Virus record (IMG/VR): IMGVR_UViG_3300037246_002080 | Span: 1-35,293 of that record | Source of the DNA: a virus | DNA length: 35,293 nt | Reading direction: 5' to 3' (one strand) | In this document: positions 1-35,293 of the stretch, in pieces | Layout of the letters: each line of letters begins with the position of its first letter | Position numbering within the stretch: the first letter of the stretch is position 1 | Notes under the pieces: model-generated | Told to the model about the DNA's origin: nothing | Databases searched by the model: none | Seen by the model: the letters and a program-made list of their open reading frames with translations, nothing else | Position numbers and translations under genes: made by a program

Positions 1-752
1 AATCTTGGCGCTGAACTTTCCAATAATTTTATACACATAGAGTAATCTTTTCTATGAGTAAAACCTAACCAAGATATATGAGGCCCGAAGTCGTTACTAT
101 CTTCTACCTTTTTAGATTCTATTATTGTTTCTATATCACAAGTTATTGTACCTACATTTTTATCTGTAAGAAGAAACTCTATATAAGCTTCAATCTTCTC
201 TACTGTAGGGTTCAGTTCAAAATTATATTCTGTTCTTATTATATTGGAAAAGTTTTTATTGTTGTTTGCTTTTTCAAGATCTTTCTCAAGAATAGGTTTT
301 AACTTCCAATCTTTATAAAGTGCTATAGGGTTGTAACTTCCTACAACTTTTAAGCCTGGTACCAAAGTAGACTCCATTGTAGTGCCTCTAAATCCTGTTA
401 GTTTCTCTCCTGTAAGCATTATAAAGGGCAGTGAACCTAAAGCTATAACGACATTAAATCTATATTGTATTATTATAGACTTTAGTTTTTCTTGTGCCTC
501 ATAGAATTTTTGTGTTTGTATGAGGTACTTGTCTGGCTTTTCAAAAAACTCTCCCATAAGTCTTAACGGAATAGAGTCATAGGCGTAACCAAAGACACAC
601 TCAACAGGAGATATTCCTGCCTTTATAAGCATCTTTTTTATAAAGTCTCCATGACCTCCTGAGAAAGGTTGGAGTGTGTAAAGATCACTTTTCGTAGGCC
701 ACTCACCTAAGACAAGAACCTTTGCATCATTCCTACCAAGAAATTTTATCAC
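1..752 (-). CDS. DNA polymerase I-like protein with N-terminal UDG-like domain (partial, C-terminus beyond window)
   Basis: The frame stays open to the window edge, giving 250 codons. Residues about 10-165 resemble a family-4/5 uracil-DNA glycosylase: GEWPT at 16-20 replaces GEAPG, a QPFSGGHG stretch lies at 29-36, FRGT at 121-124, and SYNP at 139-142 stands where active enzymes have a TYHP/HP motif. The altered first motif and the His-to-Asn change suggest an inactive or altered glycosylase. CDIET at 205-209 is a good Exo I (DxE) motif of a DnaQ-like 3'-5' exonuclease, so the missing part is probably exonuclease plus family-A polymerase, as in some phage polymerases; that part is inferred. 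The start is GTG at 752, the only start codon after an in-frame upstream stop. It overlaps the kinase stop as GTGA, so translation is probably coupled. Confidence 0.75.
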   Translation of the reverse strand, partial: MIKFLGRNDAKVLVLGEWPTKSDLYTLQPFSGGHGDFIKKMLIKAGISPVECVFGYAYDSIPLRLMGEFFEKPDKYLIQTQKFYEAQEKLKSIIIQYRFNVVIALGSLPFIMLTGEKLTGFRGTTMESTLVPGLKVVGSYNPIALYKDWKLKPILEKDLEKANNNKNFSNIIRTEYNFELNPTVEKIEAYIEFLLTDKNVGTITCDIETIIESKKVEDSNDFGPHISWLGFTHRKDYSMCIKLLESSAPR

Positions 753-1294
753 TTCAAATGTTTTCCAGGTGCAATCATAAAGTCATTACAGAAGCCATCT
801 ATGATTTTATGAAGGTCTTCAATGGAGCCTTTACTGTATATAAGGAAATCTCCTTTTATTGGAGCAGTGTATTTTTCTTCCTGTAGTCTAGAGACTTCAC
901 TTTCATTTTTTGGTGCGTTAGGTCTTTCAACCTTAATAACAATACCTCCAGCAGAACGTATTGCAGAAACTTCGGAAGGAAATCGTACATCTGTTATAAC
1001 TGTTCTTACTTTTTCACTCCTAGAGATTAAAAGGTTGTGTCTGAAAAGTACCCTGTCAACCCAATACTCTTCAGCAATTTTCTCTCTAAACATAGTACCT
1101 ATAGCAATAAGAATTTCTCGTACCTCTGGACTTTTCTCATTAAAGACTTGTTCTTTTGAGAAACCAAAAAATTCTATAGCAAACTTTTTAAGGTCATCTG
1201 CAAAAGCATCTCTTGTAAAATTGTAGTTTTCACAAAGATACTTTCCTATTGTATCCTTACCAGAAAAAACTTTTCCTGCAATACCTACTAACAT
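749..1294 (-). CDS. Deoxynucleoside monophosphate kinase (dNMP kinase)
   Basis: A 181-residue P-loop kinase that would phosphorylate dNMPs to dNDPs in the cytoplasm for phage DNA synthesis. The Walker A motif is GKVFSGKD at residues 7-14, right at the N-terminus. The TVITDVRFPSEVSAI segment near residue 100 matches the DVRF...E region typical of phage dNMP kinases such as those of T4 gp1 type. Length is normal for the family. GGAGG sits 6 bases before the ATG. It follows thyX with a 2-base gap and its stop overlaps the polymerase start, so dTMP made by ThyX can be passed on by its operon neighbour. Exact nucleotide specificity cannot be read from the sequence. Confidence 0.85.
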   Translation of the reverse strand: MLVGIAGKVFSGKDTIGKYLCENYNFTRDAFADDLKKFAIEFFGFSKEQVFNEKSPEVREILIAIGTMFREKIAEEYWVDRVLFRHNLLISRSEKVRTVITDVRFPSEVSAIRSAGGIVIKVERPNAPKNESEVSRLQEEKYTAPIKGDFLIYSKGSIEDLHKIIDGFCNDFMIAPGKHLK

Positions 1295-1296
1295 TT

Positions 1297-1923
1297 CTAA
1301 CCTCCTTCAAAAAATTTATCATTAACATCCTCAAATACTATTGGTGCCTTATCATAAAGATAAGAAAGAACTATCTTTGCAAGATTTCTTATCTCCCATT
1401 GAGCATGGTTATCTGCTCTAAGAAGTATAATGTGTCGCCATTCTCTGAAATTTGCAGTTATAGCAATTTTTGTCTCACAAGCATTTGGGAGTACAAATCT
1501 AGCATCTTCATTAGGAATATTTTGATTTTGTAGAAACTCATAGCACTGAGCAATACCATAAATACACTCTTCAAAAGCACGAAGTGCTATAGGATTTCTT
1601 TTTATCTTTGGAGGAATTATAATTTCAAAATCTCTTTCACTTGTATATCTTTGAGATCTTTGAGTAAAAGAAGCAATTCTATGCCTAACAAGTTGATGTG
1701 TTAATGCTCTAGACACACCAGTAAAAAGGAAGGTTGCAGTAGCATGTTCTAGTACTGATGTATGACCATTTTTTATAAGACCCTGTATAAATTTTTTAGA
1801 TTTATAACCTTCAAGTGAAGGATTTTTATGTAAAGAGTCATAACAAATCCTTCCTATCTGCTCAATAAGTTTTTCTGGCTCCTCTGTACAATACAGTAAA
1901 GAAACATTTTGATTTACTTCCAT
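1297..1923 (-). CDS. thyX: Flavin-dependent thymidylate synthase ThyX
   Basis: A 208-residue ThyX, which makes dTMP from dUMP with FAD, NADPH and methylene-tetrahydrofolate. The signature RHRX7S is present: RHR at residues 80-82, Ser90, then RY at 92-93. GHTSVLEHATATF at 53-65 is also typical, as is the C-terminal block with NFREWRH and LLRADNHAQWEIR. Length is normal. AAGGAG lies 6 bases before the ATG. It is grouped with the dNMP kinase and DNA polymerase, forming a thymidylate-to-DNA supply unit. No ThyA-type synthase or dihydrofolate reductase is visible in the window. Confidence 0.95.
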   Translation of the reverse strand: MEVNQNVSLLYCTEEPEKLIEQIGRICYDSLHKNPSLEGYKSKKFIQGLIKNGHTSVLEHATATFLFTGVSRALTHQLVRHRIASFTQRSQRYTSERDFEIIIPPKIKRNPIALRAFEECIYGIAQCYEFLQNQNIPNEDARFVLPNACETKIAITANFREWRHIILLRADNHAQWEIRNLAKIVLSYLYDKAPIVFEDVNDKFFEGG

Positions 1924-1934
1924 TTCAATCTCCT

Positions 1935-2135
1935 TTATAAATTATGAAAAAGTTTTATAACAGAATTATGATCTAAACTATATTTTGCAGGAATATCTAT
2001 AAAATCATTTTCCCCATAAGCTAATGCTTCTTGCCGATCTTCTCGCATTTTATTGTTAGCCTTCATTCCTTCTATTTCAGCCATAGCACAAACTATTTGA
2101 GAATTTATATAAGCTATCTGTTGTTCTCTATCCAT
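1935..2135 (-). CDS. Small hypothetical protein (66 aa)
   Basis: Not recognised. The N-terminal half (DREQQIAYINSQIVCAMAEIEG) looks helical and may be a short coiled coil; the C-terminal half is polar. The ATG at 2135 is preferred because AAGGAG lies 7 bases upstream; a GTG one codon earlier is the alternative start. It ends 11 bases before thyX in the same transcription unit. Confidence 0.6.
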   Translation of the reverse strand: MDREQQIAYINSQIVCAMAEIEGMKANNKMREDRQEALAYGENDFIDIPAKYSLDHNSVIKLFHNL

Positions 2136-2147
2136 CACTCTTCTCCT

Positions 2148-2321
2148 TTAGTCGTTGGATTGTTCTCTTATTACTCTTTTAATAGTTAAGTGCAATGCTT
2201 TAACTAAGTCCCTATAATAAAAGTCATAACCAAAATCATCACTTTTATCTGCAATAACTTTAAGTAATTCTACAGGGTCGTGAATATCGTCTAATGATTT
2301 TATCCAATCTTTATCCAGCAC
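2148..2321 (-). CDS. Small hypothetical protein (57 aa), GTG start
   Basis: Not recognised. The start is set at GTG 2321 because GGAGG lies 6 bases upstream and the frame there overlaps the previous gene by only 11 bases. A longer reading would run 75 bases further into the neighbour without a ribosome site. The product is mixed charge (acidic DDIHDPVELL near the start, basic near the end), probably helical. Confidence 0.55.
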   Translation of the reverse strand: MLDKDWIKSLDDIHDPVELLKVIADKSDDFGYDFYYRDLVKALHLTIKRVIREQSND

Positions 2322-2664
2322 CTTCCACCTCCAAAGCAGTCTCGACAATCTTACGGGCGCAGGTTTCTTCATCTTTGGGAAAGGCTTGATATACAAGCTC
2401 GCCTTTTTTATCCCAAATCTGCAAATAATATGATGGAATAATCTCTACAGATATTCTTCTTACTATTCCTTTCGAAACGGCTTCTTTTCCAAATCTTAAC
2501 GCCTGCTCGATCTTGGTGGTTGGGGAGTAGTTTTCAATTAATACACCTTCGTCATAGTATCCAGGTGCAAAGATACAGCCGACGTTTCGATATTCATCTC
2601 TCCACTCATACCCTTCAATCTCCGCGCATCGGGCGTTTATCTCTGCGGTTGTTTTAGGTGTCAT
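2311..2664 (-). CDS. Phage ABA-sandwich-like protein (117 aa)
   Basis: Resembles small phage proteins of the ABA sandwich domain type: an N-terminal helix (INARCAEIEGYEW), a central YSPTTKIEQALRFGKEAV segment, then beta strands and a C-terminal helix rich in Ala and Glu. The function of that family is not known. The second ATG of the frame (2664) is chosen because an AAGGA ribosome site lies before it and it begins just after the stop of the upstream gene; the first ATG (2688) has none. By eye its GC content is clearly higher than its neighbours, with codons such as GCG, CGC and GGC, so it may be a recent acquisition. Confidence 0.55.
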   Translation of the reverse strand: MTPKTTAEINARCAEIEGYEWRDEYRNVGCIFAPGYYDEGVLIENYSPTTKIEQALRFGKEAVSKGIVRRISVEIIPSYYLQIWDKKGELVYQAFPKDEETCARKIVETALEVEGAG

Positions 2665-2665
2665 T

Positions 2666-2839
2666 TTAATAGTTTCCTTGTGGTTCATGGCGGTTATAAT
2701 ATTTTTTAAGAAGCCGCATTAGTTCTTTATCTTTTTCTCTACGTTGATACAACTCTATTCTTAATTGAATTACTTCCTCATTAATACTATTAAGTGTTTT
2801 AAGTAAGTCTATGAAATATCTTACAATTTTATCTTTCAT
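2666..2839 (-). CDS. Small hypothetical protein (57 aa)
   Basis: Not recognised. Highly charged and helical (KTLNSINEEVIQLRIEL then QRREKDKELMRLL), with probable coiled-coil character. The start at 2839 is chosen over a longer reading because it sits one base after the methyltransferase stop (TGAG-ATG) and has a GAGG-type site just upstream; the longer version would overlap the methyltransferase by about 50 bases. Confidence 0.55.
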   Translation of the reverse strand: MKDKIVRYFIDLLKTLNSINEEVIQLRIELYQRREKDKELMRLLKKYYNRHEPQGNY

Positions 2840-2840
2840 C

Positions 2841-4154
2841 TCATCCCTCGCTCTGCAATCGCAACAGTGCAATGTTATAAGCTTCTTCAAGAAGCTCTAT
2901 CCCAACACAAGAAAGTCCATGTTTATGTCCTGCAACAAGAGATGAACCTGAACCTGCAAAAGGATCTAAAAGAGACTCTCCAGCAATGCAACTTCTACTT
3001 ATAAGTTCCGTCAACACTTCTACAGGTTTTTCTGTTGGATGAGACTTGTCTTTAAGAGGAGGAATTTGAAACCAATCAGGTCTACCCTGTTTGATAAGTT
3101 TAGAATCTTTCTTCCTAGCATAAAGCACCATCTCATAACAACTTGAAGGCCAACAGTGTGGAGCATTGTTTTGCCCACCAGCATTTTTAATCCATATAAG
3201 AGGTCTTACATGAACTAACCAACCAGCACTTTTGAAAAGAGTGCTTATAATTGTAAAGAACTCTGGCGCTACAAATATATAAGCATGAGCATCATCAGTT
3301 GTCACTCTAAAAGATTCTTTTGCCAACATATGATATAGGTTTAAAGCATTATCTTTAGAATCATCAAAGGTAAAACCTGATGTATTTTCGCCTCCAGTTT
3401 TACCTCCTATAGACATAGCAATTTTATCTATAAGTATTCCGAATGGAGGATCTGTGCAAAGGATATTAAATATCTTGTCTGGAAGACTTTTTAAAATCTC
3501 TCTGGAATCGCCATGATGTAAGGTAATGTGTTCCATTGTGGAACAATTCGCCTTAACTTTTAGAGCATCTGAAGCTCTTGATATAACCCTTTCAGCAACC
3601 TTTCCTACTTTTAAAATCTCACTTAAAGATGTAGCCTTTTTTGCTTTTGGGAAGGTTTTTACAATTTGTGCAGCTTGGAGCTGGCGACTTACCGTTGCTT
3701 TACTCTTACCAATAAGTTTTGCAGTGTTATCATAGCCCCAACCTTCTCCGCCTCTACCCAATGCAATAGCACCATGTTGGAGTACTTTAATATTGTGTAT
3801 TTGCTCTATAGCGTTAGCTTCTTCAGCAGGAGTAAGATCTTTTCTGTAGATATTCTCTTCGAGTTCTAAAATTCTCATATCGAGATTTGTAAGTTCTTCT
3901 CGTTGTACACAAAGAATATCTATTCCTAGCATTTGACAAGCTAAAAGTCTTCTACCTCCTGCAACGAGTTCAACAGTTCTTTCTTCTTCTTTGTTGGCAG
4001 AAGTAGATACTAAGATTGGTTGTATCTGACCTTTTGTTTTTATTGACTCCATGAGTTCAGTTATAGAACCCATATCCTTTCTTATCCTCTCAAGACCATC
4101 TCGAACAAAGATAGTTTTTGGGTCTACCTTAAACAGCTGTACTTCAGTCTTCAT
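2841..4154 (-). CDS. ParB-domain / DNA methyltransferase fusion
   Basis: A 437-residue fusion. Residues about 5-125 form a ParB/Srx-like domain with GGRRLLA at 66-72 and the ENIYRKDLTPAEEA segment from 100. Residues about 142-165 (DNTAKLIGKSKATVSRQLQ) form a helix-turn-helix like that of ParB. Residues about 205-430 are an AdoMet-dependent amino-methyltransferase: catalytic motif IV DPPF at 235-238 and the AdoMet-binding DPFAGSGSS at 397-405, after HPTEKP at 372-377. Motif IV preceding motif I is the beta-class order; N6-adenine or N4-cytosine cannot be told apart here. No restriction endonuclease is next to it, so DNA self-protection or regulation is more likely than a restriction system. 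The start at 4154 has AAAGGA 6-7 bases upstream. Confidence 0.88.
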   Translation of the reverse strand: MKTEVQLFKVDPKTIFVRDGLERIRKDMGSITELMESIKTKGQIQPILVSTSANKEEERTVELVAGGRRLLACQMLGIDILCVQREELTNLDMRILELEENIYRKDLTPAEEANAIEQIHNIKVLQHGAIALGRGGEGWGYDNTAKLIGKSKATVSRQLQAAQIVKTFPKAKKATSLSEILKVGKVAERVISRASDALKVKANCSTMEHITLHHGDSREILKSLPDKIFNILCTDPPFGILIDKIAMSIGGKTGGENTSGFTFDDSKDNALNLYHMLAKESFRVTTDDAHAYIFVAPEFFTIISTLFKSAGWLVHVRPLIWIKNAGGQNNAPHCWPSSCYEMVLYARKKDSKLIKQGRPDWFQIPPLKDKSHPTEKPVEVLTELISRSCIAGESLLDPFAGSGSSLVAGHKHGLSCVGIELLEEAYNIALLRLQSEG

Positions 4155-4311
4155 TAAGTTTCCTTTCAAGAGCAAGTAATTCTTTTTCAAAATCTTTTAT
4201 GAGTACATATTCAGTATTTACCGGTAGAAATGAGTGTACCTGTAGATTCCTATCAATATAAATACATACATTTTTTCTTATAATTGCAACAAGTTCTTTT
4301 GCCTCTTTCAT
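4144..4311 (-). CDS. Small hypothetical protein (55 aa)
   Basis: A short open frame beginning MKEAKELVAIIRKN and ending LLALERKLNED. Not recognised. Its ATG overlaps the stop of the upstream gene as ATGA, and its own end overlaps the methyltransferase start by 11 bases. This tight chain of coupled genes is the main support; there is no strong ribosome site of its own. Confidence 0.6.
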   Translation of the reverse strand: MKEAKELVAIIRKNVCIYIDRNLQVHSFLPVNTEYVLIKDFEKELLALERKLNED

Positions 4312-4559
4312 GTCTTAAAACCTGACAATGCTTTCATTGATATGCCAGCTTTTTTAAGCCCTGCTAAAAGTTCTGGAGAAAGACTTTCCTTTTTAATAGA
4401 AGGTTTCTTTTCAGTACTTTTCTTTTTAACTCGCCCTTTTAAAGAAGCGAAATTTTTTACTAAATCATTTACCCTGTTAAGACGGTATCTTCGGACAAAG
4501 TCCTCCTGCTCTTCAGGAGTCATATCTTTGAAGTTCTTAAACAGGTTTTCGAGTTTCAT
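4308..4559 (-). CDS. Hypothetical basic protein (83 aa)
   Basis: Not recognised. The first 35 residues are helical and charged (MTPEEQEDFVRRYRLNRVNDLV); a very basic linker follows (GRVKKKSTEKKPSIKKES) and then a short helix. The layout, helix plus Lys-rich linker, would suit nucleic-acid or acidic-protein binding, but that is inference. It shares one base with the upstream stop (TAATG) and its end overlaps the next gene (ATGA). Confidence 0.65.
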   Translation of the reverse strand: MKLENLFKNFKDMTPEEQEDFVRRYRLNRVNDLVKNFASLKGRVKKKSTEKKPSIKKESLSPELLAGLKKAGISMKALSGFKT

Positions 4560-4729
4560 TAAATTTTGTTATAAAGTTCTTCAAGATAAGTTTCTTGGTT
4601 TTCTGTTAAATCTGCACTGTCCTCAAGAAGGTCATGCATCTTACTTATAAAGTCATGGTCATAGGCGTTCATTTCTAAGTCTACCCTAAAAATTTCTTGT
4701 ACCTTTTCATAGTTGCTCAATTCAGACAT
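4559..4729 (-). CDS. Small acidic hypothetical protein (56 aa)
   Basis: Begins MSELSNYEKVQEIF and ends LTENQETYLEELYNKI. AAAGGA lies 8 bases before the ATG. Short acidic phage proteins with a similar end (LT..Q...L..LY.K) are common beside replication genes, but no function is assigned. It is the first gene after the 4755-4800 hairpin, so it may begin a transcription unit. Confidence 0.6.
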   Translation of the reverse strand: MSELSNYEKVQEIFRVDLEMNAYDHDFISKMHDLLEDSADLTENQETYLEELYNKI

Positions 4730-4754
4730 TAAAATTTCCTTTCATTTAAAGAGG

Positions 4755-4800
4755 CCTGTGGGCAGGGAAGAATCTTTTAATCGACTCTTTTGCCCACAGG
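4755..4800 (-). other. Long RNA hairpin with six-codon open frame in the leader
   Basis: Arms CCTGTGGGCA (4755-4764) and TGCCCACAGG (4791-4800) pair perfectly, and the inner arms add about 7 more pairs. No T-run follows on either strand, so it is not a standard terminator. On the minus strand GGAGG (4810-4806) lies 8 bases before GTG at 4797, which opens a six-codon frame (VGKRVD) ending inside the hairpin. It lies just upstream of the gene starting at 4729 and could control its expression. Confidence 0.5.
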
Positions 4801-4827
4801 TCAGTCCTCCGCCAGTTGTAAAGTTGT

Positions 4828-4836
4828 ATAATAGCA
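4828..4836 (-). promoter_or_regulatory. Possible extended -10 promoter
   Basis: On the minus strand TGC-TATTAT matches an extended -10 (TATTAT at 4833-4828, five of six bases). No good -35 is present at normal spacing. It lies in the about 210-base gap between the SSB-like gene and the gene starting at 4729, upstream of the 4755-4800 hairpin. Nothing else was found in this gap. Confidence 0.3.
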
Positions 4837-4942
4837 TATCTTATTGCAACGTATATAGGAAGTTAGCAACAAAGGTGTGGAGAGGATTAGTTCTATACAT
4901 CTTTACTTATACTCTATACATCCCTTACAACCTTATAAAACC

Positions 4943-5470
4943 TTAAGCGTTGCGCCTGACAAGAGCATTAACACCGTTGAACCAGCGTTTGGCACCTTTT
5001 TTACTCTGCTCCAAAGTTACCTCTACGTCAACAGGAATGCCAATCCAAGCTTTATCGCTGATGGACGCTTCAATCTCCATAGGCGTATCCATCTTGATAC
5101 CAAGGCCTCTTGCAAAGTCTCCCAGCATAGAGAGTTTTACCTGAGCTTTGGTTTTTCCTGGCATCTTGGACTCTGTTGTCTCATCCTTCTTTGTAGGAAG
5201 AAACGCCAATTTCCTTACAGTTTGCCCATCAATAGATGAGTTTTCTTTAGGAGCAAAAACTCCTGTGTCAACATCGAGAATGTGAAGCTCTCCACCATTC
5301 TCTGCAAGCTGAAGAACAAACTCAACTCTGTTATCATCGTAGTTGAAGAGTACATTCTGGATAGCACCTTTGAAAGTACCTTTAGGAATGAGAGGGTCAG
5401 GTGCTAGATCTTCTGAGCCAAAACTTGCACCATCATAGGTTGTTTGGACAAGAGGGTTAGTGTCTTCCAT
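4943..5470 (-). CDS. SSB-like protein partnered with Sak4 (DUF669-like)
   Basis: A 175-residue protein whose core (LIPKGTFKGAIQNVLF, then DNRVEFVLQLAENGG) looks like an OB-fold family of phage single-strand DNA-binding proteins, often encoded beside RecA-like recombinases. It starts just downstream of the Sak4-like gene stop with AAGGAG upstream, which supports a joint role in strand annealing or recombination. By eye its GC is higher and its codons more selected than its neighbours, as expected for an abundant protein. The family call rests on pattern and position only. Confidence 0.55.
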   Translation of the reverse strand: MEDTNPLVQTTYDGASFGSEDLAPDPLIPKGTFKGAIQNVLFNYDDNRVEFVLQLAENGGELHILDVDTGVFAPKENSSIDGQTVRKLAFLPTKKDETTESKMPGKTKAQVKLSMLGDFARGLGIKMDTPMEIEASISDKAWIGIPVDVEVTLEQSKKGAKRWFNGVNALVRRNA

Positions 5471-6196
5471 TTAAATTTCTCCTTTTTTCAAGTGGGACAT
5501 TATAACATTAAAGTCGTTTTCGACTTGCATTGGTAAAAGTTTTTTCTTACCGCTTAAACTCGACCTTGCTGGGAATAGTGCAGTAGAGTCTGTATACAAA
5601 AACCTTACTGGTTTGTTGTCTACCATCTTTACAGCAGAATGATAAAGTTCAGCAAAGTATCTAGGGAACAGTACTCTTAACTTTCCTGGCAGTGCAGGCT
5701 GGATAACCATAGTACCTGTTTCGGTATCCACTTCGGTATGAGCTAACACTACTAAGTGACATTCAATAGCCCTTAGTCTGTTAAGCATCGTAGCAAGGTA
5801 ATCCTTAACTATTGGAAAGTGTACGAATCCTTCAGGAATCCCTTGAGGATGCTTTGAAGGGCTTACACTAAGAGCATGTTGCATAGCAAGATTTACAAGA
5901 CTTGTTGTACTATCTATAACAACAGTCTTAAAATGATTTTCACCTTCCTTCTTTTGAAAAGCTACAAACTCAGCTAAATCTCGCATAAACTCGTTCCAGC
6001 CAGAAAAGTTTTCTGGGTATTGATCAATTGTAGACTCAATACCTGCATATGCTGAAGGTTGCTTATCGAAGTCAAAGACTTTCATAGGCTGGGGAAAAGA
6101 CGCTGCAAACGTAGACTTTCCTGTCGCAGTGTCGCCTACAACAAGACACCTTATTATGGTGTTGTCTAGTTTTAAGTTTTTTCCATCAATTCTCAT
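5471..6196 (-). CDS. Sak4-like RecA-fold recombinase ATPase
   Basis: A 241-residue P-loop ATPase. Walker A is GDTATGKS at residues 21-28 and Walker B is TVVIDS at 91-96. FDFDKQPSAY after the first strand and LVVLAHTEVDTETG in the middle are typical of the phage Sak4/AAA_24 group, which acts with an SSB partner in homologous recombination and annealing. Length is normal. Its ATG overlaps the upstream stop as ATGA. Together with the SSB-like protein and the Cas4/RecB-like nuclease upstream it makes a recombination module. Confidence 0.8.
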   Translation of the reverse strand: MRIDGKNLKLDNTIIRCLVVGDTATGKSTFAASFPQPMKVFDFDKQPSAYAGIESTIDQYPENFSGWNEFMRDLAEFVAFQKKEGENHFKTVVIDSTTSLVNLAMQHALSVSPSKHPQGIPEGFVHFPIVKDYLATMLNRLRAIECHLVVLAHTEVDTETGTMVIQPALPGKLRVLFPRYFAELYHSAVKMVDNKPVRFLYTDSTALFPARSSLSGKKKLLPMQVENDFNVIMSHLKKGEI

Positions 6197-6495
6197 TTAT
6201 CTTTACTCCGATTAATTAAGATTAGCACTGCTGCACTTTGCATAATGCTCTTAAGAACATCTTCCTTTTCAGAAAGAAGCTCTTTGTACTCCGCACAATA
6301 TTGAAGCTGTTCAAAGTCTTCAGCAAGTTTTGCTAAGAGTTTCACATCGGGAGATATTCCCAATTTTGTAGAACTTAGTAGCTTACGCAGATACGGTACT
6401 GTATCACTTCCTTCAGTATCCGATTCTTTTAGTTCTTCGCGTAATTCTACAAAAAGAGCTGTAATATCAGGGTTGAAATTTCCTCCATCAAGCAA
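6193..6495 (-). CDS. Hypothetical protein (100 aa), probable TTG start
   Basis: Not recognised; helical and acidic (LAEDFEQLQYCAEYKELL). The TTG at 6495 is preferred because GGAGG lies 8 bases upstream; the GTG at 6504 overlaps that ribosome site, so it is unlikely to be used. It ends in ATGA overlap with the Sak4-like gene. Confidence 0.55.
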   Translation of the reverse strand: MLDGGNFNPDITALFVELREELKESDTEGSDTVPYLRKLLSSTKLGISPDVKLLAKLAEDFEQLQYCAEYKELLSEKEDVLKSIMQSAAVLILINRSKDK

Positions 6496-6523
6496 TTTTT
6501 TCACCTCCTTTCATTGTTAAAAT

Positions 6524-6745
6524 TTAAACTTTATAAAGAAAAAACCTTTTCAGATTACTTTCAATAGCCAGAATTTCAGCTTCACGTTCTGAAATTTTGC
6601 CTTCAAGAATCTTTATATCAAACTTGTAATCTTTTATCGTACAAAGTTTTTCTTTTATCTCTTGTATAGCATTTAGCTCAATATCTGCTTCTAAGACTTT
6701 TTCAGCTTTTTCTCTCAAAGTAAAACCTATAGCTTCTTTATCCAT
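6524..6745 (-). CDS. Predicted coiled-coil protein (73 aa)
   Basis: Begins MDKEAIGFTLREKAEKVL and is almost all helix-forming charged residues, with heptad-like spacing in IKEKL...IKILEGKISEREAEILAIE. GGGAGG lies 8 bases before the ATG at 6745; a GTG three codons earlier lies inside the ribosome site. Function unknown; it sits between the Zn-ribbon protein and the recombinase. Confidence 0.6.
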   Translation of the reverse strand: MDKEAIGFTLREKAEKVLEADIELNAIQEIKEKLCTIKDYKFDIKILEGKISEREAEILAIESNLKRFFLYKV

Positions 6746-6750
6746 CTTCT

Positions 6751-6942
6751 TCACCTCCCTTCAACTAAATTTGCTCTAGCCAATAAACTTGTACCTGTAC
6801 CTGTTTTCTTTGGGTCATTCTCTAGAATCTTTTTACCATAAACATGTAAAGCTTCGCCACAAAAAGGACAAACTTTATCATCTCGTCCTATATTTGTGGC
6901 TCTACAGTACCTATCTGTACACCTTTTGTTATAGTATGCCAT
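6751..6942 (-). CDS. Small zinc-ribbon protein (63 aa)
   Basis: Four cysteines are arranged as CX4C at residues 8-13 and CPFC at 25-28, the knuckles of a zinc ribbon. The rest is basic. Small proteins of this kind often bind DNA or other proteins. The ATG overlaps the nuclease stop (TGATG), so it is coupled to the nuclease and may work with it. Confidence 0.65.
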   Translation of the reverse strand: MAYYNKRCTDRYCRATNIGRDDKVCPFCGEALHVYGKKILENDPKKTGTGTSLLARANLVEGR

Positions 6943-7961
6943 CAGTCTTTAAACTCTTCCTTTAAAATCTCACTTACAATATCAACCTGATCTTTAGGAT
7001 TCCAGACATGATGCCTATAGCCTTCAAGATTTAAATCTTCAAATGGTATAGCTTGTTCACACAAAAAAGCAAATTGACAAGATGTTCCGTACTGTCCTCC
7101 ATGACAGGAACCAAAATGCGCTGGCCAGTATCCTGTTTTTAAACTTTTCTGTATACTTGTAACAATATCAAATATGGTAAGTCTCCACATTGATACATCT
7201 TCCTCAGAAAAATGAGAAGGGAACCTATCAAAGTCAAGACTTAGTTTACCATAATTACCTGTTACTTTACTTTTGACAGATTTACAATAAGCAAAATTTG
7301 TAATAGCTTGAACTGGCATAAGTCCTGTTGTTCTTAAAGTGCCATAAGCATATGTAAGATTTTGTGGGTTTTTGTTAGCCTTTTTCCTTATATTTGATAA
7401 AGCCCAACCAGAAGTTTTATGGTCAAGAATAGTAAGTGCCCCACCTATTTTACACTTAAGGTCAATTCTACCTTCCAAGAAAAAGGACTTCAGATCAGGA
7501 AAAAGTTTCCTTTCAAGTTCAGTTTCATGCTCCATTGACACACAAAATACACTTTCAGTCTCTAAGATTTCCATACTACTTTGATCGCCATAAGGCTTTC
7601 CTAGGTAATGAATAAGCATCTGTATGCAATTTTCCATAGTTCTATAGGTTTCCATGTGAAAATCTAGACCTTCAGACTCTATCTCCCACACCCTTCTTCC
7701 AACAGCTACAGCGACTTTAAAAGCTTTTGCTTGAGCGTTATCATTCCAGCCTTCCTTTTTTATAACAGTATAAAACCCTTCAAGCATACCGTGGAATACA
7801 GTACCGAAACGTAAAGCATCACTACCACCGTCAGACCTTAGATGCTTTATATACTCTATGGCATACTTCTTTGGGCACTCCATATAGGTATTTATTCTTG
7901 AAAAGTCTATATGAAATTCAGTTGGTTCGTTTGTTTTTAATAGGAATAAGTCTTCTTTCAT
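6942..7961 (-). CDS. Cas4/RecB-like PD-(D/E)XK exonuclease with Fe-S cluster cysteines
   Basis: A 339-residue nuclease. The core motifs are the FGTVFHGMLEGF helix, EGRID at 163-167, and LDHKTS around 179-184 with catalytic Asp180 and Lys182. Four cysteines (Cys29 in ECPKKY, and Cys286, Cys295, Cys301 near the C-terminus) are placed to hold a 4Fe-4S cluster, as in the AddB/Cas4/RecB-like family. It would resect DNA ends, feeding the Sak4-like recombinase and SSB-like protein downstream. No other cas genes or arrays are present, so this is a phage recombination nuclease rather than part of CRISPR. AAAGGA lies 6 bases before the ATG. Confidence 0.85.
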   Translation of the reverse strand: MKEDLFLLKTNEPTEFHIDFSRINTYMECPKKYAIEYIKHLRSDGGSDALRFGTVFHGMLEGFYTVIKKEGWNDNAQAKAFKVAVAVGRRVWEIESEGLDFHMETYRTMENCIQMLIHYLGKPYGDQSSMEILETESVFCVSMEHETELERKLFPDLKSFFLEGRIDLKCKIGGALTILDHKTSGWALSNIRKKANKNPQNLTYAYGTLRTTGLMPVQAITNFAYCKSVKSKVTGNYGKLSLDFDRFPSHFSEEDVSMWRLTIFDIVTSIQKSLKTGYWPAHFGSCHGGQYGTSCQFAFLCEQAIPFEDLNLEGYRHHVWNPKDQVDIVSEILKEEFKD

Positions 7962-7971
7962 TTTTTATCCT

Positions 7972-8223
7972 TTATTTATTTGTTGAAAAAGTTATAGAAA
8001 GAGAAGATACCAAGTAAACAAGTTCTTCATTATTTATACCTATTATCATGAACCTATTTCCAACTAATGTTTGGTACCTAAAAGCCTGTATTGATCTTTC
8101 ACCCTTACTTTGTACCTGATATAAGCAATTAGACTTATAGGCAAACACAAAAAATGTTCCTATATCTAAACTTTTAGCTCTTATAGTTCTTAAGATTGGA
8201 ATTTCTGCAACATCTAATTTCAT
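7972..8223 (-). CDS. Small beta-rich protein (83 aa), paralogue of the 14737-15000 product
   Basis: Not a recognised family. It shares a pattern with the product at 14737-15000: L-(R/K)DIxxGxFFVF, then LxQV, then a YQT turn, and a C-terminal YLVxSIxIxFS. Both are short and mostly beta. Its ATG overlaps the ligase stop (ATGA). Function unknown. Confidence 0.6.
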   Translation of the reverse strand: MKLDVAEIPILRTIRAKSLDIGTFFVFAYKSNCLYQVQSKGERSIQAFRYQTLVGNRFMIIGINNEELVYLVSSLSITFSTNK

Positions 8224-9074
8224 TTTACAAAACCTTTAAATGAAGCATGGAAAGGTACTCCTCTTTCAGTTAGTGTTAAATAGGATATTTTTATATCCTT
8301 CCCCATAACAGCATCTTTATTGTTCCAAGCAAAATTTCTTGTAAAATCATTAAGTCCAGAACCAATTTTAAAAAACCTGTTTTCTTTATCCTTGACCTGA
8401 AAAGCTCCAAGAGTGTTGGTAAGTCTATCTTGACCTTCTTCAAAACCCGTAACCTTTACAGTCATTTTAAAGAAGTCTTTTCTCTTTTGCAAGACGAGTG
8501 ATCTTTCTGGAAACATATCTGAAAAGTGATAGGTAGCAGCACCAGTTCTATATATAGAACCTTCATAGCCAAGCTCGAAAAATTTCTTGTGGAGTGTATC
8601 TATCTGCTCTTGATTTTCTGCTGTATAGGTTTCTACAAGAGAAAAATTTTGTCTTTCTAGAGGGTCTAAAGAGTCAGCCATAACATCAAAGAAAGTACCT
8701 ACCAAATCCTTTCTTTGATAGAAACTTAAATCTGGGAGTGCTATATCAAAGATGTTAAACACCATTTTGGAGCAAGCAACTTCATCTATGTTTCTTTTTC
8801 TTCTTACGAGTCCATTAGACTTTTGAAAAGGTATATTTGGAATTAAAAGCTCACCATCAAAAGGAACAAGCTTCAATACTTTACTGATTTTTTCTACTAA
8901 GTGCTTTTCTATAACAGTAGTAGTGTGTAAAATGTTACCGGCTTTGGTATAAAAAAGTCTTGTATCAGGACAGAAGGTACCTCGGATACCATTTATCTTA
9001 GGTTGTACAAGAACAGGAAATTTAACTCCCCTTTTCTTACTGTACGGTTTCGCCAACATAGGCGGACGCCACAT
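8220..9074 (-). CDS. ATP-dependent DNA ligase
   Basis: A 284-residue minimal ligase with nucleotidyltransferase and OB domains. Motif I is KINGIR at residues 26-31, with Lys26 the AMP-accepting lysine; the usual KxDG Asp is Asn here. Motif III is FDGELLIP around 72-79 with Glu75, motif IV is YEGSIYR at 170-176, and motif V includes LQKRK with Lys197 and Lys199. The VTGFEEGQDRLTNTLGAFQV segment begins the OB domain. It would seal nicks during phage replication. A purine-rich GGGAGAGG lies upstream of the ATG. It follows the 9095-9128 hairpin. Confidence 0.88.
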   Translation of the reverse strand: MWRPPMLAKPYSKKRGVKFPVLVQPKINGIRGTFCPDTRLFYTKAGNILHTTTVIEKHLVEKISKVLKLVPFDGELLIPNIPFQKSNGLVRRKRNIDEVACSKMVFNIFDIALPDLSFYQRKDLVGTFFDVMADSLDPLERQNFSLVETYTAENQEQIDTLHKKFFELGYEGSIYRTGAATYHFSDMFPERSLVLQKRKDFFKMTVKVTGFEEGQDRLTNTLGAFQVKDKENRFFKIGSGLNDFTRNFAWNNKDAVMGKDIKISYLTLTERGVPFHASFKGFVK

Positions 9075-9094
9075 AATCCTCTCCCTTAGTTAAG

Positions 9095-9128
9095 TTGCAG
9101 GCTAGAGAAATAAAACTCTAGCCTGCAA
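9095..9128 (-). terminator. Perfect 13-bp hairpin between two genes (possible attenuator)
   Basis: Arms TTGCAGGCTAGAG (9095-9107) and CTCTAGCCTGCAA (9116-9128) pair perfectly around an 8-base loop. It lies between the gene ending at 9151 and the ligase start at 9074. No strong T-run follows on the minus strand, so it may be a partial terminator, an RNase processing site or an mRNA-stabilising end for the upstream gene. Confidence 0.55.
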
Positions 9129-9150
9129 AGTTATTAAAACTGCAAACCTA

Positions 9151-9579
9151 TTAGATCTGTGAAGGCAGTTCGATACCTTCAGCACTAAGCTGTGCAACAG
9201 CAGCTTTACGCATCTCTTCAGGCATGGCATCAAGTACCTTCTGAAGGTCAGCGAGTTTGACAGATTTTGCGGCAGGAGCTTTGGTTTTCCAGTCTCCATT
9301 TACAATACCTGTTGCAACCGTTGTTACAGCGTCAAGAGCTTCTTGACCATCCAGTCCTGCGGCTGAATCGCCGAGCTTCTGGGAGAGGCCATGCATCATA
9401 GCAGCTTCCTGAATTTCAGGTGTTAGATCGTCAGCGTCTACTGTAACGCTCTGACCAGTAGAAACAATCTCGACAGTAATTTTTCTGCCTTCGATTGTTT
9501 TAACCTGCTTACGCGGTCGTTTTGATTCTTTTACCTCTTCGACAACAGGGCCAGTACCATCTTCAGTTACTTTTTCCAC
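9151..9579 (-). CDS. Acidic phage protein (142 aa), paralogue of the 15729-16145 product
   Basis: Not functionally recognised. It has a charged N-terminal tail, then a beta part (RKITVEIVSTGQSVTVDAD), then LTPEIQEAAMMHGLSQKLGD and a C-terminal helical part. The HG(L/I)xQKxxD motif, the V(N/K)GxW block and the order of these parts match the product at 15729-16145, so the two are paralogues. By eye the gene is GC-richer than its neighbours, as is that paralogue. The GTG start has AAGGAGG 5 bases upstream. The strong ribosome site, codon use and downstream hairpin suggest an abundant protein. Confidence 0.6.
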   Translation of the reverse strand: MEKVTEDGTGPVVEEVKESKRPRKQVKTIEGRKITVEIVSTGQSVTVDADDLTPEIQEAAMMHGLSQKLGDSAAGLDGQEALDAVTTVATGIVNGDWKTKAPAAKSVKLADLQKVLDAMPEEMRKAAVAQLSAEGIELPSQI

Positions 9580-9611
9580 AATATCCTCCTTAGTTGATAT
9601 TATTGTTATTG

Positions 9612-9827
9612 TTACCTGTTTACACTGCTTTTAGCTTTATGCTCCCTCCCTTCTGCTAAGTCCAAAATATCGCTATATTTTGTATTGTTCTTTATATAAC
9701 TCATAAGAGCATCTTCTAAAAGTTGAGAAATATTCTTACCCTCAGATTTAGCTACGAACATTAAAACAGCGTGAACTTGTGGGCTTACCTTTGTATTGAT
9801 ATTTGTAAGATTTTTATTGTTTGACAT
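9612..9827 (-). CDS. Ribbon-helix-helix transcriptional regulator (71 aa)
   Basis: Residues about 10-47 fit an Arc/CopG-type fold: a short strand (NTKVSPQVHAV) followed by two helices (AVLMFVAKSEG, then NISQLLEDALMSYIKN). The tail is basic. Such dimers bind DNA with the N-terminal strand and often repress their own gene. The ATG at 9827 has no Shine-Dalgarno site and lies 6 bases after a -10 box, so the mRNA is probably leaderless. A dyad in the promoter spacer is the likely self-binding site. It is followed by the acidic protein and ligase genes, which it may also control. Confidence 0.75.
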   Translation of the reverse strand: MSNNKNLTNINTKVSPQVHAVLMFVAKSEGKNISQLLEDALMSYIKNNTKYSDILDLAEGREHKAKSSVNR

Positions 9828-9833
9828 GAAAAC

Positions 9834-9862
9834 ATTAAACCATACATTTGCATGGTTGTCAA
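9834..9862 (-). promoter_or_regulatory. Strong sigma70-type promoter with operator-like dyad, leaderless transcript
   Basis: On the minus strand TTGACA (9862-9857) is followed by a 17-base spacer and TTTAAT (9839-9834), with TG before the -10 (extended -10). The spacer and first -10 base hold an imperfect dyad at 9839-9856: ACCAT...ATGGT outer arms, 7 of 9 positions paired. A further ATGGT lies just upstream. The expected start of transcription is at or next to the A of the ATG at 9827. Confidence 0.75.
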
Positions 9863-9889
9863 CAAAAATTTACCATAGAAAAAAATAGT

Positions 9890-10171
9890 TTATTCCTCTA
9901 TAATAAAAGCCTCTCGTTCCTCAATGCCTTTAAGTATGTACACAAAGTGGATACTTTTTATTGTTACCTTTTTGAAACTCACGTCGAGGTCTTCTTCCTT
10001 AAAGTGTCCTGAGTTAATCATTATTTTTCTTTCACTTTGAAGGTTGTATAAAACCTTTTTTTGATCAGCTGTATCAGAACATGCAACAGCAAGTTTTTTA
10101 CCTGCTTCCAATTCAACTGCTTTAATGATAAGATTAGAGTATGCCTCATTTGGTATTTTTCTGTATGACAT
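9890..10171 (-). CDS. Hypothetical protein (93 aa)
   Basis: Not recognised. Alternating helix and strand: LIIKAVELEAGKKLAVACSD, then a charged middle, then IHFVYILKG. The start at 10171 is chosen because GAGG lies 8 bases upstream and the ATG shares one base with the previous stop (TAATG). Its end is followed by the ribbon-helix-helix promoter region. Confidence 0.6.
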   Translation of the reverse strand: MSYRKIPNEAYSNLIIKAVELEAGKKLAVACSDTADQKKVLYNLQSERKIMINSGHFKEEDLDVSFKKVTIKSIHFVYILKGIEEREAFIIEE

Positions 10172-10362
10172 TAAGACCACCTCAATTCTTGGTTTGTTAA
10201 AATCATACATAAGAGTAATAATATAGCATAATCTATTACTGTTGGTTCACCATTTAAAAGAAATACTACGACCAGAATTAAAATGTAAACAATACAATTT
10301 ACTATAGTTTTAATTATCGACTTAGCAAACTTTTCATTGTCGAAAGTTAAATATTTTAGCAT
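10171..10362 (-). CDS. Small membrane protein (63 aa)
   Basis: Two predicted membrane segments: residues about 15-37 (IIKTIVNCIVYILILVVVFL) and about 44-58 (DYAILLLLCMIL), with a short loop between. AGGAGG lies 4 bases before the ATG. Function unknown. Lysis is unlikely given its place in an early operon. Confidence 0.65.
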   Translation of the reverse strand: MLKYLTFDNEKFAKSIIKTIVNCIVYILILVVVFLLNGEPTVIDYAILLLLCMILTNQELRWS

Positions 10363-10371
10363 TAGTCCTCC

Positions 10372-10548
10372 TTAATTTAAATTAAAAAACTGTAAGAAAT
10401 TTCTTTCAAGTTCTTTTTCTTCTTCAAAAGAAATCTTTTGTGTTGCAAGTTTTAAAAGAGACTCAAAGTTTGCAAGAACAAAAGCTATAATGGTTGCCTT
10501 GCTTTTTTTCTCTATAATCTTTTTAATATATTCTTTTGTTTCTGTCAT
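10372..10548 (-). CDS. Small helical hypothetical protein (58 aa)
   Basis: Begins MTETKEYIKKIIEKK and ends with EEEKELERNFLQFFNLN. Not recognised; amphipathic helices with a hydrophobic middle (ATIIAFVLANFESLL). The ATG overlaps the upstream stop as ATGA, with AAGG upstream. Confidence 0.6.
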   Translation of the reverse strand: MTETKEYIKKIIEKKSKATIIAFVLANFESLLKLATQKISFEEEKELERNFLQFFNLN

Positions 10549-10793
10549 TTCTGCACCTTCTCTTCTATAGACTGAAATTCAGTATCTCTAATACTTTTAA
10601 AGCTACCTTCCAGAGTAAATATAAATGAGCAACCATTAATGTCTATGGTACGTTCTGTAAAAGGCTTTTCTTTAGTTTCTTTTATACTATCATCAAGCTC
10701 AAAAGGTACTCCTTGCTCTTTGAAGAAGTTTATAAACTTTTGTAAATCTGATAAAACTTCTTTATCATTTATAGTATCAAATCTTAGCGTCAT
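10545..10793 (-). CDS. Hypothetical protein (82 aa)
   Basis: Not recognised. Acidic, with a helix (EVLSDLQKFINFFKEQG) followed by strands (RTIDINGCSFIFTLEG). AAGGAG lies before the ATG. It shares one base with the upstream stop and overlaps the downstream ATG, in a chain of coupled small genes. Confidence 0.6.
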   Translation of the reverse strand: MTLRFDTINDKEVLSDLQKFINFFKEQGVPFELDDSIKETKEKPFTERTIDINGCSFIFTLEGSFKSIRDTEFQSIEEKVQK

Positions 10794-10954
10794 TATTTCT
10801 CCTTATTAAAACCATTCTTTTTAGTGTATTTTTCAAAATAAGCTTTATTGTATTCCCTTACAGCAACAGACCAAGAACTTCCAAAATTAGTCCAAGCCCA
10901 CTCCCAAAGTTCTTGATCTTTAGGAACTCTGCTTTTAGGATTTGGTATCGGCAT
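10793..10954 (-). CDS. Small Trp-containing protein (53 aa)
   Basis: A short frame beginning MPIPNPKSRVPKDQEL with four Trp residues in the next stretch (LWEWAWTNF...SW), then a basic tail. GGGAGA precedes the ATG. It overlaps the 255-residue gene upstream by 20 bases and joins the next gene by TAATG. Function unknown. Confidence 0.6.
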   Translation of the reverse strand: MPIPNPKSRVPKDQELWEWAWTNFGSSWSVAVREYNKAYFEKYTKKNGFNKEK

Positions 10955-11702
10955 CTTTATCTTTCTCCCTTTGACATAATAAAGTATTTAGACTAGTGAA
11001 TTCTTTTTCAACTTCAAGTAGATTAAATTTAAAAATTTGTTTAGCGTCATTTCGCTCAGACAAAAGTTTTCTTATTTTGTTACCTTTATCTAAGAGACTT
11101 ATTAGAACTGAGTCCTCTACAGTTTCTGGGTACTCAAAAACTACAGGAAATTTATACCTTATAAAATCCGTTGAATTTACAATTGCAAAATACCAGAGTG
11201 AAAATTCTTCTTTAAACTCCAAAGTATCTCCTGCTTTTAAAAGAGTTTTTAATTCTAGAAGAATTTTAGTAGAATACAATTTCTCAGTATCAAGGCCAAA
11301 TTTCTCTGCACCTTCAATAGAGGCATTTATAAGTTTAAATAAAATAAGTTTTTCATACGGAGAAAAGTAAACTTTAGGCTCTTTCTCTTTGAAAGTTTTA
11401 TCAATTTCTTCTTTTATAAGAGCTATACTTTCATGCACTATCTCCATTACACTTTCAGAATTTTTAAAGTAAGTTGTATAATGAATAAATATTAGGAGAG
11501 CGTCATAATCCTCAATTTTAATAGTTCTACTTACTCCTATCTCCCTAAGCATTTCTTTTAGTCTAGCAAAAGAGTCTAACTCTACAATGAACGAAAGCTG
11601 CTTCTTTGCATCAGCTTCATATACAGAGAATGCTTTTGAAAGTACTAAAACATCTTCATTGGTAAGTTCTATAATGGAAGCATATTTATCCTTTGGTTCC
11701 AT
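10935..11702 (-). CDS. Hypothetical helical protein (255 aa)
   Basis: Not recognised. Almost wholly helical and charged, with leucine- and isoleucine-rich repeats of helices (KLILFKLINASIEGAEKF, ILLELKTLLKAG). The C-terminus is very charged. No catalytic motif is evident. It is the largest unrecognised early protein in the window. AAGGAG precedes the ATG, which overlaps the previous gene by 17 bases. Confidence 0.65.
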   Translation of the reverse strand: MEPKDKYASIIELTNEDVLVLSKAFSVYEADAKKQLSFIVELDSFARLKEMLREIGVSRTIKIEDYDALLIFIHYTTYFKNSESVMEIVHESIALIKEEIDKTFKEKEPKVYFSPYEKLILFKLINASIEGAEKFGLDTEKLYSTKILLELKTLLKAGDTLEFKEEFSLWYFAIVNSTDFIRYKFPVVFEYPETVEDSVLISLLDKGNKIRKLLSERNDAKQIFKFNLLEVEKEFTSLNTLLCQREKDKDADTKS

Positions 11703-12186
11703 CTTCTTTCTCCTTTAGTTGTTGCTCATAAATCATAGTATTAAGAACCTTCTTCATATCTGGTGAAAGTTCTTTAAGAAACTTTTTAAGCTCCTCTTCC
11801 TTTGTAGCTTTTACTTTTTTATCTTCAAGAAGACCTCTAATTTTTCTCCTTTCCCACTCATTCTCAATGATGTTTCTTTCAGTTCCTACAGTAGAAGCTT
11901 CTCTTCTAGCATTGTCGAGATTTTCTGAAGCAACTTGGAAGTAAGATTTCCATTCTTCTCTTGATTTTGAAAGTTTATCGTTTGGCCAGGCTCTGATATT
12001 TTCTTTTGTCACACTGTTTGAGTCCATAATGGCTAAACTGTCAGGAAAGAATTTTTTAACCATACCTGTGCTTAGATTTTTTATGCTTACAAGGTTTAAT
12101 TCCTTATTGAATTCATCTATAACACATAGAGAATCTACACCTTCTACTTTAACAGTTAAACCTATTTTTACTTCTTCTTTTTTCAT
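11686..12186 (-). CDS. Hypothetical protein with beta N-terminus and coiled-coil C-terminus (166 aa)
   Basis: Residues about 1-50 look like a small beta barrel (VKIGLTVKVEGVDSLCVID, then LNLVSIKNLSTGMVKKFF). Residues about 70-166 are strongly charged helix and probable coiled coil. The N-terminal part could be a KOW/SH3-like module, but no family is claimed. AGGAAG precedes the ATG and it is joined to its neighbour by ATGA. Confidence 0.6.
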   Translation of the reverse strand: MKKEEVKIGLTVKVEGVDSLCVIDEFNKELNLVSIKNLSTGMVKKFFPDSLAIMDSNSVTKENIRAWPNDKLSKSREEWKSYFQVASENLDNARREASTVGTERNIIENEWERRKIRGLLEDKKVKATKEEELKKFLKELSPDMKKVLNTMIYEQQLKEKEDGTKG

Positions 12187-12623
12187 TTTTCTTCCTTACA
12201 AACAAGTTTAACTCTTTTTTCTGTTGCTGCAGGGATAAAAATATCTTCATACTCCAACCTGCAAGACTTTGGAGACATTATCTTTACAACTAATGGTATG
12301 GCGACATCTTTACAAACGAACTCAAATCCTGCTACCATTTTATCAGAATCACTACTATAGCCAGTCAACATACGCTTAGAAAATTTCCCATACTTTTTTA
12401 CAAGACTGTATAAGAAAGGTCTGTAATCTTCTTTATCCTTTAATGTAATGTTGATACCATCAGAATAAATTCTTATTTCTATGATCTGCTCTTCAAAAGG
12501 TAAGATGTCTTCAGCATAGTCTGTTGTAAGAAGGCAAAGTCTCTTGTGCTCAACTTTTTCTCTTATTATGATTCTGTTTAAGTTATCAAATGACCTTCCT
12601 CGAGTCTTTTCACATATGTTCAT
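12183..12623 (-). CDS. Hypothetical protein (146 aa)
   Basis: Not recognised. Mixed alpha/beta, with strands around IEIRIYSDGINITLKD and AIPLVVKIMSP. It ends KLVCKEEK and overlaps the next gene by ATGA. No motif identified. Confidence 0.6.
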   Translation of the reverse strand: MNICEKTRGRSFDNLNRIIIREKVEHKRLCLLTTDYAEDILPFEEQIIEIRIYSDGINITLKDKEDYRPFLYSLVKKYGKFSKRMLTGYSSDSDKMVAGFEFVCKDVAIPLVVKIMSPKSCRLEYEDIFIPAATEKRVKLVCKEEK

Positions 12624-12856
12624 AAATTTTCTCCTTTCACAAGTATAAGACCTTTTCTAAATTTACATATACTTATGATAAATAGTTCCTTGTTAGGAAG
12701 ATGCAGTTCAAATGCTAGGTGTGCTGGACGAGCTTTACAAGAAATAATCTCATACCCGCTTTGCATATCTGCAGGTAGGACCAGTTCAGAATCTGTGTTG
12801 TCTCTTACAGAGTCCAAAGACTCAATTATAATACTCTTAAGTTCTTCTTTTGTCAT
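12620..12856 (-). CDS. Hypothetical protein (78 aa)
   Basis: Not recognised. An N-terminal helix (KEELKSIIIESLDSV) is followed by strands (AHLAFELHLPNKELFIISIC). GGAG precedes the ATG, which overlaps the previous stop as TGATG. Confidence 0.6.
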   Translation of the reverse strand: MTKEELKSIIIESLDSVRDNTDSELVLPADMQSGYEIISCKARPAHLAFELHLPNKELFIISICKFRKGLILVKGENL

Positions 12857-13020
12857 CAGTTCTCCTTTATTACTTTGATAGCATATTCTAGAGCGTCTAG
12901 GTAACCTTCACAAAACTGAATTTCTGCTGTATCAGCTTTTCTTTGTGCATAATCTCTGCTGTCATTTATCGCATCAAACTTTTCTCGTAATTTTGTAATT
13001 GACTTTTCTTTACTACTCAT
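12856..13020 (-). CDS. Small helical hypothetical protein (54 aa)
   Basis: Begins MSSKEKSITKLREKFDAI and ends LDALEYAIKVIKEN. The start at 13020 is chosen since it gives an 8-base overlap with the previous gene and a complete helical protein; a longer reading would overlap by about 90 bases. Charged and helical, unknown function. Confidence 0.55.
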   Translation of the reverse strand: MSSKEKSITKLREKFDAINDSRDYAQRKADTAEIQFCEGYLDALEYAIKVIKEN

Positions 13021-13282
13021 CAACCATAGGCTCCATAGTACTATCTGCTTCATCTTCACTACAATTCCCATATGCAAGTTCTGTTCGCCCTGTACTGTGG
13101 TTGCCATAAGTTTTTATAGCTTGTAGTAGTTGAACTGTGACAACAACTTTCTTTGTAATACTCCCCTTTGGGTCTTTTGCAAGTTTAAACTCATGCTTTC
13201 CATTGAAGGTTTTCATATATTCTAGGAGGTTCATGTCCTTGTGAATATATCCTATTACATTTATCTTCTTTAATTCTGACAT
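13013..13282 (-). CDS. Small protein (89 aa), paralogue of the 14035-14235 product
   Basis: Shares with the product at 14035-14235 the order INxIGYIH, a helix, a strand ending in LA, and KKVxxTVxL. This points to a duplicated small alpha/beta family. Here the C-terminus is extended by an acidic tail (CSEDEADSTMEPMVDE). Not recognised further. Confidence 0.6.
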   Translation of the reverse strand: MSELKKINVIGYIHKDMNLLEYMKTFNGKHEFKLAKDPKGSITKKVVVTVQLLQAIKTYGNHSTGRTELAYGNCSEDEADSTMEPMVDE

Positions 13283-13674
13283 TTATCCTCCTTGTTTAGA
13301 CGTTTCTGTGTTATTTTTATTTGTTCATTATAGAGAATTTTCATTTTTTCTATATCTTTAAAATTTTCCTGGAAAAATATACAATGATAGAAACAACTCC
13401 AGTTATAATCTTCTTTAGAGCCAATTCTGCTATCTAAAGGACATTTATGCTTTTTATTTCTGTACTTAATATCTCTTCTACCACTTTCAAATTGCTTAGG
13501 CCACATCGCAATTTCTTTTGTGCAAAGCTCATTATTACAAAGTCCTACATTTGTTAAGGTCGATTTGTTGCCTACAGTCGTATCATCATAACCTTTAGCA
13601 AAATCTATTTGGTTAAGATTCTCTCGCGCTCTAAGCAATAGGTCTAAATATTGTTTATCTGTAAGTGTACTCAC
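13270..13674 (-). CDS. Cys-rich hypothetical protein (134 aa)
   Basis: Not recognised. Cysteines cluster in the middle: CNNELC near 46-51, then HKCPLD near 77, then SCFYHC near 93-97. This could hold a metal ion or cluster, but the family is unknown. The GTG start has GGAGG about 6 bases upstream. Confidence 0.55.
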   Translation of the reverse strand: MSTLTDKQYLDLLLRARENLNQIDFAKGYDDTTVGNKSTLTNVGLCNNELCTKEIAMWPKQFESGRRDIKYRNKKHKCPLDSRIGSKEDYNWSCFYHCIFFQENFKDIEKMKILYNEQIKITQKRLNKEDKCQN

Positions 13675-13676
13675 AA

Positions 13677-13916
13677 TTATCCTCCTATTGTTTCTGAATC
13701 GAAAGGTTTTAGTATGTAGGTTGATATTACTGTTGGGCCAGGTACTGTAGATCTTCCAATAATATTCTTGAGTCTTTGTAGGACTTCATCGAGATGATGC
13801 TGACAGGCATAGTTATCATGAAGGTACAAATCAGAATTCTCTGTTCTTTGTACTTTTGCTGTAAGCATATAGGTACTTTCTGTTCTGCACTTGTAGTGAC
13901 TGCATATTGGAGTCAT
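13677..13916 (-). CDS. Small Cys/His protein (79 aa)
   Basis: Residues CSHYKC near the N-terminus and YACQHHL near the middle are spaced like a zinc-finger-type site. The rest is beta-like (TVISTYILKPFD). Function unknown. AAAGGAGG precedes the ATG, which overlaps the upstream stop as ATGA. Confidence 0.55.
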   Translation of the reverse strand: MTPICSHYKCRTESTYMLTAKVQRTENSDLYLHDNYACQHHLDEVLQRLKNIIGRSTVPGPTVISTYILKPFDSETIGG

Positions 13917-14035
13917 TGTTGCCTCCTTTCATGTACTGTAAGACTTCGTATCTTTGTTTTTCCCTTCACTTTATAAGGTGTGTGAAATACTGTTTGCTGA
14001 TAATTTCCGTTTTTTGTATCCAGTTCAGTCTCCAT
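13913..14035 (-). CDS. Very small basic protein (40 aa)
   Basis: A 40-residue frame beginning METELDTKNGNYQQ and ending VHERRQQ. AAAGGAGG lies just before the ATG, and both ends are coupled to neighbours (TAATG and ATGA), which is good evidence that it is translated. Basic; function unknown. Confidence 0.6.
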   Translation of the reverse strand: METELDTKNGNYQQTVFHTPYKVKGKTKIRSLTVHERRQQ

Positions 14036-14235
14036 TATTCCTCCTTTAGTGTTACAGTAATTTCTACCTTTTTTGGTGGCCAAGATTTAGGATATGCTCC
14101 ATCATGTGTCCAATCTTTTTGAGTTCCTTTATATTTATCAGCAAGTATTACTATTTGTATATCATCTTGACAAGTTAAGTTTTTTAAAGTTTCTTCATTA
14201 TGAATATAACCTATAAAGGTTATTGAGTCTTTCAT
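14035..14235 (-). CDS. Small protein (66 aa), paralogue of the 13013-13282 product
   Basis: Begins MKDSITFIGYIHNEETL and ends KKVEITVTLKEE. It matches the 13013-13282 product in the FIGYIH start, the LA(D/K) strand and the KKVxxTVxL end. GGAG lies upstream of the ATG. Confidence 0.6.
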   Translation of the reverse strand: MKDSITFIGYIHNEETLKNLTCQDDIQIVILADKYKGTQKDWTHDGAYPKSWPPKKVEITVTLKEE

Positions 14236-14277
14236 CCTTTGTTCTCCTTTACTGTTTCATTGTGAAACGGTTTAACT

Positions 14278-14490
14278 CTAATACTCTAATGCTCTAAGTG
14301 CTTTTATATTTTCTGTGTTGTTACCTTTATATTTAAAGTTGTTCTTTATTCTCTCCTTTACTGTTGCTAAGTCTGCTTTGAATGAATACTCAACATTACT
14401 ATTTCTATTTGTGATAGGTGAATCGTTGTCAAATACTGCAACTCTTGTACCGTCTTTTAATAACTCTATGCACCTGAATGTGGTACTCAT
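14278..14490 (-). CDS. Small hypothetical protein (70 aa)
   Basis: Not recognised. Beta-type N-terminus (TFRCIELLKDGTRVAVFDND) and helical C-terminus. ATGA overlap with the upstream gene. The 42-base gap after it holds an inverted repeat GTTTCA-TTG-TGAAAC (14254-14268) with no T-run. Confidence 0.6.
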   Translation of the reverse strand: MSTTFRCIELLKDGTRVAVFDNDSPITNRNSNVEYSFKADLATVKERIKNNFKYKGNNTENIKALRALEY

Positions 14491-14630
14491 TTTACATACC
14501 TTGCAAACAATACCGTAAAATATAGCATTACAATAGCAATACTAATAAGTAAGAATACCTCCCAAATGAACACTAGAAGTATTCTAGTATCGTATGAATA
14601 CTTGTGTAAACCCATTATCCACTTTTCCAT
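14487..14630 (-). CDS. Small single-span membrane protein (47 aa)
   Basis: Begins MEKWIMGLHKYSYD, with a hydrophobic stretch of about 22 residues (LLVFIWEVFLLISIAIVML). GGGAGA lies 6 bases before the ATG. Overlaps the upstream gene by 16 bases and the downstream one by ATGA. Function unknown; an early membrane protein could modify host envelope processes. Confidence 0.6.
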   Translation of the reverse strand: MEKWIMGLHKYSYDTRILLVFIWEVFLLISIAIVMLYFTVLFARYVK

Positions 14631-14713
14631 TTTCTATCTCCCTTTTCAGTATATTCTATATAAGCAAAACCTATTAAGAATTCCGCTATAACTAACACTA
14701 TTAAGCCTCCCAT
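14615..14713 (-). CDS. Very small membrane peptide (32 aa)
   Basis: MGGLIVLVIAEFLIGFAY forms one short hydrophobic span, followed by a charged tail (EKGDRKWKSG). GGAGG lies 8 bases before the ATG. It overlaps the next membrane protein by 16 bases. Weakly supported because of its size, but the ribosome site is good. Confidence 0.5.
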   Translation of the reverse strand: MGGLIVLVIAEFLIGFAYIEYTEKGDRKWKSG

Positions 14714-14736
14714 TTTAATACCTCCAATATTTGTTG

Positions 14737-15000
14737 TTACCTTTTTTCTGCTATGGAGAAATTAATATCTATACTATCTACAAGATAGCAATTACTAGTA
14801 TCATCTCCATGTGTATCTTTTGTTAACACTTCACCATCAGAATATGTTTGATATACTATTTTTGTAGTGTTGTTTTTGATAACTTGTCTTAGAGTGGATT
14901 CTCGGTACTGATGTACAAAAACAAAAAATTTACCTTCTTTTATATCTCTAAGTGGTATAGATTTTGAGAGATCTGACATATTGTGTACTTTAATATACAT
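14737..15000 (-). CDS. Small beta-rich protein (87 aa), first gene of the leftward operon
   Basis: Begins MYIKVHNMSDLSKSIPL, then RDIKEGKFFVFVHQY and ends YLVDSIDINFSIAEKR. It matches the 7972-8223 product in those blocks. The ATG at 15000 is chosen over a longer reading since GAGGAGG lies 7 bases upstream. It is the first gene after the promoter at 15125-15153, with an about 118-base leader, so it is likely among the first expressed. Confidence 0.65.
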   Translation of the reverse strand: MYIKVHNMSDLSKSIPLRDIKEGKFFVFVHQYRESTLRQVIKNNTTKIVYQTYSDGEVLTKDTHGDDTSNCYLVDSIDINFSIAEKR

Positions 15001-15088
15001 TCTTTCACCTCCTCTCGTGTTAAGGTTTTCGGCATCGGTATCCAACGGGGTATATAATGATTGCAATTTACATGCCATCTTGTGTACC

Positions 15089-15108
15089 ACCGTTTACAAC
15101 CGTTTACC
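15089..15108. repeat. 10-bp tandem repeat, ACCGTTTAC(A/C) twice
   Basis: Two perfect 9-base copies end to end, one helical turn apart, in the leader just downstream of the leftward promoter. The core AACCGTTT also occurs at 15419-15426 and, inverted, at 14265-14272. It could be a regulator binding site. Confidence 0.5.
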
Positions 15109-15124
15109 ATTCATTTATATTCAT

Positions 15125-15153
15125 ACAATATCATACCATGGGGTACATGTCAA
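15125..15153 (-). promoter_or_regulatory. Leftward early promoter with TACC-N4-GGTA dyad
   Basis: On the minus strand TTGACA (15153-15148), 17-base spacer, TATTGT (15130-15125) with TGA before it (extended -10). The spacer holds TACC (15134-15137), four bases, GGTA (15142-15145), with CCATGG at its core. It should drive the operon beginning at 15000. Confidence 0.65.
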
Positions 15154-15500
15154 TACCATTCCGGCAATACTGTCTAAATATTTGTTTCTATTGGTGTTAT
15201 GTGTTGTGACCTGTTGTAAATGGTTGGAAGCGTTGCCAGAGTTGCCGGTTTTCGACCATATTCTATAATGACATTGCGGATGTCTTTTTTATTTTACTTC
15301 GGTAAGTAATGGTGTAAGGTCTTGATAGAAGCTTGAATTTATGTCCTAAGAGTGTTTTATATATATTTTTATATAATTATTATATGTTATTTATTATCAA
15401 TGAGTTAGACCCTAGTTTAACCGTTTCATTGTGCAACACTTCTCCTTATTGTGTATTTTCGGGTACATCCCATGTTGATACTAGAATCGGTCGGATAATT

Positions 15501-15533
15501 GGCAATTTTGGCAACTGTTGCAATCGTTTGCAA
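15501..15533. repeat. Phased GCAA repeats
   Basis: GCAA occurs at 15502, 15511, 15520 and 15530, at 9-10 base intervals, the first two as GGCAA and the others as TGCAA. They put the same motif on one face of the helix, as in iteron or protein-binding arrays. Confidence 0.4.
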
Positions 15534-15627
15534 GTCCTAAATTTTGTATATGGTTGTTTTTATTGTTGTTATGGTTTTTGCAGGTAGTTGTATAGAATTT
15601 CCATGACTGTAGCATTTTGTAATAAAT

Positions 15628-15645
15628 TGTTACCGGTTGGTAACA
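15628..15645. promoter_or_regulatory. Perfect operator-like dyad TGTTACC-GGTT-GGTAACA
   Basis: Seven-base arms (15628-15634 and 15639-15645) around GGTT. The TACC-N4-GGTA core is the same arrangement as in the 15125-15153 promoter and close to that in the 16248-16275 promoter (N5). Probable binding site for a dimeric regulator. Confidence 0.5.
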
Positions 15646-15728
15646 TTTTCTTAATGGTACATTGTGGCTGTTTGCAATCATTGTTCGGCCTGTGTCAAAT
15701 AAATGTTGTTAAATTTTCCTCTTACCCT

Positions 15729-16145
15729 TTAGGCGTGTTTTGCGAGAATTTCTCCCAGCTCCTCAACCGACTTGACCCCATGTTTCTCCATGAGTGCCTT
15801 TATAGCGGTATTGGCAGATGGGTTTCTCGTTGCCCATACACCTTTAACTAGGGAATCAAATTGCTCGGATGCAATATTTTTCCTATCGTCGTCGGTATAT
15901 GAACCTGCCTCAACACCGGATGTTTTGGCCAGTGCGTCAACAACCTTCTGTTTGATACCGTGTCCGATGAGGTGTTTCTCAATCTCCGACATGGTGGCAT
16001 AATTTTTCGCCACCTTGTGTAGGTCGAACACCAGACCGAATACCGGTATTGAAAGTGTTGCCGTTTCGAGGTTTAAATCGTATTTCCTGTTTTTGGTTTC
16101 CGATTTAGCCTCATCTTTTTTGGTTTTGTCTGTTTCTGTTTTCAT
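15729..16145 (-). CDS. Phage protein (138 aa), paralogue of the 9151-9579 product
   Basis: Begins MKTETDKTKKDEAKSETK, a highly charged tail. The body has a beta part (ATLSIPVFGLVFDL), a helix with SEIEKHLIGHGIKQKVVD, a VKGVW block and a C-terminal helix. These match the 9151-9579 product in order. The ATG at 16145 is preferred over one seven codons earlier because GAGAGGA lies 8 bases before it. Codons are GC-richer than in most genes here. It has its own promoter (16248-16275) and a leader of about 95 bases. Function unknown. Confidence 0.65.
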   Translation of the reverse strand: MKTETDKTKKDEAKSETKNRKYDLNLETATLSIPVFGLVFDLHKVAKNYATMSEIEKHLIGHGIKQKVVDALAKTSGVEAGSYTDDDRKNIASEQFDSLVKGVWATRNPSANTAIKALMEKHGVKSVEELGEILAKHA

Positions 16146-16247
16146 TGTTGGAATCCTCTCCAACACAAACTAAACGCCGATTGCTCACAACCACAATGTC
16201 AATGTCCATTGGTGTCGGTTTCGTTATCCCGTTCACCTTTCAATTAC

Positions 16248-16275
16248 ATGATAACATACCCAGTCGGTATGTCAA
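16248..16275 (-). promoter_or_regulatory. Promoter overlapped by a perfect dyad ACATACC-N5-GGTATGT
   Basis: On the minus strand TTGACA (16275-16270), 16-base spacer, TATCAT (16253-16248) with TG at the extended -10 position. The dyad (arms 16254-16260 and 16266-16272) fills the spacer and enters the -35, so a bound protein would block RNA polymerase. The stop codon of the upstream small gene overlaps the -35. Confidence 0.7.
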
Positions 16276-16451
16276 CCATTATTTTTAAATTTATCTCGGT
16301 AATGTAAAGCCAAACGTAATTGTTTTATGCGGTAATATTTTATGGCATCAATATATCCTTTTTGTTTGCATGTTCGTATTTTTTGGTTGCAATAACGTAA
16401 GGCCTGCACAATTTGTTTTGGTGTCATTATTTCTGGTATCAACAACATCAT
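16272..16451 (-). CDS. Small basic protein (59 aa)
   Basis: Begins MMLLIPEIMTPKQIVQAL and continues with a very basic helical stretch (CNQKIRTCKQKG, then YYRIKQLRLALHYRDKF). A basic helical protein encoded next to dyad-bearing promoters is a fair candidate for a DNA-binding regulator, but no HTH is certain. GGAGG lies 8 bases before the ATG at 16451 (a second ATG follows directly). Its own promoter is very good. Confidence 0.6.
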   Translation of the reverse strand: MMLLIPEIMTPKQIVQALRYCNQKIRTCKQKGYIDAIKYYRIKQLRLALHYRDKFKNNG

Positions 16452-16482
16452 CAATATCACCTCCATTCATTTATTCAGTTGT

Positions 16483-16511
16483 ATTGTATTTGATTTGTCA
16501 AGATTTGTCAA
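16483..16511 (-). promoter_or_regulatory. Strong promoter with 10-bp direct repeat
   Basis: On the minus strand TTGACA (16511-16506), 17-base spacer, TACAAT (16488-16483). TTGACAAATC occurs twice in tandem, one helical turn apart, the second copy in the spacer. It drives the small basic protein gene. The direct repeat may be an operator. Confidence 0.7.
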
Positions 16512-16590
16512 TCATTTTTTGGTTATTTTCATTCATTATTTATTTTCATGTTTCATTGATGTTTCTCCCATCGTACCCCATTCTAACATC

Positions 16591-17196
16591 ATGAACAACC
16601 AAATTGGTTCAACCACAACCATTATCACTGCCGAGATTATCACAAAATCCGTCATTGCACACTACTTTTCACAGGGTCTTTCCGAACGTAAAATCGCATC
16701 ATTAACGGGTGTTTCTCGTCATGTCGTGCGAAAGGTTGTTAAACGGTTAGATGTTGATAAAAATGAACTCCTTGACCACATTAAAAAGAACATGGCAAAT
16801 GATTTGATGCTGGGTGCCCAAAAATTTCTTACCGTTGCAACATCTCCGGGGAAACTGGAGAAGGCATCATTATTGCAGGCCGTCACAGGGATGGGGATTG
16901 CCATTGATAAGGCACGATTGTTGCAAGGGGAGTCAACTGAAAACCTGTCCATCCGTGCTAATGTATCCAAATTGGATGATGCCCAAGCTGTTTTGGAACA
17001 ATTATTGCATGATCGAAAGGGTGGGGGTAGGGGGAGTGACCCCGTACCAAGTGAAAGAGTATACAACCCTCCCATTGATACTCCTGAACAAACAGCAGAG
17101 AAAAACCTCCAAGATAACCTTAACAATAAGCTTAACACAGAGAGTAATGTTAAAAATGTTGCAATCAAGCCTTCCAATGGAGTACAGAAGAAATGA
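16591..17196 (+). CDS. Terminase small subunit (probable)
   Basis: A 201-residue protein with a helix-turn-helix at residues about 31-51 (SERKIASLTGVSRHVVRKVV), then a helical middle and a long polar, Asn- and Gln-rich tail. The HTH start, helical core, size and its place before the large terminase support a small terminase, which would recognise packaging-site DNA. The ATG at 16591 is taken because upstream codons are hydrophobic and look non-coding; it has no clear ribosome site. By eye codons are more C-ending than in the following genes. A transcription regulator is the alternative. Confidence 0.6.
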   Translation: MNNQIGSTTTIITAEIITKSVIAHYFSQGLSERKIASLTGVSRHVVRKVVKRLDVDKNELLDHIKKNMANDLMLGAQKFLTVATSPGKLEKASLLQAVTGMGIAIDKARLLQGESTENLSIRANVSKLDDAQAVLEQLLHDRKGGGRGSDPVPSERVYNPPIDTPEQTAEKNLQDNLNNKLNTESNVKNVAIKPSNGVQKK

Positions 17197-17372
17197 ACCT
17201 CCAGAAGATGCTAAAAAAGAATGAAAAATTTAGACTGTTCTTTCAAATAGCCTGGAAAAATCCTAATATTAAAAAAGACTTTTTAGATCAAAACTCCACT
17301 TGCTATGCTGTAGAAGTAGAAGAAAATGTAACTTTTTTCCTTACTCTTGGAGGTTCAGATGCAAGCCACTGA
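17193..17372 (+). CDS. Small hypothetical protein (59 aa)
   Basis: Begins MNLQKMLKKNEKFRLFF and ends VTFFLTLGGSDASH. Its ATG overlaps the small-terminase stop as ATGA, and its end overlaps the large-terminase start by 14 bases. A GGAG site precedes it. Not recognised; probably a late accessory protein. Confidence 0.6.
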   Translation: MNLQKMLKKNEKFRLFFQIAWKNPNIKKDFLDQNSTCYAVEVEENVTFFLTLGGSDASH

Positions 17373-18966
17373 ATCCATACAGCATCTCTCCACAGATGAG
17401 TTAGAGTCAATGCTAAGGGATGTAAAATCTCAAAAAGCTGGCTTTGCCCAGGAAGAACCTTTTTACTTTTACAAACCTCATGCAGGAGTTCCTACTTCAG
17501 ATGGTATAAAACTGTTAAAAGAATGCCTTTTACCTGAAGACGTCCCTCAAACCTTTGACTCTCAATTTGACATTCATTTTTGTGAAGCTGATACAATAGG
17601 AGTCTTTGGTGGAAATCAAAGTGGAAAGACTATTTCCTCTACTACTATGGAAAGCCTTATAGCTGCCACAGGAGAAGTTCCAAATATCTTCTGGGTGAAA
17701 GACCCAAGAACTGGAGAGGATATAAACCTCTATCCTATGTCTAAAATTCCAACAAAAAGGCCTTACCACATTAGGATAACTTGTGAAGATTATCTCCATG
17801 GGATTGAAGGTACAGTTCTTCCTAAATTCAGAACCTTTACACCAAAAGATTTTCTTATAGATGGTCAGTGGGATAAGTCCTATGCTGCAGGGAAAAGAAC
17901 ACTCTCCCTTGTAAAAAATAGAAAACTTTGGGCTACTGTAGAATTTATGTCCAATCAGCAAGATGTTGGTTCTTTTCAGGGTCCACCTAAGGATATGCTT
18001 GCTTATGATGAGGAACCAAGAAAAGAAATCCATAAGGAAAATCTTATGCGTCTTACAACAGCTGATAAGTTGAGAGTCATTTACGGTATGACTCCAACAA
18101 AAGGACTTTCCTGGGTTTACGGAGATGTCTTTGAACAGCAGGAAGTAAATGATAAAATAAGATGTTTCCAACTTGCTTCAGTCTGTAACCCTTATGCAAA
18201 TGTAGAAATACTGAGAGCTATTGTAAAAGAGCTTGATTCATATGAAGAAATAAAAATGAGACTACTTGGAGAGTTTGTTTCTCTTTCTGGTAGAGTTTAT
18301 AAAAACTTTAAAAGGAAAATTCATGTTATTCCTCCTTTCGAAGTTAGTTTCGTAGATTACTGTGTTGTTAAGTGTATGGATGTACATCAAGTAACTCCTT
18401 CCCATACAGTATGGATAGCTATTGACAGAATGTTAAATACTTACATTGTAGACTCTTGTGCTACAGATGGTGATGTTGAGCAGATTAAAAAGGAAGTTAA
18501 AGACATTGAAGAAAGTAACCTTTGGAGAGTTATTTGGTCTGTAGTAGATAGGTCTTGTGACTCTGATATAAAAGCTTTAAAAGGAATAAACATTTTTAAA
18601 CTCCTTAAAAAAGGTGTAAACAAAATTAGAAGGCTTAGAAAGTCTGTAAAATATGCTGGTTCTATTGATGCAGGAGTTGAGACTATAAAAGGACTTCTAA
18701 AGATAAATAAAGTAACCAATAAGCCCAGGCTTTTCATTCTTGATACGAAAAGAAATGCTCCTCTCATTAACACAATGCTTACACTTGAAAGAGAACAAGG
18801 TACTAATGAAGATGTTCAGGGACCTAAGGATAAGATAAAAGAAGGAAAGCACCATAGACATGCTGCAATGCGCTATGGCTTTCAATTTCCAATCAGATTT
18901 ACTAGGGTTACAAATGAGGTTCTTCCTCCAAAAAAGAAACCTTTTGACGCTGTAATAGGAAGGTAG
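17359..18966 (+). CDS. Terminase large subunit
   Basis: A 535-residue packaging motor. The Walker A motif is GGNQSGKT at residues 84-91 and Walker B is MLAYDEEP at 213-220, followed by a MTPTKG segment typical of motif III/coupling. The C-terminal half carries Asp residues (VKCMDVHQ..., then WSVVDRSCDSD) that fit an RNase H-like nuclease, which cuts the DNA at packaging ends. The start is ATG 17359 with GGAGG 5 bases upstream. It would assemble on the portal encoded next. Confidence 0.9.
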   Translation: MQATESIQHLSTDELESMLRDVKSQKAGFAQEEPFYFYKPHAGVPTSDGIKLLKECLLPEDVPQTFDSQFDIHFCEADTIGVFGGNQSGKTISSTTMESLIAATGEVPNIFWVKDPRTGEDINLYPMSKIPTKRPYHIRITCEDYLHGIEGTVLPKFRTFTPKDFLIDGQWDKSYAAGKRTLSLVKNRKLWATVEFMSNQQDVGSFQGPPKDMLAYDEEPRKEIHKENLMRLTTADKLRVIYGMTPTKGLSWVYGDVFEQQEVNDKIRCFQLASVCNPYANVEILRAIVKELDSYEEIKMRLLGEFVSLSGRVYKNFKRKIHVIPPFEVSFVDYCVVKCMDVHQVTPSHTVWIAIDRMLNTYIVDSCATDGDVEQIKKEVKDIEESNLWRVIWSVVDRSCDSDIKALKGINIFKLLKKGVNKIRRLRKSVKYAGSIDAGVETIKGLLKINKVTNKPRLFILDTKRNAPLINTMLTLEREQGTNEDVQGPKDKIKEGKHHRHAAMRYGFQFPIRFTRVTNEVLPPKKKPFDAVIGR

Positions 18967-18969
18967 AGT

Positions 18970-20799
18970 ATGACTCCAGGTACTAAAGAAATTGTTAAAA
19001 AGGTACAGAAGTTCACACACTTCTCTGCTACTACAAGAACTAAGTATGAGAAGAGATGGGCAGATAATCTTAGGCTTGTAAGAGGTCTTCCTGAATATGG
19101 CGACTCAGACCTTTCTGATGTGCGTGGAGGTTCTAAACTTTATTTCAGAAAAATTGAATCTGCTAATCAAAGAGTTGTAGCAGACTTTGTACGGCATTTT
19201 CTTTCTGTAGATATTCCTTTTGAGTTTAAAGGTAACATGGGAGATGATGATGATTTTGCTCAGGCTGCAGTATTTCAAGAAATCATAGCCTACTATTATA
19301 GGCATATGAAACTTAAAAATTCTCTGGTTGTAAAGCACGTTATGCTTCTTCAAAACATAATGGACTTAGGTTGGGGTGTAGGTAAATTAGATTGGAAAGA
19401 TAAGTTGCCTCGTCTGACTCCTTGGAAAAACGAGCAAGTGTTCCCTGACTTTAATGCTACCTTTATGGAGGATATGAAATACTTAGTGTTTAGGTCTTAC
19501 CTTACTAAAGAAGATCTAGAAGCTGAAGATTTTGACACCTCAGTCATTACACCAATAAGGAAGGAAGCTTCAAATTTAGACGCTGTTAGAGGTACTACAG
19601 TAGAGTCAAAATACATTGGAAACCTTGGAGATGATGAATATCCTGAGAAAGGCTCCAATGCTGGCCAGGAAGAATCTGAAAATCTTATGAATGCTATTTA
19701 TCAGGTTGATGAAGCTTTTTATGTTGATGGGTCTAAGTTGAAGTCTGTAGTACTTAATGATGATAATATACTTAAAGCTGATGATACTTCTGTTTATGAT
19801 ATGTACCCAGCAATTTTCGGCTCATGTCTTTTAACACCACATAGTCTTATTGGAGAAGGTTCACCAGAAAGACTTGAAGGACAGCAAAGGGCTATAAATC
19901 ATCTGATAAATTCTAGGATGGATACAATTTCTCTTAATATAAAACAACCTATTTTAGTAGAACGTGATGCTGGTGTTGATCTTTTAGCATTAAGAGATGT
20001 AGAATCTGGGCAGATTATACTTACAGATGAAAATACTGCTGTAAAGCCGTTAGATATTCCTGATGTAACTTCTCAAGCTTATATTGAAGTTGATAAAGCT
20101 GAAGGAATGATAGAAGAAATGCTCGGAACTACGCCATCTAAGATGGGAACAATGGGAGCCTCACAAAAAGCTACTACAGCTCAGATTAACCTCCAGGAAT
20201 CCGATGCTAAATTTGGTCTTTATACTCTTATAGTAGGTGAAACATTTTTCAAACAGTTCTTTTATAAAACTGCATGGATGATCGACAAGTTTGCTACAGA
20301 TAAAAAGGTACGAAGGATTGCTAACAAAACATTTAGAAACAATAATCCTTTAAGGTTTGATAAAAAGGACTCCGACAATCTTGCAGACATTAACAAGTAT
20401 AACACAATGGAACTTATTACAGATGTTGTTCTTGATGTTGGACTTGGAGAGCTCCAGAAGAATCAGAAATTTACACAGATTCTTATGCTTTTAGAGAAAA
20501 GTGCTTTTATAAACACTTCTCAATTACAACTTTTACAGGCTGGACTTATCGACCCTTCAAAAGTTAAACTTTTCAATCCCGCAGCTTTTGCAGATGAGAT
20601 ACTTAAACTTACTGGAAACAAAAATATAAAAGATTTTGTTTATGAAATGCCTCAAGAGCAAGAAAATATACCTTTAAAAGGAAGTCAAGGAGAAGGTTCT
20701 CCAATCAACTCCGCTCTAGCTGGTGCTGTTGCACCGCAGATAAAAGGTCAAGCTCCAGGTGCTGGCGAGATTAAACAAGAATTAGGAGCTGAAAGATAA
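18970..20799 (+). CDS. Portal protein
   Basis: A 609-residue protein directly after the large terminase, of the size and style of podovirus portals. The N-terminal part (KYEKRWADNLRLVRG) and the middle VEKAEGMIEEMLGTTP-type segment, here VDKAEGMIEEMLGTTPSK, are typical, as is the ASQKATTAQINLQES stretch. It would form the dodecameric ring at the capsid vertex for DNA entry and exit. GGAAGG lies 6 bases before the ATG. The C-terminal tail is Gly-, Gln- and Pro-rich. Confidence 0.85.
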   Translation: MTPGTKEIVKKVQKFTHFSATTRTKYEKRWADNLRLVRGLPEYGDSDLSDVRGGSKLYFRKIESANQRVVADFVRHFLSVDIPFEFKGNMGDDDDFAQAAVFQEIIAYYYRHMKLKNSLVVKHVMLLQNIMDLGWGVGKLDWKDKLPRLTPWKNEQVFPDFNATFMEDMKYLVFRSYLTKEDLEAEDFDTSVITPIRKEASNLDAVRGTTVESKYIGNLGDDEYPEKGSNAGQEESENLMNAIYQVDEAFYVDGSKLKSVVLNDDNILKADDTSVYDMYPAIFGSCLLTPHSLIGEGSPERLEGQQRAINHLINSRMDTISLNIKQPILVERDAGVDLLALRDVESGQIILTDENTAVKPLDIPDVTSQAYIEVDKAEGMIEEMLGTTPSKMGTMGASQKATTAQINLQESDAKFGLYTLIVGETFFKQFFYKTAWMIDKFATDKKVRRIANKTFRNNNPLRFDKKDSDNLADINKYNTMELITDVVLDVGLGELQKNQKFTQILMLLEKSAFINTSQLQLLQAGLIDPSKVKLFNPAAFADEILKLTGNKNIKDFVYEMPQEQENIPLKGSQGEGSPINSALAGAVAPQIKGQAPGAGEIKQELGAER

Positions 20800-21128
20800 T
20801 GGAAGAAAAGGATATGAAAGCTGTAATTGATAGGATTACAGCACTTACAGATATAGAAGAACTTTCTAAAGAGTATAAGTTTAAGATTTTTGTTGACTAC
20901 TTACAGGTTCTGGGTTATGCGGAACTTAAAAAGTTACTTAAAACTGACCCAGCAGATATGACAGCAGTACTTACAAGACAAATTACAGCTAAAGTTCTTA
21001 TGAACCTGATACCAAATATAATTATAAATGCTCAGACTATGGGTAATAAGTATTTTGAGGCTTTAGTGCGAGACGCTGATGCTTTACAAACATTAATAGA
21101 TGAAACTGGAGGAAAAAAAGGTGGCTAA
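20799..21128 (+). CDS. Hypothetical late protein (109 aa)
   Basis: Not recognised. Helical (IEELSKEYKFKIFVDYL, then TRQITAKVLMNLIPNII). It shares one base with the portal stop (TAATG) and contains the ribosome site of the scaffold gene in its end. Between portal and scaffold in such phages small assembly factors occur; this is inference. Confidence 0.6.
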   Translation: MEEKDMKAVIDRITALTDIEELSKEYKFKIFVDYLQVLGYAELKKLLKTDPADMTAVLTRQITAKVLMNLIPNIIINAQTMGNKYFEALVRDADALQTLIDETGGKKGG

Positions 21129-22149
21129 TGTTAAAATTAAACCTGACGCCAAAGATGCAGAGAATAACGGTGAAGGTGGTATTAAAGAGTATAAAGACTC
21201 TACTGGTCAAGATGCTGTAGCTTTTAACAGTGGTGACAGAAATGCCATTATGGAAAACTATGAAAAGCAAACAGACACTATACCAGAAAAAGTTAAAGAA
21301 ACGCAGGATGCTGAGAAAAGCAACCTTGATGTTGAGAAAGACGATAAAGACAAAATTATTGAGGAAAATAAAGATGGCTCTGAAAAAGAGTCTTTGACTG
21401 GTTCTGAGCAAGAAGATGTGAAAGATGGAGAAAAAGAAGGTGACAAAGTTGCTCCTGCTGGTGACCTTACTATTTCTCTTGAAGATCATAAAATTGCTCT
21501 AGACCGAATAAAGGAACTTGAAGTTAAACAGAAAGTTTTCGAAGGCCTACCCTTGAAAGATAAAGGTGTAGGAGAAAATAGAGAAGGCTCAAAACCTTCT
21601 TCAAATTCGTTCCTTGAAGAACTTTCTGAAGAAGACTTGGATTCTCCTTTAGGGAAGGTTGTACAGAGCCTGGCAAAGAAACTGGAGCATCAAGAAGAAA
21701 CAAATGTTTCTACTCAGCAAACTGAAGGACTTAAAAAGCTTGAGGATGCTAAGGTAAGTGTTGATACAGCAATGAAAACTGAAGGTATGCCTGGATTTAA
21801 GGAAGCTTTCCCTCTTGTTCTTCAAGAGATAAATTCACTGTATGAACAAAGTAAGGAGTTAGGTGAAAAGTTCGATAATGAGGATGGTTTTAAGAAGATA
21901 TATAGGGAGAAAGTATTCCCTATGCTTTCAAAAGCTTTCATTCCTTCGAGTGCTGATGAACTTGAAACTGAAGATGCTGAAAAAGATAAGGCTGCAGCAA
22001 ATGCAGCGCTTATAGGGCAGGCAAATTCAGCTGAAAAAGATCAACTTGAAGAGGCTGAAAAGAAGAAGAAAGAAAAGAATCAACCTTTGAGTCCAACTGA
22101 AGCACGCATACAGTTTGTTGCTGATTTGCGTAAAGCTAAGGTAAATTAA
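21121..22149 (+). CDS. Capsid scaffold protein (probable)
   Basis: A 342-residue, very acidic protein of charged helix with coiled-coil stretches and a basic C-terminal end (SPTEARIQFVADLRKAKV). That composition, the length and its place directly before the major capsid gene are the standard signs of a scaffold, which shapes the procapsid and is then removed. The GTG at 21121 is chosen because GGAGG lies 8 bases upstream; a longer reading has no such site. No protease is seen nearby. Confidence 0.7.
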   Translation: MANVKIKPDAKDAENNGEGGIKEYKDSTGQDAVAFNSGDRNAIMENYEKQTDTIPEKVKETQDAEKSNLDVEKDDKDKIIEENKDGSEKESLTGSEQEDVKDGEKEGDKVAPAGDLTISLEDHKIALDRIKELEVKQKVFEGLPLKDKGVGENREGSKPSSNSFLEELSEEDLDSPLGKVVQSLAKKLEHQEETNVSTQQTEGLKKLEDAKVSVDTAMKTEGMPGFKEAFPLVLQEINSLYEQSKELGEKFDNEDGFKKIYREKVFPMLSKAFIPSSADELETEDAEKDKAAANAALIGQANSAEKDQLEEAEKKKKEKNQPLSPTEARIQFVADLRKAKVN

Positions 22150-22159
22150 GAGGTAAAAA

Positions 22160-23119
22160 ATGGAAAACTGGATTGATAAGGGCGGTTATTATACTAATAA
22201 TCAGTTTAATAACACCCTTCGAGTTGTTGCTCAGCCAAAGCAGCGCTTTAGGCAGTTTACATCTCTTAAAGAAGCATTTGGTGCATCACAAGGTGACTCT
22301 ATCAACTGGGATAGAGCCTATAATGTTGACACAATCGGTGGTAAGCTGGTTGAAACCAATACTATGCACAAGTCTAACATTCCTGTTGTAAAGGGAACTC
22401 TTACTGTAGACGAATTTGGTAACAGTGTCCCTTTCACCAAGAAAGTTGATTTGCTTTCTGAGATAGATGTGAACGACCTCCTTAAAGGAGGACTCTCAAA
22501 TGACCAGTCCAAAGTTTTGGATATTCTCGTTGAGAGTGAGTTCAATAAAACTCCACTTCGTTATGTTGCGACTGCAGCTGCTGCTGCTACCCTCACAACT
22601 AACACTGTAGCTGGAGCGACCAATAACATAGGTCTTAACCGTTATCATGCAAGGAAAATGGTTAATGAACTTATGACTAGAAGTGTACCTGGCTTCGCAT
22701 CTGCTGATGGGGATTATGTAGGTATTTTCAGTGTTGAGGACATGGAGTCTCTCGCTGCTGACCTTGAGTCCATAAATCAGTATATCGAGACAGGGCACAA
22801 GAAAATTGCTGCTGGTGAAGTTGGCAGGTACTATGGTTGTAGGTTCCTCATTGACAATAATGCTTTGAGGTATACTACAGACTTGGATGCCAGAACTCAA
22901 ACAGCACTTTCCTGGTCTAATAGTAAAGCCTTTCCAGGTTATATCTTTGGAGCAGACACGGTAAGGGAAGCTATAGTTATCCCTGAGGAATTGAGAGCTA
23001 AGAACATCACTGATTACGGTCGGTCGCATGGTCTTGCTTGGTATTTCCTTGGAGGTTATGCTATAGAGTGGCCGGAACACCAGTATGCGCGAATCATCAA
23101 ATGGGATTCGGACGCTTAA
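22160..23119 (+). CDS. Major capsid protein (N4-gp56 type, HK97 fold)
   Basis: A 319-residue protein after the scaffold. Typical segments are the N-terminal YTNNQFNNTLRVVAQPKQRF, GDSINWDRAYNVDT, the ...VPFTKKVDLLSEIDVND middle with an Ala-rich stretch (ATAAAAATLTTNT), and a C-terminal YFLGGYAIEWPEHQYARIIKW. These fit the N4-gp56 family of phage major capsid proteins. By eye the codons are more selected and GC-richer than in neighbours, as expected for the most abundant virion protein. GAGG lies before the ATG. Confidence 0.85.
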   Translation: MENWIDKGGYYTNNQFNNTLRVVAQPKQRFRQFTSLKEAFGASQGDSINWDRAYNVDTIGGKLVETNTMHKSNIPVVKGTLTVDEFGNSVPFTKKVDLLSEIDVNDLLKGGLSNDQSKVLDILVESEFNKTPLRYVATAAAAATLTTNTVAGATNNIGLNRYHARKMVNELMTRSVPGFASADGDYVGIFSVEDMESLAADLESINQYIETGHKKIAAGEVGRYYGCRFLIDNNALRYTTDLDARTQTALSWSNSKAFPGYIFGADTVREAIVIPEELRAKNITDYGRSHGLAWYFLGGYAIEWPEHQYARIIKWDSDA

Positions 23120-23134
23120 TAGGAGGTATTAGTT

Positions 23135-23554
23135 ATGGATAGAAATGATGCCTTTTATGACGATGATCGCTTTGGTCATGAAAAAGCAAGCCTGCTTACT
23201 ACCCTTGCAGGTGCAACACTTGGAGGAACATCAGGAGATGTAGAAGTATCTCGGATACGACTCCATGAGAGGTCTAAGATTACTGGCGTAGATTTACTGT
23301 ATCTTACAGGTGGTACTTGCGCTCCTGCAGATGCTTCTATAGATGTGCAGTATTCGTTAGGTGGTACTGGTTCTGCAGTTTCATTTGGTACTCATGCGAT
23401 GGGTACAACTGGTGCTAATAGTATGCAGACTATGACACTTAGTACTTCTCCTGTTCTTGACTCTGGTGACCAGATAATTCTTAGGCAACTTGCCGGAACA
23501 GTTGGACCAGAACCTGTGGCTCAGATACGTGCTCTTTGGAAGCCGAATTTCTAG
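23135..23554 (+). CDS. Probable capsid decoration or head protein (139 aa)
   Basis: A beta-rich protein (SRIRLHERSKITGVDLLYLTG, then VQYSLGGTGSAVSFGT, then QIILRQLAG) that follows the major capsid gene by 15 bases with AGGAGG before its ATG. Position and beta-sandwich style suggest a head decoration protein; no family is certain. A strong hairpin follows it. Confidence 0.5.
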   Translation: MDRNDAFYDDDRFGHEKASLLTTLAGATLGGTSGDVEVSRIRLHERSKITGVDLLYLTGGTCAPADASIDVQYSLGGTGSAVSFGTHAMGTTGANSMQTMTLSTSPVLDSGDQIILRQLAGTVGPEPVAQIRALWKPNF

Positions 23555-23568
23555 TGAGTAAATGTGGA

Positions 23569-23600
23569 TGGCAGGGAGAAATTAGTAGCTCTCCCTGCCA
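23569..23600 (+). terminator. Perfect 11-bp hairpin after capsid genes
   Basis: Arms TGGCAGGGAGA (23569-23579) and TCTCCCTGCCA (23590-23600) with a 10-base loop. No T-run follows, so it is more likely a partial terminator or an mRNA-stabilising end for the highly expressed capsid genes than a full stop. Confidence 0.6.
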
Positions 23601-23615
23601 GAAACATAAGATTAA

Positions 23616-24821
23616 TTGTTGCGTAATGAAACGGAAAACCTTGTGGAAACAATAAAGTTCAATTCTATCGAGCCTGTACACATTCAATTAGGAGGAAAAA
23701 AGAAACCTACTATTGTTGTTGTAAGGTTTGGTGCGTATGGAGATTTACTTTTCATTTCTCCAATTATAAATGAACTTGCTAAAGGTTTTGATATACAACT
23801 TATAACAAATCGTAGAGGTTATGAGGTGTATCTTGAAGACCCAAGGGTAAAAGGTTTTCATTTGTTAGAACCACTTGCATTACCTAAAGAAACTTGCCTT
23901 AAAGAAACACAAGATTTTGTTTTAAGTGTGCTAGATAAATTTCCTAAAGCAAAATGCTTAGACTGCACAGGAACTATAGAAGGTTCTCTTCTTTTTATAC
24001 CTGGAACCAAAGAGTTTAAGCTTCCTGTAAAAGCAAGAAGATTACTTATAAATAATAGAAGTTATTTTCATTCTGTTCTACCAAGATTAGGTAACATGGG
24101 TATTTCTTTTGAAGCTCTTTGTATGAAAAGTTATAATGTAACTTCTTCTGAGGACTATCAAATTTCCACTTGGGCTGCAAAACATAGAACTGATTTTAAA
24201 GTGTTTATTGCTGTTTCAGGAAGTTGTCTTCATAAGCATTATGATAAAATGCCTGATCTTGTTATGAAAATACATGCTAAATATCCTGAAGCAAGAATAC
24301 ATCTTGTTGGAGGAAAGTTAGAAGCTGAAATTAGTTGGGTAAAGAAGTTATCAAAATTTGATAGGATTATAAATGTTTGTGGTACTTATCATATTAGACA
24401 AGTTTGGGCTTTGAGTCTTGCTTCAGACTTTACAGTCGGACCAGAAACAGCACTTTTAGTTCTTGCTGGTATGTATGGTGTACCTAAAGTTACATTACTG
24501 TCTCATTCAAGTCCTGCTCAATTTACATCAGTGCAGCAAAATGATATGTCACTTCAAGCTGAGTGTGATTGTTCTCCTTGTCATAAACTTGTAAAAAATA
24601 TTGAAGATTGTGACAATGTGATTAGAGGTATACCTGCTTGTGTTAGTGCTTTTAATTTAGAAACAATTATGAGTAAAGTTGATTCTGCATATTTACATTT
24701 TAAAGAGAATCTTGAAAAGACTGCAAAATACTATACTGAACCTAAATGTTCAATAATATCAGGTGTAACATTAAAGCTTAATGAACTTATAAAGAGTGCA
24801 GAAGAATGTCAGAAAATATAA
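23616..24821 (+). CDS. GT9 (heptosyltransferase-type) glycosyltransferase 1
   Basis: A 401-residue GT-B-fold enzyme. The N-terminal VVVRFGAYGDLLFISPIINEL matches the RLGAIGD...P.l..L motif of LPS heptosyltransferases. The C-terminal domain has IAVSGSCLHKHY..MPDL, TVGPETALLVLAGMYGVPK and a Cys-rich CDCSPCHKL. These residues would bind a nucleotide sugar, and an unknown acceptor is glycosylated. Such genes are rare inside a virion operon. The start is unsure: TTG 23616 lacks a ribosome site; GTG at 23643 is an alternative. It overlaps the next GT gene by 16 bases. Confidence 0.8.
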   Translation: MLRNETENLVETIKFNSIEPVHIQLGGKKKPTIVVVRFGAYGDLLFISPIINELAKGFDIQLITNRRGYEVYLEDPRVKGFHLLEPLALPKETCLKETQDFVLSVLDKFPKAKCLDCTGTIEGSLLFIPGTKEFKLPVKARRLLINNRSYFHSVLPRLGNMGISFEALCMKSYNVTSSEDYQISTWAAKHRTDFKVFIAVSGSCLHKHYDKMPDLVMKIHAKYPEARIHLVGGKLEAEISWVKKLSKFDRIINVCGTYHIRQVWALSLASDFTVGPETALLVLAGMYGVPKVTLLSHSSPAQFTSVQQNDMSLQAECDCSPCHKLVKNIEDCDNVIRGIPACVSAFNLETIMSKVDSAYLHFKENLEKTAKYYTEPKCSIISGVTLKLNELIKSAEECQKI

Positions 24822-25792
24822 AAAAGGTTCTTGTTATAAGGCTTGGCGCTATAGGAGATATGATTATAATGTCTCCAGTTTTGAAAGCTTTAAAAGAGGA
24901 TGGTTACGAGATCACACTTAATCTTAAAAAATACAGTTTTCCAGCTGTCAGGCATAACCCAAATATAGATGCCTTTATCTTTCATGATGAAGAAATTAAA
25001 CCTGAAAATCTTGAAGCTCATTGGCTTAAACTTGCAGAAGGTTTTGACCTTTGTGTAAATCTTTCAGGAAGTATAGAAGGTTCTTTGCTGTTAAAAGAGG
25101 GAACACCTGAATTTGACTGGCCTCATGAGAAACGGCACAAAGAATGTAATATAAACTACTATGATAGAATGTTTATGATTCCAAGTATGCCTCAAAGAGG
25201 AAAGGTTGGTGAACTCTATTTCTCAAAAGAAGAAACAAATTGGGCTAGACATTTTAGAAAAAAGCATGAAAATAAGTTTCTTATTGTGTGGAGTCTTGCT
25301 GGGTCTTCTTTTCATAAGGCCTATCCGTATGCTGAAGAGGTCGCAGTTGAGTTTCTTGACAAGCATGAAGATGCTTATATTGTTACTGTAGGTGGTTCTT
25401 TTGAGCAAATTTTAGCTTTTCAGCATGAAAGAGCTTATGATAGAAGTGGTAAATGGGAGATGTGGAGGACTCTTATTCTTACAAAATATGCAAACCTTGT
25501 AGTTGCACCAGAGACTGGAACATTGAACGCTGCAGGTTGTTTTAAAACGCCAAAAATTGCTATGTTGTCGCACTCTTCAGAAGAAAATCTTACAAAATAC
25601 TTTGAAAATTGTGATAATATACATGGAGAAGCAGATTGTTACCCTTGTCATAGACTTATTTATACTAGAACAGCTTGTCCTATAAGTCCTGATTCTAGAG
25701 TGAGTATTTGTATGTCAAGGATTTCAAAAAATAAACTTTTATCTTTAATGGAAGGATGGTACGAGAAATGGGAAAAGAAACAATTGATATAG
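24806..25792 (+). CDS. GT9 (heptosyltransferase-type) glycosyltransferase 2
   Basis: A 328-residue GT9 paralogue of the preceding product. RLGAIGDMIIMSPVLKALK is at the N-terminus, SLAGSSFHKAYPYAE in the middle, and APETGTLNAAGCFKTPKIAM plus CYPCHRL near the end. This is close to bacterial LPS heptosyltransferases. The two tandem enzymes likely act in sequence or on two acceptors; the acceptor may be a virion protein or a host glycan. It overlaps both neighbours, so it is cotranslated with the late proteins. Confidence 0.85.
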   Translation: MSENIKKVLVIRLGAIGDMIIMSPVLKALKEDGYEITLNLKKYSFPAVRHNPNIDAFIFHDEEIKPENLEAHWLKLAEGFDLCVNLSGSIEGSLLLKEGTPEFDWPHEKRHKECNINYYDRMFMIPSMPQRGKVGELYFSKEETNWARHFRKKHENKFLIVWSLAGSSFHKAYPYAEEVAVEFLDKHEDAYIVTVGGSFEQILAFQHERAYDRSGKWEMWRTLILTKYANLVVAPETGTLNAAGCFKTPKIAMLSHSSEENLTKYFENCDNIHGEADCYPCHRLIYTRTACPISPDSRVSICMSRISKNKLLSLMEGWYEKWEKKQLI

Positions 25793-26232
25793 CATCTATT
25801 ACAAATGCTGGCAGGATAATGAAAGATGCTGCAGTCTATGTAAAGGATATGGATACGCAAAAAATTTACACTACTCATGGTGTAAGAGTTCCTGAACTGG
25901 AAGGTGAATTTAAAAGTTCTATTGCAGGTCAGGCTAAGATTCATTGGGAACTTCTTAAGAAACAGGGCTATGCTTTTCTTGAGATGCTAAGTCCTACAGA
26001 ACTTGAAAAACTTAGGAAGTTTTACGCTGTTGATACTCAAAAAGGTAAGGAAATACTTCTTTGTAAACTTGCTGAAGCTGTTAAAAAGACTGGAGCAAAG
26101 TCAGATACAGTTATTGCTTTTGCTCGAATGGTTGAAGTTGCTGAAGAACCTTCTAATGTAGTAGTTAAGAAGCTTTCAAGTGCTTCTGGTGCTACAGTTT
26201 TTGACAAAAAACCTATTAAAGTGGTTACATAG
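25768..26232 (+). CDS. Hypothetical late protein (154 aa)
   Basis: Not recognised. Helical and charged (GQAKIHWELLKKQGYAFLEML, then LCKLAEAVKKTGAK), with an N-terminal beta part. The start at 25768 is preferred since the ATG four codons earlier is directly against its ribosome site. It lies between the GT genes and the head-tail adaptor, so it may be a virion or assembly protein. Confidence 0.55.
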   Translation: MGKETIDIASITNAGRIMKDAAVYVKDMDTQKIYTTHGVRVPELEGEFKSSIAGQAKIHWELLKKQGYAFLEMLSPTELEKLRKFYAVDTQKGKEILLCKLAEAVKKTGAKSDTVIAFARMVEVAEEPSNVVVKKLSSASGATVFDKKPIKVVT

Positions 26233-26241
26233 GAGTAATTA

Positions 26242-27105
26242 ATGTCAGTACCTTCTGATGCTACGGAAATAAGTATTATAGATAGAGGGCTTGAAAAGGC
26301 TGGAGTGGAGGGGAGTTCTACATATCAAACTGCAGGACTAACTTGGTTCAGAGATGTAAAGGCGCTTATTTATAGTAAAGTAAGACAACAGAAATTTTTG
26401 CAACAAACAAAGATTACTGTACTTACTAAAGGTGTTACAAATTACAGTGTCCCTCAAGACTTTGATGAAATTTATAAAGAACCTGGCCTTTTAAAAGGCG
26501 ATATCAAGTATAATGCTCAAGGTGGTACACTTAATACTTTAACACTTTCTATTTCTGATAGCATTTCAGAAGGTAGCATCGTAGGTAAAAAAATTCTTGT
26601 TCTTGCTGGAACTAATGTTAATGAGTACAGGCAAGTTTCTGCATATGATTCAGTAACGAGAATTGCTACTTTGTCTGAAGACTGGTCAAATGTTCCAGAT
26701 ACAACAACTGAGTATCTGGTTATCACTAAAGTTATTCCTCTTAATCTTTATGGAGGTGGTGTTGGTGATGGGAAGTTTGAGCATCTTTCTTTAGACCTAC
26801 CTACAGATTATGTGGAATATGATGAAGAGCTATACCTTTACCCTACTCCAGATAAATCCGAATATGGTTTACTTCTTAGATACTATAGTAACATTATTAA
26901 AACTAATAATACTGATGCTGTTTACACAAGATTTCTTAACAGATGCGAAGCTGCTCTTGTGCAATTTATTTATTTTAGTGCACTTAAAAAGATGGACGAT
27001 TCTAGTTCTTCTAAAGAGGAGGGAGTATTCTTTGGTATGCTTAGAGGACTTCTTGCTAAAGAAACTCCTACATCAAATGAACTCAAAAGGAGACTTAAAA
27101 GATGA
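26242..27105 (+). CDS. Head-tail adaptor / connector-type protein (287 aa, probable)
   Basis: A 287-residue protein with an N-terminal helical part (IIDRGLEKAGVEG...LTWFRDVKALIYSKV), a middle beta insertion (QGGTLNTLTLSISDSISEG, then YDSVTRIATLSEDW) and a C-terminal helical part (RFLNRCEAALVQFIYFSALKKM). The helical parts and the WFRDVK start resemble phage adaptor proteins which sit under the portal. AGGAG lies before the ATG. Family certainty is moderate. Confidence 0.55.
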   Translation: MSVPSDATEISIIDRGLEKAGVEGSSTYQTAGLTWFRDVKALIYSKVRQQKFLQQTKITVLTKGVTNYSVPQDFDEIYKEPGLLKGDIKYNAQGGTLNTLTLSISDSISEGSIVGKKILVLAGTNVNEYRQVSAYDSVTRIATLSEDWSNVPDTTTEYLVITKVIPLNLYGGGVGDGKFEHLSLDLPTDYVEYDEELYLYPTPDKSEYGLLLRYYSNIIKTNNTDAVYTRFLNRCEAALVQFIYFSALKKMDDSSSSKEEGVFFGMLRGLLAKETPTSNELKRRLKR

Positions 27106-27278
27106 GTTGGTCTGGTAAAGCAAAAGAGACTGTAACCTGGCTTGGAAAAGCTATTGAAGATGCCTCCATTTGGACTAAAAAGAAATTCAAAGCTATTCTT
27201 TGGGATAGAGGGAAAGCTTCTTGGGATAACGGCAGAACTAGATGGGATGTTAAAGCTTCAACTGAGGGTTGGAAATAA
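27102..27278 (+). CDS. 58-residue protein with Trp heptad repeats
   Basis: Begins MSWSGKAKETVTWLGKAI, with Trp at 3, 13, 24, 34, 41, 48 and 57; the last part repeats every seven residues as WDRGKAS-WDNGRTR-WDVKAST. It overlaps the adaptor stop by ATGA and the fibre start by TAATG, so it is likely translated as part of the late operon. Possibly a tail assembly or fibre-attachment peptide; no family is recognised. Confidence 0.6.
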   Translation: MSWSGKAKETVTWLGKAIEDASIWTKKKFKAILWDRGKASWDNGRTRWDVKASTEGWK

Positions 27279-29368
27279 TGTCTGCTGTAAATCCTGATAC
27301 AATAGACCCTAGCAAACCTGAGCAAGATGTAGATGCTAAAACAGCAGATTTGAGATCAAACCTTGCTGCGATGAAAACTAATCTTGTGACAATTAAAGCT
27401 GAAATTGAAATTCTTGAAGCCAAAGATGCAGCTCTTACTGCAGCAGATGTTGGTTTAGCTACAGGTGTAGGTTCTCCAACTATTGATCAGCTTCAGGAAT
27501 ATATTGATAAAACAGGTTCGTCAGGATTTTTTACTGGTGGCGAGTTGACTGATGGTGGTTCAGGTACAGTTGATGTTGCAGCAGGAGAAGGTTTTATTAG
27601 AGAAAGTGCTTCTTCTGTTGCACCACTTTTATCATTTAAATGGTCTGCTTCAGCTGGTCTTGCTGTCCCATCTGATACTGTAAGATATGTTTTTGTAGAT
27701 GATACAGGTGCAATTGCGTTGAGTGCCGACGAGTTCTTAGAAGCTGAAGATAAACTACTTTTAGGTGTAGTTGTAAATGAAGCTGGTTCAGTTGAGCACC
27801 TTTACAATTTAGGTGTAAGACTTGATGAGTCTATAGGCCAAGCTGGAAGATATATGAGAAGGATTCATGGTATCTCTAGAGATCTAAGACGTGGTGGTCT
27901 TGTCTTAGGTCAGTCCGGTGATGCTGATAGATTTGTTACTTTGTCAACAGGACATCTTTGGTGGGGCAGGACAGATTACACTATTGCAACTATTGATACC
28001 GATACAGGTGGGGCTGCAGATACTTTTGATATATATTATAGAGATGATAGTGGAGGAGTTACAAAAGTTGCAAATGCTTCTGCTTGGCCTAATACAAAGT
28101 ACGATGATAACACAGGAACTTTAGCTACTTTAGGTTCTAATAAGTGGGGAACTCTTTGGTTTTATCTTGAACCTGATGGCCACTTAGTTATGATCTATGG
28201 AAGAGAAGAACACAATTCAGAAGCTCTTGCTTTAGATGAAGGTGCTCCTAGTACTGTGCTGCCACCAAGAACTTCAGCTGCTAGTGTTCTTGTAGCAAGA
28301 ATGGTTTTTAAAGAATCTGAAAATGTTGCTACACTATCTTTAGCTTTTGATGAAGACTTTGTAGGTGCATTAATAACTGACCACGGTAGTCTTGCTGGAC
28401 TTTCTGACGATGATCATCCTCAATATGCACTGGGAAGAAAAAGAACAAATGTTAATGGTGATTTTAAAATTTGGCAGAGAGGTATTGATACAACGGACTG
28501 TCCTGTTGCCACAGAAACTTATCTAGCCGATATGGTGTTCGTTACACCGGTAGGTGCAACAATGACGCAAGAACGTTCTGAAGTTGTAAGAACTAACAAT
28601 TTAGAAAAATATTCCCTATTGCTGACTGGTGCGGCTAGTGTCACTACAGTCAATGTTTGCTTGCAACGGTATGAGGCAATTAATATTCCAGCTATAAAAG
28701 GGGTCATGACCTTTTCAATATGGGTGCTAAACAACAGTGGGGCAAACTTTAATCCCTCGCTGTTGATTGGAACTCCTGGCGCAGAAGATGATTATACTAC
28801 AGTTACTAACCGACTCACACAGGAGCTTGGTTCCGCTATAGATGGCGCATATACACAACTAACATATACAGTAGATATTTCAGGTTATACTAATATAGAT
28901 AATGGTCTTCAAGTAGAAGTACAGCTTCCTGATGGTTCTATGGTCGCTGAAGATACCTGGAATCTTGCAGAGTTTCAATTTGAGCGATCAAACACAGTAA
29001 CCATTTTTGAGTATATAGATCGTGTTATAGCGTTGAATGAATGCCTTTGGTATTACCGCAAACTTGCTGATCCTACTGGTGTTGGTTCATCGTATCTAAC
29101 TGGGTTTATAGGCACCTCCACTACTGCGTTTTTTGGAGAACCTTTTGCGATGAGAGCCGCCCCAATTATAGGCTTTTCAAATCTTACACTTTCGGATGGT
29201 AGTGTAACTCCTGCTGTAACCAGTTCTGATTCAGTGGTTACTACAGGTGGAGGTATTGCTTTTAGCCTTATTGCCTCTGGAGGAGGTCTTACTACTCCAG
29301 GTAGAGCAGCCAGATTGCGATTTACAGGTGCAACTTCTTTCATAGATTTTGATGCAAACTTAAAATGA
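27278..29368 (+). CDS. Tail fibre / appendage protein
   Basis: A 696-residue protein. Residues about 1-60 are helical (DAKTADLRSNLAAMKTNL), fitting a trimeric attachment stalk. The middle is beta-rich, and ITDHGSLAGLSDDDHPQYAL at about 366-385 is a motif common in phage fibres. The last 310 residues, after NVNGDFKIWQRG, look like a carbohydrate-binding, receptor-type domain and differ in base composition from the rest, suggesting that the tip was swapped. The start is ATG 27278, sharing one base with the previous stop; no strong ribosome site. Confidence 0.75.
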   Translation: MSAVNPDTIDPSKPEQDVDAKTADLRSNLAAMKTNLVTIKAEIEILEAKDAALTAADVGLATGVGSPTIDQLQEYIDKTGSSGFFTGGELTDGGSGTVDVAAGEGFIRESASSVAPLLSFKWSASAGLAVPSDTVRYVFVDDTGAIALSADEFLEAEDKLLLGVVVNEAGSVEHLYNLGVRLDESIGQAGRYMRRIHGISRDLRRGGLVLGQSGDADRFVTLSTGHLWWGRTDYTIATIDTDTGGAADTFDIYYRDDSGGVTKVANASAWPNTKYDDNTGTLATLGSNKWGTLWFYLEPDGHLVMIYGREEHNSEALALDEGAPSTVLPPRTSAASVLVARMVFKESENVATLSLAFDEDFVGALITDHGSLAGLSDDDHPQYALGRKRTNVNGDFKIWQRGIDTTDCPVATETYLADMVFVTPVGATMTQERSEVVRTNNLEKYSLLLTGAASVTTVNVCLQRYEAINIPAIKGVMTFSIWVLNNSGANFNPSLLIGTPGAEDDYTTVTNRLTQELGSAIDGAYTQLTYTVDISGYTNIDNGLQVEVQLPDGSMVAEDTWNLAEFQFERSNTVTIFEYIDRVIALNECLWYYRKLADPTGVGSSYLTGFIGTSTTAFFGEPFAMRAAPIIGFSNLTLSDGSVTPAVTSSDSVVTTGGGIAFSLIASGGGLTTPGRAARLRFTGATSFIDFDANLK

Positions 29369-29380
29369 AAGCTTATTATA

Positions 29381-31171
29381 ATGTATAAAGGAAAAACATT
29401 AGAACTCAGTCCTGCTATAGGTGGTATGGTTGGCAGTGAAGAGTATGAGAAAATTTCTCCTACAGACCTTGTTGAACCTACAAGAAATCTTAATCTTGAT
29501 GAAAAAGGTTATAAAAAAAGAGGAGGAACATCAAAAGTCAATACTACACCTATAAGTGGTAGCCCTCAAGTAAAAGGACTTCTTCAAGCAATATTTGCTG
29601 ATGGTACAAAAAGTCTTATTACAGGATGTAGTGATGGAAAACTTTATAAAGATTATACAACTGTAATGAAAACAGGACTTTCAACTTCAAATTACTTTAA
29701 TATGCTTTTTGCAGATGATAAAGTTTTTATATGTGACAACACTAATCTTCCTAGAGTGTGGGAAGGAGCTGTTACAACACAGCCTTTTTCAGGTCTTGAA
29801 TCTGTAAGTGGTGACTTAGATTTTCCTGCTGGAGGTACAACTATTACAGATTCTTCCAGCAGGTTTCTAACAAGAGGTTTTGCATCTGGACAAGTGATAA
29901 GGATTGAAAACTCTACTTCTAATGATGGAATAGAAACAATAACAAGTATATCTGCAGGAATCATAACTTGTAGTGGAGCTTCTTTTACTGAAGAATCTTG
30001 CCCAGATGGCACATTTGTTACTTTTGGTCAACCCACAGATTGGGCTGCAGCAAATGATTATCCTAGACAGTTTGTTGCTTACGGGAATAAGAATAGTAGA
30101 CGACTATGTGGTTTTGGTGTTCCTAACTATCCTTACACAGTTTATGTAGGTAAATCAGGTCTTATTGAAGATATGTCAGATGCAAATGTAAAAACCTTTA
30201 TAATAGATACTGCAGATGGTTATGGTATTATTGCTGGTGGTGTTTTTGGTAGCAGACTTCTGGCATTTGGCAAGACAAAAACATATATTCTTAATGATTC
30301 AAATATAGATTCTCAGTATTGGGGCTTCTACCCTGCACAATGGAAAGGAGGAGTTGCTAATCATAGACTCATAATTGAGACTCCAAATGACCTTGTTCTT
30401 ATGTCTGAAGATGGTGAAATCTATTCTGTTGCTGCTGTAAATAGTTTTGGGGATTATAAGAAAGCTTCTATTATAAGACCTTCTTTTATGCATAAATGGA
30501 TAAGGACAAATGTAGATCTTACAAAAATAGCAGACTTTCATGGTGTGTTTAATTCTGAACTTAATGCAGTACAAATTTTTGTACAACTTAAAAGTGGCAG
30601 TGCAGTAGATACATGTTTAACTTTCTTTCTTGATAGGGGTGTTAAAGATGGCTGGATGGTGCATGATAATGCTTCTTCTGATTCAGGCTATACTTGCTTT
30701 ACATCTACAGAAGTTGAAAAGTCTACAGGAGCTATAAAGGTTTATACTGGAGGAACTGGTCATGTTTGGGAGCTTAATACTGTAAATTACAATGATAATA
30801 ATAATGCTTTTTATGGTGGTTTTAAAACTCCAAAGTTATACTTTGATGAGCCTTTAGGTGATAAATCTATAAGGATGTTTAGGGGATTTTTTAAAGCTTC
30901 TGGTGACTGGGATTTACAAGTAAGAATTTGGGTAGATGATGTTCTTATAAAACAAGATACACTCAACCTTAAAGGAGGCGGGAGTATTTTAGGTACTGGT
31001 AAAATGGGTTCATTTGTTCTAGGTGGAAACGAACTTATTGATAGGTTTGTAGACATAAATACAGTTGGAAAATACCTTGAACTTGAAATTTTCAATGAAG
31101 AACTTGACCAAGGTTTCTTCATGGGAAATAAACTTATTATGTTTAAGCCTTTGGGCACACGTTTGAGGTAA
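29381..31171 (+). CDS. Tail hub / stabilisation beta-propeller protein (596 aa)
   Basis: A long beta-rich protein with repeating blades (SLITGCSDGKLYKDYT, FNMLFADDKVFICDNTN, RLLAFGKTKTYILN) that resembles P22 gp10-like tail hub/stabilisation proteins of podoviruses. The C-terminal half is beta-type (FKASGDWDLQVRIWVDDV). It has no clear ribosome site and starts 12 bases after the fibre gene, so it may depend on coupling. Confidence in the exact role is moderate. Confidence 0.55.
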   Translation: MYKGKTLELSPAIGGMVGSEEYEKISPTDLVEPTRNLNLDEKGYKKRGGTSKVNTTPISGSPQVKGLLQAIFADGTKSLITGCSDGKLYKDYTTVMKTGLSTSNYFNMLFADDKVFICDNTNLPRVWEGAVTTQPFSGLESVSGDLDFPAGGTTITDSSSRFLTRGFASGQVIRIENSTSNDGIETITSISAGIITCSGASFTEESCPDGTFVTFGQPTDWAAANDYPRQFVAYGNKNSRRLCGFGVPNYPYTVYVGKSGLIEDMSDANVKTFIIDTADGYGIIAGGVFGSRLLAFGKTKTYILNDSNIDSQYWGFYPAQWKGGVANHRLIIETPNDLVLMSEDGEIYSVAAVNSFGDYKKASIIRPSFMHKWIRTNVDLTKIADFHGVFNSELNAVQIFVQLKSGSAVDTCLTFFLDRGVKDGWMVHDNASSDSGYTCFTSTEVEKSTGAIKVYTGGTGHVWELNTVNYNDNNNAFYGGFKTPKLYFDEPLGDKSIRMFRGFFKASGDWDLQVRIWVDDVLIKQDTLNLKGGGSILGTGKMGSFVLGGNELIDRFVDINTVGKYLELEIFNEELDQGFFMGNKLIMFKPLGTRLR

Positions 31172-31174
31172 ATT

Positions 31175-32209
31175 ATGGGTTTAGGATTAAAAACATGGAC
31201 TGATGGAGAAACTGTAGTAGCTGCAGATATTAATGGGAACTTTACACTTATTGAGAATGCTCTTGTACCTACAGGAATTGGAGATGATTCTGCTAATGTA
31301 GCTGCTATGCAAGGTATGGCTGATCCCTATCCAGGTGCTAGTGAAAGTCTTGCAACAGACCTTCAAGGAGAGTTGAGAAGGATAAGGTATCAAGTAGACC
31401 AGATTATTGGGTCTGGTCAATGGTATACTGCTATAGCAGGAACACTTGAAGATGTCTTTACAAATAGTGCTATTACCTTTGCAGGAACAAAAACATTTTC
31501 TGATTTAGTTACTTTTTCTAATATAGTTGCAAGTGATGTTGATATTAATGGCAACTTAGTTGTTTCTGGAGTCACTACAATACATGCCGATAATACTTCA
31601 GCAAATGCTTTAATTATAGATGGCAGAGTAGATGGTATTTCTATAATATTATTTAGGGATAATGAATTATCCAGTTTAGCAACTATTAGAGCTACAACAG
31701 ATGCATTAGGTTTTGGTATCGGTGATGGAGTTTTGGCAATAAGCATAGATGCTTCTGATAATGTATCTATGTCTGGAGATTTAGCAGTTGGTGGTGCTTT
31801 TAGTGTGGCATCAATAGATGTTGGTGATGGTGCTGTATATAATTTGAAATCTGGAGTGTATACACCTGATTTGACGAATGGTGCTAATGTAGATTCTTCA
31901 GTTCCTTATGAGTGTCAGTACATGAGAGTAGGAAATGTTGTAACAGTATCAGGTATGGTAAGTATTAATGTTACTACATTTAATACCTTTCCAACATATA
32001 TTACTATGACTCTTCCTATTCCGTCAGCTCTTAGTGCTTTAGAACAGTGTGGGGGTTCTGCTTTGCCAAATGATGATAGTTTAGAAAATAACGGAGCAAT
32101 AGCAATTTTTGCTGCTGTAGTTGCCAATCAAGCTGCTTTTCAGTTTACTTCTGGTTTAAGTGTTGGTACTGACGATTATTCTTTTTCTTTTACTTATCTG
32201 GTACTATAA
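31175..32209 (+). CDS. Second tail fibre / appendage protein (344 aa)
   Basis: Begins with GLGLKTWTDGETVVAADING, an N-terminal pattern found in phage fibres. The middle has repeats like GTKTFSDLVTFSNIVASDV and VDINGNLVVSGVTTIHADN (a fibre shaft). The end has MRVGNVVTVSGMVSI, a C-terminal knob motif. GAGGT precedes the ATG. Together with the first fibre it suggests two adsorption structures. Confidence 0.65.
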   Translation: MGLGLKTWTDGETVVAADINGNFTLIENALVPTGIGDDSANVAAMQGMADPYPGASESLATDLQGELRRIRYQVDQIIGSGQWYTAIAGTLEDVFTNSAITFAGTKTFSDLVTFSNIVASDVDINGNLVVSGVTTIHADNTSANALIIDGRVDGISIILFRDNELSSLATIRATTDALGFGIGDGVLAISIDASDNVSMSGDLAVGGAFSVASIDVGDGAVYNLKSGVYTPDLTNGANVDSSVPYECQYMRVGNVVTVSGMVSINVTTFNTFPTYITMTLPIPSALSALEQCGGSALPNDDSLENNGAIAIFAAVVANQAAFQFTSGLSVGTDDYSFSFTYLVL

Positions 32210-32556
32210 TGGATATGCCAGCAATAATAGAACAAATAAAAAATCCTAAAGACTGGTCAAATAAGGATTCTTTAGGTTTGGCACTTTCCAGCGGTCTTTT
32301 AGCATTGGATTGGTCTCAAACTCATGATATAGGAAAATCTTATAATGGACGTTTAGTAGAAAGTAATATCTTTCTTGGTAAAAGACCTTCAAGAGAAAAA
32401 ATAAATAGGTATTTTTCTGCTGTGTTAATATCGAACATATTAGCATCTAGAATGTTACCTCCAAAGAAACGAAGGTTATTGCAGAATCTGCTTATTAGTT
32501 TTGAAGCTGGTGTAACAACAAACAATATTAATTTAGGTGTTAAAGCCACTTTTTGA
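32209..32556 (+). CDS. Hypothetical protein (115 aa), possible membrane-associated
   Basis: Not assigned. SLGLALSSGLLALDWSQTHD and then NIFLGKRPSREKINRYF resemble small conserved phage and bacterial proteins with an E..N.(F/L)LG..PS pattern and hydrophobic helices (AVLISNILASRML). A membrane or virion role is possible. It shares a base with the fibre stop (TAATG). Confidence 0.5.
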   Translation: MDMPAIIEQIKNPKDWSNKDSLGLALSSGLLALDWSQTHDIGKSYNGRLVESNIFLGKRPSREKINRYFSAVLISNILASRMLPPKKRRLLQNLLISFEAGVTTNNINLGVKATF

Positions 32557-32563
32557 GGGTAAA

Positions 32564-32767
32564 ATGAAAAATAAAAAAGAAATAAAATTAAGTCCTAAAG
32601 TAACACTTTTACTCAATAATCTAAATGCTAAGATAAAGGTGCTAATAGGACAAAGAAACTCTATTGTAAATGCTATTGCTCTCCAGAATGGTCTTGAAGG
32701 TGAACTAGATGTTTCAGAAGATATGACCACTATTACTCTTAAGGAGGAAGGAGAAAAAGATGGCTGA
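32564..32767 (+). CDS. Small hypothetical protein (67 aa)
   Basis: Begins MKNKKEIKLSPKVTLLLNNL, helical, then an acidic end (DVSEDMTTITLKEEGEKDG). GAGGG lies just before the ATG, so this start is preferred over a longer reading. It overlaps the next gene by 8 bases. Function unknown. Confidence 0.55.
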   Translation: MKNKKEIKLSPKVTLLLNNLNAKIKVLIGQRNSIVNAIALQNGLEGELDVSEDMTTITLKEEGEKDG

Positions 32768-34049
32768 AGACACTCAAGTACTTGATGGTGTAACATATAC
32801 TCTTATAGAGGATGGTCGAACAGGTAGAGGTTCTGATGAGTGGCGTGGTGGAGGAGAAATTATAAGCAGTTTAGAAATGAACAGAAGATTGCAGTCACCA
32901 CAATCTGTAGAAAAACATACATTTTCAGATCTTCAAGCTATGACCCCAGAGGAACGAGAGGAAATTCTTTCTCCTGAAGAGCTTGCAAAGTACAACATGG
33001 ATGCTTCTATAAATACTATAATTGATAGTACAACAGAAACAATCCTTAGAAACAACGAGATTATTTCTCAATACCAAGATGTTGCTTCTTTAACTCCTGA
33101 ACAGCAAGACCAACTAATAGCTATAAAGCAAGAAAACATAGATATGACTCAAGACCTTCAAGGTCTGTATGGTGATAAGATTGATTGGTTAAGAGAAAAC
33201 CAAGGTTCTTTTGACGAGATTAATAAGAATATTCTTAGTCAAGCTCTTGTTGCTCAAGGTCATATTGATAAGTGGTTGGAAAAACCTAAATCTGATCTTG
33301 AACAAGCTTCTGCTCAGGTAGGATTAGATCTTGCAGAAAATATGCAAAGGGCTCTTACTGGTGAAGGTGGCGTTTCTGAGGCTTCGAGAGTAAGGAAACA
33401 AAGGGAATTTGAAAAGTTCAGAGAACAATCTGAAAGATCTGGGCATTTTATCTTTGGCTCATCTTATGATGATGCATATGCACTTACTACAGCTGGAGTT
33501 CAAACACTTGCAGCGGAGAAAGAGAAATGGACTGTAGCAGAAGATGCTGAAAGAATGGGGTACATAACTCAAGGTATGGGTGCTTTAAGTAGAGCAACAG
33601 CTCTTGAATCAGATATAAATCAGAGAATTTTACAAACATCTCAAGGTCTTGTAGCTGGTGCTAAAGGTGTTGAAAGAGAGATACCTCAAGTACCTTATGC
33701 TTTAAGTGAAAGTATGGGGCTCCTTGGTACTGCTCCTGATGTTGGTGCAGCTGCAACAGGACAAGCAGAAGGACTTCTTCTTTCAGCTGGACAAGCAGGA
33801 TATGACCCTTATGCGCGAGCAAACTTACTTTCACAACAAATTGAAGGTCAGAGAAGTATATCTGAATCAGGTAGAAAGTCTGGTTTATTAGGTTCTCTTC
33901 TTCAAAGTGCTGGCTATATTGGTGCTTCATATTTAGGAGGTCCTATTGGTGCAGGACTTTATGGTGCAGCAACTCAACAATTTAATCAAGGTTATACAAA
34001 AACACCAGATGTAGGTGAAGTGTATGAATCTACACCAACATATACTTAG
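32760..34049 (+). CDS. Probable internal virion / DNA ejection protein (429 aa)
   Basis: A helical, Gln-rich protein with long charged stretches. Its end has a glycine-zipper type segment (IGASYLGGPIGAGLYGAAT), a pattern seen in podovirus ejection proteins that enter membranes. The position after the fibre genes and before another such gene fits. AAGGAGGAAGGAG precedes the ATG. No enzymatic motif is seen. The identification is by pattern only. Confidence 0.5.
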   Translation: MAEDTQVLDGVTYTLIEDGRTGRGSDEWRGGGEIISSLEMNRRLQSPQSVEKHTFSDLQAMTPEEREEILSPEELAKYNMDASINTIIDSTTETILRNNEIISQYQDVASLTPEQQDQLIAIKQENIDMTQDLQGLYGDKIDWLRENQGSFDEINKNILSQALVAQGHIDKWLEKPKSDLEQASAQVGLDLAENMQRALTGEGGVSEASRVRKQREFEKFREQSERSGHFIFGSSYDDAYALTTAGVQTLAAEKEKWTVAEDAERMGYITQGMGALSRATALESDINQRILQTSQGLVAGAKGVEREIPQVPYALSESMGLLGTAPDVGAAATGQAEGLLLSAGQAGYDPYARANLLSQQIEGQRSISESGRKSGLLGSLLQSAGYIGASYLGGPIGAGLYGAATQQFNQGYTKTPDVGEVYESTPTYT

Positions 34050-34058
34050 GAGGTTATA

Positions 34059-35293
34059 ATGGCAGACTTACTAGCTGGGGCCGCAGGACTTACTGCAGGT
34101 GTTGCAGCAGGACTTAAAGAAGGTAGACAACAGAAAATGATTCAGGCTAAGATGCAGAGGTCTAATGCTCAGACAAGTGCAGCAACAGCATTAGAACTTT
34201 TGTCTTATGATATACCAGAAACGCAAAAAGAACAGATTCTACTTCAATTACCTAAGATGATGAAAATGGGTTACGGTATTGAAATGTCTCCTTTTATAGG
34301 TGTTCAAGAGCTTAAAGGACCTGCAGCTCAAATTTTTAAAGATATGCTTAAAAATAAGGATAACCCTGAAAAAGTTGCATCTTTAAATAATGCTCTTGGT
34401 ATGATAGGAAGTGATGCTACAGCAGGTTTGACACCTGAAGTAGATGGTATAATGGGTACTTTGGGACAGGGTATCTTACAAGGTGGTGGGCTTACAAGAG
34501 ATACAGCACCAAGACCTGCAGTACCAGAAAAACGTCCAGTTGATTACACCTTTGCTAAGAAGAAAACAGCTAAGAAAACTTGGGAAGAAAAAGGTGACAT
34601 TCTTTATGAAGTTGATGAATTTGGTAAAGCAACGGGAGAGTCTATGCCTATTCCAGGTGTTAAAGCTAAAGCAGAAAAAGAGCGTTTAAAGGCTGAGCAA
34701 GCCAAAGAAAAGAAACTTGGTGAGATAGCAAAAGGTACTGCTAATATGTTCTTTAGTAACGGTGACCCTGTTCCAGCAAGACTAACAAATCGAGAGCTTG
34801 GAGAGATGGTAAAAAGTAAAGGTTATCCTTTAAAGCTTACTACTAGTCAAGCTAACGGTTTGGTTACTGTTGAACCTGTAATGACAAGATTAAATGAAAT
34901 GGAAAAAATAGCTCTAAAACATGCTCCAGAAGCTTCTGAATATGACATTGTAACAGGAGGAAAGAGGTTATACGCTGGTGCAAGTAATTTATGGGATAAA
35001 CTTATGCAGTCAAAAGGTTCTGGGGCAGAGTTACGGACTTATAGTACATCAAAGAAAGCTTTAAGTTCTCGTATAGCAAAACTTGGTGGTGAAGCTGGTA
35101 TGCTTACTGATGCAGATATTGAGAGGTTTAATGCTCTAATGGCTGATATTTTAGTTATATCTGACACTAAAGAAACTGTAAAAGAATCTTTCAGGGTTTT
35201 AAGAGGTATTGTTAATGGTGGTGTTTCAAACTTTCTTGCAGCTCAAAGTAAAGTAACTCCTGATGCACTAGGTGTTGATGTTACTCCTGCACA
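34059..35293 (+). CDS. Probable internal virion / ejection protein (partial, C-terminus beyond window)
   Basis: The frame is open from ATG 34059 (GGAGG 5 bases upstream) to the window end, 411 codons. The start has an Ala/Gly-rich zipper segment (LLAGAAGLTAGVAAG), then helical charged sequence (KEGRQQKMIQAKMQRSN) and long polar helices. It looks like a second ejection-type protein. The rest of the gene is needed to tell. Confidence 0.5.
   Translation, partial: MADLLAGAAGLTAGVAAGLKEGRQQKMIQAKMQRSNAQTSAATALELLSYDIPETQKEQILLQLPKMMKMGYGIEMSPFIGVQELKGPAAQIFKDMLKNKDNPEKVASLNNALGMIGSDATAGLTPEVDGIMGTLGQGILQGGGLTRDTAPRPAVPEKRPVDYTFAKKKTAKKTWEEKGDILYEVDEFGKATGESMPIPGVKAKAEKERLKAEQAKEKKLGEIAKGTANMFFSNGDPVPARLTNRELGEMVKSKGYPLKLTTSQANGLVTVEPVMTRLNEMEKIALKHAPEASEYDIVTGGKRLYAGASNLWDKLMQSKGSGAELRTYSTSKKALSSRIAKLGGEAGMLTDADIERFNALMADILVISDTKETVKESFRVLRGIVNGGVSNFLAAQSKVTPDALGVDVTPA

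Follow-up and report, generated by a model that had tools for sequence, protein, structure and literature searches.

Glycosyltransferases (GTs) of family GT9 whose function is known mostly build the core of lipopolysaccharide (LPS), and the alpha- and beta-glucosyltransferases of phage T4 glycosylate modified DNA bases. Glycosylation of the virion is, to our knowledge, known mainly from mycobacteriophages. According to the accounts of Freeman 2023 given in PMC12363180 and PMC11256854, GTs encoded by these phages glycosylate capsid and tail tube proteins, and PMC12619734 also describes mycobacteriophage virion glycosylation. TibC, a GT of the same fold as the enzymes studied here, glycosylates a protein (PMC4358343). 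Here we describe two GT9-type genes, GT1 and GT2, in the head block of a virus. The window, that is the whole stretch of DNA that was analysed, comprises 35,293 bases of the IMG/VR virus record IMGVR_UViG_3300037246_002080, and this record is a fragment.

The head block and its slot

The late block of the window is located on the + strand and starts at 17347. It contains the following features:

17347 (start), + strand: terminase, late block
18970 (start), + strand: SU10-type portal, late block
22160..23119, + strand: major capsid protein, with whose gene the GT family is associated (match to phrog_1357, major head protein, at E=3e-17)
23135..23554, + strand: candidate decoration (cement) protein, a predicted jelly-roll of 139 aa, which probably is either the acceptor for GT1 or a partner co-adapted to it (predicted model, recurrence in loci with GT1)
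23569..23600, + strand: RNA hairpin with an 11-bp stem and a 10-nt loop, between the decoration gene and GT1 (MFE -27.3 kcal/mol, z -4.1)
23616..24821, + strand: GT1, GT9-type glycosyltransferase, 401 aa (PF01075, motifs, tree)
24806..25792, + strand: GT2, GT9-type glycosyltransferase, 328 aa (AlphaFold model, VIA, invariant residues)
25756..26232, + strand: ORF of 158 aa that overlaps GT2 by 37 bp (ORF call)
26242..27105, + strand: SU10-type head-tail adaptor, downstream border of the slot (PF24175 SU10_adaptor, 32.8 bits, over cut-off)
27269 (start), + strand: long fibre-like protein, late block

The capsid protein showed 36-38% identity to those of Vibrio phage 219E41.1 and the E. coli phages PTXU04 and Bas95. 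Both GT ORFs had been given in the first-pass annotation with exactly these coordinates and lengths, and the slot between the decoration and adaptor genes was also right, except that the 158-aa ORF separates GT2 from the adaptor gene. For this ORF no Pfam match, no confident PHROG and no homologue among the loci fetched was found. The annotation had also claimed that the genes overlap their neighbours, and this applies to GT1 and GT2 (16 bp) and to GT2 and the next ORF (37 bp) but not to the upstream side, where a gap of 61 bp separates the decoration gene from GT1. Since this gap bears a perfect 11-bp-stem hairpin (fold z = -4.1), GT expression may step down from the level of capsid expression. 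The hairpin lacks a T-run and is thus not a classical terminator; in PTXU04, a terminator is annotated behind the corresponding gene. The start codon of GT1 is TTG, and this start is uncertain, as conservation is lacking over the first ~30 residues and a ribosome-binding site is not clearly recognizable.

The two GTs are the only glycan-related genes in the window's own slot, and genes for the synthesis of sugar nucleotides were not found beside the pair. Elsewhere in the window, on the - strand, genes for ThyX and a deoxynucleoside monophosphate kinase (DNMK) lie side by side at 749-1923, and an N6/N4 DNA methylase fused to a ParB N-terminal domain is encoded at 2841-4190.

Family, fold and distribution of the two enzymes

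In blastp, GT1 and GT2 align over 336 columns with 25% identity (E = 4e-36) and are thus paralogues, in agreement with the first-pass annotation, which had read them as two related GT9-type enzymes. In a search with PF01075 (Glyco_transf_9), GT1 reached 26 bits and passed the cut-off of 22, whereas GT2 stayed under it with 11.4 bits and was assigned by its predicted fold. The AlphaFold model of GT2, which was built with 77 relatives, had a pLDDT of 96.7 and a pTM of 0.93. Its top VIA matches were 3TOV, a Veillonella GT9 and the best solved match (Z 24.8), WaaF (23.6), TibC (21.3) and WaaC (20.9); the next enzyme family outside GT9 followed only at Z 15.2. The predicted fold is unambiguously that of a GT9/heptosyltransferase of the GT-B type. 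When PDB sequences were searched with the GT profile A6, 3TOV was found at E=6e-7.

The expected motifs are present in both proteins: a catalytic-type Asp43 (GAYGD), Lys207 (GSCLHK), PET 276-278 and Cys319/322/332/342 in GT1, and Asp18, Lys171, PET 235-237 and Cys278/281/291/302 in GT2. G17, D18 and K171 are invariant across 77 sequences; from WaaC and TibC, we take Asp18 to be the catalytic base position of GT9 enzymes and Lys171 the active-site lysine. Neither protein reached the NCBIfam equivalogs for LPS core heptosyltransferases I, II and III (TIGR02193/02195/02201), with 15.2 bits against a cut-off of 185.3 for GT1 and 19.1 against 170.2, 14 against 185.3 and 13.7 against 134.6 bits for GT2, and there was no match to either among the PHROGs. 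The CxPCH motif, which the first-pass annotation took as a mark of the LPS heptosyltransferase family, does not characterize the E. coli LPS enzymes, being absent in WaaF, WaaC, WaaQ and WaaU. The four-cysteine (Cys4) pattern was present in 109 of the 118 phage GTs in the loci read, and similar patterns occur in some other bacterial GT9s. The idea that this pattern might mark protein heptosyltransferases of the TibC kind was abandoned, as some ordinary bacterial GT9s have it too.

In IMG/VR, which consists of fragments, a search with a GT alignment matched at least 599 stretches, at least 566 of which encode relatives, and the best 80 were fetched and read. Scans with single sequences (GT1, GT2 or the capsid protein), for which near-exact 8-mers are required, gave no relatives, and neither did a two-sequence GT alignment. 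Since intact homologues with 33-47% identity hold the same position in many other phages, GT1 and GT2 are not chance ORFs. Among cultured phages, neither GT had a tblastn match in 50,697 phage records at E up to 0.01, mycobacteriophages and their virion GTs included, and a DNA-level search with the head block found no match. A search of 84,980 species genomes from bacteria and archaea gave 16 loci, mostly prophage-like and most of them with the phage capsid gene upstream. One true member (446 bits) was detected in 300 genomes of the order of Aromatoleum, where the ten other hits were distant GT9s of at most 48.5 bits. The prophage-borne members in bacterial isolates include those of Pseudothauera rhizosphaerae CC-YHH848 (L143, in which capsid gene and GT are both intact) and Aromatoleum anaerobium LuFRes1 (L141), and their hosts encode LPS-type GT9 enzymes of their own. 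Judged by these searches, the clade of GT1 and GT2 is phage-specific, widespread in uncultured phages and rare in bacteria.

Linkage to the capsid gene and to a decoration-protein variant

Among the GT-selected loci with at least 6.5 kb of upstream sequence, 50 of 52 have the capsid type of the window upstream on the same strand; the IMG/VR relatives read were the best 80 of at least 566, and this choice, together with the definition of the family from capsid-linked loci, may favour linked members. The median distance between capsid gene and GT was 1.1 kb in all loci read, and the stop codon of the GT abuts or overlaps the start of the next gene in 68 of 101. In one of the two exceptions (L148), the gene directly upstream of the GT encodes another capsid protein in fusion with a prohead protease; the clade therefore keeps to the head block even where the capsid is of another type. 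This fusion, with a PF05065 capsid part, is located at L148:7378-9279 in a gammaproteobacterial MAG. In the opposite direction, a capsid alignment yielded 50 further IMG/VR loci that were not selected for a GT, and 13 of these have a GT2-like gene on the downstream side of the capsid gene. Of the 31 loci whose sequence continues for at least 3.5 kb downstream, 11 have it. PF01075 is blind to the phage clade, because it matched none of these 50 records though tblastn finds the GT gene in 13. Cultured phages do well without a GT in the slot: Vibrio 219E41.1, PTXU04 and Bas95, which share this capsid type, have none there. Gene order across these loci indicates that the GT family is a standing part of the head block in a large uncultured lineage of phages with SU10/N4-like capsids.

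We also observed that the gene for the major capsid protein is split into two parts, separated by about 1 kb, at L141:6509-8506 and L085:4782-6476, and also in L072, L128 and L139, as if interrupted by an intron or by insertion of a homing endonuclease. In Vibrio phage 1.232.O, an HNH gene lies just after the capsid gene.

Tandem pairs of a GT1-type and a GT2-type enzyme were present in five other loci (L057, L088, L074, L076 and L083). A maximum-likelihood tree built from 90 GT domains grouped GT1 with the upstream GT of these five pairs (100/99) and placed GT2 in another clade together with the downstream partners. GT1 is on a long branch and its exact place is unsure, although the grouping itself is supported, and in every pair its orthologue is the upstream gene. 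Because the two enzymes fall into two deep clades with a fixed order, the pair is, as far as the tree indicates, an old and ordered arrangement and not a recent duplication. The first-pass annotation suggested that the two may act in sequence; the fixed order of the two clades in six loci lends this some support, but no order of action follows from it.

The model predicted for the adjacent 139-aa protein is a jelly-roll (pLDDT 79.7), and its top VIA matches were cement or capsid chains of phages, namely KHP40 (Z 10.4), KHP30 (9.8), GP4 (9.6), Pam1 (9.2) and BPP-1 (9.1). As carbohydrate-binding modules follow at 8.7, a small margin, its identity as a decoration protein is likely and not proven. 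Used as a single-protein query, this variant was found in all five other loci with GT1, and among the GT-carrying loci otherwise weakly, in L070/L071 (E = 0.0016). After collapsing capsids with more than 95% identity, it occurred in 5 of 5 loci with GT1 and in 1 of 68 non-redundant loci without GT1 (P = 4e-7, for loci that are partly related and genes that are adjacent). Similarity of the capsids does not explain this link, because the five loci are scattered at ranks 12, 15, 85, 95 and 99 of 134 and do not group; the 11 nearest capsids have neither GT1 nor the decoration variant, and L074, L076 and L083, at ranks 85-99, carry both. Since the loci are partly related and the two genes adjacent, co-transfer is the minimal reading, and matching of enzyme and acceptor may be the stronger one. 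In the literature we found no work that joins a glycosyltransferase with a decoration protein.

The slot of relatives contains further enzymes. An N-terminal SAM-methyltransferase was fused to the GT in 60 of 120 GT ORFs read, and in most of the capsid-selected GTs (PF08241 up to 45 bits). Between the capsid or decoration gene and the GT, there are GT4 and GT2-family glycosyltransferases and several methyltransferase families, as well as sulfotransferases, hexapeptide acyltransferases, MptE-like proteins, radical SAM/SPASM proteins and GFO/IDH/MocA oxidoreductases. A protein of ~210 aa that recurs in loci near the window by capsid was identified as a sulfotransferase from its PF00685 match in L058 (23.9 bits, over cut-off). 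Phage-encoded PF00685 sulfotransferases were seen in the slot at L058:6680-7312, L079:7270-7944 and in about 11 further loci, and they would imply sulfated glycans on virions. The methyltransferase domain of L143:9347-10963 looks degenerate by reading, and the N-terminal domain of the GT in L084, L085, L089 and L123 had no match to a methyltransferase profile, as if the methyltransferase decays in these five loci while the GT is retained. Inserts unrelated to glycans also occur, such as HNH or GIY-YIG-like endonucleases and large beta-helix-like proteins. Secreted-looking proteins of 600-800 aa, resembling beta-helix surface proteins, were located directly upstream of the methyltransferase-GT fusion at L102:5323-7377, L104:4847-7282 and L121:5562-7358.

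Possible function and comparison with known systems

We think it rather likely that GT1 and GT2 are a tandem pair for virion glycosylation that acts on head proteins in the cytoplasm during particle production, the acceptor probably being the decoration and/or capsid protein. The first-pass annotation had named a capsid, decoration or fibre protein as possible targets, and the capsid and decoration part of this proposal is well supported by the context, that is the lock to the capsid, the enzymes of the slot and the co-occurrence of GT1 with the decoration variant. Late in infection, the two enzymes would be made alongside the head proteins and would use a nucleotide-activated sugar made by the host, ADP-heptose being the obvious candidate for a GT9 enzyme. 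Ser/Thr residues on an exposed head protein would receive the sugar, and this protein is probably the jelly-roll decoration protein encoded beside the GTs, the capsid protein, or both. GT2 would be the conserved core enzyme, and GT1 would add an activity that goes together with a single variant of the decoration protein. Relatives may tailor the glycan by means of the fused methyltransferase and, in some, of GT4/GT2, sulfotransferase and acyltransferase genes in the slot. Possible benefits are particle stability, shielding and adsorption or adhesion. A wider proposal, for which we see somewhat less than an even chance, is that the phage-restricted GT9 clade forms the core of a modular virion-glycan cassette in the head operon, with GT1 co-adapted to one decoration variant, so that decoration proteins and sugar coats diversify as matched modules.

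It is unlikely, in our judgement, that the GTs instead alter the LPS core or O-antigen of the host late in infection, for example to block superinfection or the rebinding of progeny to debris. The late-operon position alone is compatible with such an action on the envelope, GT9s of established function mainly make LPS core, WaaF and WaaC are among the closest solved folds, and the hosts of prophage-borne members have LPS-type GT9 enzymes of their own. However, the scores with the LPS heptosyltransferase models are far under the cut-offs (15.2 against 185.3 and 19.1 against 170.2 bits), and the GT is tied to the head block, not to a lysogeny-conversion or lysis module, with GT1 tracking the decoration variant. 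Metagenomic papers take such genes to modify LPS, and in one study of this kind a phage heptosyltransferase I was read as an LPS-modifying auxiliary gene (PMC10747093); for the change of the host surface that the first-pass annotation had offered as a second option, our analysis gave no positive evidence.

A target outside the head, such as a fibre protein, the adaptor or an assembly factor, with the capsid-side slot as a merely permissive insertion site, appears slightly less probable still. The slot of relatives does tolerate the unrelated endonucleases and beta-helix-like proteins mentioned above, and the GT there usually abuts the adaptor gene and not the decoration gene, but the co-occurrence of GT1 with the decoration variant and the concentration of glycan-modifying genes in the slot argue against this. 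Glycosylation of modified bases in the phage genome is very improbable: virus-encoded GTs that hypermodify DNA are a precedent (Pyle 2024, as cited in PMC12619734) and the window encodes Thy1 (210.8 bits) and DNMK (59.7 bits) at 749-1923, but in 25 longer, possibly incomplete, GT-carrying phage records DNMK and a ThyA-type hydroxymethylase/synthase were each found in 0 of 25 and ThyX in 1 of 25, and the GTs lie in the late head block and not among the early replication genes, which are on the opposite strand.

If glycosylation of head proteins by GT1 and GT2 is correct, a large uncultured lineage of phages that infect Gram-negative bacteria would commonly have sugar-coated heads, and phage auxiliary genes read as 'LPS heptosyltransferase' would, in hundreds of cases, encode capsid-modifying enzymes. 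The prophage-borne members in bacterial isolates make this idea testable at the bench.

In comparison to the LPS GT9s (WaaC, WaaF, WaaQ; PF01075; PDB 2H1H, 1PSW, 3TOV), the window GTs share the GT-B fold, the catalytic Asp in the N-terminal GD motif, the Lys and the (P)(D/E)T motif. They differ from the E. coli enzymes by an identity of only 14-19%, by scores below the LPS equivalog cut-offs, by the Cys4 CxPCH-C-C motif and by the phage-head context. The BAHT enzymes TibC and AAH, which act on Ser of a protein, have the same GT-B fold as GT2 and four cysteines near the C terminus. Residues 1-326 of the GT2 model align to TibC 90-394, with no counterpart of TibC 1-97, and GT2 is thus without the N-terminal beta-barrel described for this family (PMC4358343). 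The window GTs also differ in Cys spacing and have no autotransporter nearby, and their likeness to the four-cysteine iron-finger of BAHT is one of sequence pattern, shared with some ordinary bacterial GT9s. The mycobacteriophage GTs (Che8 gp110, Corndog gp38, Myrna; Freeman et al. 2023) are, similarly to what we propose for GT1 and GT2, encoded by the phage and proposed to act on its own capsid or tail proteins, whereas the clade found here has the GT9 fold, is tied to the capsid gene, is often fused to a methyltransferase and belongs mainly to phages of proteobacterial hosts.
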